From Bradyrhizobium sp. AZCC 2176 (GTDB lineage: Bacteria > Pseudomonadota > Alphaproteobacteria > Rhizobiales > Xanthobacteraceae), in contig NZ_JAZHRX010000001.1 of assembly GCF_036924645.1 (NCBI RefSeq), positions 4,987,501 through 5,051,500 of the forward strand: DNA of 64,000 bases, read 5' to 3'. Below the pieces are notes generated by a model. The model had not been told where the DNA came from. It saw only the letters and a program-made list of their open reading frames with translations, and ran no database searches. Below are positions 1 through 64,000 of the stretch, in pieces. A program made the translations under genes and the position numbers. Position 1 is the first letter of the stretch. Each line of letters opens with the position of its first letter.

Positions 1-1
1 G

Positions 2-118
2 CTGGTGCTTCTTACCGCGCTCATCTATGGCACCCAGAGCTATCATTATCGCAACAAGGCGGCGACGCGGGCAGGAGGTGAAATCGTTCGTGAACGGTAT
101 AGACAGAACCAGGGCTAA
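2..118 (+). CDS. C-terminal fragment of an unknown small membrane protein
   Basis: An open frame runs in from the left edge and ends with TAA at 116-118, giving 38 residues. It begins with a hydrophobic stretch (LVLLTALIYG) followed by a basic, Arg/Lys-rich tail, as expected for the last membrane segment and cytoplasmic tail of a small inner-membrane protein. The start lies outside the window, and I do not recognise the family. The frame could be chance, because only 39 codons are visible. Confidence 0.35.
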   Translation: MVLLTALIYGTQSYHYRNKAATRAGGEIVRERYRQNQG

Positions 119-315
119 GGCGCCGAAAAAATCCGATACCCTGTTCGACAATTAGCACCCGGTAGCTCCTTGAAGCGGGTGCATGAACAAATTCAATCCT
201 GAAACCGCAATCCGAAAACGGCAATGGCGACGTGAGCCGCGCGCGACGGAGTCTGCGGTCGGATCGCGCCGGGTCGATTTCAGCCCGCAGATTGTAGCTT
301 CGCGGCGCGCGCGTA

Positions 316-543
316 TCACGGCACGCTTTGGGAAGCCTTGGCGCCAAGCGCGGTCTTGCTGCCGGCGTCGCGACCGGGGACGCTGACATGAACCTCATGG
401 CCCTGACGGATCGCCAGCGACGCAGCCGCGACGGCCGCCTCGAAAGCCGCTTCCTTTGTGTCGTAATCGTGCTGCGCGGTGCCGTCGTGGAGGACCGTCC
501 AGCCGTCCGGCTTGGAAACGATCATGTATTCCGCCAATCCCAT
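316..543 (-). CDS. Small DUF2188-like protein
   Basis: This is a 75-residue protein with no signal peptide, so probably cytoplasmic. It has the general layout of DUF2188-type proteins: a short strand around W-T-V, a G-x-A-x-x-D-Y-D-T-K turn, an Ala-rich helix, then a G-x-E-V-x-V strand and a basic tail. The ATG at 543 is chosen because GGAGG lies 6 nt upstream, although the frame stays open further upstream. A perfect EcfG-type promoter ends about 28 nt upstream, so induction by general stress is likely. Function is unknown; the DUF2188 assignment is by eye. Confidence 0.7.
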   Translation of the reverse strand: MGLAEYMIVSKPDGWTVLHDGTAQHDYDTKEAAFEAAVAAASLAIRQGHEVHVSVPGRDAGSKTALGAKASQSVP

Positions 544-570
544 CGTTGCCTCCGTGCTGTCAGCAAGAGC

Positions 571-596
571 AACGTTGAAATATGTTTGCCGGTTCC
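571..596 (-). promoter_or_regulatory. Perfect EcfG (general stress sigma) promoter for the gene at 316-543
   Basis: Read on the minus strand, GGAAC (596-592) is followed by exactly 17 nt and CGTT (574-571). GGAAC-N16/17-CGTT is the established promoter consensus of the EcfG sigma factors that run the alphaproteobacterial general stress response. Spacing to the ATG at 543 fits a short leader. Confidence 0.72.
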
Positions 597-670
597 GATG
601 GGTGCACCAGGGTAAGGCGGCGGGCGCTCGCATGCGGCTACGCGCCGCCGTGCTGCAACGACCTGTTCGA

Positions 671-865
671 TCAGGTTTTCGGTGGACGTCCGCGTTTGGC
701 GAATAGCAATCCCCGCATATTAGCAGCGTTCTGAAGGATACCTGCGCGCTTTAGCGCCTCGCTTCGCGCAGGACCGTGGGGCATCGCTCGTGCTTGCTCA
801 AGCGCTACGAGCGCTTCCATATGCAAGTCCTGCTGGGGACGTTCCTCGAATCTCTTCTTGTCCAT
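671..865 (-). CDS. Small conserved hypothetical protein, basic C-terminus
   Basis: A 64-residue protein whose middle is an amphipathic helix rich in Ala, Leu and Glu (ALVALEQARAM). A G-P-A-R-S-E-A-L-K-R turn-helix follows, and the protein ends in a strongly basic K-R-G-R-P-P-K-T tail. From memory this pattern is common among short bradyrhizobial hypothetical proteins, which supports a real gene. No catalytic motif, signal peptide or membrane segment is present. The tail could bind nucleic acid, but that is only inference from charge. Confidence 0.7.
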   Translation of the reverse strand: MDKKRFEERPQQDLHMEALVALEQARAMPHGPARSEALKRAGILQNAANMRGLLFAKRGRPPKT

Positions 866-904
866 TAAAAAAGACTAGGAGGGAACATCATACTCTGTCT
901 GTTC

Positions 905-923
905 GGTTCCAGACGTTGGAACC
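905..923. repeat. Short inverted repeat in the divergent intergenic region 866-988
   Basis: GGTTCCA (905-911) and TGGAACC (917-923) form a 7-bp stem with a 5-nt loop. It sits between the divergent small genes at 671-865 and 989-1147. Each arm contains a GGAAC or its complement, so the two arms could also be opposed sigma-factor half-sites. No good -10 was found for either. Confidence 0.35.
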
Positions 924-943
924 CTGAGTTCACAGATTCATCA

Positions 944-968
944 GGAACCAAATTACATGCTGTTCGCT
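944..968 (+). promoter_or_regulatory. Near-consensus EcfG-type promoter
   Basis: GGAAC (944-948), 16 nt, then CGCT (965-968), which is one mismatch from the EcfG consensus -10 CGTT. It lies 20 nt before the ATG at 989 and points the right way. It is weaker than the copies at 571, 1390 and 2823. Confidence 0.4.
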
Positions 969-988
969 TCCAGTTCTGGAGGTGTCCA

Positions 989-1147
989 ATGAGCAAAGAG
1001 AAGCCCACCGACGACCCGCGTGACCGGACGGACTGGGGATCGCACAAGCAGACCGACAAGCCGTGGAAGGGAAATCCGGAGAAGGAGCAACGGCCGGGCC
1101 CGTCAAAGCCCGATCTGGAAAAATGGCATGAGGCCAATACGCATTAG
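989..1147 (+). CDS. 52-residue highly charged hydrophilic protein
   Basis: A short gene of 52 residues, very rich in Lys, Asp, Pro and Glu, beginning MSKEKPTDDPRD and containing D-W-G-S-H-K-Q-T-D-K-P-W. GGAGGTG lies 6 nt before the ATG, a strong ribosome binding site. There is no signal or membrane segment, and the protein is probably unstructured and cytoplasmic. It resembles short bradyrhizobial hypothetical proteins I remember. The position among stress-promoter genes suggests a stress-related role, but no function can be assigned. Confidence 0.65.
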   Translation: MSKEKPTDDPRDRTDWGSHKQTDKPWKGNPEKEQRPGPSKPDLEKWHEANTH

Positions 1148-1179
1148 CCGCCGCGGCGCGATGGATGGAGATATCGCGG

Positions 1180-1350
1180 ATGCTTGAAGAGAAACTGAAG
1201 GAAGCGATTGTCGCCGAGCTGAAGAGGCAGGCGGCGAATGATCCGCATTCGCTTAGTATCGACGACTCCGAAGATCTCATCGTGAAGGGCAAGATCGATT
1301 TGGACGATCTGGCGATGGTAATTGCGGGCGCCGTTGCAGGCGGGCCGTGA
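1180..1350 (+). CDS. 56-residue conserved hypothetical protein
   Basis: The protein is predicted to be helical: an acidic/basic amphipathic first helix (LEEKLKEAIVAELKRQ), an I-D-D-S-E-D-L-I-V-K-G-K-I-D-L-D-D-L segment, and a small hydrophobic Ala/Gly-rich end. The ATG at 1180 is preferred because GGAG at 1167-1170 then lies 9 nt upstream; an in-frame ATG at 1165 is the alternative. Function is unknown. It reads like a small interaction or regulatory protein. Confidence 0.6.
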   Translation: MLEEKLKEAIVAELKRQAANDPHSLSIDDSEDLIVKGKIDLDDLAMVIAGAVAGGP

Positions 1351-1389
1351 GGCCCCGGCGAGGTCGCCCTTTGCCGGCAGGCCAACTCA

Positions 1390-1414
1390 GGAACAGAGAT
1401 TGCCGCCGGACGTT
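1390..1414 (+). promoter_or_regulatory. Perfect EcfG promoter for the gene at 1440
   Basis: GGAAC (1390-1394), exactly 16 nt, CGTT (1411-1414). This matches the general stress sigma consensus. It lies in the 89-bp gap before the ATG at 1440, giving a leader of roughly 20 nt. Confidence 0.72.
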
Positions 1415-1439
1415 CTCCCAAAAATGGTTGGACGTAGAC

Positions 1440-1676
1440 ATGACGGAACCGCTTCCCCTGCTGATAGAGAGTTCGATTGAAATCGCCTGGGACTATCTCG
1501 CGCGCACGGGGGAATTGGGCGATGCGATGGTGGCCGGCCGCTTTCTCAGCGACACGATAGAGTTGATGGTGCGCCGCGGCGAGCGGCGGCGGTTGATGCT
1601 GGCTAACAAGGCAATCGCGGCCTATCAGCAATTCAGGCGGCAGCAGTCACAACATCCAGTACTCGCCTCGGCATGA
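1440..1676 (+). CDS. Small conserved hypothetical protein, 78 residues
   Basis: A helical cytoplasmic protein with the segment I-E-I-A-W-D-Y-L-x-x-T-G-E-L-G-D, then F-L-x-D-T-I-E-L-M-x-x-R-G-E-x-R-R-L-L and a final K-A-I-A-A-Y-Q-Q-F-R helix. The ATG at 1440 is chosen over the far upstream start because a perfect EcfG promoter ends 25 nt before it and family members as I recall them begin there. The ribosome binding site is poor. Function is unknown; control by the general stress response is the main clue. Confidence 0.68.
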   Translation: MTEPLPLLIESSIEIAWDYLARTGELGDAMVAGRFLSDTIELMVRRGERRRLMLANKAIAAYQQFRRQQSQHPVLASA

Positions 1677-1698
1677 TGGCCGTTCATTTGCTTGCGCG

Positions 1699-1723
1699 GG
1701 AACTCTTTGCGCGAGCGCCGGTT
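1699..1723 (+). promoter_or_regulatory. EcfG-type promoter for the gene at 1755
   Basis: GGAAC (1699-1703), 16 nt, GGTT (1720-1723). It has one mismatch, in the less conserved first base of the -10, and lies 31 nt upstream of the ATG at 1755. Confidence 0.5.
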
Positions 1724-1754
1724 GAAGAATCGCTTCAATCAAAGGAGTTCCCCC

Positions 1755-2030
1755 ATGAAGAAAACTATCCTGGCTTGTGCATGTGCTCTGTTGCTGTCGA
1801 CCGGGAGCGTGCTCGCACAAGCTCAGCCGGCCCCGGGTGCGTCAAGCGAACAAAAGGTCGGCCAAAGCCAAGGCGCGACCAAGAGCACGACCAAGCACAC
1901 GAACATGAAAAAGGGAACGACGACGGGGGCGGCTACAGGCAAAACGAAGTCCAGTAGCAGTCCTTCCAGCATGGGCAATGTCGGACCCGGCACCAACAAC
2001 AATGCCGGCCCGCAACCGGGCGGTCGTTAA
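1755..2030 (+). CDS. Secreted low-complexity Ser/Thr/Gly-rich protein
   Basis: A 91-residue protein with a clear signal peptide (K-K at the N-terminus, hydrophobic core LACACALLLS, cleavage near VLA-QA). The mature part is low complexity, rich in Ser, Thr, Gly, Lys and Gln, and ends PGTNNNAGPQPGGR. AAAGGAG lies just upstream of the ATG. It is probably a periplasmic or extracellular unstructured protein. It has the same design as the secreted 109-residue protein at 37256-37585. Function is unknown. Confidence 0.68.
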   Translation: MKKTILACACALLLSTGSVLAQAQPAPGASSEQKVGQSQGATKSTTKHTNMKKGTTTGAATGKTKSSSSPSSMGNVGPGTNNNAGPQPGGR

Positions 2031-2129
2031 GTGCTCGGCGAATGCCGCTTGCTTGCAGGAGCAGCGGCATTCGTCTGTTACGCGCACGACGACACGGCGA
2101 TGCCGTCTCGGTGTGAGGCGCCCGCCTGT

Positions 2130-2300
2130 CAGCTTCGACGCGAGATTTACGATAACGGCAACTCGGCCGTCATCCTTCCCTATGATCTCGAACGCAAGAC
2201 CGTGCTGCTCACCAGGCAATTGCGCTTGCCGATATTTTTGGATGGCACCGAGCGAACCGTGGAGGCGTTGGCGGCGGGGAAGACGGTCGGAAAGCATTAG
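2130..2300 (+). pseudogene. Remnant of a NudK-like Nudix hydrolase
   Basis: About 37 residues starting QLRREIYDNGNSAVILPYDL, followed by a V-L-L-T-R-Q-L-R-L-P-x-F-L-D-G stretch, closely follow the first strands of GDP-mannose pyrophosphatase/ADP-ribose pyrophosphatase Nudix enzymes. The frame then degenerates and stops at 2300. The Nudix box itself (GX5EX7REUXEEXGU) is absent, and no proper N-terminus is visible upstream. It is read as a decayed fragment; activity is not expected. A functional short protein is unlikely. Confidence 0.55.
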
Positions 2301-2346
2301 AAGGCGCCGCGGCCTTGTTGGCAGCCCGCCTGACACGAAGCGCGCG

Positions 2347-2372
2347 GGAACGCCGGCAGAGCGGCGCCCGTG
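2347..2372 (+). promoter_or_regulatory. EcfG-type promoter for the gene at 2402
   Basis: GGAAC (2347-2351), 17 nt, CGTG (2369-2372), one mismatch in the last base of the -10. It is oriented toward the ATG 30 nt downstream. Confidence 0.42.
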
Positions 2373-2401
2373 CGAACTGTTGAATATTGAGGATCAGCAA
2401 G

Positions 2402-2611
2402 ATGGCGAAGAAAGTAAAGAAGCGCAAATATTCAAAGGGTGCGGCGAAGAAGGTCGGCCGCGCCATGAAGAAGCGCAAGTCAGGCACGCTGAAAAGCGGT
2501 CGATCCGGCAAGGAGGTCAAGAGCAGAAAGCAGGCGATCGCGATCGGCCTGTCCGAAGCCCGGAAGAGGGGCGCCAAGGTGCCAAAGAAGCATTCGAGGA
2601 AGAAGTCCTGA
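2402..2611 (+). CDS. Small very basic protein of the DUF6496 type
   Basis: A 69-residue protein dominated by Lys and Arg (MAKKVKKRKYSKGAAKKV at the start, RKRGAKVPKKHSRKKS at the end). In the middle is the segment G-R-S-G-K-E-V-K-S-R-K-Q-A-I-A-I-G-L-S-E-A-R. The 'KQAIAIGLSEAR+KG' signature is that of small proteins grouped as DUF6496. Charge suggests nucleic acid binding or compaction, which is inference. The ATG at 2402 is preferred over the upstream in-frame start at 2387. A possible EcfG promoter precedes it. Confidence 0.75.
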   Translation: MAKKVKKRKYSKGAAKKVGRAMKKRKSGTLKSGRSGKEVKSRKQAIAIGLSEARKRGAKVPKKHSRKKS

Positions 2612-2616
2612 AGAGC

Positions 2617-2772
2617 TCAGTCCGAGCGGGCTAGATCGGCGCCTGGATAGGCCACCATCCAGTCGTCAAGTAATTCATCCCCGAAATCATCGAGCGCGCG
2701 GTATCGATAGCGCTCGGAATTTCGGGACGGGGAGATTTTGCGGCTTCGAGGGAACGTGCGTTTGGGTGCCAT
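2617..2772 (-). CDS. Unrecognised 51-residue protein with its own stress promoter
   Basis: An ORF of 51 residues starting MAPKRTFPRSRK. The first half is basic. The second is acidic and Tyr/Trp-containing (RYRYRALDDFGDELLDDWMV), which looks like a designed amphipathic helix rather than random translation. An in-frame stop lies 9 nt upstream of the ATG, so the start is fixed. No clear Shine-Dalgarno is seen. A perfect EcfG promoter lies about 50 nt upstream on the same strand. It converges with the gene at 2402, leaving 5 nt between stops. Function is unknown. Confidence 0.45.
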   Translation of the reverse strand: MAPKRTFPRSRKISPSRNSERYRYRALDDFGDELLDDWMVAYPGADLARSD

Positions 2773-2822
2773 CGGTCTTCACCGCTCCGTCGGCGTACCC
2801 CTGTCCGCATGATGAGCATTAG

Positions 2823-2848
2823 AACGGCGAGCGGCTGAACGAGGTTCC
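2823..2848 (-). promoter_or_regulatory. Perfect EcfG promoter facing the 51-residue ORF
   Basis: On the minus strand, GGAAC (2848-2844), exactly 17 nt, CGTT (2826-2823). The only gene downstream on this strand before 2611 is the ORF at 2617-2772. Confidence 0.65.
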
Positions 2849-2882
2849 TGTGACCTCATGAAAAAAGCGAAGGAAGGTACCG

Positions 2883-3647
2883 CTAGGCCAGCGGCGGCTG
2901 ACCGTTGGAGGCCGAGACACCGCCATCCACGGCCAAGTTTGCGCCGGTGACGAAGCTTGCGTCTTCGCTGGCGAGAAATGCAATGACGGCGGCGACTTCA
3001 TGCGGCTCGCAAACCCGCCCGAGCGGAATACGCTCCCGGAACTTCGCGAGCAGTTCCTCGTCCTGCATCATATCGGCCGTCATGCCGGTCCGGGTCAGGC
3101 TGGGACAGACCGAATTTACCCGAACGCCCTTCTTCCCTAAATCCAGCGCCAGCGACCGCGTCAGGTTGACGACGGCGCCCTTGGCGGCGTTGTAGGGACT
3201 GGTTGCCCAGTCGCCGCCGGTGCCGGATACCGAGGCCGTATTGACGATCGAGCCTGCCGTCTTCTCAAGGTGGAGGAGGGCCGCGCGGCAACCGAAGAAG
3301 ACGCCGTCGAGATCGGTCGCCATCACCTTGCGCCACTGCTCGTTGGTGATTTCAGCCGGGTCGCCTCCCTCATAGACGCCGGCATTATTGACCAGGACGT
3401 CCAGCCGCCCAAAGCGCTTCACCACAGTCGTCACCATGGCGTCGACGGCTTCGCTGTCCGAGACGTCGGCGAGGTGAGACAGGGTGAACTGTGCCGGCAG
3501 ATCCTTCGCGACGGTGGCCAGCGGCATTTCGTTGCGATCCACCAGCGCGACGCATGCGCCTTCGGACGAAAAACGCCGCGCGGTGGCTTCGCCAATGCCG
3601 GAGGCCGCCCCGGTCACGATGACGACCTTGCCCTCAAAGCGCTTCAT
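2883..3647 (-). CDS. SDR-family NAD(P)-dependent oxidoreductase
   Basis: A 254-residue classical short-chain dehydrogenase. The TGAASGIG nucleotide-binding motif is near residue 12, NNAG near residue 88, a serine in the V-N-T-A-S-V-S-G strand, and the Y-x-x-x-K catalytic pair in S-P-Y-N-A-A-K-G. The C-terminal A-S-F-V-T-G-A-N-L-A-V-D-G-G motif is also intact. The Asp after the second strand (V-A-L-V-D-R-N) favours NAD(H). It is cytoplasmic and the substrate is unknown. It starts 34 nt after the CBS gene and is probably co-transcribed with it from the stress-type promoter at 4154-4178. Confidence 0.88.
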   Translation of the reverse strand: MKRFEGKVVIVTGAASGIGEATARRFSSEGACVALVDRNEMPLATVAKDLPAQFTLSHLADVSDSEAVDAMVTTVVKRFGRLDVLVNNAGVYEGGDPAEITNEQWRKVMATDLDGVFFGCRAALLHLEKTAGSIVNTASVSGTGGDWATSPYNAAKGAVVNLTRSLALDLGKKGVRVNSVCPSLTRTGMTADMMQDEELLAKFRERIPLGRVCEPHEVAAVIAFLASEDASFVTGANLAVDGGVSASNGQPPLA

Positions 3648-3681
3648 GCTCGCTCATTTCACAACAGGGGCATTGCACAGA

Positions 3682-4113
3682 TCAAACCTGTGCGTGCTGC
3701 CCGCCGGGCCGCGAAATTGCGCTTAACGCCGCGCCCGTGCCGTTGCCGCCCTGCACCAGCGCGATGTCGCCCAGCGCAATGATGCCGACGAGCTGCTTGT
3801 TGCGATTGAGCACCGGGAGGCGGCGGACCTGGATGTCGCCCATGTTCGCGCTCACCTCGTCAAGATCCTGATCTTCGTAGCAATACTTGACGTCGGCCGT
3901 CATCACGTCGCCGACCCGTCCCTCTGGGCCTCGGCCCATGCCGATCCCGCGGATCGCGATATCGCGGTCGGAGATCATGCCGACCAGGCGGTCATTGTCG
4001 GTCACCGGCAGCAACCCGACCCCAAGCGCTGCCATCGCCTGCGCGGCGTCCTTTAACGTGTCATCGGGAGTGCAGAGCTGCACCTCAGGTGTCATCGCAT
4101 CGGAAACTTTCAT
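3682..4113 (-). CDS. Two-CBS-domain protein
   Basis: A 143-residue protein made of two CBS motifs (about residues 1-60 and 67-125), each with the usual M-T-x-x-V start and G-x-I-x-x-x-D-I end: LVGMISDRDIAIRG and LVGIIALGDIALV. Free-standing CBS pairs bind adenine nucleotides such as AMP, ATP or SAM and act as energy or redox sensors; the ligand and partner here are unknown. GGAGAGGCTCCT lies before the ATG. It leads the likely operon with the SDR gene and has an EcfG-like promoter, so stress control is likely. Confidence 0.88.
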   Translation of the reverse strand: MKVSDAMTPEVQLCTPDDTLKDAAQAMAALGVGLLPVTDNDRLVGMISDRDIAIRGIGMGRGPEGRVGDVMTADVKYCYEDQDLDEVSANMGDIQVRRLPVLNRNKQLVGIIALGDIALVQGGNGTGAALSAISRPGGQHAQV

Positions 4114-4153
4114 AGGAGCCTCTCCTCTTGCTTTGTCCGTTGCTTCACCCGCT

Positions 4154-4178
4154 AACAGGCACCGCCGCGCGCCGTTCC
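4154..4178 (-). promoter_or_regulatory. EcfG-type promoter for the CBS-SDR operon
   Basis: On the minus strand GGAAC (4178-4174), 16 nt, TGTT (4157-4154). The only mismatch is the first -10 base. It lies about 40 nt upstream of the ATG at 4113. Confidence 0.52.
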
Positions 4179-4210
4179 CGAAAGGAAAATGAAATATTCC
4201 CGACGCGGGC

Positions 4211-4242
4211 GGAGAGACTTCGGACTGAGCCGAAGTCTCTCC
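4211..4242 (-). terminator. Strong hairpin after the gene at 4283-4606
   Basis: A perfect 13-bp inverted repeat: GGAGAGACTTCGG (4211-4223) and CCGAAGTCTCTCC (4230-4242), with a 6-nt loop. It lies between two minus-strand genes, downstream of the stop of 4283-4606, and a T-rich stretch follows further on (minus strand, about 4200-4185). It is a plausible terminator, although the T-run is not immediately adjacent. Confidence 0.55.
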
Positions 4243-4276
4243 TGTGGAAGTCTTCCCTGTGGAAGTCTTTCCTGTG
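4232..4276. repeat. Three tandem 15-bp repeats built on one hairpin arm
   Basis: Units GAAGTCTCTCCTGTG (4232-4246), GAAGTCTTCCCTGTG (4247-4261) and GAAGTCTTTCCTGTG (4262-4276) are head to tail with one or two differences. The first unit overlaps the right arm of the 4211-4242 hairpin. The pattern fits slippage duplication of the terminator arm. Confidence 0.75.
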
Positions 4277-4282
4277 ATTGTC

Positions 4283-4606
4283 CTACCAACGATCGTTGTC
4301 GACGCCGACGCCCACGCTTACGCCGGGTGCGCGGATGCCGACGCCGGCTCGCGGCTCATCCCAGTCGCGGTAGCGTCGATGCTCGATGTATCGCTCGCGT
4401 GGCGCATAGTTGTATGAGTCGCGCACGATCACGCGGCTGCCGCCGCGGGTGCGATAGCAGCGTCCGTTGTCGTCACAGACCATGCGAACCTGCTGTATCA
4501 GGTCGGAGTTGGTATATTCGCTGTTGGTGTAGACGTCAGACGCATTTGCGCTGCCGGTCAGGAGTGCGCCCGCGCCGGCCAGCAGGCCGATGGCGATCTT
4601 TTTCAT
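4283..4606 (-). CDS. Small secreted protein, unknown function
   Basis: A 107-residue protein with a signal peptide (KKIAIGLLAGAGALLTG, cleavage near ANA-SD). The mature part is rich in Tyr, Arg and Asp. It contains two cysteines in V-C-D-D-N-G-R-C-Y-R, likely a disulfide, then an R-x-Y-R-D-W-D segment and a Gly/Val-rich C-terminus (GVSVGVGVDNDRW). The start is placed at the signal peptide with GGAGGAACTT upstream; the long upstream frame is rejected. It is probably periplasmic. A weak EcfG-like promoter lies at 4643-4667. Confidence 0.72.
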   Translation of the reverse strand: MKKIAIGLLAGAGALLTGSANASDVYTNSEYTNSDLIQQVRMVCDDNGRCYRTRGGSRVIVRDSYNYAPRERYIEHRRYRDWDEPRAGVGIRAPGVSVGVGVDNDRW

Positions 4607-4642
4607 AAGTTCCTCCGCATTTCGGATACTGCCCTCGGGCTC

Positions 4643-4667
4643 AAAGCATCGCGCTGGCTTTGGTTCC
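4643..4667 (-). promoter_or_regulatory. Weak EcfG-like promoter
   Basis: GGAAC (4667-4663 on the minus strand), 16 nt, CTTT (4646-4643). It mismatches in a conserved -10 position, so it is reported with low confidence. It is correctly oriented for the gene at 4283-4606. Confidence 0.3.
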
Positions 4668-4812
4668 GGCGCGGGAAGGCGATGAGGCCGGAGTTCCATC
4701 CGTGCGCGGGAGAAGGCGGTTGAGGTGCCGATCGCGGTGCGACCAGCCGTCATCGTCGCAGAGGCAACCACGCCGCTATTCATGCGTTGGCCCGCATGGA
4801 GGCATCAAAATA

Positions 4813-5268
4813 ATGACTAATGGACCGACCCCCGTCATCTCCCACAATGCACTCGTTCTGATCGGCGATGGCCAGAAGGCGCTCTTTCTGCGCAACAAGG
4901 GCACCGCGCGGCAAGTCAAGCTCGAAGTCGAGCATATTCTGGAGCAGGATAATCCGGCAACACGCGAGCAGGGCACCGATCGTCCGGGACGCTCGGTTTC
5001 AAGCATCGGTACGGCGCGAAGCGCGGTAGAGGAGGCCGACTGGCACCACATCGCAAAGGAGCGGTTCGCCGGAGAGATCGCAGAGGCGCTCTACCGTCAT
5101 GCCCACGACAATCGTTTCGACAAGCTCGTCGTCATCGCGCCGGCGAAGATTCTCGGTAATCTGCGCAAGGCATTTCGTGCCGAGGTTGCGGACCGGATCG
5201 TGGGCGAGATTCCGAAGGAATTGACATCGCATCCGATACCGCAGATCGAAAGGCTGATAGCCGCCTAG
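4813..5268 (+). CDS. Host attachment family protein (AtsA-like)
   Basis: A 151-residue cytoplasmic protein. It has the layout of the family first described as required for Agrobacterium host attachment: an N-terminal A-L-V-L-I-G-D-G-x-x-A-L-F-L-R-N-K-G strand-turn, a disordered middle with D-R-P-G-R, and the C-terminal R-F-D-K-L-V-V-I-A-P-A-K-I-L-G-N-L-R-K block followed by E-I-P-K-E-L-T. The true biochemical role of this family is unsettled; the fold resembles eRF1-type domains. GGAGG is 10 nt upstream of the ATG. Confidence 0.85.
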   Translation: MTNGPTPVISHNALVLIGDGQKALFLRNKGTARQVKLEVEHILEQDNPATREQGTDRPGRSVSSIGTARSAVEEADWHHIAKERFAGEIAEALYRHAHDNRFDKLVVIAPAKILGNLRKAFRAEVADRIVGEIPKELTSHPIPQIERLIAA

Positions 5269-5285
5269 CTATGCATCGGCTGAAC

Positions 5286-5321
5286 CACGGCGCCTGCAGC
5301 CTCACGACGGTGGGCGCCGTG
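5286..5321. terminator. Candidate bidirectional terminator between convergent genes
   Basis: CACGGCGCC (5286-5294) and GGCGCCGTG (5313-5321) form a perfect 9-bp stem with an 18-nt loop, between the host-attachment-type gene and the UxaA-type gene that converge here. There is no long T-tract, so efficiency is uncertain. Confidence 0.45.
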
Positions 5322-5327
5322 CTGTTG

Positions 5328-6864
5328 TCATGTCACCGGTCCCGGATTGAACAGGGCCAGCGAGTTGGTGAGCTTCCAGTGCTCGGCCCAAGTCTCGCGG
5401 CCGCTCGCCACGTCGAGCATGAGACGGAAAATCTGCCAGCCGACGTCCTCGATCGTCGCTTCGCCGGTTGCGATGCTGCCGGCGTCGACGTCGATCAAAT
5501 CGTGCCAGCGCTGCTTCAATTCGCTGCGCGTCGAGACCTTGATGACCGGCACGGCGGCGAGCCCGTAGGGCGTACCGCGGCCGGTGGTGAAGACATGCAG
5601 CGTCATGCCCGAGGCCAATTGCAGCGTGCCGCAGACAAAATCGCTGGCTGGCGTTGCCGCAAAAATCAGGCCTTTTTGGCTGACCCGCTCGCCCGGCGCG
5701 AGCACGCCCGCGATCGGGCCGGTGCCTGACTTGATGACGGAGCCCATCGCCTTCTCGACGATGTTGGAGAGGCCGCCCTTCTTGTTGCCCGGCGTAGTGT
5801 TGGCGCTGCGGTCGGCTTCGCCGCCGGCAAGATAGCGGTCATACCAGGCCATCTCGCGCACCAGGGCGTCCGCAACGTCCTGGTTCGTCGCGCGCGGCGT
5901 CAAGAGATGGATGGCGTCGCGCACTTCCGTGACTTCGGAGAACATTACGGTAGCGCCGGCGCGCACCAGAAGATCAGCGGCGAAGCCGAGCGCCGGATTG
6001 GCGGTCACGCCCGAGAACGCATCGCTGCCGCCGCATTGCATGCCGACCACCAGCGCCGATGCAGGGCAGGTTTCACGCTGGCGCTGGTTCAAAATCTTGA
6101 GGCGCGCATCGGCCATCTGCACGATGTTCTCGACGATTTCGCCGAAGCCGGTGAGGCCTTCGTCCTGCATGCGCATGATTTCGTCGTCGCCGCTCAAGCC
6201 CTCAGGCAGCAACAGTTCGGGCTGAAGCTTCTCGCAGCCGAGGCCAACGATCATCACCTCGCCGCCGAAATTGGGATTGCGCGCAAGGTTCTGCAGTGTG
6301 CGGATCGGAACAGCGGCGCCCGGCGCGTTGATCGCGACCCCGCAGCCATAGGCATGCGTGATCGCCACCGCGTCGTCGACATGGGGATATTTCGGCAATA
6401 ATTCCTTGCGAATCCGGTCCAGCGCGAACTCGACGGTACCAGCGACGCATTGCACGCTGGTCGAGATCGCGAGGATGTTTGCGGGTGCCGACCGAACCGT
6501 CGGCATTGCGAAAACCTTCGAAGGTGTAGCCTTCCAGCGGCGGCAACCTGATCGCGCCGCCGTTGGGCCGCGGCAGATTATCGAACGACGGCGCGTCCGG
6601 CATCCGCACCAGCGATTCCTTGACCCAGCTCCCCTTAGCGATCGGCGCTGCGGCACGACCGATGACTTCGCCGTAGCGGCGAATGATTTCGCCCTGTCCG
6701 ATATCGGCAAGCGCTACCTTGTGGCCTTGCGGGATCTGCTCGACCAGCCGCAGACCGCACGCGAATTCGGCGCCCGGGTGCAGACCGCCGCGATTTGCGA
6801 CGATCGCGACGTTGTCGCCCGCGTGCATGCGGATGTAGAGCGGTTTCGCGGTGAGGGACTGCAT
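5328..6864 (-). pseudogene. uxaA: UxaA/GarD-type altronate/galactarate dehydratase with a frameshift
   Basis: Two overlapping frames together encode a full-length hydro-lyase of about 511 residues. The N-terminal SAF domain (about residues 1-100: H-x-G-D-N-V-A-I-V, G-x-x-V-A-L-x-D-I) is in one frame, up to G-T-R. From [11 protein letters not shown] to the C-terminus the other frame is used. On the minus strand CGC-AAA-CATC should read CGC-AAC-ATC, so one extra A in the T-run at 6478-6480 shifts the frame. The total length, 512 codons plus one base, confirms a single insertion. Family members dehydrate altronate or galactarate to 2-keto-3-deoxy acids. All other regions look intact, so a sequencing error or a very recent mutation is likely. 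Confidence 0.82.
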
Positions 6865-7182
6865 GTCGAATCCTTGTTTACTGCAGACAACGCGTAGCTG
6901 CGCCGGCTGATCGAGGCAATCAAGGTCAAACCGCGCGTGCGTTCAAGCGCGTCTGGCAAGCAGCCGGCGGATAGGCGTCTGAGCTTGCAGGGGGAGCAAG
7001 TCCTACGCAGAGCGAGGTCTTGTTGAGTGGGAACCAAATAGTAAAATAATATGACTAGTCAGCGCCGATCTTCCGTGAAATATTGCCCCCCGCTGCCGCC
7101 AACAGGCAGCTTCAAAGGTGCCTTGATACCACTTTTGCGGATGCAGGCACCCCCGAACAAACATTTTGGGAGAACGCGCCTC
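6865..7182. promoter_or_regulatory. Divergent intergenic region with a TGACTAGTCA palindrome
   Basis: This 318-bp gap separates the uxaA-type gene from ytfQ and should hold both promoters. It contains an AT-rich block (about 7035-7050) and a perfect 10-bp palindrome TGACTAGTCA at 7052-7061, 121 nt before ytfQ. The palindrome may be an operator, possibly for the FadR-type regulator encoded at 11795; this is inference. No gene is visible in it. Confidence 0.35.
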
Positions 7183-8148
7183 ATGACCACCAAAGCCCTC
7201 CTTGCGGCCACTGCCCTGGTCGCCATCACCCTCTCGCTTCCGGCAACCGCCGCTGAGCTCACCGTCGGCTTTTCCCAAATCGGATCCGAATCCGGCTGGC
7301 GGGCGGCGGAAACCTCGGTCTCCAAATCGGAGGCCACCAAGCGCAAGGTAACGCTCAAGATCGCCGACGCACAGCAGAAGCAGGAGAACCAGATCAAGGC
7401 GATCCGTTCCTTCATCGCGCAGGGTGTCGACGCCATCTTCCTCGCGCCTGTCGTGTCGAGCGGCTGGGACGCGGTGTTGAAGGAGGCCAAGGAAGCCAAG
7501 ATCCCGGTCGTGCTGCTCGACCGCGACATCGATCCGTCGGGCAAGGAGCTTTATCTCACCGCCGTCACCTCGGACAGTGTGCACGAAGGTGCCGTCGCCG
7601 GCGAATGGCTGGCGAAGACCGTGGGCGGCAAGGCGTGCAATGTCGTCGAGCTGCAGGGCACGGTCGGTGCCAGCGTCGCAACCAACCGCAAGAAGGGTTT
7701 TGACAGCGTCGTCGCCAAGAACGCCAACCTCAAGGTGGTGCGCAGCCAGACCGGCGACTTCACCCGCGCCAAAGGCAAGGAAGTGATGGAAAGCTTCATC
7801 AAGGCCGAAGGCGGCGGCAAGACGATCTGCGCGGTCTATGCGCACAACGACGACATGATGGTCGGTGCGATCCAGGCGATGAAAGAGGCCGGCCTCAAGC
7901 CGGGCAAGGACATCCTGACGGTGTCGATCGACGCGGTGCCTGACATCTTCAAGGCTATTGCGGCTGGTGAGGCCAACGCCACCGTCGAGCTGACGCCGAA
8001 CATGGCAGGTCCGGCGCTCGACGCCATCATGGCCTTCAAGGCGAAGGGAACGGTGCCGCCGAAGTGGATCCAGACGGAATCGAAGCTCTACACGGCCGCC
8101 GACGATCCGCAGAAGATCTACGACAGCAAGAAGGGCCTCGGCTACTGA
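7183..8148 (+). CDS. ytfQ: YtfQ-type sugar ABC transporter substrate-binding protein
   Basis: A 321-residue periplasmic binding protein with a signal peptide (residues 1-23, cleavage near ATA-AE). It is collinear with E. coli YtfQ, the galactofuranose-binding protein, over nearly the whole length: L-T-V-G-F-S-Q-I-G-S-E-S-G-W-R, A-D-A-Q-Q-K-Q-E-N-Q-I-K-A, K-G-K-E-V-M-E-S-F-I-K-A-E, E-L-T-P-N-M-A-G-P. It delivers a sugar, probably galactofuranose or a similar aldose, to YtfRT-YjfF. The downstream aldose dehydrogenase suggests L-arabinose or D-galactose as the physiological substrate. The start is set at the signal peptide, not at the long upstream frame. Confidence 0.92.
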   Translation: MTTKALLAATALVAITLSLPATAAELTVGFSQIGSESGWRAAETSVSKSEATKRKVTLKIADAQQKQENQIKAIRSFIAQGVDAIFLAPVVSSGWDAVLKEAKEAKIPVVLLDRDIDPSGKELYLTAVTSDSVHEGAVAGEWLAKTVGGKACNVVELQGTVGASVATNRKKGFDSVVAKNANLKVVRSQTGDFTRAKGKEVMESFIKAEGGGKTICAVYAHNDDMMVGAIQAMKEAGLKPGKDILTVSIDAVPDIFKAIAAGEANATVELTPNMAGPALDAIMAFKAKGTVPPKWIQTESKLYTAADDPQKIYDSKKGLGY

Positions 8149-8163
8149 GACCGGCCTGTGTCG

Positions 8164-8194
8164 TGCCGCCGAGTCCGGAGCGGGCCCGGCGGCA
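8164..8194 (+). terminator. Intercistronic hairpin between ytfQ and ytfR
   Basis: TGCCGCCG (8164-8171) and CGGCGGCA (8187-8194) form a perfect 8-bp stem with a 15-nt loop, followed by AAAAGCC rather than a T-run. Hairpins after binding-protein genes often protect the upstream message or partly stop transcription, so that the binding protein exceeds the membrane complex. Confidence 0.45.
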
Positions 8195-8278
8195 AAAGCC
8201 TTCTCGACGAATCCGCCTCATACGGCGAACATGCCGGGCGCTCGCGTTGACGCGAGCGTCGGTGGGAGTGATGCCGGC

Positions 8279-9823
8279 ATGAATGCAAGTTCCGACCCTG
8301 GCTCTGCTTTGCTGGAGGTGCGCGGCCTGAGCAAAAGCTTTGGCACGCTACGCGCCCTGCAGGAGGTGGATTTCACCTTGCGGGCCAGCGAAATTCACGC
8401 GCTGCTCGGCGAGAACGGGGCGGGCAAGTCCACCCTGATCAAGGCGGTGACCGGCGTGTTTCCTCGCGACGCCGGCATCGTCCGCCTCGGCGGCACCGAG
8501 GTCGCGCCGCGCTCGGCCAAGGCCGCGGTCGATGCGGGGATTGCGACCGTCTATCAGGAGGTCAACCTGCTCCTGAACCTGTCGGTGGCTCAAAACCTTT
8601 ATCTCGGACGGCAGCCGACGTGGTTTGGCCTGGTGCGCGAGGCCGAAATGCGCCGCTGCGCCACCGCGCTGCTTGCGGAGTTCGATTTGCATATCGACGT
8701 CGCCGAGCCGCTCGGAAACTATTCGGTCGCGGTTCAGCATATCGCCGCGATCGCGCGCGCCGTCGACCAGTCGGCGCGGGTGCTGATCCTCGACGAGCCG
8801 ACCGCGAGCCTTGATCGCCATGAGGTCGAGATCCTCTTCGCGGTGATGCGCAAGCTCGCGCTGCGCGGTATCGGCGTCATCTTCGTCACGCATTTTCTCG
8901 ATCAGGTCTACGAGATCTGCGACCGCATCACGGTTTTGCGCAACGGCCGGCTGATCGGCGAGCGGACGACCGCCGAGCTGCCGCGGATCGAATTGATCCG
9001 CATGATGCTCGGCCGTGAACTCGCCGAGACGACCAGCGAGCGCGCGGCGGCGCAGGCGCGGCAGGTGGGGGAGGTCTGCGCGAACTTTGAAGGCTATGGC
9101 AAGGCCGGCTACGTCGCGCCGTTCAATCTCGCGCTTCGGCGCGGCGAGGTGGTTGGCCTCGCGGGCCTGCTCGGCTCGGGGCGCACCGAAACTGCACGGC
9201 TGGTGTTCGGCGCCGAGCGCGCCGACAGCGGCAGCGCGACTGTCGAAGGCAAGCCGGTCCGGCTGCAATCGCCGCGCGACGCGGTTGCCCATGGCTTCGG
9301 CTATTGCCCGGAAGAGCGCAAGACCGAGGGCATCATTGCCGACCTCACCGTGCGCGAAAACATCGTGCTGGCGCTGCAGGCCAAGCGCGGCCTCGCAAAG
9401 CCGCTGTCGCGCGCCGAGCAGGACGAGATCGCCGTTCGTTTCATCAGGCTGCTCGACATCCGCCCGCCGGAGCCGGAGCGGCCGATCGGGCTGTTGTCCG
9501 GCGGCAATCAGCAGAAGGTGCTGCTCGCCCGCTGGCTTGCCACCGTGCCGCGCCTTCTGGTGCTGGACGAGCCGACCCGCGGCATCGATGTCGGCGCGCA
9601 CGCCGAGATCATTCGCCTGATCCGCGAATTGTGCGACGACGGCCTGGCACTGCTGGTGATCTCTTCCGAGCTCGACGAGATCGTGACCTATTCGGACCGG
9701 GTGATCGTGCTGCGCGACCGCGCCCATGTCGATGAGCTGGAAGGGGACGCCATCGACGTCTCGAATATTTTGGCAGCGATCGCTGTCGCCGGCACTGCCG
9801 GCGCGGAAGCCGGGCAACCCTGA
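8279..9823 (+). CDS. ytfR: Sugar ABC transporter ATPase, YtfR type
   Basis: A 514-residue fusion of two ABC domains, as usual for monosaccharide importers. The first half has Walker A GENGAGKST near residue 56 and Walker B V-L-I-L-D-E-P-T-A-S-L-D. The second half has a degenerate P-loop (G-L-L-G-S-G-R-T-E), signature L-S-G-G-N-Q-Q-K and L-V-L-D-E-P-T-R-G-I-D-V-G. The first domain lacks a classical LSGGQ (N-Y-S-V-A-V-Q-H), a normal feature of this family. The start at ATG 8279 has GGGAG 9 nt upstream; an in-frame ATG at 8231 is the alternative. Its stop overlaps the start of ytfT. Confidence 0.92.
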   Translation: MNASSDPGSALLEVRGLSKSFGTLRALQEVDFTLRASEIHALLGENGAGKSTLIKAVTGVFPRDAGIVRLGGTEVAPRSAKAAVDAGIATVYQEVNLLLNLSVAQNLYLGRQPTWFGLVREAEMRRCATALLAEFDLHIDVAEPLGNYSVAVQHIAAIARAVDQSARVLILDEPTASLDRHEVEILFAVMRKLALRGIGVIFVTHFLDQVYEICDRITVLRNGRLIGERTTAELPRIELIRMMLGRELAETTSERAAAQARQVGEVCANFEGYGKAGYVAPFNLALRRGEVVGLAGLLGSGRTETARLVFGAERADSGSATVEGKPVRLQSPRDAVAHGFGYCPEERKTEGIIADLTVRENIVLALQAKRGLAKPLSRAEQDEIAVRFIRLLDIRPPEPERPIGLLSGGNQQKVLLARWLATVPRLLVLDEPTRGIDVGAHAEIIRLIRELCDDGLALLVISSELDEIVTYSDRVIVLRDRAHVDELEGDAIDVSNILAAIAVAGTAGAEAGQP

Positions 9824-10818
9824 TGCCAAGACTACTGCAAAGACTGCTGCAACACCGCGGCCTTGCCCAGGTCATCGCCTTGCTGGTGATCCTCGCCGTC
9901 GACCGCGCCGTCTCGCCGCAATTCTTCGATCTGCGGATGCAGGACGGACGCCTGTTCGGCAGCCTGATCGATGTCTTGAACCGCGGCGCGCCGGTCGCGC
10001 TGCTTGCGCTCGGCATGGTGCTGGTCATCGCCACGCGGGGAATTGATCTATCGGTGGGCGCGGTGATGGCGATATCAGGCGCGATCGCCGCCAGTCTCGC
10101 CGATGCCCATGGCCTGCCGCTGGCGCTCGCCGCAGCCCTCGGCGCCGGGCTGCTCTGCGGGCTCTGGAACGGCTTTCTCGTTGCAGTGCTCGGCATCCAG
10201 CCGATCGTCGCCACCTTGATCCTGATGGTCGCCGGCCGGGGCGTTGCGCAGCTCATTACCGAGGGCCGCATCGTTACCTTCACCGCGCCCGACCTGGTCT
10301 GGCTCGGTAACGGCGCGGTGCTCGGCGTGCCGGCGCCAGTCGTGGTCGTGCTCGGCATGCTGATCGTCACCGGCGCGGTGGTCCGAGGCTCTGCGCTCGG
10401 CCTGTTGATCGAGGCGACCGGCGGCAACGCGCGGGCGAGCGAGCTCGCCGGGATCGGCACGCGCGGCATGATCCTCGCGGTCTATGTGTGGTGCGGCCTG
10501 TGCGCGGCGCTGGCCGGCGTCATCGCCGCCGCCGACATCATGGGTGCGGACGCCAACAATGCAGGGCTCTGGCTCGAACTCGATGCGATTCTTGCGGTGG
10601 TGATCGGCGGCACCTCGCTGTTCGGCGGGCGCTTCAGCCTGGTGCTGGCAATGGTCGGTGCGCTGATCATCCAGGCCATGAACACCGGTATCTTGCTGTC
10701 GGGTTATCCGCCGGAGTTCAATCTCGTGGTGAAGGCGGCCGTTGTGCTGGTCGTTCTGCTGCTGCAGTCGCCGCGCTTGGCCAATGCCGGGGTCGCGCTG
10801 GGGAGGGCCCGCCAATGA
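9823..10818 (+). CDS. ytfT: Sugar ABC transporter permease, YtfT type
   Basis: A 331-residue inner-membrane protein with about nine hydrophobic segments. It carries the BPD_transp_2 signature: G-M-V-L-V-I-A-T-R-G-I-D-L-S-V-G-A near residue 67 and G-G-T-S-L-F-G-G-R-F-S near residue 266. It forms the heterodimeric channel with YjfF and is driven by YtfR. It overlaps both neighbours by a few bases (TGATG with ytfR, ATGA with yjfF), so translation is coupled. Confidence 0.92.
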   Translation: MPRLLQRLLQHRGLAQVIALLVILAVDRAVSPQFFDLRMQDGRLFGSLIDVLNRGAPVALLALGMVLVIATRGIDLSVGAVMAISGAIAASLADAHGLPLALAAALGAGLLCGLWNGFLVAVLGIQPIVATLILMVAGRGVAQLITEGRIVTFTAPDLVWLGNGAVLGVPAPVVVVLGMLIVTGAVVRGSALGLLIEATGGNARASELAGIGTRGMILAVYVWCGLCAALAGVIAAADIMGADANNAGLWLELDAILAVVIGGTSLFGGRFSLVLAMVGALIIQAMNTGILLSGYPPEFNLVVKAAVVLVVLLLQSPRLANAGVALGRARQ

Positions 10819-11798
10819 AGGGTCTGCCGCCGGTCGCGATCACGGCCATCGTCTTCGTCGCTGGCTTTGCGCTCTGCACGATGCAATTTCCCAATTTCGC
10901 CTCCACCCGCGTGGCCGCCAATCTGCTGACCGACAATGCTTTTCTCGGCATCGTCGCCGCCGGCATGACTTTTGTGATCATTTCCGGGGGCATCGACCTG
11001 TCGGTCGGCTCGGTGATCGGCTTCACCACCGTGTTCGTCGCGCTGGCGATCGAGCGCCTCGGCGTACCGCCGCTCGTCGCCTTCGCCGCGATCCTCTTGC
11101 TATGCGCCGCCTTCGGTGCCGCCATGGGCGCCATCATTCACGTCTTCGACATGCCGCCGTTCATCGTCACGCTGGCGGGCATGTTTCTCGCCCGCGGTGC
11201 CAGCTTTTTGATGTCGACGGAATCGACGCCGATCAGCGCACCGCTCTATTCGACGGTGTCGGATTTCGCGCTGCGGCTGCCCGGGGGAGGCCGGCTCACG
11301 GCCATTGCCCTCATCATGCTTGCGGTGGTCGCGGCGGGCGCCGTGCTGCTGCATTTCACCCGCTTCGGCGCCAACGTCTATGCGCTCGGCGGCAGCCGCG
11401 CGACGACGGCTTTGATGGGCATACCGGTCGGATCCATGACGGTGCGCATCTATATGCTGTCGAGCGTCCTTGCCGGGCTCGCCGGAATTGTGTTCTCATT
11501 CTACACTGCGGCGGGCTACTCGCTGTCCGCGGTCGGCGTCGAACTCGATTCCATCGCGGCCGTGGTGATCGGCGGCACCCTGCTGACCGGCGGCCAGGGG
11601 TCGGTGGTCGGCACGTTGCTGGGCGTGCTGATACAGGGCCTGATCCAGACCTACATCAATTTCGATGGAACCTTGTCGAGCTGGTGGACCAAGATCGTGA
11701 CCGGTATCCTGCTTTTTGCTTTCATCGCCCTGCAGCAGGCCATGCTGGGCATCGCCCGCCGCGCCGGCCCTCGTAAGGCAGGAGTCCTCAAATCATGA
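10815..11798 (+). CDS. yjfF: Sugar ABC transporter permease, YjfF type
   Basis: A 327-residue second permease of the same importer, with a multi-span hydrophobic profile. It shows the family motif G-M-T-F-V-I-I-S-G-G-I-D-L-S-V-G-S-V near residue 50 and V-I-G-G-T-L-L-T-G-G-Q-G-S near residue 253. The ATG at 10815 overlaps the ytfT stop (ATGA). Its own stop overlaps the regulator gene in the same way, so transporter and regulator are on one message. Confidence 0.92.
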   Translation: MKGLPPVAITAIVFVAGFALCTMQFPNFASTRVAANLLTDNAFLGIVAAGMTFVIISGGIDLSVGSVIGFTTVFVALAIERLGVPPLVAFAAILLLCAAFGAAMGAIIHVFDMPPFIVTLAGMFLARGASFLMSTESTPISAPLYSTVSDFALRLPGGGRLTAIALIMLAVVAAGAVLLHFTRFGANVYALGGSRATTALMGIPVGSMTVRIYMLSSVLAGLAGIVFSFYTAAGYSLSAVGVELDSIAAVVIGGTLLTGGQGSVVGTLLGVLIQGLIQTYINFDGTLSSWWTKIVTGILLFAFIALQQAMLGIARRAGPRKAGVLKS

Positions 11799-12574
11799 CG
11801 TCCCGGCTTGTCGTCATCCCGACGCGGCGCGCGCACTCCAACCACGCCGAGGTCGCCCGCAGCATCGGCGTTGACATCATCGCCGGCCGTTACGCCGAAG
11901 GCGGTCGCCTGCCGGGCGATGCCGAGCTCACGGCGATGTTCGGCGTATCGCGGCCGGTGTTGCGCGAGAGCGTCAAAACGTTGGTAGCCAAGGGTCTGCT
12001 CACCACCAAGGCGCGGGTCGGCACCGTGGTGCGCGAGCGCGGCGCCTGGAACATGTTCGACGCCGACGTGCTGGCCTGGCATCTTGATGCCGGCATCGAC
12101 CGGCGCTTTCTCAACGATCTCGCCGAAATCCGGCTTGCGGTCGAGCCGCGCGCGGCTGCGCTCGCCGCTAGCCGCCGCTCGGATGCCGACATCGCCGAAC
12201 TGCATCGGAGCATGGCGCGGATGCGGCGCGAGGCCTCCGACTCCGTCGGTTTTGCCGATGGCGACCTTGCCCTGCACCTAGCCGTCGCCAACGCCTCCGG
12301 CAATCTGTTCATGCGCTCGATCGGCAACGTCATCGAGGCGGCATTGCGCGCCTCGTTCCTGCTCAGCGCGCCGGTCGAGACGCAGGACCGCGAGACGGTA
12401 CTGTTGTGGCACCAGCGCATTGTCGATGCGATCGAAAGCGGCGATGCCGAGGCGGCGACCGCCGCCATGGCCGAGGTGATCCACAATGGATTGCGCCGTC
12501 ATGAGGGGGCCCCGGCATCGTCGGGTGCTACGCCTGCGGTCCCCGCGGCGGTCGAGCCTGGAGAGCCATCATGA
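11795..12574 (+). CDS. FadR-family (GntR/FCD) transcriptional regulator
   Basis: A 259-residue regulator. An N-terminal winged helix-turn-helix (about residues 15-80; I-I-A-G-R-Y-A-E-G-G-R-L-P-G-D-A-E-L, F-G-V-S-R-P-V-L-R-E-S-V-K-T-L) is followed by an FCD ligand domain (about 95-230; A-D-V-L-A-W-H-L-D, L-A-E-I-R-L-A-V-E-P-R-A-A, H-L-A-V-A-N-A-S-G-N). FCD regulators sense organic acids such as sugar acids and usually repress their own operon. Its place inside the sugar operon suggests that the inducer is the aldonate or a later metabolite. The possible operator at 7052-7061 is unproven. Confidence 0.9.
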   Translation: MTSRLVVIPTRRAHSNHAEVARSIGVDIIAGRYAEGGRLPGDAELTAMFGVSRPVLRESVKTLVAKGLLTTKARVGTVVRERGAWNMFDADVLAWHLDAGIDRRFLNDLAEIRLAVEPRAAALAASRRSDADIAELHRSMARMRREASDSVGFADGDLALHLAVANASGNLFMRSIGNVIEAALRASFLLSAPVETQDRETVLLWHQRIVDAIESGDAEAATAAMAEVIHNGLRRHEGAPASSGATPAVPAAVEPGEPS

Positions 12575-13503
12575 ATCCGCTCCGCGTCGCCATCGTCGGC
12601 TTCGGCAAAATTGCCCGTGACCAGCATGCGCCGGCGATCGCCGCAACCGATGGCGTGGAGCTGGTTGCCGTCGCCAGCCGAAACGCCTCGCTTGCCGGCG
12701 TGCCGCATGCGGCGACGCTCGATGAACTGTTGCGCGACGGCCCGCCGATCGACGCGGTGGCGTTGTGCACTCCGCCGCAGGTTCGCCACGCACAGGCGGC
12801 GATGGCGCTTGCCGCCGGCAAGCATGTGATGCTGGAAAAGCCGCCGGGCGCCACGGTAGCTGAAATCACTCCGCTCCTGACCGCTGCGCGGGCAGCGCAA
12901 CGCACGCTGTTTGCCACGTGGCACTCGCGGTTCGCGCCTGCCGTCGAGCCGGCGCGGCAATTGCTGGCCGGCAGGAAGGTCATGGCCGCAAGAATTACCT
13001 GGAAGGAAGACGTGCGAGTTTGGCATCCGGGGCAGGCCTGGATCTTTGAGGCGGGCGGGCTCGGCGTGTTCGACCCCGGCATCAACGCGCTTTCGATTCT
13101 GACGCGCATTTTGCCGCAGCCATTATTCGTGACGTCGGCCGATCTCGCGTTCCCCGCCAATCGTGACGCGCCGATCGCTGCCAACCTTGCGCTCAGCGAT
13201 GCGCAGGGACTGAAGATTACGGCCGAGTTCGACTTCCGCCAGACCGGGCCGCAGAGCTGGGACATTGATCTCGACACCGATAGTGGCCCGGTCACCGTGT
13301 CCATGGGTGGAGCGAGGTTGAGGGCAGAGGGCAAGCAGCTCGTCGACGCCCCTGACGCCGAATATGCCGGGCTCTATCGCCGCTTCCGTGAACTCGCCGC
13401 AACCGGCGAAACCGACGTCGATCTTGCGCCGCTGCAGCTCGTCGCCGATGCGTTCCTGGTGGGACGACGCCGGACGGTCGAACCATTCGAGGACGAGACA
13501 TGA
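12571..13503 (+). CDS. Gfo/Idh/MocA aldose 1-dehydrogenase (L-arabinose/D-galactose type)
   Basis: A 310-residue cytoplasmic oxidoreductase with an N-terminal Rossmann fold (V-A-I-V-G-F-G-K-I-A-R-D-Q-H near residue 5). The E-K-P-P-G-A motif (near residue 90) and the W-K-E-D-V-R-x-W-H-P-G-Q and G-G-L-G-V-F-D-P-G-I-N-A-L-S motifs are those of the Azospirillum L-arabinose 1-dehydrogenase and rhizobial D-galactose dehydrogenase. It would oxidise the sugar to its 1,4- or 1,5-lactone with NAD(P)+. The next two genes supply a mutarotase and a lactonase, which supports this role. ATGA overlaps link it to both neighbours. Confidence 0.88.
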   Translation: MNPLRVAIVGFGKIARDQHAPAIAATDGVELVAVASRNASLAGVPHAATLDELLRDGPPIDAVALCTPPQVRHAQAAMALAAGKHVMLEKPPGATVAEITPLLTAARAAQRTLFATWHSRFAPAVEPARQLLAGRKVMAARITWKEDVRVWHPGQAWIFEAGGLGVFDPGINALSILTRILPQPLFVTSADLAFPANRDAPIAANLALSDAQGLKITAEFDFRQTGPQSWDIDLDTDSGPVTVSMGGARLRAEGKQLVDAPDAEYAGLYRRFRELAATGETDVDLAPLQLVADAFLVGRRRTVEPFEDET

Positions 13504-14639
13504 ACGTGTCGTCCATTCCGCGTATCGCGCGTTCCACCTTCGGGGTGCTGCCCGACGGCACCGAAGTCGAACACGTTACGCTGCAAGCTGCTGATGGACT
13601 GGAAGCGCGCATCATGACCTATGGCGCATCGCTGCAGGCATTGTTGGTGCCGGATGCCGCCGGACGCCGCGACGACATCGTTCTCGGTCATGACGCGTTC
13701 GATGGATATCTCGCCCGCCGTCAGTTCTTTGGCGCGACCGTCGGCCGCTATGCCAACCGCATCGCCGGGGCGAGCTTCGCGCTCGACGGCACTGAGGTGC
13801 AACTCGCGGCAAATAACGGTCCCAACGCGTTGCATGGCGGGCTGGAGGGCTTTGATCGCCGCAACTGGCGGATTGTCGCGATCGAGGATGGAGATCATCC
13901 GGCCGTGACGCTTGCGTATACGAGTGGCGATGGCGAGGAGGGCTATCCCGGCACGCTGGAGGTGGAGGTGACCTGGCGCCTGGCCGGGCGGATGGAACTT
14001 CAACTCGACATGACGGCGCGGACCGACCGCCCCACTGTAGTCAATCTCACCAATCACAGCTTTTTCAACCTGGCCGGTGCGTGCTCGGGCCGCAGCATTC
14101 TCGATCATCACCTCACCGTGGCGGCGGATCATTTCCTCGCAATCGACGCCGGCGCGATCCCGTTGCCGCAGCCGCCCTGTGCAGTCGCTGATACGCCATT
14201 CGACTTCCGGGAAGGCGTCGAGATCGGCGCGCGGATCCGCAACGACCATCCGCAACTGCGCGTAGGCCGCGGCTATGACCATAATTTCTGCCTCGCGCCG
14301 GCAGGCAGCAAGCCTCGCTTCGCCGCGCGGCTCGCGGAGCCGGCGTCCGGCCGCGTGCTCGAACTGTTCACCAATCAGCGCGGCCTGCAGGTCTATTCCG
14401 GAAATTTTCTCGACGGCTCCACCGCCGGAAAGGGCGGCCGCCTCTATCGGCAGTCCGATGCCATCTGCCTCGAGCCGCACGCGTGGCCGAATACACCCAA
14501 TCGGCCCGACTTCCCGACTGCACGGCTTGCGCCGGGCGAGGTCTATCGCCACGCCACGCTGTACCGTTTCACCCATGCAAATCCGGGCGCAATCGGAACA
14601 CAATCCGAGGTAGAGTTGCCTGGAGGGAGCGGGCAATGA
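13500..14639 (+). CDS. galM: Aldose 1-epimerase (mutarotase)
   Basis: A 379-residue enzyme of the galactose mutarotase family, slightly longer than average. It has the conserved G-R-Y-A-N-R-I block near residue 82, N-N-G-P-N-A-L-H-G-G near residue 105 (catalytic-region His), L-T-N-H-S-F-F-N-L near residue 182 (second His), and Y-D-H-N-F near residue 260. It interconverts alpha and beta anomers of aldoses, feeding the anomer used by the upstream dehydrogenase. No signal peptide is evident. ATGA overlaps on both sides show translational coupling. Confidence 0.88.
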   Translation: MNVSSIPRIARSTFGVLPDGTEVEHVTLQAADGLEARIMTYGASLQALLVPDAAGRRDDIVLGHDAFDGYLARRQFFGATVGRYANRIAGASFALDGTEVQLAANNGPNALHGGLEGFDRRNWRIVAIEDGDHPAVTLAYTSGDGEEGYPGTLEVEVTWRLAGRMELQLDMTARTDRPTVVNLTNHSFFNLAGACSGRSILDHHLTVAADHFLAIDAGAIPLPQPPCAVADTPFDFREGVEIGARIRNDHPQLRVGRGYDHNFCLAPAGSKPRFAARLAEPASGRVLELFTNQRGLQVYSGNFLDGSTAGKGGRLYRQSDAICLEPHAWPNTPNRPDFPTARLAPGEVYRHATLYRFTHANPGAIGTQSEVELPGGSGQ

Positions 14640-15538
14640 TCGGCGGTCACAAAATGGAAGAGGTCCCGACGACCGTTCTCTGCGGCGAGCGGTGTCATCT
14701 TGGCGAGGGGCCGACCTACAACGCCGCCACCGATACGGCCTGGTGGTTTGACATTGTCGAACGCCGGCTGTTCGAGACGCGGCTCGGCACCGGCCAGATC
14801 ACCATCCATTCCCTCGACGTGATGGGCAGCGCGCTTGGGCGGATCGACGCGCATCGCCAGCTCGTCGTCGCCGACGATGGTCTCTATATCCGCACGCCTG
14901 CGGATGGACGAATGGCGCTGTTCCGTCCACTCGAAGCCGACAATGCCACCACGCGTTCGAACGATGCCCGGGTTCATCCATCGGGCACGTTCTGGATCGG
15001 TACCATGGGCCGCCAGGCCGAGCGGGGGCTGGGCGCCATCTATGCGCTGCATCGCGGCGAGCTGTCGCGCCTTTATGATGGCATCACGATCCCGAACGCG
15101 ATCTGCTTCTCCCCGGACGGGACTATCGGCTATTTCGCCGACACGGGGAAGAACGTGCTGTTTCGCATCGACCTCGATGCGGCGACCGGCCTGCCGCGCG
15201 GGACGCCCGCCGAGCTGATCACCCGAAGGAGCGGCGGCGGCATCGACGGCGCGGTGGTCGATGCCGACGGGCTGATCTGGAATGCACGCTGGGGCGGCGG
15301 CTGCATCGATGTCTACAGCCCGCAGGGCGAGCATCTGCGCACGCTCCGCGTCCCGGCGCGGCAGTCGAGTTGCCCCGCCTTTGTCGGGCGGGATTTCTCG
15401 CGTCTACTCGTTACGTCGGCCTGGCAGGACATGGGTGATGACGCGAAGCGCGCCGATCCCGATCATGGCCGCACCTTTGTGCTCGATGTCGCGGCACGCG
15501 GCCGCCTTGAACCGGACGTAAAACTAGCAACGGGTTGA
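14636..15538 (+). CDS. SMP-30/gluconolactonase family lactonase
   Basis: A 300-residue six-bladed beta-propeller of the SMP-30 type. Metal-site residues are visible in G-E-G-P-T-Y (near residue 23), R-S-N-D-A-R-V-H-P-S-G-T-F-W-I-G-T-M (near residue 105), I-P-N-A-I-C-F-S-P-D (near 152) and G-G-I-D-G-A-V-V-D-A-D-G (near 200). It would hydrolyse the arabino- or galactono-lactone made by the dehydrogenase. The ATG at 14636 overlaps the epimerase stop and has GGAGGGAG just upstream, so the longer upstream frame is rejected. It is the last gene of the ytf operon. Confidence 0.88.
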   Translation: MIGGHKMEEVPTTVLCGERCHLGEGPTYNAATDTAWWFDIVERRLFETRLGTGQITIHSLDVMGSALGRIDAHRQLVVADDGLYIRTPADGRMALFRPLEADNATTRSNDARVHPSGTFWIGTMGRQAERGLGAIYALHRGELSRLYDGITIPNAICFSPDGTIGYFADTGKNVLFRIDLDAATGLPRGTPAELITRRSGGGIDGAVVDADGLIWNARWGGGCIDVYSPQGEHLRTLRVPARQSSCPAFVGRDFSRLLVTSAWQDMGDDAKRADPDHGRTFVLDVAARGRLEPDVKLATG

Positions 15539-15654
15539 TGGAGGAAGACGAGGCGCGGCAGCCAAACGCGCGAGAGCGACTGAGTTTCAAGAACCGCATT
15601 CAGCGGTCTGACGATCCAGAAACCATAGATCCTCGACAATCAAGGGAGTGAAGC

Positions 15655-16728
15655 ATGACTAGTCTGAAGACCACTTTGTCGGCCTTGGCGCTGGCAGCAA
15701 CCATGGCCACAACGGCGGTAACCGGAGTCTTCGCGCAGAGCAAGGGAACCGTCGGCATCGCCATGCCGACCAAATCCTCGGCACGCTGGATCGACGATGG
15801 CAACAACATCGTCAAGATCCTGAAGGAGCGCGGTTACGGCACCGACCTGCAATATGCCGAGGACGACATTCCGAACCAGCTCTCGCAGGTCGAGAACATG
15901 GTGACCAAGGGCGCCAAGGTGCTGGTGATCGCGGCGATCGACGGCACCACGCTGTCTGACGTGCTGAAGCAGGCCAAGGCCAAGGGGATCACGGTCATCG
16001 CCTATGACCGGTTGATCCGCGACACGCCCAATGTCGACTACTACGCCACGTTCGATAATTTCCAGGTCGGCGTGCTGCAGGCGCAGTCGATCGAGCAGGG
16101 GCTTGGGTTGAAGGAAGGCAAGGGACCCTTCAACATCGAATTGTTCGGAGGCTCGCCGGACGATAACAACGCCTACTTCTTCTACAATGGCTCGATGTCG
16201 GTGCTGCAGCCCCATATCGACAGTGGCAAGCTGGTGATCGGCAGTGGCCAGAAGGGCATGGACAAGGTCTCGACCCTGCGCTGGGACGGCGCCACTGCCC
16301 AGGCCCGCATGGACAACCTCTTGAGCGCATTCTATGGCCGCAAGCGGGTCGATGCGGTGCTCTCTCCCTATGACGGCCTCTCCATCGGCATTCTCTCTTC
16401 GCTGAAGGGCGTTGGCTATGGCAGCGGCAACATGCCGATGCCTGTCGTCAGCGGTCAGGATGCCGAGGTGCCGTCGATCAAGTCGATGCAGCGCGGCGAG
16501 CAGTATTCGACCATCTTCAAGGATACCCGCGATCTCGCCCGCGTCACCGCCGATATGGTGGACGCAGCCCTCAGCGGCAAGGAAGTGACCGTCAACGACA
16601 CCAAGACCTACAATAACGGCGTCAAGGTGGTACCTTCCTATCTCCTGAAGCCGGTCGTCGTCGACAAGAGCAACTGGGAGAAGGTGCTGATCGACAGCGG
16701 TTACTACAAGCGTTCCCAGTTCGACTGA
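15655..16728 (+). CDS. chvE: ChvE-type multiple monosaccharide-binding protein
   Basis: A 357-residue periplasmic protein with a signal peptide (cleavage near VFA-QS). It is collinear with Agrobacterium Chv[57 protein letters not shown]. ChvE binds several aldoses, and in Agrobacterium it also signals to VirA; here the neighbours indicate transport. AGGGAG precedes the ATG. It begins the second importer operon, 116 bp after the lactonase. Confidence 0.92.
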
Positions 16729-16736
16729 GCGGGAAC

Positions 16737-16764
16737 GGCGGCGCCGGCGATGACCGGCGCCGCC
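16737..16764 (+). terminator. GC-rich hairpin between chvE and gguA
   Basis: GGCGGCGCCGG (16737-16747) and CCGGCGCCGCC (16754-16764) form a perfect 11-bp stem with a 6-nt loop, starting 8 nt after the chvE stop. There is no T-tract. It probably stabilises the chvE message or attenuates reading into gguA. Confidence 0.6.
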
Positions 16765-16818
16765 ACCAGCCTGCGTGCAACCGCAGCGAGATAGACAGAC
16801 AATGGATGTGATGGCGCG

Positions 16819-18381
16819 ATGACCGCAATTCTCGAAATGCGCGGCGTAAGCAAGAGTTTTTCCGGCGTTCAGGCCCTGCGCGACGTCAACTTCACGGTGG
16901 AGGCGGGGCAGATCCATGCGCTGGTTGGCGAGAACGGCGCCGGCAAGTCAACCCTGATGAAGGTTCTCAGCGGGGTGTATCCCCATGGCGATTACGAAGG
17001 CAGCATCATCTTCGACGGCGAGGAGCGGCGCTTTCGCGACGTCAATGATTCCGAAGCGCTGGCCATCATCATCATCCACCAGGAGCTGGCGTTGATCCCG
17101 CTGATGTCGATCGCGGAGAACATTTTTCTGTCGCATCCGCCGTCGCGTCTTGGCGTGGTCGACCGCGACACGGTCTATCGCCGGACGCAGGAATTGCTCG
17201 CTCAGGTCGGCCTCACCGAGATGCCCGATACGCTGGTGACGGATCTCGGCGTCGGCAAGCAGCAATTGGTCGAAATCGCCAAGGCCTTGTCGAAGCGGGT
17301 CCGACTATTGATCCTCGATGAGCCGACTGCCAGCCTGAACGAGAACGACAGCGCGGCATTGCTGGATCGACTGCTGGCCTTCCGCGCACAGGGCATCGCC
17401 TCGATCCTGATCTCGCACAAATTGTCGGAAGTCGCCCGCGTCGCCGACCGGATCACGGTGCTGCGCGACGGCCGCACCGTCGACAGCATCGATTGCCGGG
17501 CTGAGCCGGTGGAAGAGGACCGGATCATCCGCAGCATGGTCGATCGCGACCTTGCCCATCGCTTTCCCCAGCGCGCCGCCACGATCGGCGCCCCGGTCTT
17601 CGCCGTGCAGGACTGGACGGTACATCATCCGCTGCACAGGGATCGCCGGGTGATCAAAGGAGTGGATTTCGAGGTCCGGCGCGGCGAGGTGGTCGGGATC
17701 GCCGGGCTGATGGGCGCTGGCCGCACCGAATTCGCCATGAGCCTGTTCGGCCGCGCCTGGGGGGATCGGATCAGCGGACGCGTCTGGCTCGATGGAAGGG
17801 AAGTCAACCTGTCGAGCGTGGCGGCGGCAATCGATGCCGGCCTCGCTTACGTCACCGAGGATCGCAAGCAGCTCGGCCTGATCCTGGATGCCGACGTCCG
17901 CAAGAACATCACCCTGGCAAGTCTCGGCCGCGTGGCGCGGCAAGGCGTGATCGATGACATGTCCGAATTGCGCGTTGCGAGCGACTACCGCAACCGGATG
18001 CGGATCAGGTGTTCGGATGTCTATCAGGAGACCGGCCAGCTCTCCGGCGGCAACCAGCAGAAAGTGGTGCTGTCGAAATGGCTGATGACCGATCCGAAAG
18101 TATTAATCCTCGATGAGCCAACGCGCGGCATCGACGTCGGGGCAAAATACGAAATCTATTGTATCATCAACGAGCTTGCCGAGGCGGGCAAGGGCGTGGT
18201 GATGATCTCGTCGGAGATGCCGGAACTGCTCGGCGTCTGCGACCGCATCTGCGTGATGAATGACGGCGCCTTTGTCGGCGAATTCGCCGCCGCCGAGGCG
18301 ACCCAGGAAAGGATCATGCGCGCCATCATGCGCAACAAGGAAATGGACAAGAAAGTACTTCAAGGAGATTTGCGGCCATGA
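16819..18381 (+). CDS. gguA: Sugar ABC transporter ATPase GguA
   Basis: A 520-residue double ABC ATPase of the MglA/GguA type. The N-terminal half has Walker A GENGAGKST (near residue 38) and L-L-I-L-D-E-P-T-A-S-L-N. The C-terminal half has G-L-M-G-A-G-R-T-E in place of a normal P-loop, then L-S-G-G-N-Q-Q-K-V and V-L-I-L-D-E-P-T-R-G-I-D-V-G. It powers uptake through GguB with ChvE as the receptor. Its stop overlaps the gguB start (ATGA). Confidence 0.92.
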   Translation: MTAILEMRGVSKSFSGVQALRDVNFTVEAGQIHALVGENGAGKSTLMKVLSGVYPHGDYEGSIIFDGEERRFRDVNDSEALAIIIIHQELALIPLMSIAENIFLSHPPSRLGVVDRDTVYRRTQELLAQVGLTEMPDTLVTDLGVGKQQLVEIAKALSKRVRLLILDEPTASLNENDSAALLDRLLAFRAQGIASILISHKLSEVARVADRITVLRDGRTVDSIDCRAEPVEEDRIIRSMVDRDLAHRFPQRAATIGAPVFAVQDWTVHHPLHRDRRVIKGVDFEVRRGEVVGIAGLMGAGRTEFAMSLFGRAWGDRISGRVWLDGREVNLSSVAAAIDAGLAYVTEDRKQLGLILDADVRKNITLASLGRVARQGVIDDMSELRVASDYRNRMRIRCSDVYQETGQLSGGNQQKVVLSKWLMTDPKVLILDEPTRGIDVGAKYEIYCIINELAEAGKGVVMISSEMPELLGVCDRICVMNDGAFVGEFAAAEATQERIMRAIMRNKEMDKKVLQGDLRP

Positions 18382-19559
18382 CCGACAAGGCGGTTGCGCT
18401 GCCCGGGCACACCGGCTTCATCAAGAACAATCTGCGCAACTACGGCATGCTGCTGTCGCTGTTTGCGATCATGCTGTTCTTCCAGGTCATGACCGACGGC
18501 ACGCTGCTGCAGCCGCTGAACCTGACCAATCTGGTGCTGCAGAACAGCTACATCGTGATCATGGCGCTTGGCATGCTGTTGATCATTGTCACCGGCCATA
18601 TCGACCTGTCGGTCGGCTCGGTGGCGGGCTTCGTCGGAGCCGTCGCAGCGGTGCTGATGGTGCGCTATCACATCGCCTATCCGCTGGCCTTCCTCGCCTG
18701 CCTGTTGGTCGGCGCGATGATCGGCGCCGCACAGGGCTATTGGGTTGCCTATTTCAAAATCCCGTCCTTTATCGTGACACTGGCCGGCATGCTGGTGTTC
18801 AAGGGACTTGCGCTTGCGATCCTGGCGGGCCAGTCGGTCGGGCCGTTTCCGCCGACCTTTCAGAAATTGTCCTCGGGCTTCATTCCCGAACTGTTTCCCG
18901 GCGCCGGCACGCTTTATCCGACCTCGCTGTTGATCGGTGCCGTCTTGGCGGTGGCGCTGGTCTATACCAGCGCCAAGAACCGGGCGCGGCAGGCCTCGCA
19001 CGGCATCGACGTGGAACCCTTTGGCTTCTTCGTAACCAAGAGCGCGGCGCTGTTCGCCGTGATCGTGTTCTTTGCCGGCCTGATCGCCTCGCATCGCGGC
19101 CTGCCCAACGTGCTGGTGATCATGACGGCGCTGATCGGGCTCTATGCTTTCGTCACCACCCGCACGGTGATTGGCCGTCACATCTATGCCATCGGCGGCA
19201 ATGCCAGGGCCGCGAGCCTGTCCGGCATCAAGACCGAACGGCTGACATTTCTGACCTTCGTCAACATGGGGGTGCTGGCTGCACTAGCCGGCCTCGTGTT
19301 CGCCGCGCGGCTCAATACGGCGACGCCGAAGGCGGGGGCCGGCTTCGAGCTCGACGTCATCGCGGCCTGCTTTATCGGCGGCGCGTCGGCCTATGGCGGC
19401 GTCGGCAGGGTCGGCGGCGCGGTGATCGGGGCCATGATCATGGGCGTCATGAACAACGGCATGTCCATCCTCGGCATCGGCATCGACTACCAGCAGGTGA
19501 TCAAGGGACTGGTGCTGCTCGGCGCCGTCTGCCTCGACGTTTATAACCAGCGGCGATAG
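18378..19559 (+). CDS. gguB: Sugar ABC transporter permease GguB
   Basis: A 393-residue inner-membrane protein with about ten hydrophobic segments. It has the family motif G-M-L-L-I-I-V-T-G-H-I-D-L-S-V-G-S (near residue 67) and C-F-I-G-G-A-S-A-Y-G-G-V-G near residue 332. Like XylH/GguB it works as a homodimer with the double ATPase GguA, so no second permease gene is needed. It ends the operon facing the convergent DUF1045 gene. Confidence 0.92.
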   Translation: MTDKAVALPGHTGFIKNNLRNYGMLLSLFAIMLFFQVMTDGTLLQPLNLTNLVLQNSYIVIMALGMLLIIVTGHIDLSVGSVAGFVGAVAAVLMVRYHIAYPLAFLACLLVGAMIGAAQGYWVAYFKIPSFIVTLAGMLVFKGLALAILAGQSVGPFPPTFQKLSSGFIPELFPGAGTLYPTSLLIGAVLAVALVYTSAKNRARQASHGIDVEPFGFFVTKSAALFAVIVFFAGLIASHRGLPNVLVIMTALIGLYAFVTTRTVIGRHIYAIGGNARAASLSGIKTERLTFLTFVNMGVLAALAGLVFAARLNTATPKAGAGFELDVIAACFIGGASAYGGVGRVGGAVIGAMIMGVMNNGMSILGIGIDYQQVIKGLVLLGAVCLDVYNQRR

Positions 19560-19588
19560 GGCTGCCCGGCGGCGGCGGCGTCAGCCCT
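19558..19588. terminator. Possible bidirectional terminator between gguB and the DUF1045 gene
   Basis: AGGGCTG (19558-19564) and CAGCCCT (19582-19588) form a 7-bp stem with a 17-nt GC-rich loop, spanning the 21-bp gap between the convergent genes and overlapping both stop codons. There is no T-run. Confidence 0.35.
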
Positions 19589-20279
19589 GCAATTGCCAGC
19601 GGCCAATGACGCGAAACCGCGAATTGGGATTTTCCTGACGGCACAGGGCAATCGCGTCGATCGCGAGCGGCCCGATGCCCGTTGCCGAAAACCTATCCCG
19701 CAGCATCGCCACAATCGGCTCGCGCCGTTCTGCGGGAAGCCGTCCCGTCAGCGTCATGTGGAAGCGAAATTCCTCGAAGACGTAAGGGTAGCCCCAGCGG
19801 TCGAGATAGTCGCGCTGGCTCGGCGTCAGCTTGTCGGGATTTCGCCGCGCATGGTCTTCCGGGCCAAGGGGAGCGCGGAACGAATCGAACGCCTTGGTGG
19901 CCTCGGCGGCGAGGAGTTCGAGTTCTACCGACGGTTCGGCCGGAATCACCGCGATGAAGCCGCTGATCGAATCGACGACCGGTTGGACCACCGGCACAGG
20001 GCGGGCCAGGTCTGCGAACAATTCGCATGCCGCGGCAAGCTGTGCCTCGGCCTTGCCATCGGCCAGCGCGATCGGCGCCTTCAGCGTGGCGTGAAAGCCG
20101 TATTTGCGGGGATCCTGCGTCAGGTCGCGCCAGTCCGGGATCATCTGCATGACGCCGTCCGGAAAGGGCAGGTCGTCGCCACTATGGGCATCGTAGCCGA
20201 GCAGCGACGCGCCGAACCGGTCGAGCGCGCTGTCCGGTGCGGCCGTGTAATAGATTGCGTAACGGGGATAGTTTGCCAT
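19581..20279 (-). CDS. DUF1045 phosphonate-associated protein (2H phosphoesterase-like)
   Basis: A 232-residue cytoplasmic protein of the DUF1045 family, regularly found in rhizobial phn operons. Two H-x-T-L motifs, H-A-T-L-K-A-P near residue 61 and H-M-T-L-T-G near residue 178, match the paired histidine motifs of 2H phosphoesterases. A role on cyclic ribose phosphates of the C-P lyase pathway is plausible, because the pathway forms ribosyl 1,2-cyclic phosphate, but this is inference. ATG 20279 is preferred over the in-frame start 24 nt upstream. It is the last gene of the minus-strand phn operon. Confidence 0.85.
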   Translation of the reverse strand: MANYPRYAIYYTAAPDSALDRFGASLLGYDAHSGDDLPFPDGVMQMIPDWRDLTQDPRKYGFHATLKAPIALADGKAEAQLAAACELFADLARPVPVVQPVVDSISGFIAVIPAEPSVELELLAAEATKAFDSFRAPLGPEDHARRNPDKLTPSQRDYLDRWGYPYVFEEFRFHMTLTGRLPAERREPIVAMLRDRFSATGIGPLAIDAIALCRQENPNSRFRVIGRWQLQG

Positions 20280-20299
20280 TGCACCAGAATAGGGCCGCC

Positions 20300-21493
20300 T
20301 CACGCGGCTGCAACTGCCTTGCGGGGCGTGACCGACGAACGGAGGAGGCGGTGCGTATCGGTCAGATACACCAGACGCCCCGCAGCAACGACCGCAACGA
20401 TTCGCGGCCGCAGCGGCACCGTATCATCGACGAGAACGATGTCGGCGCGCTGCCCCGCGACGAGGGTGCCACGATCGGCGAGGCCGGCAGCGCGCGCCGG
20501 CGCTGACGAGATCAATTGCCATGCCGCCGCCAGCGGTAGCACGCCGTCGGCGGCGAGACGAAACGCCGCCAGCAGCGGCGCTGGATAGTAGTAATCCGAC
20601 GCCAGTACCGAACACAGGCCTTTGGCGATCATGTCGGAGGCTTTGGTCCAGCCGGTGTGGCTGCCGCCGCGCACGACATTGGGCGCGCCGAACACGATGA
20701 AGTCGCCGGCCGCGGCAGCGTCGCGGGCGGTTTCCTCGTTGACCGGAAATTCGGCGATGGCTACGCCTTGCGCACGAAAAGCCTGCCGCATGGCCGGGCT
20801 TTCGTCGTCATGCGAGAGCATCCGGACGTTCGCTGTGCGCGCCACCTCGGCCAGTCGGCCGATCGACGCCGGCACGTCGTGGCTGCGGGCCACCACACTT
20901 TGCACCAGCCGATCGAACGCCTCATTGGTGAGCCCGGTGCGCTCGACCATTCGGCCGCGCTTCTGCGGTTTGGCGAGGCTGGCGACGGTCGAGTCCATGT
21001 GGTCGTTGAAGGCGAACAGGTCGACGCGTCCTTCTGATAGCCAGTCGATGATTTCGCTTTCTGCGTCTAGATTGTTGGTTTCGTGGCGCAAATGGAAGCG
21101 GGTGTCGGCGGCGAGCTGCGGCCGCATCTGCTCGATCGCCTCGAGCAGTTTCCGCGCGTTGTCCCCGCTGCGTAAGCCAGGTTCCCACGACCAGGTCGCG
21201 GCATGATAGACGGTCGTGATGCCGTTGCTGACCGCCTGCCGGTCGCTGTCGACCAGGGCGACGTCGATTGGGAAATCGACGCCGGGGCGCGGCATCATCT
21301 GTCGCTCGAACGCATCGCCGTGCAGGTCGACAATGCCCGGCAGCACCAGCAAGCCGCCGGCATCGATGCAGGGCGAGCCATGGCTGTTGTCCGTACCCAC
21401 GGCGACGAACTCGCGGCCGGCAATCCGCAACGTGGTTTCGAGGATCTCGTTGCCGAGCAGCGCCCGGCCACCTTCAATGAACAGTTCGGTCAC
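20300..21493 (-). CDS. phnM: PhnM paralogue (amidohydrolase-type diphosphatase)
   Basis: A 397-residue amidohydrolase of the PhnM type: L-P-G-I-V-D-L-H-G-D near residue 48, S-N-G-I-T-T-V near 88, N-D-H-M-D near 169, L-S-H-D-D-E near 227, F-G-A-P-N-V-V-R-G-G-S-H-T-G near 270 and L-A-S-D-Y-Y near 302. PhnM removes pyrophosphate from ribose 1-phosphonate 5-triphosphate. It differs from the copy at 31467, for example G-D-A-F-E against T-D-H-L-E after the first His, so substrates may differ. The start is GTG at 21493, which overlaps the stop of the transferase gene (GTGA); the longer upstream frame is rejected. Confidence 0.85.
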   Translation of the reverse strand: MTELFIEGGRALLGNEILETTLRIAGREFVAVGTDNSHGSPCIDAGGLLVLPGIVDLHGDAFERQMMPRPGVDFPIDVALVDSDRQAVSNGITTVYHAATWSWEPGLRSGDNARKLLEAIEQMRPQLAADTRFHLRHETNNLDAESEIIDWLSEGRVDLFAFNDHMDSTVASLAKPQKRGRMVERTGLTNEAFDRLVQSVVARSHDVPASIGRLAEVARTANVRMLSHDDESPAMRQAFRAQGVAIAEFPVNEETARDAAAAGDFIVFGAPNVVRGGSHTGWTKASDMIAKGLCSVLASDYYYPAPLLAAFRLAADGVLPLAAAWQLISSAPARAAGLADRGTLVAGQRADIVLVDDTVPLRPRIVAVVAAGRLVYLTDTHRLLRSSVTPRKAVAAA

Positions 21494-22155
21494 GATGCGG
21501 CACTCTGGTTGAATTGCGGTCGGCCGGATGCGGCGGCGGATTCGTACTTCTCGAGAAAGCCTTCGACATCGAGCTTGCGGAAATCGGGCAGGGCGCGGCG
21601 AAGCGTCTCGTGGTCCCAGTCCCACCATGCGAGCTCCGCAAGCCGGCCGGCGATGGATTCGGGAAACCGCCGCTTGACCAGCCGGGCAGGGTTACCTGCA
21701 ACGATCGTGTAGGCGGGGACATCCTTGGTCACGATGGCGCCGGCCGCGACCACCGCGCCGGTGCCGATCGAACGACCGGGCAGGATGACCGCGCCGTGAC
21801 CGATCCAGACGTCATGGCGGATATGGATGTGATGGGCGCGCCGCCATTCAAAGATTTCGGCATCGTCGCTCTCGCCCGGAAAATAGCTGCTGGCGCGGTA
21901 AGTGAAATGCGCCTGCGAGGCGCGGTGCATCGGATGATTACCCGGGTTGATCCGCGTCATCGCCGCGATCGAGCAGAATTTCCCGATCGTGGTGTAGGTG
22001 ATCTGCGCGTCGTTCACGACGTAGGAATAGTCCGCCATCGTCACCTCGAGCAGGATGGTCCGGGCGCCGACCTCGGTGTAGGCGCCGAGCTGGCAGTCGC
22101 GCACCGATGCGGTGGGGTCGACGGCCGGTTCAGTGGAAAGCATCTTGCCGGCCAT
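21490..22155 (-). CDS. Hexapeptide-repeat transferase of phosphonate operons
   Basis: A 221-residue left-handed beta-helix acyltransferase with imperfect hexapeptide repeats in two blocks (about residues 12-60 and 112-150, for example I-R-H-D-V-W-I-G-H-G-A-V-I-L-P-G). A catalytic-type His lies in I-N-P-G-N-H-P. The C-terminal G-N-P-A-R-L-V-K-R-R-F is typical of the xenobiotic acetyltransferase-like branch found in phn clusters. It may N-acetylate aminophosphonates, as the unrelated PhnO does, but that is inference. It leads the minus-strand operon behind a triple PHO half-site. Confidence 0.83.
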   Translation of the reverse strand: MAGKMLSTEPAVDPTASVRDCQLGAYTEVGARTILLEVTMADYSYVVNDAQITYTTIGKFCSIAAMTRINPGNHPMHRASQAHFTYRASSYFPGESDDAEIFEWRRAHHIHIRHDVWIGHGAVILPGRSIGTGAVVAAGAIVTKDVPAYTIVAGNPARLVKRRFPESIAGRLAELAWWDWDHETLRRALPDFRKLDVEGFLEKYESAAASGRPQFNQSAAS

Positions 22156-22217
22156 CGGGAGCGTCCATCAGCAATCGAGGAAAGATCATTGGCATCCGCA
22201 CGTCTTCGATGTGCTTG

Positions 22218-22244
22218 ATGACAAGATCATGACGGACGCATGAC
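22218..22244 (-). promoter_or_regulatory. PHO box with three half-sites for the minus-strand phn operon
   Basis: ATGAC occurs at 22218, 22229 and 22240, at an exact 11-bp period. On the minus strand these read GTCAT preceded by T or C, matching the PhoB half-site CTGTCAT, whose repeats are 11 bp apart. It lies 63 bp upstream of the transferase gene. Phosphate-starvation activation by PhoB is inferred. Confidence 0.7.
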
Positions 22245-22297
22245 GCCGGCCGTGGCTGTGGGCGAGGGCTGTGGACGAACACCGCACGCAGCAGCGG

Positions 22298-22315
22298 TGT
22301 CACACAACTGTTAGA
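22298..22315 (+). promoter_or_regulatory. PHO box upstream of phnC
   Basis: TGTCACA (22298-22304), 4 nt, TGTTAGA (22309-22315). These are two PhoB-type half-sites at 11-bp period, oriented toward phnC and 46 bp before its ATG. The second half-site is less perfect. Confidence 0.58.
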
Positions 22316-22360
22316 TCGAGCCGTTAGCGATGCTGCACGACTGGAACTCTGGAGCAATGC

Positions 22361-23176
22361 ATGCTGGTGGTAGAAGGTTTGACCTGTCGGTTCGGCACCA
22401 AAGCCGCAGTGGATAATGCGTCATTTTCGATCGCGCCCGGCAGCTTCGTCGGTGTGATCGGCCGCTCCGGAGCCGGCAAGTCGACGCTGCTTCGGATGAT
22501 CAATCGTCTCGCTGAGCCTTCCGAAGGACGCATCCTGTTCGAAGGCGTCGACGTGACCGCGCTGCGCGGCAAGGATTTGCGGCAGTGGCGTGCGCGCTCC
22601 GCGATGATCTTTCAACAATTTAACCTGGTCGGTCGGCTCGACGTCCTGACCAATGTGCTGATGGGGCGGTTGGCCGAAATTCCGTCCTGGCGCTCGCTGA
22701 CGCAACTTTGGCCGGAAGAAGACAGAGCGCTGGCGATGTCGGCGCTGGAGCAGTTCGATATGGCTGGCATCGCCGCCCAGCGCGCCGACCAGCTTTCCGG
22801 CGGCCAGCAGCAGCGCGTCGCGATCGCGCGTGCACTGGTGCAAGAGCCCGACATCATTCTCGCCGACGAGCCGATCGCTTCGCTCGATCCCCGCAACACG
22901 CGCATCGTGATGGATGCGCTGCTGCGCATCAACAAGCATTTCGGCATTACCGTGATCTGCAACCTGCATTCGCTCGATCTGGCGCGAACCTACTGCGACC
23001 GCCTGGTCGGCATGGCGGTCGGGCGCGTGGTGTTCGATGGCGCGCCTGAGACGCTGACCGATCGCATTGCGCGCGAACTTTACGATCTCGAAGCCAACGA
23101 GGTCATGGGCATCACGCCTGCGCAAGCGCCCGGTGGCGCGACCGTTCCGGAACTGGGCACCGCTGCTGCGGCCTGA
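22361..23176 (+). CDS. phnC: Phosphonate ABC transporter ATPase PhnC
   Basis: A 271-residue ATPase. Walker [10 protein letters not shown] is near residue 36, signature L-S-G-G-Q-Q-Q-R near residue 145, Walker [13 protein letters not shown] near residue 165, and H-loop [15 protein letters not shown] and the P-x-W-R-S-L insertion are typical of PhnC. It energises phosphonate uptake with PhnD and PhnE1/E2. TGGAG is 9 nt before the ATG. Confidence 0.93.
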
Positions 23177-23250
23177 GCTTCACTTCTGTACAGGGTAGCC
23201 GTTGCAAATCTGCAATCGGCGAAGGCGTAATTACAACAAGAGGGCACACC

Positions 23251-24186
23251 ATGATAACTCGTCGTATCTTTCTTGCCGGCGCGGCCGCGCTGGCGTTCAC
23301 GGCTTCAGCTTCGGCGCAGGATTGGAAGAGTAAATATCCGGAACTGACTTTTGCTGTGGTGCCAGCCGAAAACGCTTCCGGCGTCACCGAGCGCTGGACG
23401 CCGTTCGTCGCCTATCTCTCCAAGGAACTCGGCGTGAAGGTTACGCTGCGCATTGCCAACGACTACGCCGCCGTGATCGAGGGCCAGCGGGCCGGCAACA
23501 TCCATATCGCAAGCTACGGCTCGGCATCCTTTGCCCGCGCCCGCCTGACCGGCGTCAAGACCGATGCCTTCGCAAACGATATCAATGCCGACGGTTCGAC
23601 CGGCTATTATTCCGTGTTCTTCGTCAAGGCGTCGAGCCCCTACAAAAATATCGATCAATTGAAGGGCAAGAACCTTGGCTTGGTTGATCCGAATTCGACG
23701 TCGGGCAACAACGTGCCGCGCTTCGAACTCGACAAGCTGGGAATCTCCGACGCCGATACCTACTTCGGCAAGGTCGTTTTCACCGGCAGCCATGAGAACG
23801 CCATGCTGGCGCTGTCGCAGGGCACCGTCGAGGTCGCCGCCAATCAGTGGACCAATGACGATGACTCCACGCTCGCCCAGATGCTGCACAAGGGCATGCT
23901 GAAGAACGCCGACGGCTCGCCGATCAAGAAGGACGATTTCCGGATCATCCACAAGTCGGCCCCGATCATCAACGGACCCTACGCCTATAATTCTGACCTT
24001 CCGGCCGATCTGAAGGCCGCCATTGCCAAGGCGTTCACCGAAGCGCCGGCCAAGGACAAGGCCGCGTTCGACCGTCTATCCGACGGCCAGAAGAAGGGCT
24101 TCAATCCGGCCACCACCAAGGACTGGGATGGCACCATCGAATTGATCAAGTTCGTCGATGCGTTGCGTAAAAAGAAGGCGTCCTGA
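23251..24186 (+). CDS. phnD: Phosphonate ABC transporter substrate-binding protein PhnD
   Basis: A 311-residue periplasmic binding protein with a signal peptide that carries a twin-arginine-like start (T-R-R-I-F-L-A-G, cleavage near ASA-QD). Motifs of the PhnD family are seen: L-T-F-A-V-V-P-A-E-N-A, E-G-Q-R-A-G-N-I-H-I-A-S-Y-G, D-P-N-S-T-S-G-N-N-V-P-R, Q-W-T-N-D-D-D. It captures alkyl- or aminoethyl-phosphonates. A strong terminator follows it, so PhnD should be made in excess over the permeases. Confidence 0.93.
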   Translation: MITRRIFLAGAAALAFTASASAQDWKSKYPELTFAVVPAENASGVTERWTPFVAYLSKELGVKVTLRIANDYAAVIEGQRAGNIHIASYGSASFARARLTGVKTDAFANDINADGSTGYYSVFFVKASSPYKNIDQLKGKNLGLVDPNSTSGNNVPRFELDKLGISDADTYFGKVVFTGSHENAMLALSQGTVEVAANQWTNDDDSTLAQMLHKGMLKNADGSPIKKDDFRIIHKSAPIINGPYAYNSDLPADLKAAIAKAFTEAPAKDKAAFDRLSDGQKKGFNPATTKDWDGTIELIKFVDALRKKKAS

Positions 24187-24207
24187 TCAATAGACTTAGA
24201 CGAGCCT

Positions 24208-24235
24208 GGCCGGGTCCAAGTGACCCGGCCTTTTT
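24208..24235 (+). terminator. Intrinsic terminator between phnD and phnE1
   Basis: GGCCGGGTC (24208-24216), loop CAAGT, GACCCGGCC (24222-24230), followed directly by TTTTT (24231-24235). This is a textbook Rho-independent terminator, 22 nt after the phnD stop and inside the phnCDE1E2 unit. Confidence 0.85.
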
Positions 24236-24294
24236 CTGTCGAACACCGTTCTGTTTCATACCCGTTCTGTTCACACCTGGGCACAGTGATCCCG

Positions 24295-25179
24295 ATGGCG
24301 AATGCCATATCCATCCTTCCAGACCAGCAACTTGCGGTGCTCAACGATACGTATCGCAAGGCGGTCGCGCGCAAGCGTTTAAAGGCGACTTTGGCGGCGG
24401 CGGTATTCTTCGCCGCGTTGATTGTCGCAGCGATCGGCGCGGAGGTGAATCTGCGCACGCTCTTCAGCTATTTCGGCAACTTTGTCAGCTATTTCGACCG
24501 CATCCTTACCCTGGAAGACGGCACACGGGTATGGACCAATTTCGGCGAATGGTTCTGGGGCTGGCAGAAGTGGCTCAAGATGCTCGGCGAGACCATTCTC
24601 ATCAGCTACGTCGGCACCCTGAGCGGCGCGGTCCTTGGCTTTGTGCTGAATTTCTTCGCCGCGCAAAATACGTCACCTGCGCCATGGCTGCGGTTCGTCA
24701 TCCGGCGTCTCCTCGAATTCGCGCGCACCGTTCCCGGCATCGTATTCGCGCTGATTTTCGTCATCGCGTTCGGTCTCGGGCCGATGGCGGGCGTACTGGC
24801 AATCGCCGTGCATTCCGCGGGCGCGCTCGGAAAGTTGTTCTCCGAGATCGTCGAGAACGCCGACATGAAACCGGTCGAGGGCGTGCGCTCGACCGGCGCA
24901 AGCTGGCTCTCCTGCATGCGCTTTGCGGTGTTGCCGCAGGTCACGGCCGGCTATGCCAGCTACGCGCTGCTGCGCTTTGAGATCAATGTCCGCGAGGCCT
25001 CGGTGATGGGTTTTGTCGGCGCCGGCGGCATCGGGCAGGAGCTCGTCGTCGCGATCCGCAAGTTCTATTACTCTGACGTCAGCGCGATCCTCGTCACCAT
25101 TATCGTCACAGTCTTCGTCATCGATATCACGACCGGCTGGCTGCGCGGAAAACTATTCGGCAAAGAGGCTCGCGCATGA
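24295..25179 (+). CDS. phnE: Phosphonate ABC transporter permease PhnE1
   Basis: A 294-residue inner-membrane permease with about six hydrophobic segments. The EAA-type loop is E-G-V-R-S-T-G-A-S-W-L-S (near residue 200), and F-V-G-A-G-G-I-G-Q-E-L follows near residue 240, as in the PhnE family. It pairs with PhnE2 to form the channel. Translation is assumed from ATG 24295; no strong ribosome binding site is seen. It lies after the phnD terminator, so it is expressed by read-through or from an unseen promoter. Confidence 0.9.
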   Translation: MANAISILPDQQLAVLNDTYRKAVARKRLKATLAAAVFFAALIVAAIGAEVNLRTLFSYFGNFVSYFDRILTLEDGTRVWTNFGEWFWGWQKWLKMLGETILISYVGTLSGAVLGFVLNFFAAQNTSPAPWLRFVIRRLLEFARTVPGIVFALIFVIAFGLGPMAGVLAIAVHSAGALGKLFSEIVENADMKPVEGVRSTGASWLSCMRFAVLPQVTAGYASYALLRFEINVREASVMGFVGAGGIGQELVVAIRKFYYSDVSAILVTIIVTVFVIDITTGWLRGKLFGKEARA

Positions 25180-26024
25180 GCCAGTTGCCGAAACCCGATA
25201 CAGACGCGCTCAGGACTAAATATCCTGACGTCTTCGACCGGCCCGCATCGGCGCGTCTCGCCATGCCCGCGACAATTTCGGCTGTGTTCGCGATCTTCGT
25301 GTTCGGCTTGGTTGATCTCGGCTTTTCGCCGACCAAACTGGTGTCGGGCCTGAGCCAGCTCGGCTGGATCACGGTGATGATGATTCCACCCGATGCCGGC
25401 TCGTCGCTGCCCGCTTATCTCGCAGCCCTCGGTGAGACGCTGTCGATCGCGCTGCTCGGCACGACCTTGGCCGCCGTCGCAGCGCTGCCGATCAGCCTGC
25501 TGGCAGCGCGGAACATCATTTCCTCGAACTTGCTGCGCTTTCCGGTGCGCCGATTTCTTGATTCCATCCGTGGCGTCGATACGCTGATCTGGGCGCTGGT
25601 GTGGATCAACGTCGTTGGCCTTGGCCCGTTTGCCGGCGTGCTGGCCATCGCGCTGTCCGATTTCGGCGCATTCGGCAAATTGTTCTCCGAGGCCATCGAA
25701 GCCGCCGACAAGAAGCAGGTCGAAGGAATCAGGGCATCCGGCGGCAATGCGTTGCACGAGATACGCTTTGGCCTGATGCCTCAGGTGCTGCCCGTCATCG
25801 CGGGGCAGGTGCTCTATTTCATCGAATCGAATACCCGCTCGGCCACCATCATCGGTATCGTCGGTGCCGGTGGCATCGGTCTGCAACTCGCCGAGCAGAT
25901 CCGCGTGCTGGAGTGGCAGAAAGTTTCGTTCCTGATCCTGATGATTCTGGTCGCGGTAGCCGCGATCGACTGGATCTCCGGCAAACTGCGCTTTGCCATC
26001 ATCGGACAGCGGGCCGTCGCGTAG
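25176..26024 (+). CDS. phnE: Phosphonate ABC transporter permease PhnE2
   Basis: A 282-residue second PhnE-type permease, starting in the ATGA overlap with phnE1. It has about six membrane segments, an E-G-I-R-A-S-G-G-N-A-L-H-E-I EAA loop (near residue 185) and I-V-G-A-G-G-I-G-L-Q-L (near 228). D-T-L-I-W-A-L-V-W-I-N-V-V-G-L-G is typical of the E2 copy. Two PhnE genes are normal in rhizobial phosphonate importers. It converges with phnF, leaving only 17 bp between stops. Confidence 0.92.
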   Translation: MSQLPKPDTDALRTKYPDVFDRPASARLAMPATISAVFAIFVFGLVDLGFSPTKLVSGLSQLGWITVMMIPPDAGSSLPAYLAALGETLSIALLGTTLAAVAALPISLLAARNIISSNLLRFPVRRFLDSIRGVDTLIWALVWINVVGLGPFAGVLAIALSDFGAFGKLFSEAIEAADKKQVEGIRASGGNALHEIRFGLMPQVLPVIAGQVLYFIESNTRSATIIGIVGAGGIGLQLAEQIRVLEWQKVSFLILMILVAVAAIDWISGKLRFAIIGQRAVA

Positions 26025-26041
26025 TTGCTCTCTACGAACCG

Positions 26042-26770
26042 TCAACCATTCTCCACCAGAAACTCGACACGCTCCGCGGCAAAGCGCGAGCGCTTGGTCG
26101 TCAGCGGCTCGCCGCCGGTATCAACGTCGGTGCTGTCGACCACGAGCACCGGGCGTCCGAGCGCGAGGTCCAGCCGCGCGGCGTCGGTCGCATCCACGAT
26201 ACCGGCGGTGATCCGGGTCGAGGCGCGGCGAAAATCCCGGATGCCGTAATGCGCCACCAGCTTGGTCATCGAGCGCACATTGGCGAACACCTTCCCGGCG
26301 TCAGGAAAGCGCACGGCCGAAAGCCAGGTGGTGCTGACGCAGATCGGCGCGCGGTCGGCGAGCCGCACCGATTCGATCCGGATCAGCGGTGCCCCCGTCT
26401 TCAACCCAAGCTCCCGTGCCAGTTCGCGCGTGGCGGCTTCCTCGGTCGCGTCGATGAATTGGCCGCGCGGTTCGCGGCCGCCGGCGCCGACGATCTCGGA
26501 AAACCGCGTCCGTGAGCGCAGGGGATAGGCGAGGCGCCGGGTCTCGACATAGGTGCCGCTGCCGCGCTCGGCGCGCACCAGGCCGCGTTCGGCGAGCGTG
26601 GCGAGCGCCCGGCGAACGGTGTGGCGGTTGACCCGATAGGTCTCGGCGATCTCCATCTCGCCCGGCAGCTTTTCGCCGGCGGCAAAGCGGCCGTCGGCAA
26701 TGCCGCGCTCGATGCCGTCGGCGACCTGCCGCCACAAAGCGACGCCGGAAGGCGCGTCCTGGACGCTCAT
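26042..26770 (-). CDS. phnF: Phosphonate operon regulator PhnF (GntR/HutC)
   Basis: A 242-residue GntR regulator. A winged helix (about residues 8-75: L-P-G-E-M-E-I-A-E-T-Y-R-V-N-R-H-T-V-R-R-A-L) is followed by a UTRA ligand domain (about 95-235: F-I-D-A-T-E-E-A-A-T, P-L-I-R-I-E-S-V-R-L-A-D-R-A-P-I). It probably represses phnGHIJKLMN through the palindrome at 26834-26865. ATG 26770 is used; a GTG at 26800 in the same frame is the alternative, and neither has a clear ribosome binding site. Confidence 0.9.
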   Translation of the reverse strand: MSVQDAPSGVALWRQVADGIERGIADGRFAAGEKLPGEMEIAETYRVNRHTVRRALATLAERGLVRAERGSGTYVETRRLAYPLRSRTRFSEIVGAGGREPRGQFIDATEEAATRELARELGLKTGAPLIRIESVRLADRAPICVSTTWLSAVRFPDAGKVFANVRSMTKLVAHYGIRDFRRASTRITAGIVDATDAARLDLALGRPVLVVDSTDVDTGGEPLTTKRSRFAAERVEFLVENG

Positions 26771-26833
26771 GGAACGAAATGGGGCATCGGCAAAAATCAC
26801 CTCAGTATCACGAAATCGTCATGGCGCTTCGTT

Positions 26834-26865
26834 ATCAAGTTGTCTAATATCATAGACAACTTGAT
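26834..26865. promoter_or_regulatory. Perfect 13-bp inverted repeat, probable PhnF operator
   Basis: ATCAAGTTGTCTA (26834-26846), 6 nt, TAGACAACTTGAT (26853-26865). It lies in the 110-bp space between divergent phnF and phnG, 15 bp before the phnG ATG. The core TTGTCTA-N6-TAGACAA fits operators of HutC-type GntR regulators. Repressor binding here would block phnG transcription or initiation. Confidence 0.8.
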
Positions 26866-26880
26866 TCCGGCAAGGCCGAT

Positions 26881-27357
26881 ATGATGGCGAGTGACGACAG
26901 TCTGGCAGACGAAAACGGCGGGCAGGCGCGGCGCAAGGCCGTGATGGCGGTGCTGGCTCATTCCGTAACGGCCGACATAGAGGGGCGCCTCGGGACGATC
27001 GCGTTGCCAGCGCACGAAGACCTGCGCGAGCCCGAAAATGGGCTCGTCATGGTGCGTGGCCGAATTGGCGGCGACGGCGCGCCGTTCAATCTCGGCGAGG
27101 CGACGGTGTCGCGCGCCGCGGTGCGGCTGTCGACCGGCGAGGTCGGCTTCGGCTACACGCTGGGCCGCGACCGGGAGAAGGCGAAGCTGATCGCGCTGTG
27201 CGATGCCATGGTGCAATCGGCCGAACTGGCTGGCGCGATCGAAGCCCAGGTCGTTGCGCCGCTGCGTGCGGCGATGATTGAAAAGCGAAACCGGAAGGCT
27301 GCGGAGGCGGCGGCAACGCGGGTCGATTTCTACACACTGGTGCGTGGTGAGGGCTGA
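26881..27357 (+). CDS. phnG: C-P lyase subunit PhnG
   Basis: A 158-residue protein with PhnG motifs: R-K-A-V-M-A-V-L-A-H-S, G-L-V-M-V-R-G-R-I-G-G-D-G-A-P-F-N-L-G-E-A-T-V-S-R-A-A-V-R-L, G-F-G-Y-T-L-G-R-D. PhnG joins PhnH, PhnI and PhnJ in the C-P lyase core complex that attaches the phosphonate to ribose and cleaves it. It is the first gene of the plus-strand core operon, with its stop just before phnH. Confidence 0.93.
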   Translation: MMASDDSLADENGGQARRKAVMAVLAHSVTADIEGRLGTIALPAHEDLREPENGLVMVRGRIGGDGAPFNLGEATVSRAAVRLSTGEVGFGYTLGRDREKAKLIALCDAMVQSAELAGAIEAQVVAPLRAAMIEKRNRKAAEAAATRVDFYTLVRGEG

Positions 27358-27358
27358 C

Positions 27359-27964
27359 ATGACGACCGTTGCCGAGCTGCCCGCAGGATTTGCCGACAAG
27401 GTGTTGTCGGCGCAATCGACCTTTCGGTCCGTCATGGATGCGCTCGCCCGCCCGGGCAGCATTCACCGTATCGCGTCCGCTGCCGGCGCGCCGGGCGGGA
27501 TGATGCGCGGCACCGCCGCGATCGCGCTGACCTTGTTCGATCACGATACGCCGGTCTGGCTCGACGGCCGGATGTCGGCGACGCCGGAAGTCGCCAAATG
27601 GCTCAAGTTCCACGCCAGCGCCCCGGTTGTTACGGATTCATCGATTGCGAGTTTTGCGCTGGTGGGCGATCCCGAAAACCTTCCGTCGCTCGATCGTTTC
27701 GCGTTCGGCAGCAATGAATATCCGGACCGCTCGACAACGCTGATCCTGCAGGTCGAAAGCCTGACAAATGACTCCGCTCTCGAGTTGCACGGGCCCGGTA
27801 TCGACGGCACAGCAGTGCTGCGCGCTTCAATCCAGCCGAAGGATCTTTTCGAGCGGCTGGCGATAAACGCCGCGCTGTTTCCGTGCGGCATCGACGTCGT
27901 GCTGGTCCATGACGATTCTATCGTCGCCATACCGCGCACGACACGGCTCGCGAGAGGAGGCTGA
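27359..27964 (+). CDS. phnH: C-P lyase subunit PhnH
   Basis: A 201-residue PhnH homologue. Motifs include A-Q-S-T-F-R-S-V-M-D-A-L-A-R-P-G near residue 17, A-L-T-L-F-D-H-D-T-P-V-W near 56, and E-L-H-G-P-G-I near 140. The C-terminal F-P-C-G-I-D-V-V-L region is also present. It is part of the core complex. The upstream part of the open frame overlaps phnG and is rejected; the ATG at 27359 overlaps the phnG end region (TGACATG). Confidence 0.93.
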   Translation: MTTVAELPAGFADKVLSAQSTFRSVMDALARPGSIHRIASAAGAPGGMMRGTAAIALTLFDHDTPVWLDGRMSATPEVAKWLKFHASAPVVTDSSIASFALVGDPENLPSLDRFAFGSNEYPDRSTTLILQVESLTNDSALELHGPGIDGTAVLRASIQPKDLFERLAINAALFPCGIDVVLVHDDSIVAIPRTTRLARGG

Positions 27965-27966
27965 TC

Positions 27967-29070
27967 ATGTATGTCGCCGTCAAGGGAGGCGAGCGCGCCA
28001 TCGAGAACGCCCATCGCCTGCTGGCGCATGAGCGGCGTGGTGACCGCGACGTTCCCGAATTGACACTGGCCCAGATCTCCGAACAGCTTTCGCTCGGTGT
28101 CGACCGCGTCATGACCGAAGGCTCGCTGTACGACCGCGAACTTGCGGCGCTGGCCATCAAGCAGGCGCGCGGCGACCTGATCGAGGCGATCTTCCTGGTG
28201 CGCGCGTTCCGCGCCACGCTGCCGCGCTTTGGGACGACAGAACCGGTCGAAACCGGCGCAATGCAGGTGCGCCGCCGGATTTCCTCGACCTTCAAGGATA
28301 TTCCGGGCGGGCAAATTCTTGGTCCCACGTTCGATTACACCCATCGCCTGCTGGATTCGCAACTTGCTGATGGGGCAGCGCCCGAGGCGCCCGCGACAGG
28401 TGAGGCGTCCACAGGTGCGACTCCGCGCGTGACCGACATTTTGGGCCGCGATGGCCTGATCGAGTCGTCGCCGGTCGCAGATGCCGACGCTCCCGTCGGC
28501 GATCTGACGCGCGAGCCGCTCAGTTTCCCGGCGGAGCGCGATCTGCGCCTGCAAAATCTGGCGCGGGCCGATGAGGGTTTTCTGCTGGCGCTCGGATATT
28601 CCTCGCAGCGCGGCTATGGCCGCAATCATCCTTTTGCCGGCGAGATTCGTTTCGGCGAGGTAGAGGTCGAGTTCATGGCCGAGGATGCCGGCTTTGCCGT
28701 TCCGCTCGGTTCAGTCGTGCTGACGGAATGCCAGATGGTCAATCAGTTCAAGGGATCGGCGACGGAAGCGCCGTGTTTTACGCGCGGTTACGGTCTGGCG
28801 TTCGGACAAAGCGAGCGCAAGACCATGTCGATGGCGCTGGTGGACCGAAGCCTGCGCGCCCGCGAGCTCGGCGAGGAAGTGATCGCGCCCGGCCAGGACG
28901 AGGAATTCGTGATGTCGCACTCGGACAATGTGCAGGCGACCGGCTTCGTCGAGCATCTCAAGCTGCCGCATTACGTCGATTTCCAGTCCGAGCTCGGCCT
29001 ACTGCGCAAATTGCGCAAGGAATTCGCCGAGGCGAACGAGACGCCGCCGATGCGGGAGGCCGCGGAATGA
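27967..29070 (+). CDS. phnI: C-P lyase subunit PhnI
   Basis: A 367-residue protein starting M-Y-V-A-V-K-G-G-E-x-A-I, as all PhnI do. It has R-R-I-S-S-T-F-K-D-I-P-G-G-Q-I-L-G-P-T-F-D-Y-T-H-R-L near residue 100 and H-S-D-N-V-Q-A-T-G-F-V-E-H-L-K-L-P-H-Y near residue 318. PhnI is the nucleosidase that swaps adenine of ATP for methylphosphonate with PhnG, PhnH and PhnL. GGAGGCTG precedes the ATG, and the stop overlaps phnJ (ATGA). Confidence 0.94.
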   Translation: MYVAVKGGERAIENAHRLLAHERRGDRDVPELTLAQISEQLSLGVDRVMTEGSLYDRELAALAIKQARGDLIEAIFLVRAFRATLPRFGTTEPVETGAMQVRRRISSTFKDIPGGQILGPTFDYTHRLLDSQLADGAAPEAPATGEASTGATPRVTDILGRDGLIESSPVADADAPVGDLTREPLSFPAERDLRLQNLARADEGFLLALGYSSQRGYGRNHPFAGEIRFGEVEVEFMAEDAGFAVPLGSVVLTECQMVNQFKGSATEAPCFTRGYGLAFGQSERKTMSMALVDRSLRARELGEEVIAPGQDEEFVMSHSDNVQATGFVEHLKLPHYVDFQSELGLLRKLRKEFAEANETPPMREAAE

Positions 29071-29951
29071 ACGCGCCTGCTTACAATTTCGCCTATCTCG
29101 ACGAGCAGACCAAACGGATGATCCGCCGCGCGATCCTGAAGGCGATCGCGATTCCCGGCTATCAGGTGCCGTTCGCCAGCCGCGAGATGCCGATGCCCTA
29201 TGGCTGGGGAACGGGCGGCGTGCAGGTGACGGCGGCGATCCTGGGGCCTGACGATGTACTTAAGGTGATCGACCAAGGCTCCGACGACACCACCAACGCG
29301 ATTTCGATCCGTAAATTCTTCGGCAAGACTGCCGGCGTTGCAACGACGACTGCTACGGCGGATGCCAGCGTGATTCAGACCCGGCATCGAATTCCCGAAG
29401 CGCCGCTACATGCGGGGCAGGTGCTGGTCTATCAGGTGCCAATACCCGAGCCGCTGCGGTTCCTGGAGCCGCGCGAGACCGAGACGCGGCGCATGCATGC
29501 GCTCGGCGAGTATGGCTTGATGCACGTCAAGCTGTACGAAGACATCGCGCGCTTCGGCCATATCGCGACCTCCTATGCTTATCCAGTGAAAGTGAACGCG
29601 CGCTATGTGATGGACCCGTCGCCGACGCCGAAATTCGACAATCCGAAGATGGACAATTGTCCGGCACTACAACTGTTCGGCGCCGGGCGCGAAAAGCGCA
29701 TCTATGCGATTCCGCCGCACACCAATGTCGTGTCGCTCGATTTTGAGGACCACCCGTTCACGCGCTACCGCTTCGACGCGCCCTGCGCGCTGTGTGGCGC
29801 AGGCGATTCCTATCTCGACGAGATCGTCACCGACGACAAGGGTGGCCGGATGTTCGTCTGTTCCGATACCGACTATTGCGAGGCGCGTCAGCAGGCCGGC
29901 CATCGCGGCAGCGAGAGCGCCGCGCCGCACAAGGAGGGGGCGCATGGTTGA
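29067..29951 (+). CDS. phnJ: C-P lyase PhnJ (radical SAM)
   Basis: A 294-residue carbon-phosphorus lyase. The unusual Fe4S4 cysteines of PhnJ are present as C-A-L-C-G-A-G-D then, 21 residues later, C-S-D-T-D-Y-C (about residues 241-272). Q-V-P-F-A-S-R-E-M-P-M-P-Y-G-W-G-T-G-G and F-D-N-P-K-M-D-N-C-P-A-L-Q are conserved. It splits the C-P bond of ribose 1-phosphonate 5-phosphate to give alkane and cyclic phosphate. It is coupled to phnI (ATGA) and overlaps phnK by 8 bp. Confidence 0.95.
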   Translation: MNAPAYNFAYLDEQTKRMIRRAILKAIAIPGYQVPFASREMPMPYGWGTGGVQVTAAILGPDDVLKVIDQGSDDTTNAISIRKFFGKTAGVATTTATADASVIQTRHRIPEAPLHAGQVLVYQVPIPEPLRFLEPRETETRRMHALGEYGLMHVKLYEDIARFGHIATSYAYPVKVNARYVMDPSPTPKFDNPKMDNCPALQLFGAGREKRIYAIPPHTNVVSLDFEDHPFTRYRFDAPCALCGAGDSYLDEIVTDDKGGRMFVCSDTDYCEARQQAGHRGSESAAPHKEGAHG

Positions 29952-30744
29952 ACTGCAAAACTCCATGCAGGACGATGAGCCGCTTCTGGTCGCAGACCAC
30001 CTCGGCAAGGCCTACGGCCGGTTGACCGCCTGCCGCGATGTGTCCTTTGCGCTCTACCCCGGCGAAGTGCTGGCGATCGTCGGTGAGTCCGGGTCGGGCA
30101 AGTCGACACTGCTGCAACTGTTGTCCGCGCAGCTCGCGCCGAGTGCCGGGCGTGTGTCGTACCGGATGCGGGACGGCGTGTTGCGCGATCTGGCCGCGTT
30201 AGGCGAGGCCGAGCGCCGCTTCCTGTTCCGCACCGACTGGGGCTACGTCCATCAGGACCCTGCGCAGGGGCTGCGGATGGCGGTTTCGGCCGGCGCCAAT
30301 GTCGGCGAACGGCTGATGGCGGTGGGCTGGAATCACTACGGCCGCATCCGCGATACTGCCTCGTCCTGGCTGGAGCGGGTCGAGATCGATACTGCGCGCA
30401 TCGACGATGCGCCGCGGACCTATTCCGGCGGCATGCGGCAACGGCTGCAGATTGCGCGCAATCTGGTGACCGAACCGCGCCTGGTGTTCATGGACGAGCC
30501 GACCGGCGGGCTCGACGTATCGGTGCAGGCGCGGCTGCTCGATCTGATGCGCAACCTCGTTAGCGAACTCGGCCTTGCCGCCATCGTCGTCACCCATGAC
30601 CTCGCTGTGGCGCGGCTGCTGTCACATCGTGTGATGGTGATGAAGGGCGGTCGGGTCATCGAAACCGGTCTGACCGACCAGGTGCTCGACGATCCTCGTG
30701 AGCCCTACACCCAGCTGCTCGTTTCCTCCATTCTGCCGGCATGA
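29944..30744 (+). CDS. phnK: C-P lyase ATPase PhnK
   Basis: A 266-residue ABC-type ATPase. Walker A GESGSGKST is near residue 44, signature Y-S-G-G-M-R-Q-R near residue 160, and Walker B L-V-F-M-D-E-P-T-G-G-L-D-V-S-V-Q-A. PhnK binds the core complex rather than a membrane permease. D-W-G-Y-V-H-Q-D-P is the characteristic Q-loop context. AGGGGGC is upstream of the ATG inside the phnJ end, and the stop overlaps phnL (ATGA). Confidence 0.93.
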   Translation: MVELQNSMQDDEPLLVADHLGKAYGRLTACRDVSFALYPGEVLAIVGESGSGKSTLLQLLSAQLAPSAGRVSYRMRDGVLRDLAALGEAERRFLFRTDWGYVHQDPAQGLRMAVSAGANVGERLMAVGWNHYGRIRDTASSWLERVEIDTARIDDAPRTYSGGMRQRLQIARNLVTEPRLVFMDEPTGGLDVSVQARLLDLMRNLVSELGLAAIVVTHDLAVARLLSHRVMVMKGGRVIETGLTDQVLDDPREPYTQLLVSSILPA

Positions 30745-31451
30745 GCGCGCCAATGACAGCGATGATCGACATCACCAACGCCGAAAAGACCTTCACTATG
30801 CATCTGCAGGGCGGCGTCGAGCTGCCCGTGGTGCGCGGCGTCTCGTTGCATGTCGAGCCGGGTGAATGCGCGGTGCTGTCGGGTCCTTCAGGCGCCGGCA
30901 AATCCTCGATCCTGAAAATGATCTTCGGCAATTACCGCTGCGATGGCGGACGGATCGGAATCCGGCATTGCGGCGAAGTGATCGATCTTGCCACGGCCGA
31001 ACCACGGCAGGTGCTGAGCGTGCGCCGCTCCTCCATCGGATATGTCAGCCAGTTCCTGCGTGCGGTGCCGCGGGTCGCCACCATCGACGTGGTGGCGGAG
31101 CCCTTGATCGCGAACGGAACGGCGCGCGCGGAAGCCCGCGGGAAAGCAGGCGCGCTGCTGCGCTGCCTCAACATTCCCGAGCGGTTGTGGGCGCTGCCGC
31201 CATCGACGTTCTCCGGCGGCGAACAGCAGCGGGTCAACATTGCGCGCGGGTTCATTTCCGATTTTCCGATTCTGTTGCTGGACGAACCCACCGCCTCGCT
31301 CGACGCGGCCAATCGCGCCGTCGTCGTTGAACTGATCGGACAAAAGAAGCGCCAGGGCGTCGCGATGGTGGCGATCGTCCATGACGATGAAATTCGCCAT
31401 CTGATCGCCGACCGAATCGTCGACGTGACGTCATTTGCCGCCGCCGCTTGA
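30741..31451 (+). CDS. phnL: C-P lyase ATPase PhnL
   Basis: A 236-residue ABC-type ATPase. Walker A GPSGAGKSS is near residue 51, signature F-S-G-G-E-Q-Q-R-V near residue 158, and Walker B I-L-L-L-D-E-P-T-A-S-L-D. It has the PhnL-specific S-I-G-Y-V-S-Q-F-L-R-A-V-P-R-V. It is needed for the first ribosylation step with PhnGHI. No permease is attached, as expected. Confidence 0.93.
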   Translation: MSAPMTAMIDITNAEKTFTMHLQGGVELPVVRGVSLHVEPGECAVLSGPSGAGKSSILKMIFGNYRCDGGRIGIRHCGEVIDLATAEPRQVLSVRRSSIGYVSQFLRAVPRVATIDVVAEPLIANGTARAEARGKAGALLRCLNIPERLWALPPSTFSGGEQQRVNIARGFISDFPILLLDEPTASLDAANRAVVVELIGQKKRQGVAMVAIVHDDEIRHLIADRIVDVTSFAAAA

Positions 31452-31466
31452 AGGAAGAGATGTGAG

Positions 31467-32618
31467 ATGACAAGGCAAGAGACCATCCTCGGTAACGCCC
31501 GCATCGTGCTGGCCGATCGTGTGATTGAGTGCGGCTGGGTCGCTTTCGCCGATGGCCGCATCGCCGAATACGGCGAGGGCAGTGGGCCGGTAGGCAGCGA
31601 GGACGCCGGCGGCGACCTGATCATGCCCGGCCTAATCGAACTGCACACCGACCATCTGGAAATGCATTATGTGCCGCGCCCGAAAGTATTCTGGGATCCG
31701 ATCGCCGCGGTGGTCTCCTACGACGGACAGTTGGCTACCTCCGGCATCACCACGGTTCTGGATTCACTCCGCGTATGGCGCGAGGATGGCGCCGAGGAGG
31801 TCGACGGACGAGCAGGCGTGCTCGCGGACGCGATCACGGCGGCGCGTGAGGCGAGCCTGCTGCGCGCTGAGCATTTTCTGCATCTGCGCTGCGAAATCCC
31901 GATGCCGAGCGTCGTCGAGGAAGCCAAGGAATTGATCGACCGGCCGGACGTGCGTCTGATGTCGCTGATGGACCACACGCCGGGCCAGCGCCAGTTCCGT
32001 GACGAGGTCAAGCTCCGCGATTATTACCGCGGCAAGGGGGGCGGCAAGACTGATGCTGAGCTCGACGCACTGTTCGAGAAGCGCTTCCACTATCAGAAGA
32101 CGTATGCCGCGAGCAACATGCGCGAAATCGTGGCGCTTGCGCATCGGTATGAAATCCCGCTCGCCAGCCACGATGACACGACCGAGGAAAATGTCGCCGA
32201 CGCGATCCAGGACCGGGTTTCGGTGGCGGAATTCCCGACCACGATGGAAGCCGCGCGGGGCCTGCACCAGGCCGGGATCGGCATCCTGATGGGGGCACCG
32301 AACGTGGTCCGCGGCGGTTCGCATTCCGGCAACATTGCCGCCGTCGATCTCGCCCGCGAGGGACTTCTGGATATCCTGTCGTCCGATTACATCCCCTCGA
32401 GCCTGTTGATGGCCGCGCTGCAATTGCCGCAGCACGTTGCGGCGATCGATCTGGCCTCCGCCGTTCGCACCGTCACCAAGACACCGGCCGAAGCCGTGGG
32501 CCTTGCCGACCGTGGCGAGATTGCAGCCGGCAAGCGGGCCGATCTGATCCGGGTGCATGTTGCCCGCGACATTCCGGTGGTGCGCAGCGTCTGGCGGGAA
32601 GGGCGGCGGGTCGCATGA
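31467..32618 (+). CDS. phnM: PhnM, ribose-phosphonate triphosphate diphosphatase
   Basis: A 383-residue amidohydrolase collinear with E. coli PhnM: M-P-G-L-I-E-L-H-T-D-H-L-E near residue 53, P-R-P-K-V-F-W, S-L-M-D-H-T-P-G-Q-R-Q-F near 168, A-S-H-D-D-T near 232, M-G-A-P-N-V-V-R-G-G-S-H-S-G-N near 275 and L-S-S-D-Y-I. It releases pyrophosphate from the triphosphate product of PhnGHIL. This is the canonical copy, in the core operon and overlapping phnN (ATGA), alongside the divergent copy at 20300. Confidence 0.94.
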   Translation: MTRQETILGNARIVLADRVIECGWVAFADGRIAEYGEGSGPVGSEDAGGDLIMPGLIELHTDHLEMHYVPRPKVFWDPIAAVVSYDGQLATSGITTVLDSLRVWREDGAEEVDGRAGVLADAITAAREASLLRAEHFLHLRCEIPMPSVVEEAKELIDRPDVRLMSLMDHTPGQRQFRDEVKLRDYYRGKGGGKTDAELDALFEKRFHYQKTYAASNMREIVALAHRYEIPLASHDDTTEENVADAIQDRVSVAEFPTTMEAARGLHQAGIGILMGAPNVVRGGSHSGNIAAVDLAREGLLDILSSDYIPSSLLMAALQLPQHVAAIDLASAVRTVTKTPAEAVGLADRGEIAAGKRADLIRVHVARDIPVVRSVWREGRRVA

Positions 32619-33214
32619 CGGAGACGCTGACAACCACAACCGCAGATCAGACCGCTGCAATCGGACCGGGCCGGTTGGTGCTCGTGGTCGGTCCGAGCGG
32701 AGCCGGCAAGGATACGCTGCTCGGCCTTGCCAAGGCAGCCTGTGCCGATGATGGCAACGTCGTGTTTCCGCGCCGCGTGATTACGCGTGAAGCCTCGGCA
32801 GCGGAGGAAAACGAGGAGGTCAGCATCGGCACGTTTCGGGCGGCGTTGACGCGTGGCGAATATGCCATGCATTGGGAAGCCCACGGCCACTGCTACGCGC
32901 TGTCGCGCGCGATCGATGACGAAATCCGTTCTGGGCGAACCATCGTCGCCAACGTATCGCGTACGGTCGTTGGCGCGATGCGCAGCGCCTATGCCGACGT
33001 GGTGGTGGTTTCAATCACGGCGCCGCCAAACGTTCTGGCTGAACGGATTGCGATGCGCGCACGAGGCAGCGACGGCATGGTCGAAAACCGCCTGCGCCGC
33101 ACGGTCGAGGACGCCTCCGCTGCGCCTGATGTCACCATCGTCAACGTCAGCAGCGCCGAATACCATGCCCGCCAACTCGTCCGCGTCATCAAGGGCGAGA
33201 AATGGGACGATTAG
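32615..33214 (+). CDS. phnN: PhnN, ribose 1,5-bisphosphate phosphokinase
   Basis: A 199-residue kinase with guanylate-kinase-like fold. P-loop GPSGAGKDT is near residue 28, then R-R-V-I-T-R-E-A, a Y-A-M-H-W-E-A-H-G segment and a lid R-A-R-G-S-D-G. It converts ribose 1,5-bisphosphate to PRPP, returning the C-P lyase ribose to metabolism. It is the last gene of the core operon, followed by a palindromic repeat. Confidence 0.92.
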   Translation: MTETLTTTTADQTAAIGPGRLVLVVGPSGAGKDTLLGLAKAACADDGNVVFPRRVITREASAAEENEEVSIGTFRAALTRGEYAMHWEAHGHCYALSRAIDDEIRSGRTIVANVSRTVVGAMRSAYADVVVVSITAPPNVLAERIAMRARGSDGMVENRLRRTVEDASAAPDVTIVNVSSAEYHARQLVRVIKGEKWDD

Positions 33215-33305
33215 AGCCCGGTTCTGATTGAATCAGAGCCGGCCTCCAGTTGTTATTTTGACGCGTTTTCTTTATGCGAACCGGCGTCCGCTTCGCTCGA
33301 AAACG
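33214..33305. repeat. REP-like composite palindromic element
   Basis: Two nested palindromes directly follow phnN. GGTTCTGATT (33220-33229) faces AATCAGAGCC (33231-33240), and CGTTTTC (33264-33270) faces GAAAACG (33299-33305) with an inner GCGAA/TTCGC pair. From memory very similar elements occur in many copies between genes in Bradyrhizobium genomes. The element may also end the phn transcript. Confidence 0.6.
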
Positions 33306-33324
33306 GTACGGAAGGAGACCGGAA

Positions 33325-33936
33325 ATGACCGTTGTCGCGACCATCGAGCAGCTCGAGGCCATCTACGGCTTTCCCAACGATGCCTCGACGGTGAAGGTCG
33401 CGGACAGGATCACGCCGGCCTATCGGGCCTTGATGGACAAGTCGCCGTTCGCGGCGCTGGCGACCTGCGGGCCGGAGGGACTGGATTGCTCGCCGCGTGG
33501 CGACCTGCCGGGCTTCGTGCGCATCCAGGATGAGAAGACGCTGATGATGCCGGATCGCCGCGGCAACAACCGCTGCGACTCGCTGCGCAATATCGTGCGC
33601 GATCCCCGGGTGGCGTTGTTGTTTCTCATCCCGGGTTCGGGCAGCACGCTGCGCATCAACGGCCGAGCGGATGTCTCGGTCGATCCGGAACTGCTCGCGT
33701 CATTCAAGATGGAGGGCAAGGCGCCGCGCACCGTCGTCGTCATGACGGTCGAGGAGGTCTACTTCCAGTGCGCCCGCGCCATCGTGCGCTCCGATCTCTG
33801 GAATCCCGATAAACGCGTTGATCCCCGGAGCTTGCCGACGCCCGGCCAGATTCTTGCCGAGATGAGCGGCAACGCCGTCGGCGGCGAGAAATACGACCGC
33901 GAATGGCCGGAGCGCGCGCGGCAGACAATGTGGTGA
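33325..33936 (+). CDS. FMN-dependent PPOX-fold flavoprotein (MSMEG_1061-like)
   Basis: A 203-residue pyridoxamine-5'-phosphate-oxidase-like protein. It has the split-barrel core with F-A-A-L-A-T-C-G-P-E-G-L-D-C-S-P-R-G-D near residue 41 and P-D-R-R-G-N-N-R-C-D-S-L-R-N-I near residue 77, typical of the FMN-binding subfamily that carries a conserved R-G-N-N-R. G-S-T-L-R-I-N-G-R-A and C-A-R-A-I-V-R-S-D-L-W follow. The substrate is unknown; it is possibly an oxidoreductase detoxifying small molecules. GGAAGGAGA lies before ATG 33325. Confidence 0.85.
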   Translation: MTVVATIEQLEAIYGFPNDASTVKVADRITPAYRALMDKSPFAALATCGPEGLDCSPRGDLPGFVRIQDEKTLMMPDRRGNNRCDSLRNIVRDPRVALLFLIPGSGSTLRINGRADVSVDPELLASFKMEGKAPRTVVVMTVEEVYFQCARAIVRSDLWNPDKRVDPRSLPTPGQILAEMSGNAVGGEKYDREWPERARQTMW

Positions 33937-34022
33937 TGCGCTGATATCGCTCGCGATCTGGCAGCGGGCATACACGGCAAGCAATCCAGAACGATGGTCG
34001 CCGGCACCGCAAGCCGATGGTG

Positions 34023-34910
34023 TCAGGCGTGGCGGATCACCTTTTCCGCGCATTTGAGAAAATTCCGGACCAGCGGATTGGGAGAATCCCGGTGCCAGCA
34101 AACCGCGACGTCGATGGCATCGTCGGCGTCGAGGAACGGCCTGAACACGACGCCGGTCGGGCATCCAAGCTGGGTGCAGGCGGGAAGGATCGCTATGCCC
34201 TCTCCGGCAAGGACGAGGCTGAGCGCCGAGTGCACCGTCTCGACCCGGTTCGCGACCGGCATGCTGACTTGATGCCGCCGAAGCAGCGACGTCACAACGG
34301 AGGCCGCCGGATCCTCGGCAGGTCCGGGCAAACTTATCAGCGGGCGGCCCTGCAGCTTTCTCACCGGCACGGCCGCCGAGCGCGCCAGTTGCGAACCGGC
34401 CGGCATCGCCAGCATCAATCGCTGCTTTCCGATCGTGGAGACCTCGATCTCGCTGTGGCGAATGGCGGGCATGCATAGCGCGACAGTCACGCTGTGATCC
34501 AGCAGCCGAGCCTCGCGCGTCGATGCGCTCAGTTCGATGAACTCCAGATCGACCTTGGGTAGGGCCCTTCGAAGTTCCGGCACGAGCTTCGGCAGCACGG
34601 CGTGGGCAAGCGCGAACATGTAACCGACCGACAATCTTCCCCGGCGTCCCGCCGCCACCGCGCGGGCTGCCTCGAAGCCCTCAGCCGCCAGGGCCAGCGC
34701 CTCGCGCGCGCGCGACAGCAAGGCGCGACCGGCCGCCGTCAGCTCCATGCCCCGCGCGGCCCGGCGAAACAGCGGGGTTCCTACTTCCGATTCCAGTTTG
34801 CGGATCTGGACCGACAGCGGCGGCTGCGCCATACGCAGGCGTACGGCCGCCCGGCCAACGCTGCGTTCTTCTGCGACGGCAACGAAATAGCGGAGGCGCC
34901 GGAGGTCCAT
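34023..34910 (-). CDS. LysR-family transcriptional regulator
   Basis: A 295-residue LysR-type regulator. The N-terminal helix-turn-helix (residues 1-60: L-R-Y-F-V-A-V-A-E-E-R-S-V-G-R-A-A-V-R-L-R-M-A-Q-P-P-L-S-V-Q-I) is followed by a linker helix and a periplasmic-binding-type effector domain (about 90-295). It is transcribed away from the amidase gene with about 100 bp between starts, the usual layout for a LysR regulator and its target. The effector is unknown, probably an amide or its acid. Confidence 0.92.
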   Translation of the reverse strand: MDLRRLRYFVAVAEERSVGRAAVRLRMAQPPLSVQIRKLESEVGTPLFRRAARGMELTAAGRALLSRAREALALAAEGFEAARAVAAGRRGRLSVGYMFALAHAVLPKLVPELRRALPKVDLEFIELSASTREARLLDHSVTVALCMPAIRHSEIEVSTIGKQRLMLAMPAGSQLARSAAVPVRKLQGRPLISLPGPAEDPAASVVTSLLRRHQVSMPVANRVETVHSALSLVLAGEGIAILPACTQLGCPTGVVFRPFLDADDAIDVAVCWHRDSPNPLVRNFLKCAEKVIRHA

Positions 34911-35014
34911 TTTTGCTATACCGAAATCGTATGGGCAGGTTGTGCGATGGTATTGGACCTGAAGTCAATGTGAATGTCATCTTTGCGTCATTCGACCCTG
35001 GGGACTTTAGCGCG

Positions 35015-36445
35015 ATGAGCGACGAACTGTGCTTTCTGTCCGCGACTGAACTCCGCGCGCGGATCGTCCGCAGGGATGTTTCACCGCTCGAAATTGCGCG
35101 TGCCGTTCTTGCGCGTGCCGAGCGAATGCAGCCCGAGTTGAACTGCTTCATCACGCTGTGCGGTGATGAGGCCATGATCGAGGCGAGGAATGCGGAGCGT
35201 GAGATCATGGCCGGGGGACGGCTCGGCCTTCTTCACGGCATTCCGTTCACCGTGAAGGATATTGTCAACACCAAGGGGGTGCGAACGACCTTCGGAGCGA
35301 TCCCCTACAAGGACAACGTCCCTGACCATGATGCGGTCGCCGTGGCCCGAATGCGGGCAGAGGGGGCCATTCTCGTGGGCAAGACCACGACGCCGGAGTT
35401 CGGCACCAAGTGCCTGACGGACTCGCCGTTGTTCGGCCGCACGCGGAATGCCTGGAGCGGTACGCGCTCCAGTGGTGGTTCAAGCGGGGGAGCGGCGGTC
35501 GCGGTTGCCAGCGGCATTGCGCCTCTTGCGATCGCGACGGATGGCGGCGGCTCGACACGGATTCCGGCAGCCTGCAACGGCGTCGTCGGGCTGAAGCAAA
35601 GTAGCGGCGTTATTCCCCACAGTCAGGTGCAGGATGCGTTCGGCAACCAGACCTATGTGACGCCTATGACGCGCACCGTGGCGGACACTGCACTGATGAT
35701 GCAGACGATGTCGGGAGAAGACGCTTCTGATCCGTGGTCGATCGGATTCCCGCAGTGGAATTTTGTCGAGGGATCGGCTCCAAATGGCGATCTGCGCGGG
35801 CGCAAGATTGCATTCTGCCTCGCGCCGCACGGCCGGCCGGTTGCGGCCGATGTCGTCGCTGCATTCAGGGTCGCGCTTGCCAGGCTGGAGGCCCTCGGGG
35901 CCGAGGTCGAGGAAATACAGGGCGATGGATTCGAGGTGGAGCCGATCTGGCGCGCCATCAATCACACCGCGTGGCGCGCGCGGTTCGAGAAGCTTGCGGC
36001 CGATCATGGCGACGTGCTGAGCGAGACCTTCATGAAGCAACTGGCGCTTGCCACGAAGGTCAGCGGTGTTGACTATCAGCGGGCGATGTTTGACCGTACG
36101 GCCCTGTTCCGGCGGATCCAGACCTTGTTGCTGAGGGTCGATATTCTCGCAATGCCAACCATCACCCGAACCGCACTTCCGATCAATCAGGACCTATTTG
36201 GCACGATAGACATCGACGGGCAGGTATTCAGCGACGTGCGGCCGAGCTGGTTTCCCTGGACAATGCCGTTCAACATGACCGGTCATCCGGCGGTCAGTCT
36301 GCCTTGCGGCTTTGGCGCGGACGGCCTGCCGATCGGCATTCAGCTCGTCGGCAAATTCCGCGGAGACATCGAGTTGCTGCGTGTCAGCGCGCTGTTTGAG
36401 GCTTCGCAAGATCTTCTCGGCCGGTGGCCGAGCCTGGCCAGCTAA
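35015..36445 (+). CDS. Amidase-signature family amidase
   Basis: A 476-residue enzyme with the complete Ser-cisSer-Lys triad: K81 (T-V-K-D), cis-Ser S156 (G-G-S-S-G-G-A) and nucleophile S180 (D-G-G-G-S-T-R-I-P). S156 and S180 are 24 residues apart, as in the family. It hydrolyses an amide; the family includes aryl- and acylamidases, so the substrate cannot be read from sequence. The start at 35015 has a GGGGA sequence upstream. It is probably controlled by the divergent LysR gene. Confidence 0.9.
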   Translation: MSDELCFLSATELRARIVRRDVSPLEIARAVLARAERMQPELNCFITLCGDEAMIEARNAEREIMAGGRLGLLHGIPFTVKDIVNTKGVRTTFGAIPYKDNVPDHDAVAVARMRAEGAILVGKTTTPEFGTKCLTDSPLFGRTRNAWSGTRSSGGSSGGAAVAVASGIAPLAIATDGGGSTRIPAACNGVVGLKQSSGVIPHSQVQDAFGNQTYVTPMTRTVADTALMMQTMSGEDASDPWSIGFPQWNFVEGSAPNGDLRGRKIAFCLAPHGRPVAADVVAAFRVALARLEALGAEVEEIQGDGFEVEPIWRAINHTAWRARFEKLAADHGDVLSETFMKQLALATKVSGVDYQRAMFDRTALFRRIQTLLLRVDILAMPTITRTALPINQDLFGTIDIDGQVFSDVRPSWFPWTMPFNMTGHPAVSLPCGFGADGLPIGIQLVGKFRGDIELLRVSALFEASQDLLGRWPSLAS

Positions 36446-36509
36446 GCGAAAAATGCGGCTGCCACCACGCTGCTAACAGGGTAGTGGCCGCTAACAAGGG
36501 AATCGGGAC

Positions 36510-36773
36510 TTGAGCGTCTTCATTTTCCGCCGCTTTCTGACGCTGATAGCGACGCTGGTCGGCGCGTCGCTGATTATCTTCCTTGTCCTGGATGCCTTGC
36601 CCGGCAACGCCGCACAGATGCTGATGGGCGCGGATGCCTCGCCCGATGCGGTCCGGGCGCTGACGATCAAGCTCGGGCCGCAATGGATCACCATTGCGAG
36701 CACGAAGCTGAAAGGCGTGTGGAAGGAAGTCCCGCAATTCGAAAACGATTTCTCCGCCTGGTCCTGGGATTAA
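36510..36773 (+). pseudogene. Truncated DppB/OppB-type peptide ABC permease
   Basis: The first 55 or so residues follow the start of peptide/nickel permeases of the DppB type: F-I-x-R-R-F-L-T-L-I-A-T-L-V-G-A-S-L-I-I-F-L membrane helix, then L-P-G-N-A-A-Q-M-L-M-G, and a P-D-A-V-R-A-L-T-I-K-L-G segment. After K-L-G-P-Q-W the sequence no longer resembles a permease, and the protein ends at 87 residues (S-A-W-S-W-D). The other five helices are missing. It looks like a deletion joining the N-terminus of a permease to an unrelated C-terminus, perhaps of a family-5 binding protein. The likely lost operon would have been a peptide or amide importer next to the amidase. Confidence 0.6.
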
Positions 36774-36859
36774 GCCGGGGCGGGCACGACGAGCCCGTCG
36801 GATTGCGGCTTTGGTCTCATCGAACGGTTGACGCCGCGCCGCTGCACCGTCGTCGCTGA

Positions 36860-37123
36860 TCATCCCGACGGAACATGCGGGCAAGTGCTCGATCGCGGCT
36901 TGCTTCCGCGCTTGTCGATGGGCACGTTGCAATTATCGATCCGTTGCTCGTCCATCCACTTCCTGCCCATGCGCTCTTTTCCGGTCAGCGATGAACCGTT
37001 GGCGGGCACAGCGGTCTCCGCGGTTGGCGCGGTTTGGTCAGGCCGTCTGTCCTGTGCAAAGACTCCCGATGCAAAGCACATCGCAAAAAGAAAACTGATC
37101 AAACCCAAGTGAATCGGTTCCAT
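36860..37123 (-). CDS. Small secreted protein, unknown function
   Basis: An 87-residue protein with a signal peptide (I-H-L-G-L-I-S-F-L-F-A-M-C-F-A, cleavage near VFA-QD). The mature part contains L-T-G-K-E-R-M-G-R-K-W-M-D-E-Q-R-I-D-N-C-N-V-P and a second cysteine near the end, so a disulfide is possible. ATG 37123 has GAGG 6 nt upstream and is preferred over the TTG at 37138. I remember similar short periplasmic proteins in bradyrhizobia; function is unknown. Confidence 0.7.
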   Translation of the reverse strand: MEPIHLGLISFLFAMCFASGVFAQDRRPDQTAPTAETAVPANGSSLTGKERMGRKWMDEQRIDNCNVPIDKRGSKPRSSTCPHVPSG

Positions 37124-37186
37124 AGCTGGCCTCGCCAAAAGAGCTCAAGCGCCAGATTAAACATCTCAGGATCCGCGTAGCCACCC

Positions 37187-37211
37187 GGAACCTGAAAGCA
37201 ACGGGTCAGTT
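37187..37211 (+). promoter_or_regulatory. EcfG-type promoter for the gene at 37256
   Basis: GGAAC (37187-37191), 16 nt, AGTT (37208-37211). The only mismatch is the first -10 base. It is 44 nt upstream of the ATG. Confidence 0.45.
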
Positions 37212-37255
37212 GCCTCTCATCACGTTGTGCGTGCTTCAAGAGAAAGGAGAGGCAG

Positions 37256-37585
37256 ATGAAGATGAAACAGCTCTTGATTGCTGGTTGCTCCATCCTGGTT
37301 TTGAGCACCGGCGCCGCCTTGGCGGGTCCGTGTGACACGGGCCGTGCCGCCAACCTGAGAGACGCTGGCTCCGGACCGGCGAAGATGGGTGAAAGCCAAA
37401 CAACGGGTATGGCCAGTAGCAGCAGTCAACATCCGCCGACCGATAAGATGAATCAATCGACCGGAGATGTTGCGGCATCTTCGCAGGATACGCAGCGGCA
37501 GATGCAAGGCGAGCCAACGGCTGCTCAGCAGGCTGAAGGCGCCAAAGCTGACAGCAAGACCACAGAGGCAGACAAGGATTGCTGA
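37256..37585 (+). CDS. Secreted low-complexity Gln/Ser/Thr-rich protein
   Basis: A 109-residue protein with a signal peptide (QLLIAGCSILVLSTGAALA, cleavage before GPC). The mature part is hydrophilic and repetitive in composition, with H-P-P-T-D-K-M-N-Q-S-T-G-D-V-A-A-S-S-Q-D-T-Q-R-Q-M-Q-G and only two cysteines, one at each end. AAAGGAG precedes the ATG. It is probably periplasmic and unstructured, similar in design to the secreted protein at 1755-2030. The EcfG-like promoter suggests stress induction. Confidence 0.72.
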   Translation: MKMKQLLIAGCSILVLSTGAALAGPCDTGRAANLRDAGSGPAKMGESQTTGMASSSSQHPPTDKMNQSTGDVAASSQDTQRQMQGEPTAAQQAEGAKADSKTTEADKDC

Positions 37586-37907
37586 GGCGTGTAGCTGAGA
37601 CGGTGTCGGATTGTCGGCGCTTCGGCCGGCTCTCCGACATCCCGAAGTGTCTGTCTGCAACGACAGATGGCTTTGGCAGGCGAACCGAATTCGCCAATCG
37701 TGACCGACGCGACGTATATGGCGATTTGTCGTTTTTTCGTTCGCCTTGTCCAAGAGCGAAGTGGCTTTGCCCAAGAGGGAAATTTCCGGCGTCAGATATG
37801 TCGGTATGCCTTCAATGCCGGAGCTTCCGTGCTTGCGCAAAGTTCGAGGTCAACCTAGTTTTGAGCCGGCACGAATGTCGTGCCAGCACTGCTTGGGAGA
37901 AACCCTG
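37586..37907. other. 322-bp gap before pqqA; holds only the repeat motif
   Basis: I see no gene in this gap. It contains the two 15-bp direct repeats at 37746-37781 described separately. Short frames crossing it have no start with a ribosome binding site and no recognisable content. Confidence 0.5.
37746..37781 (+). promoter_or_regulatory. Tandem 15-bp direct repeat, 21-bp period, upstream of pqqA
   Basis: TTGTCCAAGAGCGAA (37746-37760), 6 nt, TTGCCCAAGAGGGAA (37767-37781). The two units differ at two positions. The same pair, inverted, occurs upstream of xoxF at 58764-58799. A period of two helical turns suggests cooperative binding of a regulator on one face. The repeat lies 126 bp before the pqqA ATG. 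Confidence 0.6.
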
Positions 37908-37988
37908 ATGAGTTGGAAAACTCCGAAGATTGTGGAAGTGCCGGTGGGCATGGAAATCAACATGTACGCCTGCGCGGCGCGTCAATAG
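37908..37988 (+). CDS. pqqA: PqqA, precursor peptide of the PQQ cofactor
   Basis: A 26-residue peptide starting MSWKTPKIVEV with the conserved E-I-N-M-Y core. Glu16 and Tyr20 are the residues joined by PqqE to build pyrroloquinoline quinone. The length and the end C-A-A-R are typical. No pqqBCDE genes lie downstream; the next 230 bp contain nothing I can recognise. This is therefore an orphan copy that depends on a biosynthesis operon elsewhere. It stands at the head of the methanol region, where the cofactor of XoxF is needed. Confidence 0.93.
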   Translation: MSWKTPKIVEVPVGMEINMYACAARQ

Positions 37989-38277
37989 ACGTGTCGGAAC
38001 GGTCTGCCCGGCTCCGGCAACAGCTCGTTGGTGCGGGCCGGGCAAGCTGTACGATCCCGAGAAAGTTCTCCACTGCCTGCCGCAGGGGAGCAGGGCGCGG
38101 ATCCTGCCAAAATGGACGGGAATCCCCAGCAGACGACCGCCGGAAGGCGACTCGGTCCTGATTCTACTCCGTCCCACCTCCAATTCCACGTGTTCCCACG
38201 GCTCGCCCACGGTCGCCGCATTATGCTAGGATATGTCTTCGGCTAACGCCGCTGGACTTCAACCCCGTACCTGCTGA

Positions 38278-39150
38278 ATGCGAATGCCCGTGCGTGCAAA
38301 GATTATCCAGGCGGCGGTCGTGTCTCTTGCTGCGCTGCTGCCGTCCTGCGTCCATGCCGAAGGCATCGATACCGAGCACCTGTTCGGCTTCATGATCGGC
38401 GCCGATGTCGGCACCGTCGGCGAGCGGGAGTTTCAAAGCGAGACGACCGGACGCTTCGGCAAGAACGGTGGGCGTTACCGGGCCGTCGGCCAGGAGCTCG
38501 AACTTGAGTTTGTGCCGGTCCAGAATTTTCGAATCGAGATCGGGAGCGCGTTTGCGTCACATCTGATCAGTGGCGTACCAGGTCTTGACGACCAGCGCCG
38601 GATGTCGTGGCAAGGAGGCTCCGTCGATTTGCGCTACCGCTTTCTCGATCGGGAAACGGCCCCATTCGGGCTCACTTTCGCGACGGAAGCGCATGCTCAT
38701 CGGATTGATGAGACAACGGCAGAAGGGGTCCGGAGCTTCGGAACGGAATTCAGGCTGGCGTTCGATCGGGAGCTCGTGCCGGGCCGCGTCGTCGCGGCGT
38801 TCAACCTGATCTACGAACCGGAGTGGACGCGCATTATTGGCAGTGGCGCGATGGAGCGAGAATCCACCGCAGGTGCAGCGCTTGGGCTAATGGCGCAGTT
38901 GCATCCCGGTTTCCTGTTGGGCGGTGAAGCGCGTTACTTGCGGAAATATGAGGGGATCGGCTTGGAGGAACTTGCAGGGCAGGCCTTGTTTGTCGGTCCA
39001 GCCGCGTACTTCCAATTGTCGAAACGCTCACGGCTGACCGCAAGCTGGAGCGTTCAGGCGTGGGGGCGTCCGGCCGGGTCAATTGCCAGCCTCGATCTCG
39101 TCAATTTCGAACGCCACCAGGCACGGCTGGTATTTGGCGTTAACTTTTAG
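38278..39150 (+). CDS. Putative outer-membrane beta-barrel protein
   Basis: A 290-residue exported protein with a signal peptide (cleavage near VHA-EG). The mature part alternates polar and hydrophobic residues in many short strands with turns, for example L-E-L-E-F-V-P-V-Q-N-F-R-I-E-I-G-S and S-V-D-L-R-Y-R-F-L-D-R-E. It ends with an aromatic residue (L-V-F-G-V-N-F), the classic sorting signal of outer-membrane barrels. Function is unknown. Its place beside the methanol cluster suggests passage of a small solute or metal, but this is a guess from context. Confidence 0.65.
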   Translation: MRMPVRAKIIQAAVVSLAALLPSCVHAEGIDTEHLFGFMIGADVGTVGEREFQSETTGRFGKNGGRYRAVGQELELEFVPVQNFRIEIGSAFASHLISGVPGLDDQRRMSWQGGSVDLRYRFLDRETAPFGLTFATEAHAHRIDETTAEGVRSFGTEFRLAFDRELVPGRVVAAFNLIYEPEWTRIIGSGAMERESTAGAALGLMAQLHPGFLLGGEARYLRKYEGIGLEELAGQALFVGPAAYFQLSKRSRLTASWSVQAWGRPAGSIASLDLVNFERHQARLVFGVNF

Positions 39151-39269
39151 GGCTGGCGACGCACGCTCGGCCCGGTTCCGGCTTTTTCACGGGGTAGTGA
39201 AACTTTACGCCGTCCGTTACCGTAGCTTTTTGCGTTATCAATTCGGGAGCAATTCAAGGGATATCAAGC

Positions 39270-39506
39270 ATGACTCCGATAGATTTGATCGTGACCGTCT
39301 GTGCCGTGCTTTCGCCGACCACCTGCGAGGAAACCCATCTGGTCTTTTCTTCAGATGTTTCGTTGCGGCAATGTGCCATGGCTGCGCAGCCCTACATCGC
39401 GCAGTGGGTGGGCGAACATCCGAAATGGACCGCGGTCAAATGGCGCTGCGAATATCCACGTAACAACCAAAAGGCGCTCCAAGACGCCGTGCGGTCCACC
39501 GGCTGA
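39270..39506 (+). CDS. Small conserved protein with paired cysteines
   Basis: A 78-residue protein. A short hydrophobic N-terminus (I-D-L-I-V-T-V-C-A-V-L) is followed by T-C-E-E-T-H-L-V-F and R-Q-C-A-M-A-A-Q-P-Y-I-A-Q-W-V-G-E-H-P-K-W-T-A-V-K-W-R-C-E-Y. The spacing of cysteines suggests disulfides and a periplasmic location, although the signal region is short. I recall similar short proteins from rhizobia; function is unknown. Confidence 0.65.
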   Translation: MTPIDLIVTVCAVLSPTTCEETHLVFSSDVSLRQCAMAAQPYIAQWVGEHPKWTAVKWRCEYPRNNQKALQDAVRSTG

Positions 39507-39534
39507 ATAATCGAGGGCGAGAAGGCTGTGGCGG

Positions 39535-39879
39535 CTACTTGTTGCAGTCCTTCAGATCCTTGTCCGCGATCGAAAACACGGCGTCGGGCTTGAGATCGAT
39601 GCCGCGCACAAAGCAATGTTTCGAGCCGCGATAGCCGACCTTGGCGTCATAGCGTCCCGGCTCCACTCCCGTGATGCGCAGGCGCTCGTCGTGATCGACT
39701 TCCTTGTCCTTGTCGTTCAGGGTCTGGTTGGGACCCCAGTCGTTCTTGCCGGACGGAGAGAGCTGAAACTCCGAAATGGTCGCGGTGGTCAGATTCCACA
39801 GACGGATGCCTTTTCCCTGCGCGGCCACTTCATTGGCGCTCGCTGCCAGCAGGGTCACCAAAGCCAGGATCCATCGCAT
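39535..39879 (-). CDS. Periplasmic protein, unknown function
   Basis: A 114-residue protein with a signal peptide (W-I-L-A-L-V-T-L-L-A-A-S, cleavage near VAA-QG). The mature part is a probable small beta-sandwich: I-R-L-W-N-L-T-T-A-T-I-S-E-F-Q-L-S-P-S-G and R-Y-D-A-K-V-G-Y-R-G-S-K-H-C-F-V-R-G-I-D-L, with cysteines in H-C-F and D-C-N-K at the end. It ends 36 bp from the pentapeptide gene on the same strand and is probably co-transcribed with it. Confidence 0.68.
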   Translation of the reverse strand: MRWILALVTLLAASANEVAAQGKGIRLWNLTTATISEFQLSPSGKNDWGPNQTLNDKDKEVDHDERLRITGVEPGRYDAKVGYRGSKHCFVRGIDLKPDAVFSIADKDLKDCNK

Positions 39880-39914
39880 CGGGCAATCCCTTCATCGCGA
39901 AGCATTTAGAGCCG

Positions 39915-40709
39915 TCATTGCTTTATCAGACGGTCTCGATTTCTCGCCTTGTCGAAATTTCTCGCCCGGTCGAGGCCGATTGGGGCGATCAACCTGGCTG
40001 AATCGAGATCGGCGCCATCGAAATCGGTATCGATGACGGTGATGCCGGTCAAGTCGGCTCCCCCGAGTTGGGCTCCCTTGAGAGAAGCACCTGTGAGGTC
40101 ACTGCCCTTCAGCGCCGCAAACTCGAGATCGACGCGCGACAGGTCGGCGCTGCGCGCGTTCAGCCCTTCCAGATTGGCGGATTTGAGAATTGCGCGCATC
40201 AGGCCCATCGATTGGTTGCGCATGTCGGCGCCCAAATTTGCGCCCGCGATCGAGGCGCCGACAAGGCTCGCGCCGGTGAGATCAGCGGCGATGCGTGCTC
40301 CCGAGAGATCGGCGCCGTCGAGGCGGGCGCGAACCATCTGCGAGGCGAACAGGTTTGCGCCCTTCAGGCTTGCGCTGGTCAGGTCCGCCTCGAGCAGCCA
40401 TGCCTGGTCGAGGATGGCACGGTCTAGTCTGGCACCGGCGAGCTTCGTCCTGTTGAGCCGTGCCGCACGAAAAATTGCGCCGGACAGGTTGAGCCCGGAG
40501 AGATCGAGCCCGGACAGTCTCTTTCCCGCGAAATCGGCAGGCACGGCGTCGGTCGCCGCGGCGAGCGCGGCCTCGACCTCGGCACGGGTCATTTCGGCCG
40601 AGATCATATCGGGTGACGACAGGTCCACGTGACGCATCATGTCTTGTGCCGCCGCCATCATAGTGGCAAGCGCGAAACCGAGCGCTGCGATTCCGATCGA
40701 GCGTATCAT
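39915..40709 (-). CDS. Exported pentapeptide-repeat protein
   Basis: A 264-residue protein with a signal peptide (I-G-I-A-A-L-G-F-A-L-A-T-M-M-A, cleavage near AAA-QD). About 30 pentapeptide units A-x-L-x-x follow (for example L-S-G-L-D, L-S-G-L-N, L-S-G-A-I, L-T-S-A-S), forming a right-handed quadrilateral beta-helix. Export to the periplasm is unusual for this fold and fits a scaffold role near the quinoprotein machinery; this is inference. ATG 40709 with GGGG upstream is preferred over TTG 40715. Confidence 0.85.
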   Translation of the reverse strand: MIRSIGIAALGFALATMMAAAQDMMRHVDLSSPDMISAEMTRAEVEAALAAATDAVPADFAGKRLSGLDLSGLNLSGAIFRAARLNRTKLAGARLDRAILDQAWLLEADLTSASLKGANLFASQMVRARLDGADLSGARIAADLTGASLVGASIAGANLGADMRNQSMGLMRAILKSANLEGLNARSADLSRVDLEFAALKGSDLTGASLKGAQLGGADLTGITVIDTDFDGADLDSARLIAPIGLDRARNFDKARNRDRLIKQ

Positions 40710-40756
40710 CGTCAACCCCGTCGCTGCTGCATATTAGCACCGGCCTCAGGCGCTGC

Positions 40757-41488
40757 CTATGAGGTATCCCGCTCGGTGGGACCGCCATTGATCCGCCGCA
40801 TGATGTCCAACTTGATTGCGGCGATCTCGGCCTCGCCGCGCTTGCTGCGCGGTGTGCGGATAGGCAGCTTGGCGAGAATCCGAGCCGGTCGCGGCGACAG
40901 CAGGAACAGGCGATCGCCAAGGCGAACCGCGTCGTCCACATCATGGGTAACCAGCAACGTTATCAAGGAGCGGCCGTCCATCAGCAGGGCTATCTCATCG
41001 CGCAGACGGGCGGCGAGGGCAGCATCGAGCGAAGCCAGCGGTTCGTCGAGAATGAGGAACTCCGGATCGATGGCGAAGGCGCGGGCGAGGGCAACGCGCC
41101 GGGCGAGGCCGAGCGATAGCTCGCCGGGAAAATGGTTGCGATGCGCCTTCAGTTCCAGAATCTCGAAGAGTGCTGAGAGCTTCGCTTCATCGGCCAGCGG
41201 CGCGACAAGTCGCACATTTTCTTCGACCGACCGCCAGGGCAACAGCCGCGGTTCCTGGAAAACGAAGCCTATCCGCGCGCCGACCGGACGCGAGACGCGC
41301 CCTTGAAAGTCGTGGTCGAGACCGGCGAGAATCCTGAGCATCGTACTCTTGCCGCAGCCGGATGGACCGACCAAGACGCCTACCTCTCCGGCATCAAGCG
41401 CAAAGGAGACGTCGGCGATCACGTCGTGCTGTTCACCCGCTGCGCTCTTGAACGTCTTGCTGGCGATATCGACCTCAAGCCGCACGGG
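40757..41488 (-). CDS. NitT/TauT-type ABC transporter ATPase
   Basis: A 243-residue ATPase with Walker A GPSGCGKST, Q-loop F-V-F-Q-E-P-R-L-L-P-W and Walker B F-L-I-L-D-E-P-L-A-S-L-D. The signature reads L-S-L-G-L-A-R-R instead of L-S-G-G-Q-x-Q-R, so two central positions are changed; ATP hydrolysis may still occur, but the motif is degenerate. GTG 41488 is preferred, giving a 14-bp overlap with the permease gene; an ATG 51 nt upstream would overlap more. It is the third gene of a three-gene importer. Confidence 0.85.
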   Translation of the reverse strand, partial: PVRLEVDIASKTFKSAAGEQHDVIADVSFALDAGEVGVLVGPSGCGKSTMLRILAGLDHDFQGRVSRPVGARIGFVFQEPRLLPWRSVEENVRLVAPLADEAKLSALFEILELKAHRNHFPGELSLGLARRVALARAFAIDPEFLILDEPLASLDAALAARLRDEIALLMDGRSLITLLVTHDVDDAVRLGDRLFLLSPRPARILAKLPIRTPRSKRGEAEIAAIKLDIMRRINGGPTERDTS

Positions 41489-42212
41489 GACGCCACCGGG
41501 ATGACCGGGCCTCAAATGGCTGCACCAAGACGGTTTCAATGAGGAGCACGACCGCCGCGAAGCTCAGTGAATAGGCAAGCAATAGCGGAATGTCGAACAG
41601 CTGGAACGCCACGCCAATCTCGAAACCAACTCCGTTCGGACGTCCAAGTAATTCCGCAACAAGGACGATCTTCCAGACCAGGGAAAGCCCTGATCGCGCG
41701 GCGGCCGCAATGTAGGGCGACAGTTGCGGCAAAATGACGTGCCGGAACTGCTTCCAGCGCGGCAGCGCAAATACTGTCGCCATTTCGTCGAGTGCCGCGT
41801 CGAGGGCACGCGAGCCTTCGCGCAGCGTGACGACTGCGGTCGGGAGCTTGTTGATGGCGATTGCCGCAATGGCGGCGACTTCAGTCAGTCCAGCCCAGAT
41901 GTAGGCGAGCACGATGACCACGAGCGCCGGCAGATTGAGCAGCAGGATCAGCCAGGGATCGCCCAGCCGATCGGCAAGCCGCACCCGTCCCATCAGGTAT
42001 CCGATGGCGGCGCCCAGCGTCATCGCCAGCGTGAAGGCGAGGGTAACGCGGGCCAATGTCACGCCGAGATGGAAGAACAAGTTACCGGACCTCACTTCCG
42101 CAATCATGGCCGCGAGCACGGTGGGGGGAGGTGGCAGCTTCGCGTCGCCAGCAAGTAGCGAGCCGATCCACCAGGTTGCGAGGAGCACGGCGAATGACAG
42201 TAGGCGCGGCAC
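41475..42212 (-). CDS. NitT/TauT-type ABC transporter permease
   Basis: A 245-residue inner-membrane protein with about six hydrophobic segments. The EAA-type loop is D-E-M-A-T-V-F-A-L-P-R-W-K-Q-F-R-H-V-I-L-P, typical of the nitrate/taurine/sulfonate permease family. The start is GTG 42212, with a GGGAGG ribosome binding site overlapping the end of the binding-protein gene. The longer upstream frame overlaps that gene and is rejected. Confidence 0.87.
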   Translation of the reverse strand: MPRLLSFAVLLATWWIGSLLAGDAKLPPPPTVLAAMIAEVRSGNLFFHLGVTLARVTLAFTLAMTLGAAIGYLMGRVRLADRLGDPWLILLLNLPALVVIVLAYIWAGLTEVAAIAAIAINKLPTAVVTLREGSRALDAALDEMATVFALPRWKQFRHVILPQLSPYIAAAARSGLSLVWKIVLVAELLGRPNGVGFEIGVAFQLFDIPLLLAYSLSFAAVVLLIETVLVQPFEARSSRWRPRAA

Positions 42213-42213
42213 C

Positions 42214-43188
42214 TCAGCCTCCCGGGATCGCGTGATAGAATGTTCCGGACTCGAGTTCAGGTGCCGGCCCGACAAGTTCGCGGCCGCCGATGTCAGCCAG
42301 CACGCGGTAGAGAATGCGTGCGTCGGCTTCTTCGTCGGCGACCGGACGACGCGGAATTCCTTCCCGATAGCGATCGCGATAGGCGCGCAACGTTGCGGCA
42401 TCGGGAGCGCCGGTCAGTGGCGCAATTTTTTCCCATTCCGCATCCGAGGTCGACAGGATCTCTTTCGCTGCGCGGGTCATGGCGACGAAGCGGGCAATTC
42501 TGTCCCGGTTTGCGTTCGCCCATTTTTCGTCGAAGACGTAGCCGATCATGGCAGTGCGGCCTTTGGCGCCGAGCTTCGGCAGTAGATCCTCAATGCCGGC
42601 GATGCGGCGAAAACCCTTCGCTTCCAGTCCGGCGCAGAAATTCCAGTAGTTCAACGTCGCATCCATTTCCCCGCTGAGCGTCTTCGCAGCCAGCAGCGGT
42701 GGCGCGCCGTAAGCGATGGTCGCGTCCGACTTCAGGTCGATGCCGCTCTTCTTCAACCACGCCAGCAGCAACAGCCAGCTCTTGTCGATCGGGCCACCCG
42801 CAACGGCGAGCTTGCGGCCCTTGAGATCGGTCAAGGTCTGGATCGGTGATGCGGCGGGTACCATCACGGCGCCGAGCGCGCTCGAATAGGGATAGAATGT
42901 CAGTTTGGCGCCCAGCCCGCGTTCGCGCGACACCCAAAGCCAGTCGGTGACCACAATGTCGGCATTCCCGGCGCGAAGCGCGATCTTGCCCGCCTCAGGG
43001 CTCGCCAATTCGAAAACCTCAACCGAAAGGTTGGCCTGCCTGTCGAGGCCGTGGGCGCGGATCACGGCGAGTTCCCAGGCGAATGTTCCGGTCTTCTGCA
43101 CCGCAACGCGTATAGCCTCGGCGCTGCAGCACGTGCCGAGCGAGGCCGAAACAATCGTAGCGAGCAGCATGCGAACAAAAAACTTCAT
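42214..43188 (-). CDS. NitT/TauT-type ABC substrate-binding protein
   Basis: A 324-residue periplasmic binding protein with a signal peptide (M-L-L-A-T-I-V-S-A-S-L-G-T, cleavage near CSA-EA). It is of the NMT1/SsuA fold: I-R-V-A-V-Q-K-T-G-T-F-A-W-E-L, A-D-I-V-V-T-D-W-L-W-V, G-G-P-I-D-K-S-W. The ligand is unknown. The location inside a XoxF cluster makes a methanol-associated solute, a metal chelate or a PQQ-related compound possible; sulfonate or nitrate is less expected. It is the first gene of the importer operon. Confidence 0.87.
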   Translation of the reverse strand: MKFFVRMLLATIVSASLGTCCSAEAIRVAVQKTGTFAWELAVIRAHGLDRQANLSVEVFELASPEAGKIALRAGNADIVVTDWLWVSRERGLGAKLTFYPYSSALGAVMVPAASPIQTLTDLKGRKLAVAGGPIDKSWLLLLAWLKKSGIDLKSDATIAYGAPPLLAAKTLSGEMDATLNYWNFCAGLEAKGFRRIAGIEDLLPKLGAKGRTAMIGYVFDEKWANANRDRIARFVAMTRAAKEILSTSDAEWEKIAPLTGAPDAATLRAYRDRYREGIPRRPVADEEADARILYRVLADIGGRELVGPAPELESGTFYHAIPGG

Positions 43189-43274
43189 GGTGCCTTGAGC
43201 CGTTTCCTCGAACATCCGCTTTTCTGTGGGACAGTCATAGCATAGCTTCCACAATTACTAGCGGGAGGAAGACG

Positions 43275-43634
43275 ATGACGCTTGTCGGATCGGTACGACC
43301 TATTGTCGCCGTGTTGACGGCGCTGTTGACGATGACAGCGATCACGCGCGCCGAGGACTTCAACGATTATCCGACGTCGGCGCGCGTCGAATACGCGTTT
43401 GGCTGCCTGAAAGCAAATGGCGAGACGCGGCAGGCGATCGAGCAATGCTCCTGTTCGATCGATGTTATCGCTTCGCTCGTGCCTTTTGAGCGGTATGTCA
43501 CCGCCGAAACCGTGCTCAGCATGTCGCAGGTCCGGGGAAATCTGGGCGGGCAGTTCCGCACATCCGAGCAGGCGGCGAGCGCGCTCAACGAGCTCAGGCG
43601 GGCCCAGGCCGAAGCAGAAGTGCGCTGTTTCTGA
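43275..43634 (+). CDS. Small Cys-containing periplasmic protein of the quinoprotein cluster
   Basis: A 119-residue exported protein (signal peptide cleaved near TRA-ED). The mature part is helical with three cysteines in F-G-C-L-K-A-N-G and E-Q-C-S-C-S-I-D-V-I-A and one at the end (V-R-C-F), suggesting two disulfides. GGGAGG is just upstream of the ATG. From memory, similar proteins occur near XoxF genes. It may help folding or electron transfer; no function is established. Confidence 0.7.
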   Translation: MTLVGSVRPIVAVLTALLTMTAITRAEDFNDYPTSARVEYAFGCLKANGETRQAIEQCSCSIDVIASLVPFERYVTAETVLSMSQVRGNLGGQFRTSEQAASALNELRRAQAEAEVRCF

Positions 43635-43655
43635 GGCGTTGTACGCGGCCCCGAG

Positions 43656-44471
43656 TCAAATCCCGGAATCGTCGATCTTCCATTCATGCTGGAAGACGTG
43701 TCCCTCGGTATCCTTTGCCTCGGCGCGGAAGCGCTTCGCGCCGTTCGACACATAGGTGAACCTGATATTGGGATCTTCCGAAATTGAAATGCCGCCTTCC
43801 ATCGTCAACACCAGGCTGTCGTCCTGCCAGAGCCGCAGTTCGTTGACGAAGAATGCCGGCACATACAGGTGCGTGACCTGGTCCATCTGCAGGCCGGAAT
43901 TGTTGGGGTGCCCGATCATGATCTGGGCCTCGCGTGCGCCGCTGGCGGGGCCTTCATCGGCCTTTGCGAACTGCCGGTAGCGCATCTGGCCGAGCCTGCC
44001 TTTGGCCTCGTCGGCGTTTTTGGCGGCAGGCGCCGAGCAGCCGCCGGACGCTTTCACATACGTCTTGGTCATGTACAGTTTGCCGTCGCTCAGTTCGGCC
44101 ACCGCATGAACATCAGTGTAATTGTTGACGCGGACGCGGGTCGAGATTTCCGACACCTTGGCGTCCGGCCCGAGCTGGAATTTTGCGGCCATCGGCGCGG
44201 GGTTCTGGTCGATGACCAGCGTAATGCTCAGCACCTGCCTGATGTCACCGGGCGGAAGCTTTGTTCGCAAGGTCACCGGCACGATAGCGGCATCCTCGGC
44301 CCGCGTTGGCATTTCGATCGCAATCACGTCGCTGCCATCGTTCATCGGACGGTTGTTGAAGATGTCCTGCACCAGGCCCGGCCAAGGGTCCGGCGTTGCG
44401 GCGAGCGCAAGCGGCGCACCGAACAGCAGCAAGCCAGCGGCGACGAACAGGCGGAAAAGAGATCCGGGCAT
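43656..44471 (-). CDS. Quinoprotein dehydrogenase-associated SoxYZ-like carrier
   Basis: A 271-residue exported protein (signal peptide cleaved near ALA-AT). It fuses a SoxY-like domain (about residues 25-150) and a SoxZ-like domain (about 165-270). The SoxY C-terminal carrier-arm cysteine is recognisable as K-A-S-G-G-C-S-A-P-A. In sulfur oxidation SoxY carries the substrate on such a cysteine; the fused form co-occurs with PQQ dehydrogenases, where its role is unknown. The AAGGTGG before ATG 44471 fixes the start. Confidence 0.85.
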   Translation of the reverse strand: MPGSLFRLFVAAGLLLFGAPLALAATPDPWPGLVQDIFNNRPMNDGSDVIAIEMPTRAEDAAIVPVTLRTKLPPGDIRQVLSITLVIDQNPAPMAAKFQLGPDAKVSEISTRVRVNNYTDVHAVAELSDGKLYMTKTYVKASGGCSAPAAKNADEAKGRLGQMRYRQFAKADEGPASGAREAQIMIGHPNNSGLQMDQVTHLYVPAFFVNELRLWQDDSLVLTMEGGISISEDPNIRFTYVSNGAKRFRAEAKDTEGHVFQHEWKIDDSGI

Positions 44472-44521
44472 GCACCACCTTCGGATGGAAGCAACGAACG
44501 CAATATAGGGCAATGCAGGCG

Positions 44522-45445
44522 CTATTCCCATTCAATTTCCGAAAATGCTGCGGTTGCGTTGCGGGTGTTGAAGTCGTCGAACAAGTCCCACCGGGATCGC
44601 TCGGAGCTCGCTGCCGTGCCTGCCGCCGCGATCGGCTTGCCGCGAGCGACAAGCCCGCGTACGTCCGAGGCCAGCGTTTGGAGATAGCGGCGCTCGTCGG
44701 CGAGGGCGGCCGGCCATCTGCTCACAGGACCGTGACCGGGGACCACGCGTTGCGCGGGCAGGGCACCGAGCTCATCGAGTACGCCCAGCCAGCCGCGGAT
44801 GCTGCCGTCGAGCACGGGCGTGTGGGCCAGAAACACGAGGTCACCCGCGAACAAGGTTTCGGTTTTTTCATCGAGCACCGTGAGATCGCAATCGCTATGC
44901 GCGGCGGGCCATGCCCGCAAGACGAGGGAACGTCGGCCCAGATCCAGATTGAGCGTGCCGCTGACGAGCAGCGTTGGCGGCACGATGCGAATCTCGTCGA
45001 TCAATTCATCGCCCATGGTACGGCGAAATGCATCGAGATAGAATTGTCCGCGCGCGGCGAGCGCGCGTGGCAGGTTCGCGTGGCCGACAAAGGTCGTTCC
45101 GTCCTGCGCGAAAGCGCTATTGCCGAAAACGTGATCGGGATGGCCGTGCGTATTGATGACGTAACGGATCGGCTTGTCGGTCCGGGCGCGAATGGCTGCC
45201 ATCAATTGTCGTCCCTCGCGGAGACTGCCACCGGTATCAATCACGGCGACCGCATCCTCGCCAACGATGAAACCGACATTGGCAATCGCGCCGTCGTTGT
45301 CGCGCGTCATCTGCGCGGTTTGGCCGTTGTGCACGAATACGCCATCGGCAATGGAATCAACGGGCAACGGCTGTTGCTGCGCGTGCGAGGCTGTTGCCGT
45401 AGCGAGCATCGTAAGCGCGGCCAGGATCAATGCGGGATGAGCCAT
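44522..45445 (-). CDS. Quinoprotein relay-type zinc metallohydrolase (MBL fold)
   Basis: A 307-residue exported metallo-beta-lactamase-fold protein (signal peptide cleaved near SHA-QQ). The zinc motif T-H-G-H-P-D-H is intact, with further ligands in A-A-H-S-D-C-D and V-P-G-H-G-P. It resembles SoxH and is found with the SoxYZ-like carrier in PQQ-dehydrogenase clusters; the two genes are 50 bp apart here. It perhaps releases a group from the carrier cysteine, which is inference. ATG 45445 has GGAGG 8 nt upstream. Confidence 0.86.
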
Positions 45446-45577
45446 ATTTCGGCCTCCATCCCACCACGAAACGCTATCGGCAATCCCATGTTTCATCGTA
45501 GCTAGGTTTGCGTCGCAGCACAGGCGACGAGTCCGTTACGGGGATTATTCCTGTTGCACGCTCCAAATGACAAGCAT

Positions 45578-45601
45578 AGCATTTTGCTTGTCTGCGGCTT
45601 T
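45578..45601. repeat. Hairpin in the region 45446-45682 before xoxJ
   Basis: GACAAGC and GCTTGTC form a 7-bp inverted repeat with a 10-nt AT-rich loop, about 85 bp before xoxJ. It may be an operator or leader structure. The rest of this 237-bp gap between divergent genes shows no coding content. Confidence 0.3.
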
Positions 45602-45682
45602 CAACGGAACTTCGTTCGTTGGGGTTGCAGATATTTTTCCGACGTTGGCAACCATGGTGGGCCGGAAGTGCAGCAGCTTTCG

Positions 45683-46567
45683 ATGATATATGCCGGGCAG
45701 AAGCGCCGGCTGGCGATTGCAGCATTGGCGGTCCTCGCCGTATTCGTTGGGCGCGATGTCGCACGCGCGCAGATCAATGAAACCGGCGATTTGTCGATCG
45801 AGCTGGTCGATCCCAAGGTGTTGCGCGTCTGCGCCGACCCGCACAATCTGCCGTTCTCCAACGACAAGGGCGAGGGATTTGAGAACAAGCTCGCCGAGCT
45901 GCTCGCCGAGAAGCTGCACAAGAAGCTGGACTACATGTATTTTCCGCAGGCGACCGGCTTCGTCCGGATGACGCTGGGGGCCCATCGTTGCGACGTCATC
46001 ATGGGCTTCCCGCAAGGCGACGACTTGGTCCAGGGCACCAATCCCTACTACCGCACCGCCTATGCGCTGGTCGCCAAGCAGGGTAGCGGCCTCGAAGACG
46101 TTGCGGCGCTGGAAGACGAGCGGCTGAAAGGCAAGCATATCGGCATCGTGGCCGGCACGCCGCCTGCAACCAACATGGCGGTCAATGGCCTGATGGCGAA
46201 TGCCAGACCCTATCAGTTGATGGTCGATACGCGTATCGACTCGTCAGCGGAAGCCATGATCGGTGACCTGATGTCGGGTAAGATTGACGCCGGCATTCTG
46301 TGGGGACCGATGGCGGGCTTCCATGCCAAGAAGGCGAACCCGCCGCTTCACGTCACGCCCCTCGTGAAGGAAAAGACTGGCCCGCGTTTGGCGTTTCGCA
46401 TCGGCATGGGGGTACGGGGCGCCGACCAGAACTGGAAGCGGCTGCTCAACCGCCTGATCCAGGAGAACCAGCCCGCTATCAACAAGATACTGCTGGACTT
46501 CGGCGTTCCCTTGCTCGACGAGAACGACCGGCCGATCGGCGCGGAGACGGCAACGAAAGCGCCATGA
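45683..46567 (+). CDS. xoxJ: XoxJ-like periplasmic binding protein
   Basis: A 294-residue exported protein (N-terminal R-R-L-A-I-A-A-L-A-V-L-A-V-F helix, cleavage near ARA-QI). It is of the family-3 binding protein fold: L-R-V-C-A-D-P-H-N-L-P-F-S-N, G-F-E-N-K-L-A-E-L-L-A, D-V-I-M-G-F-P. Such proteins are encoded with XoxF and MxaF, and XoxJ/MxaJ are thought to help activate or fold the dehydrogenase rather than transport. ATG 45683 is chosen at the signal peptide. The stop overlaps the next gene (ATGA). Confidence 0.87.
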   Translation: MIYAGQKRRLAIAALAVLAVFVGRDVARAQINETGDLSIELVDPKVLRVCADPHNLPFSNDKGEGFENKLAELLAEKLHKKLDYMYFPQATGFVRMTLGAHRCDVIMGFPQGDDLVQGTNPYYRTAYALVAKQGSGLEDVAALEDERLKGKHIGIVAGTPPATNMAVNGLMANARPYQLMVDTRIDSSAEAMIGDLMSGKIDAGILWGPMAGFHAKKANPPLHVTPLVKEKTGPRLAFRIGMGVRGADQNWKRLLNRLIQENQPAINKILLDFGVPLLDENDRPIGAETATKAP

Positions 46568-47139
46568 GACAAACGCTCGCAGGCCTGATCCTTGCGGCAC
46601 TTACATTCATTGTCTCGATATCAGCGCAGGAAAGGCCTCCCGAGCCAGACGGGTACCGCATGGAAGACTACCGTGCGCCGGTTCCCGCAACCCTTGCCGG
46701 CGTGCGTGTTCTGACGACTGCGGAAGCCGGTGAGATCTGGCGGGGAAAGACGGGCGTGTTCATCGATGTAATGCCACGCGCGCCGAAGCCGCCAAATCTT
46801 CCCGAAGGCACGGTCTGGCGCGACCAGCCGCGGCTCAACATTCCCGGCAGCATGTGGCTGCCGGACACCGGCTACGGAAAGCTGGCGGCCGTGACGGAAG
46901 ACTACCTGCGGCGCGGCCTCGTCCGCGCGACGGCGGGCAACAAGACCGCGCTGGTGGTGATTTACTGCCTGGCCGATTGCTGGATGTCCTGGAACGCGGC
47001 AAAGCGAATCCTGACCTACGGCTACGCCAACGTTGCGTGGTACCCCGAAGGAACGGATGGTTGGGAACGGGCCGGTCTGGCGTTGACGGAGGCGCAGCCG
47101 GAACCGCGGGCAGGCGAGGCGGCGCCGTCGGTGCGTTAG
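46564..47139 (+). CDS. PQQ-associated CxxxCW-motif rhodanese-like protein
   Basis: A 191-residue exported protein (N-terminal L-A-G-L-I-L-A-A-L-T-F-I-V, cleavage near SA-QE). The conserved motif C-L-A-D-C-W-M-S-W-N-A-A-K-R lies at C135/C139-W140 within a rhodanese-like fold. The family co-occurs with PQQ-dependent dehydrogenases and is thought to act in the periplasm, possibly in redox handling of cysteines. It is translationally coupled to xoxJ. Confidence 0.87.
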   Translation: MRQTLAGLILAALTFIVSISAQERPPEPDGYRMEDYRAPVPATLAGVRVLTTAEAGEIWRGKTGVFIDVMPRAPKPPNLPEGTVWRDQPRLNIPGSMWLPDTGYGKLAAVTEDYLRRGLVRATAGNKTALVVIYCLADCWMSWNAAKRILTYGYANVAWYPEGTDGWERAGLALTEAQPEPRAGEAAPSVR

Positions 47140-47261
47140 GGCGGGACACAAAATATCGAAAACAACCCCATGCAAAGTAGAATGGGGCTGGGCTCCACTT
47201 GCGTCCCGGGGGACGGGATGGTCCGTCGTCTCGGCCCAACCTGGTCTCATCCTGTTAGCGT

Positions 47262-47873
47262 CTATTCGATTTCCTGCTGGATCGTACGGCCGAGGGCGAA
47301 CAGGCGCTGGTCGATCGCCGTCGGCACCTCACAGACGAACTTGATGACACCTCGACGGTCTTCGAAGATGCGCGTCTGCCAGACAAGCTGATTGCCGAGA
47401 TCGTCGATCTTCGCCTGATCGCGCGGCGTTTCACCCTGCAGCGCCTGCAAGGCAAGCGTGTCGGTGCGGATTTTCTCCGCCGCCTCGCGCTGTTTGCGGG
47501 TGACGCGCTCCAGCCCGCTCAGAACCTGGGAGCGTTGGGCGTTGAGCGAGTCGAACAGTCCGGCGAACAGCAGCTTTCCGCTTTGGGTCTTGTCGGCTGC
47601 ACCGTTCAGATATTCGCTGATCGCCTTTTGCGCTTCCTCGAGCGGGGTCCGCCTTGCCGCCAGCTTCGCGACCAGCGCGCTGACCTCGGCATCGTCCTTC
47701 CACTTGCCCGAGACGTCGTCCAGCGGCGGACCTGCCCACACCGCGGCAACGGATATCTCGGGCACCTTGGCCTGGGTGCACGGCCAGTCCGGATAGCGGG
47801 GGTCGGCGGCATAGCCGAAATTGGTCGCCGCCGTAACGGCAAGCCATGCTGCGATCGCGGTCCGATATTTCAT
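47262..47873 (-). CDS. Exported protein of the PQQ-associated ABC operon
   Basis: A 203-residue exported protein (signal peptide cleaved near GYA-AD). The mature part starts R-Y-P-D-W-P-C-T-Q-A-K-V-P-E-I-S-V-A-A-V-W-A-G-P-P-L and then becomes a long helical, probably coiled-coil region (about residues 60-190). It is the last gene of the minus-strand ABC operon, overlapping the permease (ATGA). Equivalent exported proteins sit in lanthanide uptake (lut) clusters of methylotrophs, so a periplasmic partner role in metal or quinoprotein handling is inferred. Confidence 0.75.
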   Translation of the reverse strand: MKYRTAIAAWLAVTAATNFGYAADPRYPDWPCTQAKVPEISVAAVWAGPPLDDVSGKWKDDAEVSALVAKLAARRTPLEEAQKAISEYLNGAADKTQSGKLLFAGLFDSLNAQRSQVLSGLERVTRKQREAAEKIRTDTLALQALQGETPRDQAKIDDLGNQLVWQTRIFEDRRGVIKFVCEVPTAIDQRLFALGRTIQQEIE

Positions 47874-48718
47874 GCCTCGCCTCCAGCCGGTCCACGGCGG
47901 ATCAGGCCGCGCGATGGATCGTAGGCGAGGATTGCGCCGACCATGAAGGCGATCGTACAGCCGCCGACGACCGCGAGTGCGATCCAGTTGATCTGTCCGT
48001 ACAGCGCAAAACGTATCAGCTCCACGGCATGCGTGAACGGATTGAACAGGCAGACATAGTAGAGCATCGGGCTGCTTTCCAGGATGCGCCACAGCGGATA
48101 GAGCGCCGAAGAAGCGAAGAACATCGGAAAGATGACAAAGTTCATCACACCCGCAAAGTTCTCAAGCTGCTTGATGCCAGAGGAGATCAGCATTCCCAGG
48201 GCGCCGAGCATCAGGCCCGACAGGATCAGCGCCGGCAGCACCGTGATATAGCCGGCCGGCGAGGGCGCGATATCCCAGAACCAGGCGATCAGCAGGAAGG
48301 CATACACCTGAAGCAGCGAGACCGCGGTTCCCGCCAGAAGCTTGCAGGACAGGAGAAACCATCGCGGCAGCGGGCTCACCAGCAATGTCCGCATATTGCC
48401 CATCTCGCGGTCATAGACCATGGAGAGCGAAGACTGCATGCCGTTAAAGAGCTGGATCATCGCCATCAGCCCCGGCGCGATGTAGACCTCGTACAGGATG
48501 TAGGTTTCGTAGGGTGGGATGATGGAGAGGCCGAGTACCTGGCGGAAGCCGGCGGCGAAGATGAACAGCCACACCAGGGGCCGGACCAATGCGGAGATGA
48601 AGCGTTCGCGCTGATGCAGGAAGCGAAGCGCCTCGCGCCACACGATGCCGCTCAGGCAGGTGAAATATTCGGCGAACGAGAAGCCGGTCCGGATCGGTCT
48701 TATAGCTGCGGATGTCAT
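47870..48718 (-). CDS. PQQ-associated ABC transporter permease (ABC-2 type, PedC-like)
   Basis: A 282-residue inner-membrane protein with six hydrophobic segments and the ABC-2 exporter-type layout: R-E-x-L-R-F-L-H-Q-R-E-R-F near residue 30, then Y-D-R-E-M-G-N-M-R-T-L-L-V-S-P-L-P-R-W near residue 103. Such permeases pair with the adjacent ATPase. In Pseudomonas the related Ped system and in Methylobacterium the Lut system are linked to lanthanide-dependent growth. Translation is coupled to both neighbours (TAATG and ATGA). Confidence 0.88.
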   Translation of the reverse strand: MTSAAIRPIRTGFSFAEYFTCLSGIVWREALRFLHQRERFISALVRPLVWLFIFAAGFRQVLGLSIIPPYETYILYEVYIAPGLMAMIQLFNGMQSSLSMVYDREMGNMRTLLVSPLPRWFLLSCKLLAGTAVSLLQVYAFLLIAWFWDIAPSPAGYITVLPALILSGLMLGALGMLISSGIKQLENFAGVMNFVIFPMFFASSALYPLWRILESSPMLYYVCLFNPFTHAVELIRFALYGQINWIALAVVGGCTIAFMVGAILAYDPSRGLIRRGPAGGEA

Positions 48719-49536
48719 TACGTCAGGCCTCCGCTCGGTGCGGTGGAGCCGGTCAGCCGCATGAACGCCGTGTTGATATCGCTGCCGCCGGTATCGGCGA
48801 TAACCCGCGCCACCTTGCCCTGCGCCAGTACCCGGCCCTGATGCAGGACAACGAGATCATCATTCGAACCGATTTCGTCAAACAGATGCGTCGCCCACAG
48901 CACGCTTATTCCCTGCTCGGTCACGAGCTGGCGAACGTGGTTGAGGATGTCGGCGCGAGCCTTGACGTCGAGGCCGACGGTTGCCTCGTCGAGCAGGAGC
49001 AGGCGCGGCCGGTGCAGCAGTGCCCGTGCGATCTCCAGTCGGCGCATCTGACCGCCGGAGAGGTCGCGCACCTTGCTACCGGCGCGATCGATCAAACCGA
49101 TGCGCGCCAGCACCTCGCCGCTGTGCACGCGGGCATCGCGTCTGGCGATGCCGTGCAAGGCGGCGTGATAAAGCAGGTTCTGCGTCACCGAGAGGTCGAG
49201 ATCGAGCGTGCGGGGCTGAAACACCACGCCGAGCAGTCGCAGCGCTTCGCCAGGCGTACGCGCGATATCATGGCCGAAAATCCCGATGCGCCCGCGCTGG
49301 ATTCCGAACAGCCGCGTGATCAGCGAGAACAGTGTGCTCTTGCCGGCGCCGTTCAGGCCAAGCAATGCCGTGAAACTTGCCGGTGCGACGGAGAAGCCGA
49401 CGTCGATCAGTGCCTGTCGGGCGCCATAGGAATGGCTGACGCCGTCGATCGACAATGCAGGCATCTCCGCGGCGTCTAGCCGGGAAGGGATGTCCTGCAT
49501 GTTCTGACCGCCGGAACGTGCGTCAGTGGCCGTCAT
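48718..49536 (-). CDS. PQQ-associated ABC transporter ATPase
   Basis: A 272-residue ATPase with Walker A GLNGAGKST near residue 60, signature L-S-G-G-Q-M-R-R near residue 158 and Walker B L-L-L-L-D-E-A-T-V-G-L-D. Q-P-R-T-L-D-L-D-L-S-V is the typical Q-loop of this exporter-like subfamily. ATG 49536 overlaps the beta-propeller gene's stop (ATGA), and the long upstream frame is rejected. It works with the permease at 47870-48718. Confidence 0.88.
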   Translation of the reverse strand: MTATDARSGGQNMQDIPSRLDAAEMPALSIDGVSHSYGARQALIDVGFSVAPASFTALLGLNGAGKSTLFSLITRLFGIQRGRIGIFGHDIARTPGEALRLLGVVFQPRTLDLDLSVTQNLLYHAALHGIARRDARVHSGEVLARIGLIDRAGSKVRDLSGGQMRRLEIARALLHRPRLLLLDEATVGLDVKARADILNHVRQLVTEQGISVLWATHLFDEIGSNDDLVVLHQGRVLAQGKVARVIADTGGSDINTAFMRLTGSTAPSGGLT

Positions 49537-50525
49537 GGTTGTGCAATCGTGATACCCCAGGGCAACTCGCCGACCTGGATCGTCTTGATGACCTTTTGTG
49601 CGGCGACGTCGATCACCGAGACGTCGTTCGACACACCATTGGTAACCATCAGATATTTCTCGTCCGGGGTGAATGCCATGTGCCATACCCGCTGACCTAC
49701 CAGAAGATATTTGGTGACCTTGTGGCTGGCGGCATCGACGACCGCGACGCGATTGGCAGGGCCAAGGGCAACGAAAGCGGTCTTGCCGTCCTTGGTCATG
49801 CCGATGCCGACCGGCTGGATGGCTTCGCTCCGCAGGCCCGGAATGTTGAATGAGATCTTGTCCGTCACCACCCGTTTGGCCGGGTCGATCACCGAAACGG
49901 TGCCGCCGATCTCCGACGATACCCACACTTCGGAATTGTCGCGCTTGAACTCCGCGAAGCGCGGGCGCGCATCGACCAGGACGTTGGCGACGATCTGGCG
50001 CGTCGCGGTGTCGATGAAGTGCGCCATGTTGGTGGTCTCGGAGGTATTGATCAGGATCTTGCCGTCCGGACTGATGGCCATGCCCTCCGGCTCGACGCCG
50101 ACCTGGATTTCGCCGAGACGGGCGCGCCTCTCGACGTCGATGATCGTCACCGTGTTGTCGTTTTCGTTGGCGACGTAGAGGATCTTGCCGTCAGCATCGA
50201 GGGCGAATAGTTCGGGATCCGGGCCGGAGGGCAGGGTATCGACGATTTCCTGCTTGGCAGCGTCGATGACCTGAATGCTGTCGTCGTCGCCGACGGCCAC
50301 GAATACAAACTTGCCGTCCCTCGTGAATTCGATGCCGCGCGGCCGCTGGCCGACCTTGATGGTCTTGATGACAGCCCAACTGTCCGTATCGATCACAGAT
50401 ACTGTGTTGCCCTTTTCGTTGGACACATAGGCGACGAAGGCCGAAGCGGGGGCCGCCGTCGCGAGCAGGAAAGCCATTCCGGAAAGCAGGCAATGACGCC
50501 ATATACGCAATCGATCCTCCTTCAT
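49533..50525 (-). CDS. PQQ-associated YVTN beta-propeller protein
   Basis: A 330-residue exported protein (signal peptide cleaved near ASA-FV). It has seven or so YVTN repeats of the form V-Y-V-S-N-x-x-x-N-T-V-S-V-I-D, for example V-A-Y-V-S-N-E-K-G-N-T-V-S-V-I-D, L-Y-V-A-N-E-N-D-N-T-V-T-I-I-D and M-V-T-N-G-V-S-N-D-V-S-V-I-D. It is the periplasmic partner of the ABC system. ATG 50525 overlaps the upstream stop. However, AAGGAGG lies inside the frame just 5 nt before TTG 50510, so TTG may be the true start. Confidence 0.88.
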   Translation of the reverse strand: MKEDRLRIWRHCLLSGMAFLLATAAPASAFVAYVSNEKGNTVSVIDTDSWAVIKTIKVGQRPRGIEFTRDGKFVFVAVGDDDSIQVIDAAKQEIVDTLPSGPDPELFALDADGKILYVANENDNTVTIIDVERRARLGEIQVGVEPEGMAISPDGKILINTSETTNMAHFIDTATRQIVANVLVDARPRFAEFKRDNSEVWVSSEIGGTVSVIDPAKRVVTDKISFNIPGLRSEAIQPVGIGMTKDGKTAFVALGPANRVAVVDAASHKVTKYLLVGQRVWHMAFTPDEKYLMVTNGVSNDVSVIDVAAQKVIKTIQVGELPWGITIAQP

Positions 50526-51703
50526 TGCAGCTTGCACTTGGTTTCCGGCCGATCGACGCCAAGCGTATCGAGCTCGGACACCTGATGCAAAAATCCCTCC
50601 TGCGGCGAAACCGAGACCACCATGCGTCCATCGACCAGCAGGATCGGCTGACGAAGCTGCAGGTTCCAGTCCCGCAGCGTCAGCCGCCGGCCCTTGAACG
50701 CCGCAATGGAAAAGTCGGGCCCTTTGAGGAACGTCGATACCGCCTTTGGATCACCAGATTTCGTGCGCGACGTCGCTTCACCGATCATACGCACTGCGGT
50801 CCAGGCTTGCATGTCCAGTGCGGTCATGTGTCGCGAGTTCAATTTTGCAAACCGGTTCTGGATCTGGATCGCGCCCCACTGGTCCTGCGCGGCGTGCCAA
50901 CTGGTCGGAACCAGACCTGCCGAGCCGGCAACCGGCCGCGGATCCCACGTGCGATAGGGCAGGTAGGATGCGAATACTTCGCTTTCGTCGGCAGCAACGA
51001 GGACGTCATAGGCCGGCGCCTGCTGGGTGAAGACCGGTATTTGCCGCTGGATCAGGGTCACCCCGCTGTCGGTACGGCGGGCGCCGCCGGTATCCTCGAA
51101 GGTTCGCTCCTGAACGATCTTGGCGCCGAAGCGCGTGGCCGCACGGCGCAGTGCTTCGGCGTAGAGTTTGTCCTGATCATGCGAGCCGACGACGAACAGC
51201 CAGCGCTTCCATTGCTTCCACGCCAGATATTGAGCGAGCGCATCCGCGAGCATCGAGCGCGTCGGCGCGACATGGACCACATTGGCGCGACAGTCCTGCT
51301 CGCGCAGCCGGTCGTCGACGGCGCCGGCATTCAACAGCAACGTGCCGCGATCGCGAAGCGCGTCGGCGGCCTTCAATAAATCGTCCGCCGGAAGGTCGGC
51401 AATGATGAGGCCGGTGCGCTCGGCAAGTGCCGCCGCGGCTTTCGCAACGTCCTCGTTATCTTTGAGCCGGACTTCTTCCAGCGTGAAATGCTGATTGAGG
51501 AACCTGCCCGTGGTGTTGTTGTCCTCGACGGCAAGGCGTGCGCCGGCAATCCCGTCATTCTCGGCCGGAAGTTCGACGAGCGACAATTTCGCCTTGACGC
51601 CGGCGCGGCCGAGATAGCCGATGCCGATCTCGGTGGGATCAGCCGCGAGCACGGGGAGGGCCGCGATGCTCAAGCCGATCGCAACGACCACCCACCGGAT
51701 CAT
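50522..51703 (-). CDS. PQQ-associated ABC transporter substrate-binding protein
   Basis: A 393-residue exported protein of the branched-chain amino-acid type-1 binding fold (signal peptide cleaved near LAA-DP). It starts I-G-I-G-Y-L-G-R-A and has L-N-A-G-A-V-D-D-R-L-R and R-S-M-L-A-D-A-L. This subfamily co-occurs with PQQ-dependent alcohol dehydrogenases, and in methylotrophs its relative LutA belongs to lanthanide uptake. A ribosome binding site (AGGGAGAAG) precedes ATG 51703. It is the first gene of the coupled minus-strand operon that runs to 47262. Confidence 0.88.
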   Translation of the reverse strand: MIRWVVVAIGLSIAALPVLAADPTEIGIGYLGRAGVKAKLSLVELPAENDGIAGARLAVEDNNTTGRFLNQHFTLEEVRLKDNEDVAKAAAALAERTGLIIADLPADDLLKAADALRDRGTLLLNAGAVDDRLREQDCRANVVHVAPTRSMLADALAQYLAWKQWKRWLFVVGSHDQDKLYAEALRRAATRFGAKIVQERTFEDTGGARRTDSGVTLIQRQIPVFTQQAPAYDVLVAADESEVFASYLPYRTWDPRPVAGSAGLVPTSWHAAQDQWGAIQIQNRFAKLNSRHMTALDMQAWTAVRMIGEATSRTKSGDPKAVSTFLKGPDFSIAAFKGRRLTLRDWNLQLRQPILLVDGRMVVSVSPQEGFLHQVSELDTLGVDRPETKCKLQ

Positions 51704-51816
51704 GGCTTCTCCCTGACAGGTCTTCTCTTCGCCGCATGGCGGACCGTTTGACCTGAACCATGACCGAATTGTTTTGGCTTGCAACCCAATTCTCTGTGGG
51801 ACGGCTTCACGCCGTT

Positions 51817-52662
51817 TCAGCCTTTCAGGCGCTCCCCATGCCAGCGCAAATGGTCGCCCATGAACGTGGAGATGAAATAGTAACTGTGGTCATAGCCGGG
51901 CTGTCGGCGCAAGGTGAGGGGGACTTTGGCTTTCTCGCACGCGCCCTGCAGCAGCTCCGGGCGGAGCTGTTGGGCCAGGAACTGATCGGCGTCACCGTAG
52001 TCCACCAAGATATCGGACACTCTGGCGCCGTCCTCGATCAACGCGACGGCATCGTGCTTGCGCCATGCCTGCCGGTCGTTGCCGAGATAGCCGCCGAGCG
52101 CCTTGATGCCCCATGGCACCTGCGAGGGAGCAACAATCGGCGAAAACGCGCTGGCTGCGCGATAGCGGTCGGGATGGCGCAGCGCGACCGTCAGTGCGCC
52201 GTGGCCGCCCATGGAGTGGCCAAGAATGGATTGTCGATCGGGATCGACGGGAAAATTTTCAGCGACGAGTTTCGGCAGCTCTTCGGTGACGTAGCTCCAC
52301 ATGCGGTAATTGCGGGCGAACGGCTCCTGCGTCGCATCAACGTAGAAGCCGGCACCTAGCCCAAAGTCATAGGCATTGGCGGGATCGCCGGGCACGCCGT
52401 CACCGCGCGGGCTGGTGTCGGGCGCAACGAAGATCAATCCGAGTGCCGCACAGGCGCTGCGGAATTCGCCCTTTTCCGTTACGTTGGCGTGGGTGCAGGT
52501 CAGGCCGGAGAGATACCAAACCACCGGCAGTCTGACGCCATCCGCGTGCGGCGGGACATAAACAGAGAAGGTCATCTCGGTCTGGGTTTCGCGGCTGGCG
52601 TGTCGATAAACGCCTTGCGTTCCGCCGTATGACGTGTTGAGCGAAACGGTCTGCATGGTCAT
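51817..52662 (-). CDS. fghA: S-formylglutathione hydrolase
   Basis: A 281-residue cytoplasmic esterase-D-type alpha/beta hydrolase. The nucleophile Ser150 is in G-H-S-M-G-G-H-G, the acid Asp in the Y-G-D-A-D-Q-F region, and the catalytic His in G-Y-D-H-S-Y-Y-F. L-S-G-L-T-C-T-H-A-N-V/F carries the conserved Cys56. It hydrolyses S-formylglutathione to formate and GSH, the second step after the dehydrogenase at 61365. The length is normal. Confidence 0.94.
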   Translation of the reverse strand: MTMQTVSLNTSYGGTQGVYRHASRETQTEMTFSVYVPPHADGVRLPVVWYLSGLTCTHANVTEKGEFRSACAALGLIFVAPDTSPRGDGVPGDPANAYDFGLGAGFYVDATQEPFARNYRMWSYVTEELPKLVAENFPVDPDRQSILGHSMGGHGALTVALRHPDRYRAASAFSPIVAPSQVPWGIKALGGYLGNDRQAWRKHDAVALIEDGARVSDILVDYGDADQFLAQQLRPELLQGACEKAKVPLTLRRQPGYDHSYYFISTFMGDHLRWHGERLKG

Positions 52663-52695
52663 GATCTCAAACTCCTGCGTCGCGCGGCAATTCTC

Positions 52696-53316
52696 TCACG
52701 CCACGCCGCTTTCTATTGCCAGCCGTACCAGTTCGGCGGAAGTTCGTACGCCGAGCTTCTGGCGCATGATCGACGACGTATTGGCAACGGTTTTATAGGA
52801 GGAATGAACCATCCACGCGATCTCGGAAAGGCTCTTGCCCGCGCTGAGCAGGCGCAGGATCTCCATCTCCCGCGAGGTGAGTTTGGAAAGCGGGCTGCGG
52901 GCGAATGCAGGCCCGGCGAACGCGATGCTTCTAGCGATCGCGGAAGGCAGATAGACCCCGCCTTTGCCGACCTCACGGATGGCCTCGACCAGATCCTGCG
53001 GATCTCCGGTCTTGGTGACATAGCCCTTGGCGCCGATTTCGATGGCGCGCGCGGCGAACACCGGATCGTCGTTCATGCTGAACATGATGATCCGAGCGGA
53101 AGCGGCACGTGCCAGAATGCGCCTCGCCAGCTCGAATCCCGACACGGTCGGCAGATTGATATCGATCACGCAGATGTCGGGGCGCTCAGCAACGAACGCA
53201 CGCTCGCCGCTTTCCGCGTCGGCGGCCTCCAGCAGCACGACCTCCGGCTCGTCGGCAAACACGGTACGGCAGCCCGAAGCAACGATGGGATGATCGTCGA
53301 CGATCAGAACACGCAT
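52696..53316 (-). CDS. NarL/LuxR-family response regulator
   Basis: A 206-residue response regulator. The receiver domain (residues 1-120) has acidic pocket D8/D9, phosphorylated Asp52 (V-I-D-I-N-L-P) and the K of V-T-K-T. The C-terminal LuxR helix-turn-helix (about 140-200) has L-T-S-R-E-M-E-I-L-R-L-L-S-A-G-K-S. It probably pairs with the divergent histidine kinase at 53502 and resembles regulators of methanol or alcohol oxidation. The 15-bp direct repeats at pqqA and xoxF are candidate targets. Confidence 0.9.
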   Translation of the reverse strand: MRVLIVDDHPIVASGCRTVFADEPEVVLLEAADAESGERAFVAERPDICVIDINLPTVSGFELARRILARAASARIIMFSMNDDPVFAARAIEIGAKGYVTKTGDPQDLVEAIREVGKGGVYLPSAIARSIAFAGPAFARSPLSKLTSREMEILRLLSAGKSLSEIAWMVHSSYKTVANTSSIMRQKLGVRTSAELVRLAIESGVA

Positions 53317-53501
53317 TACATGGATCCCCGATAGAAGCTTCGATTCCGTTGCTGCATCGCGTCAGGCTGCACTGGCGCCGGCGCGAGACCGGCCATGCAT
53401 CGCCCGCGAGATTGCTGTACGTTCAATCTGATCGTCGGTTTTTCGACTGTCAACGGTCCTCTCGACGGGGAACTGATTGCGACGCGATTGGGGCAGACGT
53501 C

Positions 53502-54854
53502 ATGTGGCAGAAATTATCGTTGCGTGGGCGGATCAACGTGCTGCTGGCGCTGGGCCTGACGCTCGGTCTGGCCATCAACATTGCGCGGCTGGTCGTGGAG
53601 GCGACGCCGCGCGTTCGAGCTGAAGACCAAAGCGTCATACGGCTGGCGCGCGAATTCGTGGAGACGATCGTTCCCGGCCTTAACGAGGCGCCGGACCCGG
53701 ATGCGCGGCTGAACCAGATTGTTCGCGATCTCAGCCGGCTCCGGCACGTCAGCATCACGCGGCAGGGCGATGCGGCCGCAGGCGAACGGCCCGGCAACGG
53801 CGATCACGAACGATCGCCGCCGGCCTGGTTCATCGCGCTCGTTCATCCGGAAACGACCGCCGTGAGCGTACCGATCACCATCCACGGAAAGCCGCAATCG
53901 CTCGTGATCACATCGCATCCGAACGATGAAATGGCCGAGATCTGGGATGGGATCGTCACCCAGCTTGCGATCGGCTCCGCCATCGCGATCGCCCTCTTTC
54001 TGGTGATGATGATGATGGTCGGCCGGGCGCTGGCGCCATTGCAGGCGCTTTCGCAGGCCATGGCCAACATCGAGACCGGGCACTATGATTCACGCGTCGA
54101 GCCCGGCGGCGCGCCCGAACTGGCGGCGCTCTGTACCAAGCTGAACCACCTTGCCGGCGCGCTAGGCGAGGCTGTCGAGGATAAGCGACGGCTCGCCGAA
54201 CGAACGGTCTCGCTGCAGGATCTGGAGCGCAAGGAGATTGCGCGCGAATTGCATGACGAGTTTGGGCCGTATCTCTTTACGCTGCGCGCCCACGCCGGTG
54301 CCCTGGCGCGGCTTTCGGAGGACGGACGCGCGCCCGGCGCGGATGCGTTGCGCAAGCATGCCGCCGCCATCATGGAGCAGATCAATGCGCTCCAGCAATT
54401 CAACCGCCGGATACTGGAAAAGCTGCGGCCTGTCGGGCTGGCGGAGCTCGGCCTTCGCGAGGCACTTGGCGTGCTCATGCGTTTGTGGCGTGAGTCCCGC
54501 CCCGACGTGACCATCGACGCGAACATTGCGTGCGCGCCGGAAGAGACCGGAGAAGTCACCGACCTGACGGTTTACCGTATCGTTCAGGAAGCCCTCACCA
54601 ACGCCTTCCGCCACGCCGATGCGACTTCCGTCAGCGTCACAGTCGAGCAGGCCGCAGGAGTGCATGGAAATCGTGGCTGCGCCCTGGTGCGGGTTAGCGA
54701 CAATGGCCGTGGTCTGGCGCCGGATCACAAGCACGGCTTCGGCCTGATCGGCATGCGCGAAAGAATACTGGCGCTGGGCGGTACGCTCAATGTCGTCTCC
54801 GGCAATGGGGGCGTCACGGTAGAGGCGGTCGTTCCCCACGGATCGAATCATTGA
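53502..54854 (+). CDS. Membrane sensor histidine kinase (HisKA_3 type)
   Basis: A 450-residue kinase. One membrane helix is near residues 13-33, a periplasmic domain of about 120 residues follows (resembling the LapD/MoxY type), and a second helix is near 150-175. A HAMP linker precedes the phospho-acceptor H251 in E-R-K-E-I-A-R-E-L-H-D-E-F-G. The C-terminal ATPase domain has N-A-F-R-H-A-D-A and V-S-D-N-G-R-G-L. Related kinases sense formaldehyde or methanol metabolism (FlhS, MoxY). ATG 53502 is chosen, and the upstream 51-codon extension is rejected. The regulator gene is divergent, not downstream as is usual. Confidence 0.9.
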   Translation: MWQKLSLRGRINVLLALGLTLGLAINIARLVVEATPRVRAEDQSVIRLAREFVETIVPGLNEAPDPDARLNQIVRDLSRLRHVSITRQGDAAAGERPGNGDHERSPPAWFIALVHPETTAVSVPITIHGKPQSLVITSHPNDEMAEIWDGIVTQLAIGSAIAIALFLVMMMMVGRALAPLQALSQAMANIETGHYDSRVEPGGAPELAALCTKLNHLAGALGEAVEDKRRLAERTVSLQDLERKEIARELHDEFGPYLFTLRAHAGALARLSEDGRAPGADALRKHAAAIMEQINALQQFNRRILEKLRPVGLAELGLREALGVLMRLWRESRPDVTIDANIACAPEETGEVTDLTVYRIVQEALTNAFRHADATSVSVTVEQAAGVHGNRGCALVRVSDNGRGLAPDHKHGFGLIGMRERILALGGTLNVVSGNGGVTVEAVVPHGSNH

Positions 54855-54870
54855 TGGGGCGAACCGCCGG

Positions 54871-54924
54871 TTCGGGAATTTGTCCCGGTCTCTTCGGGGA
54901 GGAATGCATTTCGGGAATCTGACC
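54871..54924 (+). promoter_or_regulatory. Two near-identical 15-bp direct repeats before the TonB receptor
   Basis: TTCGGGAATTTGTCC (54871-54885) and TTCGGGAATCTGACC (54910-54924) differ at two positions and start 39 bp apart, in the 134-bp gap before the receptor gene. A candidate operator for metal- or methanol-dependent control; the regulator is unknown. Confidence 0.4.
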
Positions 54925-54988
54925 TTTTGCGGCTAGCGCGCGTCGTTGCCTTCTCACTAGTATCGTCCACAGCTAACCGGCAGCGCCA

Positions 54989-57445
54989 ATGCAGCCGGAA
55001 TGTGGTGGGATGGGGCATATGGGCGTACGCTTCCTGTCGATCGGGACAATCTCGATATGCCTCGTTCCCGGGATTGACGGTGCCCAGGCCCAAACTGCGC
55101 CTGCAAGTAGCGAGGTCTTGCCGGCCATCGAGGTCGTCGCCCCGACCACAACCGCCAAGCCAGCCCGCAGCAGAGGGGCGTCTCAGGCCACCAGGAACCT
55201 GCGCAGGGTTTTTGTCTATCCGACCGCGCCCACGCCGACGGCCAGTTCGGGAATGGATGTCGACAAGGTGCCGGCGAGCATCAACGCGGTTGGGGCAGGG
55301 CAGATCGCGCGCACCGGATCGCTGAACATTGCGGATGCGCTGCAGCAGCAGGTGCCGGGCATCATCGTCAGCGACACGACCGGCAATCCGTTTCAGCCAG
55401 ACATCCAGTTTCGAGGCTTTACCGCATCTCCGGTCGCCGGTACGCCCCAAGGACTCGCGGTTTATCAGAACGGTGTGCGAATCAACGAAGCGTTCGGCGA
55501 TACCGTCAATTGGGACCTGATCCCGACGGCTGCGATCAGGTCGGTCACGGTCGTGACCAACAATCCCGCGTTCGGCCTTAATGCCTTGGGAGGCGCCGTC
55601 AATGTCCAGATGAAGGACGGATTCAACTATAAAGGCGCCGAAATCAACACGATGGGCGGCTCGTTCGGACGCATCCAGAGTTCGGCCCAGTATGGCAAGC
55701 AGATCGACAATTTTACCGTCTACGGCGCGCTGGAGGGAGTGCGTGACAACGGCCATCGCAATTTTTCGGAATCGGCGATCCGCCGGTTTTATGGCGATGT
55801 CGGCTACCGGACCGATAGCAGCGAATTTCACCTCAACGTGGGTGTTGCCAAGAACAATTTCGGCGCGGCAGCGACTGTACCGGTCGAACTGCTCCAGAAA
55901 TATTGGGGCGCTACCTATACGACGCCGCAGATCCACGACAACCGCGTTGCCTACGCCAATCTGACCGGAAAGGTGGAGGTGACGCCGACCTGGACGATCG
56001 AAGGTTCGGCGCGTGTTCGCGCCTTCCAGCAGAAAACGGTGGACGGCAACCCGACCGAGACGCAGCCATGTGTCGGCGATCCGACGCTGCTTTGCTTCAA
56101 CGAAGACGTCGCGCCGGGAGCGGCGGCGAACGGCCTCAACGGAATCCAGCTCGCAAATCCGTTCCCAGACACGGCAGTGCTGGGACAGATCGACCGGACA
56201 ACAACCCGTTCGACGACGACAGGGGCGACCCTGCAGGCTACCAACACCGACCAGCTGTTCGGACATAACAATCAGTTTATGGTCGGCACCAGCTTCGATT
56301 CCGGCGTCACCCGCTTCGGGGCGACCGCAGAATTGGGCACGATCGGGCCAAACTACGTGGTCACGGGCAGCGGCATATTCCTCGGCCCATCCGGCACACC
56401 GATCTCGATCGGCCCGGTCTCGCTTCGGGCCACCAATCGCTACACCGGGCTTTATGCACTCGACACGTTCGACGTGACGGACCGGTTTTCAATCTCGGGC
56501 GGCGGCCGGTTCAACTATGCAAGCATCAACCTTCAAGATCTGATCGGTACCGACCTCAACGGCAGTCATACGTTCAGCCGCTTCAATCCGATGATCGGCG
56601 GCACCTACAAGATTACGCCTGAACTCACCGCTTATGCTGGCTATTCCGAGGCAAATCGCGCGCCGACGCCGCTGGAACTCGCATGCGCCGACCCTGCACG
56701 GCCCTGTATCGTCGCGGCATTCCTGATTGCAGATCCGCCGCTGAAGCAGGTCGTATCGCGCACGGTTGAGGCGGGCTTCCGTGGCACCAAGGAGCTGAGT
56801 ATCGGAACGCTCGGATGGAAAGTCGGCGGGTTCCGCGCGACCAACGCCGATGACATTCTGGCGATTCCGAGTGAGTTGACCGGCTTTGGCTACTTCCAGA
56901 ACGTGGGTAGCACGCGGCGCCAGGGCATCGAGGCGCAGGTCAATCTGACGTCGAAGACGCTGCAACTCTATGCCAGCTATTCGCTCGTCGATGCGCGCTT
57001 CCTCGACGCCTTGCAACTCAACTCTCACAGTCCGTTCGCTGTCACCGGCAATATCCAGGTTCTGCCGGGAAATCGGATTCCGGCGATTCCCCGCGACCGC
57101 ATCAAGTTCGGCTTCGATTATGCGGTCACAGATGCTTTCAAGGTGGGCGGCGATGCGCTGTTCGTCGGCAGCCAGTATTTCGTTGGCGATGAATCCAACC
57201 AGGCACAGAGGCTGCCGTCCTACACGGTTTTCAACCTGCACGCCTCGTATCAGATCAACAAGACATTCCAGATCTACGGCCGCGTCGACAATATCCTCGA
57301 CAATCGCTATGCAACCTACGGGACGTTCTTCGATACCGGTGACGTGCCCAATTTCACCAACGGCGGCGTGGACTTTACGGATCCGCGCTCGGTCAGCCCG
57401 GCGCGGCCGCGCGCCTTCTATGCGGGGCTAAAGGCAACTTTCTAG
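54989..57445 (+). CDS. TonB-dependent receptor of the methanol/lanthanide cluster
   Basis: An 818-residue outer-membrane receptor. A signal sequence (cleavage near AQA-QT) is followed by a plug domain (about 90-210: I-A-D-A-L-Q-Q-Q-V-P-G-I, F-R-G-F-T-A-S-P, N-P-A-F-G-L-N-A-L-G-G-A-V-N-V). A 22-stranded barrel ends in an aromatic residue (G-L-K-A-T-F). Receptors beside XoxF and PQQ-ABC genes, such as LutH of Methylobacterium, take up lanthanide-chelate complexes, and the setting here supports the same function. In-frame ATGs at 55010 and 55019 are alternative starts. Confidence 0.85.
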   Translation: MQPECGGMGHMGVRFLSIGTISICLVPGIDGAQAQTAPASSEVLPAIEVVAPTTTAKPARSRGASQATRNLRRVFVYPTAPTPTASSGMDVDKVPASINAVGAGQIARTGSLNIADALQQQVPGIIVSDTTGNPFQPDIQFRGFTASPVAGTPQGLAVYQNGVRINEAFGDTVNWDLIPTAAIRSVTVVTNNPAFGLNALGGAVNVQMKDGFNYKGAEINTMGGSFGRIQSSAQYGKQIDNFTVYGALEGVRDNGHRNFSESAIRRFYGDVGYRTDSSEFHLNVGVAKNNFGAAATVPVELLQKYWGATYTTPQIHDNRVAYANLTGKVEVTPTWTIEGSARVRAFQQKTVDGNPTETQPCVGDPTLLCFNEDVAPGAAANGLNGIQLANPFPDTAVLGQIDRTTTRSTTTGATLQATNTDQLFGHNNQFMVGTSFDSGVTRFGATAELGTIGPNYVVTGSGIFLGPSGTPISIGPVSLRATNRYTGLYALDTFDVTDRFSISGGGRFNYASINLQDLIGTDLNGSHTFSRFNPMIGGTYKITPELTAYAGYSEANRAPTPLELACADPARPCIVAAFLIADPPLKQVVSRTVEAGFRGTKELSIGTLGWKVGGFRATNADDILAIPSELTGFGYFQNVGSTRRQGIEAQVNLTSKTLQLYASYSLVDARFLDALQLNSHSPFAVTGNIQVLPGNRIPAIPRDRIKFGFDYAVTDAFKVGGDALFVGSQYFVGDESNQAQRLPSYTVFNLHASYQINKTFQIYGRVDNILDNRYATYGTFFDTGDVPNFTNGGVDFTDPRSVSPARPRAFYAGLKATF

Positions 57446-57522
57446 GCCGATAACGCGGTGCGATTTCAAGCGATCGATGAAGGCGCAGAATTTCCGATTG
57501 CCGCGCAACCGCGACGTTCTAG

Positions 57523-58491
57523 TCAGGCAACATCCGGCGCCGGATCGGCGGCGTGCGCCTTGTGAATGGCGGAGGGCACGAACCCGAAATGCTTCCGGAA
57601 TACGCGGCTGAAGTGCGACGAGCTCGAAAAGCCCCACGAAAATGCAACGTCCGTGATTGTCTTGCCGTGCTGGGTTTCCAGTTCCTGCCGGCAGTGCAGC
57701 AGTCTCGCCCGCCAGATATAATCGCTGACCGTCATGCCCTTGTCGCTGAACAGCATGTGCAGATAGCGCTTGGTGCAGCCCAATGCCGCCGAGATCTGGT
57801 CGATGCACAGTTCCGGGTCGCGCAAATGCTCGCGAATGAATGCCTGTGCCCGGATGTACATCGCTTCGGGACCGACGCGATCGAACATCGTGTCGGCCTC
57901 TCGCAGCGGCAACAACAGCAGATCGATCAGCGAATCGGCGACGCCGATGGCGTTGTAGGGCGACAGCCTGTTCGCTTCATCAAACGCGGTGTGCACGAAG
58001 TCGTAGGCGATGCGGCCGGTGCCGTTACGCGCGGAGAGCTTGCACGGCAACATCTTCGCCGTACGGAACCCGCGTTCGTGAAGCAGTGCCTTGGGGACGA
58101 TCACGACCTCGTGCCGGGTTAACGAGGGGCTGACGATCGTGTGCGGACAGGAGACGTCATAGGCGAGGCAATCGCCGGGCATGATGTCGATGCGACGGCC
58201 GCTTTGTTCGAAATGCGAGATGCCGTAGGTCTGGAACAATATCTTGACGTAGGGGTGTTCGCTCAGTTTCGTGCCTGAGACCGTGTGCGCGATGCGATGC
58301 TGGCTTGCCTCGATCTGACACAGTTTGAGCTGCGAGACGGTGGTGTAATTTATCCGCCCCTCGAGCGAAGAACCTTCCAGCGGATCGACATCAAACTGGC
58401 CGCAGAGATCGGTCAGCGCATCTGACCAAGTTTGGATCTGCCTCTTCGGCGCCAACCCGGAAGTGCTGAGTGAACGAACTATATCAGACAT
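57523..58491 (-). CDS. AraC-family transcriptional regulator
   Basis: A 322-residue regulator with an N-terminal cupin-like domain (about 40-180: H-P-Y-V-K-I-L-F-Q-T-Y-G, M-P-G-D-C-L-A-Y-D) and a C-terminal double helix-turn-helix (about 220-315). The second includes I-T-D-V-A-F-S-W-G-F-S-S-S-S-H-F-S-R-V-F-R-K-H-F-G. It lies next to xoxF on the opposite strand and may control xoxF or the receptor gene. The effector is unknown. Confidence 0.9.
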   Translation of the reverse strand: MSDIVRSLSTSGLAPKRQIQTWSDALTDLCGQFDVDPLEGSSLEGRINYTTVSQLKLCQIEASQHRIAHTVSGTKLSEHPYVKILFQTYGISHFEQSGRRIDIMPGDCLAYDVSCPHTIVSPSLTRHEVVIVPKALLHERGFRTAKMLPCKLSARNGTGRIAYDFVHTAFDEANRLSPYNAIGVADSLIDLLLLPLREADTMFDRVGPEAMYIRAQAFIREHLRDPELCIDQISAALGCTKRYLHMLFSDKGMTVSDYIWRARLLHCRQELETQHGKTITDVAFSWGFSSSSHFSRVFRKHFGFVPSAIHKAHAADPAPDVA

Positions 58492-58763
58492 TGCCCAGCC
58501 ACCGATTTGAGAACAGGCCGCGACCTCCGCCTTGGCGTCAGTCAGATGGTCGTGACATTTGGACCCAATTTAGGCAGTCGTCAGGGAAGTTGCGCAGATT
58601 CTTCCCAATATCCCTTTGACAATCCTCCAACTTAGTTTCGGCGGCGTCAAGGAAAACCTCGGCCGGGAGCCGCGCGGGTGCTTGTGGGAACAAGCCCACG
58701 ATTGATGCTTCGCAGCATGAGAGGACGGCTCTCGACGACCCAAAATTAAAAAGTTCATTGTGT

Positions 58764-58799
58764 TTCGCTTTTGAGCAAACGCGGTTCGCTCTTGGGCAA
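58764..58799 (-). promoter_or_regulatory. Tandem 15-bp direct repeat, 21-bp period, upstream of xoxF
   Basis: TTCGCTTTTGAGCAA (58764-58778), 6 nt, TTCGCTCTTGGGCAA (58785-58799); the units differ at two positions. The reverse complement, TTGCCCAAGAGCGAA-N6-TTGCTCAAAAGCGAA, matches the pair upstream of pqqA (37746-37781) in sequence, spacing and period. It is 98 bp before the xoxF ATG. Confidence 0.65.
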
Positions 58800-58802
58800 G
58801 TT

Positions 58803-58820
58803 TCCCGTTTCCGAACGGGA
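58803..58820. promoter_or_regulatory. Inverted repeat in the xoxF leader region
   Basis: TCCCGTT (58803-58809), TCCG, AACGGGA (58814-58820): a perfect 7-bp stem directly after the direct repeats and 77 bp before the ATG. It could be a second operator or a leader hairpin. Confidence 0.4.
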
Positions 58821-58897
58821 TAGGAATAGGGACCAAGAATGGAAAATGGGCCGTCTCGGCGGAAACCCAAAACTCTTAAATCTGGGAGGAAACCACT

Positions 58898-60703
58898 ATG
58901 CGCAAGGTGCTATCCGCTGCCTGTCTCGGCGCCGTGGCGGCATTCGCCGCAGGCGTTGCGTACGCCAACGATGAACTGAACAAGATGGCGCAGAACCCGA
59001 AGGATTGGGTGATGCCGGCCGGCGATTACGCAAATACACGCTACTCGAAGCTGAACCAGATCACCGCAGCCAATGTCGGCAAACTACAGGTCGCCTGGAC
59101 TTTCTCGACCGGTGTGCTGCGCGGTCATGAAGGCGGGCCGCTCATCATCGGCAACATGATGTACGTCCATACGCCGTTCCCGAACAAGGTCTACGCTCTT
59201 GACCTTTCGCAAGAGAACAAGATCGTCTGGAAGTACGAGCCCAAGCAGGATCCGAACGTCATTCCGGTGATGTGCTGCGACACCGTCAACCGTGGCGTGG
59301 CCTATGGCGACGGCAAGATCTTCCTGCATCAGGCCGACACCACCTTGGTCGCGCTCGATGCCAAGACCGGGCAGGTGGCGTGGAGCACCAAGAACGGCGA
59401 TCCGGGCAAGGGCGCCACGGGTACCTCCGCGCCGCTCGTCGTCAAGGACAAGGTTCTGATCGGCATTTCCGGCGGCGAGTTTGGCGTGCAATGTCACGTC
59501 ACGGCCTACGACCTCAAGACCGGCAAGCAGGCCTGGCGCGCCTTCTCCGAAGGGCCGGACGATCAGATCATGGTTGATCCCGTCAGCACCACCGAACTCG
59601 GCAAGCCGGTCGGCAAGGATTCGAGCATCAAGACCTGGCAGGGCGATCAGTGGAAGATCGGCGGCGGCTGCACATGGGGCTGGATATCCTATGATCCCGC
59701 TCTGAATCTCATCTACTACGGCTCCGGTAACCCTTCGACCTGGAACCCGAAGCAGCGTCCCGGCGACAACAAGTGGTCGATGACCATCTGGGCGCGCAAT
59801 CCGGATACCGGCATGGCCAAGTGGGTCTATCAGATGACGCCTCACGATGAATGGGACTATGACGGCGTCAACGAAATGGTCCTCAGCGATCAGCAGGTCG
59901 GTGGCGCAGAGCGCAAGCTGTTGACTCATTTCGACCGCAACGGCTTGGCCTATACACTCGATCGTGCAACCGGCGAACTCCTGGTCGCCGAGAAGTACGA
60001 TCCGAAGGTCAACTGGACCACCGGCGTCGACATGAACAAGAGTTCGCCGACCTACGGCCGTCCCAAAGTGGTTGATCAATATTCGACCGAAAAGGGCGGC
60101 GAGGACAAGAATACCAAGGGTATCTGCCCGGCCGCGCTCGGCACCAAGGACGAACAACCGGCAGCCTACTCGCCGGACACCCAGTTGTTCTATGTGCCGA
60201 CCAACCACGTCTGCATGGATTACGAGCCTTTCAAGGTGAGCTACACCGCGGGTCAGCCCTATGTCGGCGCGACGCTCTCGATGTATCCGCCTCAGGGTGA
60301 GAGCCATATGGGCAACTTCATCGCTTGGGACGGCAAGACCGGCAAGATCGTCTGGTCGAACAAGGAGCAGTTCTCGGTGTGGTCGGGAGCGCTCGCGACG
60401 GCTGGCGGCGTGGTGTTCTACGGAACGCTCGAAGGCTATCTGAAGGCAGTCGATGCCAAGACCGGCAAGGAACTTTACAAGTTCAAGACCCCGTCGGGCA
60501 TCATCGGCAACGTCACGACCTATGAGCAGGGCGGCAGGCAGTATGTGGCCGTGCTGTCCGGTGTCGGCGGCTGGGCGGGTATCGGCCTGGCCGCAGGTCT
60601 GACCGATCCAACGGCGGGTCTCGGCGCGGTCGGTGGCTATGCCGCGCTGAGCAACTACACCGCGCTCGGCGGCACGCTCACGGTGTTCGCGCTGCCGCAA
60701 TAA
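58898..60703 (+). CDS. xoxF: XoxF, lanthanide-dependent methanol dehydrogenase
   Basis: A 601-residue periplasmic PQQ enzyme with a signal peptide (residues 1-23, cleavage near AYA-ND) and an eight-bladed propeller. The adjacent disulfide cysteines C126-C127 ([10 protein letters not shown]) contact PQQ. The active-site motif W-D-Y-D-G-V puts the catalytic Asp at 320 and an extra Asp at 322; this second Asp coordinates the lanthanide and separates XoxF from calcium-dependent MxaF, which has Ala there. It oxidises methanol to formaldehyde and passes electrons to XoxG. No mxaFI-type small subunit is encoded nearby. Confidence 0.97.
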
Positions 60704-60719
60704 AGCAGGACCACCTCGT

Positions 60720-60747
60720 CCGGCGCGTGGCTTGTTCCACGCGCCGG
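60720..60747 (+). terminator. Hairpin between xoxF and xoxG
   Basis: CCGGCGCGTGG (60720-60730) and CCACGCGCCGG (60737-60747) form a perfect 11-bp stem with a 6-nt loop, 16 nt after the xoxF stop. No T-run follows. It probably stabilises xoxF mRNA or reduces read-through into xoxG. Confidence 0.6.
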
Positions 60748-60778
60748 TTGATCTACATCGAATATCGAGGATGAGCTC

Positions 60779-61291
60779 TTGCGTACAATATGGTTGATTG
60801 TAGCCACTCTCTTGCTTGTGGCGCCGGGATCGGTTGCCTGCGCTGCGGACGATCCGACCGCCGTCAAGTCCGAGGATGGCAAGTATCTCGACAAGGAAGG
60901 CAACCCGACTTTCAAGGTCGCGGCCGACGGAACGGTCGATTGGTATACCTATTCCGGATATCGCCGCTATCACTCCGAATGCCATGTCTGCCACGGCCCT
61001 GACGGGATGGGATCGACCTACGCGCCGGCGCTACAGGAGTCGCTGAAGACGATGAGCTACGGCGATTTCCTCGGCGTGGTCGCGAGCGGCCGCAAGAACG
61101 TCAACACCGCGCAAGAGAGCGTCATGCCGGCATTCGGCGATAATCCGAATGTCGCCTGCTACATGGACGACCTCTACATCTATCTGCGTGCCCGCGCTTA
61201 TGATGCCGTCGGACGCGTGCGGCCCGCCAAGCGTGAAGACAAACCCGACGCCTACACTGAGGCAGAGAAGTCCTGCATGGGAGCCAAATGA
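60779..61291 (+). CDS. xoxG: XoxG, cytochrome c electron acceptor of XoxF
   Basis: A 170-residue exported class I cytochrome c (signal peptide cleaved near ACA-AD). The heme motif is C68-H-V-C71-H72, and the likely axial Met is M115 in E-S-V-M-P-A-F-G. The start codon is TTG at 60779, with GAGG upstream. The only nearby ATG (60771) is out of frame and leads to a stop after eight codons, and no in-frame ATG precedes the signal peptide. It takes electrons from reduced PQQ of XoxF to the terminal oxidase. Confidence 0.93.
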   Translation: MRTIWLIVATLLLVAPGSVACAADDPTAVKSEDGKYLDKEGNPTFKVAADGTVDWYTYSGYRRYHSECHVCHGPDGMGSTYAPALQESLKTMSYGDFLGVVASGRKNVNTAQESVMPAFGDNPNVACYMDDLYIYLRARAYDAVGRVRPAKREDKPDAYTEAEKSCMGAK

Positions 61292-61364
61292 TCACGCCGA
61301 ACATGCGAAGCGCGCGTCTCGGCAGGTTCGTGCAGCGACTTGAAAAGAAAATGTGGAGTTTAAG

Positions 61365-62471
61365 ATGAAGACCCGCGCTGCTGTCGCATTCGAGGCCAAA
61401 AAGCCTCTCGAAATCGTCGAGGTCGATCTTGATGGCCCAAAAGCCGGCGAGGTGCTCGTCGAGATAAAGGCGACCGGAATCTGCCACACCGACGCTTACA
61501 CGCTTGATGGATTTGACAGCGAAGGAATCTTTCCTTCGATTCTCGGTCATGAAGGTGCGGGCATCGTCCGCGAGGTCGGCCCGGGCGTCATCTCGGTAAA
61601 GGCAGGCGATCACGTGATTCCGCTCTACACGCCAGAGTGCCGCCAATGCAAAAGCTGCCTAAGCGGCAAGACCAATCTTTGCACTGCTATCCGCGCGACC
61701 CAGGGCAAGGGGCTGATGCCGGACGGCACCTCGCGCTTCAGCTATAAGGGCAAGCCGATCTTCCACTACATGGGCTGCTCGACCTTCTCGAACTTTACCG
61801 TGCTGCCGGAAATCGCAGTGGCAAAGATTCGCGAGGACGCGCCCTTTGACAAGAGTTGCTACATCGGTTGCGGGGTGACGACGGGCGTTGGCGCCGTGGT
61901 GAATACCGCCAAGGTGACACCGGGCGCCAACGTCGTCGTGTTCGGTCTCGGCGGCATCGGGCTCAACGTCATCCAGGGTGCGAAGATGGTTGGCGCCGAC
62001 AAGATCGTCGGCGTTGACATCAACGATTCCAAGGAGGATTGGGGCCGCCGTTTCGGCATGACCCATTTCGTCAATCCGACCAAGGTCAGCGACATCGTTC
62101 AGCATCTGGTCGGGCTTACCGACGGCGGCGCCGACTACACCTTCGACTGCACGGGCAACACCGGGGTGATGCGGCAGGCGCTCGAAGCGTGCCATCGCGG
62201 CTGGGGCGTCTCGGTCATTATCGGCGTCGCCGAGTCCGGCAAGGAAATCGCTACCCGGCCGTTCCAGCTCGTGACCGGCCGCGTCTGGAAGGGAACGGCA
62301 TTTGGCGGCGCGCGCGGCCGCACCGATGTGCCGAAAATCGTCGACTGGTACATGAACGGAAAGATCGAGATCGATCCGATGATCACACACGTCCTCAAGC
62401 TGGAGGAGATCAACCAGGGATTCGATCTCATGCACCAGGGCAAGTCGATCCGCTCGGTTGTCGTGTTCTGA
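61365..62471 (+). CDS. frmA: S-(hydroxymethyl)glutathione dehydrogenase (class III ADH)
   Basis: A 368-residue zinc-dependent alcohol dehydrogenase. Catalytic zinc ligands are C40 (T-G-I-C-H-T-D), H62-E63 (G-H-E-G-A-G) and the later C of I-G-C-G-V-T-T-G. Structural zinc cysteines are C92, C95, C98 and C106. The NAD motif is V-F-G-L-G-G-I-G. It oxidises the formaldehyde-glutathione adduct to S-formylglutathione, removing the product of XoxF. ATG 61365 has GGAG 7 nt upstream; the GTG at 61353 is less likely. Confidence 0.95.
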
Positions 62472-62504
62472 CTGGAGAACTTCAAACACAAGGAGGATAA
62501 GCCC

Positions 62505-63074
62505 ATGACTGTTCATATTCACCCATCGATTGACAGCGGCGTAAAGAAGGGGACCGGCAGCTTCGCCGGCGGCACCCTTGTCTGCAAATGCACGGACAGG
62601 CCGGTCAAGGTCGCCATCAAGGGCGATGTCGCCCACAACCACGCCTGCGGCTGCACCAAATGCTGGAAGCCCGAAGGCGCAACCTTCTCCGTCGTGGCCG
62701 TCGTCCCGCGCGACAATGTGAAGGTGATCGAGAACGGCGACAAGCTGCAGATTGTCGACGCGGCGGCGGCGATCCAGCGCTATGCCTGCAAAGCCTGCGG
62801 CACGCATATGTACGGCCGGATCGAGAACACCGGGCATCCATTCTACGGGCTCGACTTCATCCATCCCGAGCTGTTCCAGGAGGGTGGATGGGCGGCACCG
62901 GGGTTTGCCGCGTTCGTATCGTCCGTACTGGAGTCTGGCGTCCAGCCGGGCGAGATGGATGGAATCAGGGCTAGGCTGAAGGAACTCGGGCTGGAACCCT
63001 ATGATTGCCTGTCACCGCCTTTGATGGATGCGATCTCGAGCCATGTGGCCAAGGCCAAGGCAAAAGCAGCTTGA
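62505..63074 (+). CDS. gfa: Gfa-like glutathione-formaldehyde protein
   Basis: A 189-residue cytoplasmic protein of the GFA/CENP-V fold. Zinc cysteines are visible in [15 protein letters not shown] and [12 protein letters not shown]. Paracoccus Gfa was described as speeding S-hydroxymethylglutathione formation, although its catalytic role has since been questioned. AGGAGG lies before the ATG, and the gene follows frmA by 33 bp, probably in one operon with xoxFG. Confidence 0.93.
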
Positions 63075-63559
63075 ACAAAGGCGGCTTGAACAAAGCGGCC
63101 TGAAACCGGCGCTGGCCTGATGCTGCGCAATTTTTGAACTCGCGCTGATGGCGATTGCCATCAGCGGAGTTTCAGCAGCGCCGCGAGGTCATGCAATTCG
63201 TTTGTTGATGCTTGTTGATGCTGGCGCGTAAAGTAGCCCGCCGGCAGCAAAGGTCATGCAGCCACCCGAGCCGGCGGCTTTCTGGCGCGAGTGGCCCCCC
63301 TACACAATTCCCTGATACCGAAGCCCTCTGAGGTCTTTGCTCAATCGCCATGCCGTCCATGGCAAGTTGGGGCGCGTGCGCAATCGGCTGCACTTGACCG
63401 ATCGTCTGATTTTGCATGCTGCGGTGCGATGTGCTTTGCCGTGGCAGCCGCAATGCTGAAGGCCGACGTCTTTCGAAGGTGTTGACCCATTGAGCGGTTC
63501 CCTTCTATGGACGATGCTGCCTGACCGCACAGACGTTACCTCGCGAAGGATTCCCCACG
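63075..63559. other. 485-bp gap with a hairpin and a short tandem repeat
   Basis: No credible gene is visible here. CGCTGATGGC (63143-63152) and GCCATCAGCG (63157-63166) form a perfect 10-bp hairpin with a GATT loop, likely the end of the gfa transcript. TTGTTGATGC is repeated twice in tandem at 63202-63221. A minus-strand frame at 63172-63453 lacks a ribosome binding site and recognisable content. Confidence 0.5.
63143..63166 (+). terminator. Hairpin downstream of gfa
   Basis: A perfect 10-bp stem with a 4-nt loop, about 70 nt after the gfa stop. No strong T-run follows, so it may act as an mRNA 3' end stabiliser or a Rho-assisted terminator. Confidence 0.5.
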
Positions 63560-64000
63560 ATGCCGATCGCCACAGAGGCTGCATTCATTCTACCCGACGA
63601 TTTCGCCGGCGCCGCGCTGATGGGGCGGATCTGGCGTCCCGACCTTGCCGGCCCGTCGGTGGTCGCAATCCGCCAGGACGGCGTGTTCGACATCACCGAC
63701 GAATTTCCCACCGCCAGCGAGCTTGCCGCCGCCACCGACCCGGCGCGGGCGCTGCGCGCGGCGCGCGGCGGACGGGTAGGGACGCTGCAGGATCTGTTGA
63801 ACAACACGCCGCCCGACACCCGCGATCCGACCAGGCCATGGCTGCTGGCCCCGATCGACCTGCAGGTGATCAAGGCTGCCGGTGTCACCTTCGCGGTGTC
63901 GATGTTGGAGCGGGTCATCGAGGAGCGGGCGCGCGGCAATCCGGATTCGGCAGAGGCGATCCGGGCCGAGGTGACGCGGATCGTCGGCACCGACCTGTCG
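63560..64000 (+). CDS. Fumarylacetoacetate hydrolase-family protein, N-terminal part
   Basis: The frame starts at ATG 63560 with AAGGA 9 nt upstream and is open to the right edge (147 residues seen). The sequence I-L-P-D-D-F-A-G-A-A-L-M-G-R-I-W-R-P, then P-W-L-L-A-P-I-D-L-Q-V-I-K-A-A-G-V-T-F-A-V-S-M-L-E-R-V-I-E-E-R, fits the long FAH-fold enzymes that include 2-keto-3-deoxy sugar acid dehydratases (XylX-like). Such an enzyme would act in oxidative pentose pathways like the one suggested at 12.5-15.5 kb. The catalytic residues lie beyond the window. Confidence 0.75.
   Translation, partial: MPIATEAAFILPDDFAGAALMGRIWRPDLAGPSVVAIRQDGVFDITDEFPTASELAAATDPARALRAARGGRVGTLQDLLNNTPPDTRDPTRPWLLAPIDLQVIKAAGVTFAVSMLERVIEERARGNPDSAEAIRAEVTRIVGTDLS

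Follow-up and report, generated by a model that had tools for sequence, protein, structure and literature searches.

In a 64-kb stretch of Bradyrhizobium DNA (the window, meaning the whole stretch that was analysed), we found two pairs of 15-bp direct repeats, one upstream of an orphan pqqA and the other between araC and xoxF, that probably form the operator of the AraC/XylS-type regulator encoded at 57523-58491, which would activate xoxF and the orphan pqqA together. The features concerned are:

37746..37781, + strand: operator pair before orphan pqqA, TTGTCCAAGAGCGAA-N6-TTGCCCAAGAGGGAA, 15-bp direct repeats
37908..37988, + strand: orphan pqqA, an extra PQQ precursor peptide gene (second copy), 26 aa, assigned from the sequence
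57523..58491, - strand: AraC/XylS-type regulator, 322 aa, divergent from xoxF (Pfam AraC_binding_2 and HTH_18)
58764..58799, - strand: operator pair between araC and xoxF, TTGCCCAAGAGCGAA-N6-TTGCTCAAAAGCGAA
58898..60703, + strand: xoxF, PQQ-dependent methanol dehydrogenase (TIGR03075, above cut-off)

The XoxF label and the lanthanide dependence of the 58898..60703 product are assumed by us from knowledge of the family. The earlier note had described direct-repeat pairs before pqqA and xoxF, inverted relative to each other and with the same 6-nt spacer, and this description is confirmed by four exact matches to TTGYYCAARAGSGAA within the window (37746-37760 and 37767-37781 on the + strand, 58764-58778 and 58785-58799 on the - strand), with the correction that the xoxF pair, which reads TTCGCTTTTGAGCAA-N6-TTCGCTCTTGGGCAA towards xoxF, lies in the divergent araC-xoxF region. 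Base composition predicts 0.0008 exact 15-mers in the window and only 0.09 in the whole genome, so chance does not account for the exact pairs found at the two promoters. Single 15-mers with up to 3 mismatches are not significantly enriched in the window (15 matches vs 10.4 expected, a number reached or exceeded in 9/100 shuffles). The 36-mer pair with up to 3 mismatches has 3 copies in the 7,146,351-bp genome and its reversed control 0; the many random copies elsewhere that the earlier note had considered were looked for and not found. The remaining copy is:

C1:3981784-3981819 (L004:7785-7820): the genome's third pair, with 1 mismatch

It points at an unannotated 183-aa ORF, and on its opposite side are a flavin-reductase fragment and a GFA-domain gene (~760 nt off), with no clear C1 target. 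Across 48 distinct sites, 13 of the 15 positions of the half-site nearer xoxF carry 1.7-2.0 bits, position 9 carries 1.0 and position 12 carries 0.1; the outer half-site is weaker, and the middle of the half-site is conserved as well, two boxes one turn apart not being set off. No Rfam family matched above its gathering score in the region 37000-59500. Sites were scored with a matrix trained on 30 sites, many of them from genomes scored afterwards, at a cut-off of 20, the best score outside the sites being 8.8 (in 3-kb pieces of own sequence).

Conservation in related strains was also looked for, and the pairs are conserved. Among 64 araC loci given, 61 have xoxF divergent from araC, which gives 59 distinct regions from five genera; the three loci without a divergent xoxF are L112 (at a contig end), L143 and L144. 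The pair is present in 59/59 of these intergenic regions, always reading away from xoxF and towards araC, with a spacer of 6 nt in 38 and 7 nt in 21 of them. On the xoxF side it meets the following promoter:

58798..58826, + strand: predicted xoxF promoter, -35 AAGTTT (58798-58803), 17 nt, TAGGAA (58821-58826)

The predicted -35, whose position was set by the usual 17-nt spacing and not by the consensus, overlaps the operator by 2 nt. A TA lies exactly 21 nt beyond the pair in 56/59 regions and 19/22 sequence clusters, the next best offset reaching 18/59. The distances from the pair to the gene starts vary over the 59 regions, from 243 to 438 nt for araC and from 88 to 286 nt for xoxF.

The pqqA of the window is a stand-alone second copy, because the sole pqqB above the family cut-off in the genome sits elsewhere (C1:811860, 4.2 Mb away by coordinates) and is preceded by its own pqqA; pqqC, D and E were assigned beside it by reading the sequence. 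The scanned ORFs around the orphan gene include phosphonate genes, an amidase, transporter parts, pentapeptide repeats, and unmatched ORFs. Among the fetched loci, the operator pair is found in 63/86 distinct pqqA upstream regions, in a uniform orientation opposite to that at xoxF, these counts not being population frequencies because the loci were partly chosen by pattern match or nearness to araC. The pair was absent upstream of 17/80 stand-alone copies (BTAi1 included), where stand-alone means that the downstream sequence examined holds no pqqB (<700 nt in 3 cases), and upstream of the operon copy in 6/6 genomes examined, including that at C1:811860. The spacer of the pqqA sites is 6 nt in 57/63, 5 nt in 5/63 and 7 nt in 1/63. 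The coupling of cofactor precursor and apoenzyme synthesis proposed in the earlier note gains support from conservation and architecture, and its cofactor part applies only to the stand-alone extra pqqA. The start of the 26-codon gene is 126 nt from the end of the pair, and between them lies:

37833..37861, + strand: predicted pqqA promoter, TTGCGC (37833-37838), 17 nt, TAGTTT (37856-37861), 51 nt past the operator

The pattern TTGnnn-N17-TAnnT(T/C) recurs in 62/63 operator-bearing pqqA regions (L159 escaped the expression), and the distance from operator to predicted -35 is 49-53 nt in 57 regions, 40-41 nt in two and 31 nt in three. These steps of ~10 nt suggest helix phasing at pqqA, the five closer-spaced exceptions perhaps representing only about three events.

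Mapping operator and regulator across genomes, we found that the loose 36-mer pattern (<=3 mismatches) matches 118/146 genus genomes and its reversed control 26/146, so that single loose-pattern matches need reading. The AraC protein has a match at E<=1e-40 in 137/146 genus genomes, one of these matches (34% identity) being non-orthologous; of the 136 genomes that remain, 117 match the N6 pattern. The remaining 19 were rejected as counter-examples, since each of them, read individually, carries the two half-sites at xoxF, set 7 nt apart. Only one of the 10 genus genomes without an AraC ortholog matches, namely G035 (80% complete), which keeps the pqqA site. In the family sample, at <=1 mismatch, the operator is found in 29/32 genomes with araC vs 2/216 without it (reversed control 1/248), an association with a Fisher p of 4e-32 when genomes are counted as independent and relatedness is left uncorrected. 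As for the araC-bearing misses, G350 has a pair with a matrix score of 36.8, G279 has weaker pairs, and G249 has a 47% identical protein with degenerate half-sites. The operator is present at 79/80 named araC loci (the best 80 of 190). A search of 336 further genomes from the class (kinship is shown for 20 of them, none of the same family) with the AraC protein gave nothing at E<=1e-70. This co-occurrence partly reflects linkage, because araC and xoxF are neighbours.

No pair accompanies the xoxF copies that are not beside araC in G072, G015, G032, G077, G211 (two copies, one with just ~50% identity), G261 and G249. G261, which has no araC ortholog, retains a site at its orphan pqqA and none at its single close xoxF. 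The second xoxF of G025, which adjoins a response regulator and not araC, has a weaker site ~390 nt upstream, where three tandem variant half-sites are seen (L080:5233-5290). In G318, araC is in three pieces with a stop (L174 / L165), and the operator and xoxF are retained.

The xoxF cluster and the rest of the window contain several further genes that bear on the targets and on the choice of regulator:

45554..46567, + strand: xoxJ-like substrate-binding protein (TIGR03871, above cut-off)
52696..53316, - strand: LuxR-type response regulator (Pfam Response_reg and GerE)
53349..54854, + strand: MoxY-like sensor kinase adjoining the response regulator (Pfam HisKA_3, HATPase_c and HAMP; LapD_MoxY_N below cut-off, 22.5 vs 25)
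60779..61291, + strand: xoxG-like c-type cytochrome (TIGR03874, above cut-off)
61353..62471, + strand: S-(hydroxymethyl)glutathione dehydrogenase (TIGR02818, above cut-off)
62505..63074, + strand: S-(hydroxymethyl)glutathione synthase, gfa (TIGR02820, above cut-off)

In this genome, neither the window nor the genome pair search yielded an operator pair before the xoxJ-like gene. Relatives add other targets. In G208, a genome of another genus whose AraC is 63% identical (L144:1166-1296), the gene across the araC-linked operator is gfa (above the family cut-off, start 94 nt from the operator, TA at 21 nt), with no adjacent xoxF. In G279 (L143:2681-2716), a xoxJ-like gene (TIGR03871 above cut-off) lies opposite araC across the operator, which has CA instead of TA at 21 nt, and a second operator (L278:1041-1501), with TA at 21 nt, precedes a pqqA-xoxF tandem, araC being 3.4 kb off. 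In L250 (Bradyrhizobium sp. S69), araC is adjoined by neither xoxF nor operator. The site therefore tracks C1 genes and not araC as such.

The AraC protein has FeaR (NCBIfam NF007243) as its nearest named family, with a match over residues 16-309 that scores 166.7, below the cut-off of 199, so the protein is FeaR-like only and not a FeaR equivalog. Its predicted structure has a mean pLDDT of 83.3 and a pTM of 0.59, two of the five models lying above 80. The best full-length fold match of the model is the AraC-like activator CuxR (E 4.6e-14, 18% identity), in a loose superposition (TM-score 0.51 by query, rmsd 11.8). Further AraC-like regulators and AraC domains follow lower in the list, and chains of SoxS, MarA, Rob and AraC are among the matches to the DNA-binding half. 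For the inducer, we offer methanol, formaldehyde, a lanthanide or a methoxylated aromatic as guesses.

In the mechanism that we propose, an AraC dimer would bind head to tail, one subunit per 15-bp half-site, and the two helix-turn-helix motifs of each subunit would read the two ends of its half-site. At xoxF, the site (TTCGCTYTTGRGCAA twice towards xoxF) would touch the -35 and activate the xoxF unit in the class II manner of XylS at Pm, whereas at the orphan pqqA the same site, inverted and ~50 nt upstream of a better -35, would act at a distance (class I) and from one favoured side of the helix. Synthesis of the enzyme would in this way be tied to that of additional PQQ precursor peptide. 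For MarA/SoxS-type activators, sites at the -35 usually read forward and those farther upstream backward. That the AraC protein binds, that it activates instead of repressing, and the class I/II assignments are what we infer.

Four other explanations have to be weighed against this one. Because both candidate regulators are common, discordant genomes decide between them, and they make it quite improbable that the LuxR-type response regulator (52696-53316) with its MoxY-like kinase binds the repeats. This regulator does lie in the same cluster as xoxF, it is matched at E<=1e-50 in 140/146 genus genomes (a few by only a ~53% paralog), the second xoxF beside it in G025 has the weak site, and two-component systems are reported to regulate methanol dehydrogenase genes in other methylotrophs in the available parts of PMC5784242 and PMC12997753. 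However, G072 has the response regulator (83%), the kinase, the TonB receptor and xoxF, but neither an araC ortholog nor the site, whereas G030 (draft, 99% complete) and G069 (draft, 89% complete) have araC and sites at both genes without a response-regulator ortholog, G030 having a best match of only E 3.6e-68, as weak as paralogs, and G069 none. Moreover, in G015 and G077 the araC-linked xoxF copies carry the site and the second copies, beside the response regulator, do not. The response regulator was rejected as the binder, since the site can be missing where it is present (G072) and kept where it is absent (G030, G069). The single regulator suggested in the earlier note is supported by conservation and architecture, with these genomes favouring AraC over the response regulator. 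It is very improbable that the araC-side pair serves mainly araC autoregulation with xoxF as a bystander, even though the pair reads towards araC in every intergenic region and stands before araC without an adjacent xoxF in G208 and G279. In G222 (81% complete, no xoxF at E<=1e-100), a pair (L285:6275-6310) also lies ~60 nt ahead of where another AraC-type gene (28% identical) probably starts, 288 nt from its aligned part, possibly as part of another regulon sharing the same DNA code. Against autoregulation, the pair is locked to the -10 on the xoxF side by the TA at 21 nt (56/59) while its distance to the araC start varies (243-438 nt), the pairs of G208 and G279 face C1 genes, the araC of L250 is without an operator, and the pqqA sites are not located at araC.

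That the AraC-type protein binds but represses, or switches between repression and activation, is unlikely: a site touching the -35 could block polymerase, and sequence does not fix the sign of control, but AAGTTT is far from the -35 consensus, as an activator-dependent promoter would be, and a site ~50 nt upstream of the pqqA -35 would suit an activator better than a simple repressor. It is scarcely credible that the repeats are a mobile or RNA element with no part in regulation. The repeated sequence does occur in separate places, but it has just three copies in the genome, its promoter positions are fixed, 37000-59500 has no Rfam match above the gathering score, and its half-site is near-invariant across five genera.

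The form of the operator has parallels in known systems. The earlier note knew of no described operator of this form, but this is contradicted by XylS and MekR sites of the type 15-N6-15 and the N7 site of MtlR, which are already in the accessible part of PMC4514859. XylS sites are TGCA-N6-GGNTA-N6-TGCA-N6-GGNTA, 15-bp direct repeats with two boxes per half-site (excerpts of PMC4514859 and PMC5481539), MekR sites repeat CACC-N5-CTTCAA with an N6 spacer, and the MtlR operator is a repeat with an N7 spacer (both in the excerpt of PMC4514859). Within what these excerpts describe, XylS at Pm of the TOL plasmid resembles the present case in its 15-bp direct repeats and 6-nt spacer, and its site reportedly overlaps the polymerase site, as the present xoxF site touches the predicted -35. 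The half-site sequence and the targets differ, and the present system has a second target, at which the site is inverted and sits farther upstream. The first XylS subunit occupies the proximal repeat (excerpt of PMC5481539), and here the xoxF-proximal half-site is the better conserved one. MekR (N6) and MtlR (N7, as in the present N7 variants) have, in the same partial sources, the same form with other half-site sequences, the MtlR targets being mannitol genes, unlike the present C1 targets; the five pqqA sites with an N5 spacer are shorter than these XylS, MekR and MtlR examples (6-7 nt). A site that touches the -35, as AraC/XylS-type regulators have, is predicted at xoxF, while the pqqA site lies instead ~50 nt upstream. 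Judged by its sequence, the putative operator is of a known AraC/XylS form, with a different sequence and an unusual regulon. In the open-licence literature searched, we found no description of the present operator sequence and regulon, and no paper on the control of xoxF in rhizobia.

In B. japonicum, the two-component pair FlcS/FlcR acts on C1 genes. MxbDM/MxcQE, MxaY/MxaB, PedS2/PedR2 and AgmR regulate the same kind of enzyme but are, in the portions of the literature available, kinase and response-regulator systems, unlike which the co-occurring protein here is AraC-type and sits beside xoxF. In Methylobacterium aquaticum 22A, separate pqqA1A2 genes are up on methanol, according to the accessible part of PMC5784242. 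In two methylotrophs of other groups, lanthanides turn pqqA copies down and xoxF up (available text of PMC10848612), so that a coupling of pqqA and xoxF need not be general.

Tentatively, and with more doubt than confidence, we propose that lanthanide methanol dehydrogenase may, in Bradyrhizobium and its close kin, be switched mainly by an AraC-type one-component sensor and not by a two-component system. This sensor would govern a small C1 regulon (xoxF, and gfa or xoxJ in relatives) and raise PQQ supply through a spare pqqA instead of the pqq operon, matching peptide to apoenzyme, and its N-terminal domain would sense a C1 compound, a lanthanide or PQQ. As far as the partly available literature that we found goes, such enzymes are regulated, in other groups, by two-component systems. 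With a candidate regulator, two operators at exact predicted promoter positions and an orphan pqqA, the question becomes directly testable in Bradyrhizobium; these findings also suggest that PQQ enzymes may be controlled through the precursor peptide that a spare pqqA supplies. The operator can be used as a simple genome marker of the regulon.

The response regulator, kinase and TonB receptor (52696-57445) accompany a second xoxF in G015, G025 and G077 and the only xoxF in G072, and may constitute a module of their own. In G299 (L283:8313-8348), another pair, TTGTGCGAGAGGGAA-N6-TTGCACGAGAGCGAA, lies ~4.6 kb from a TonB receptor and kinase.
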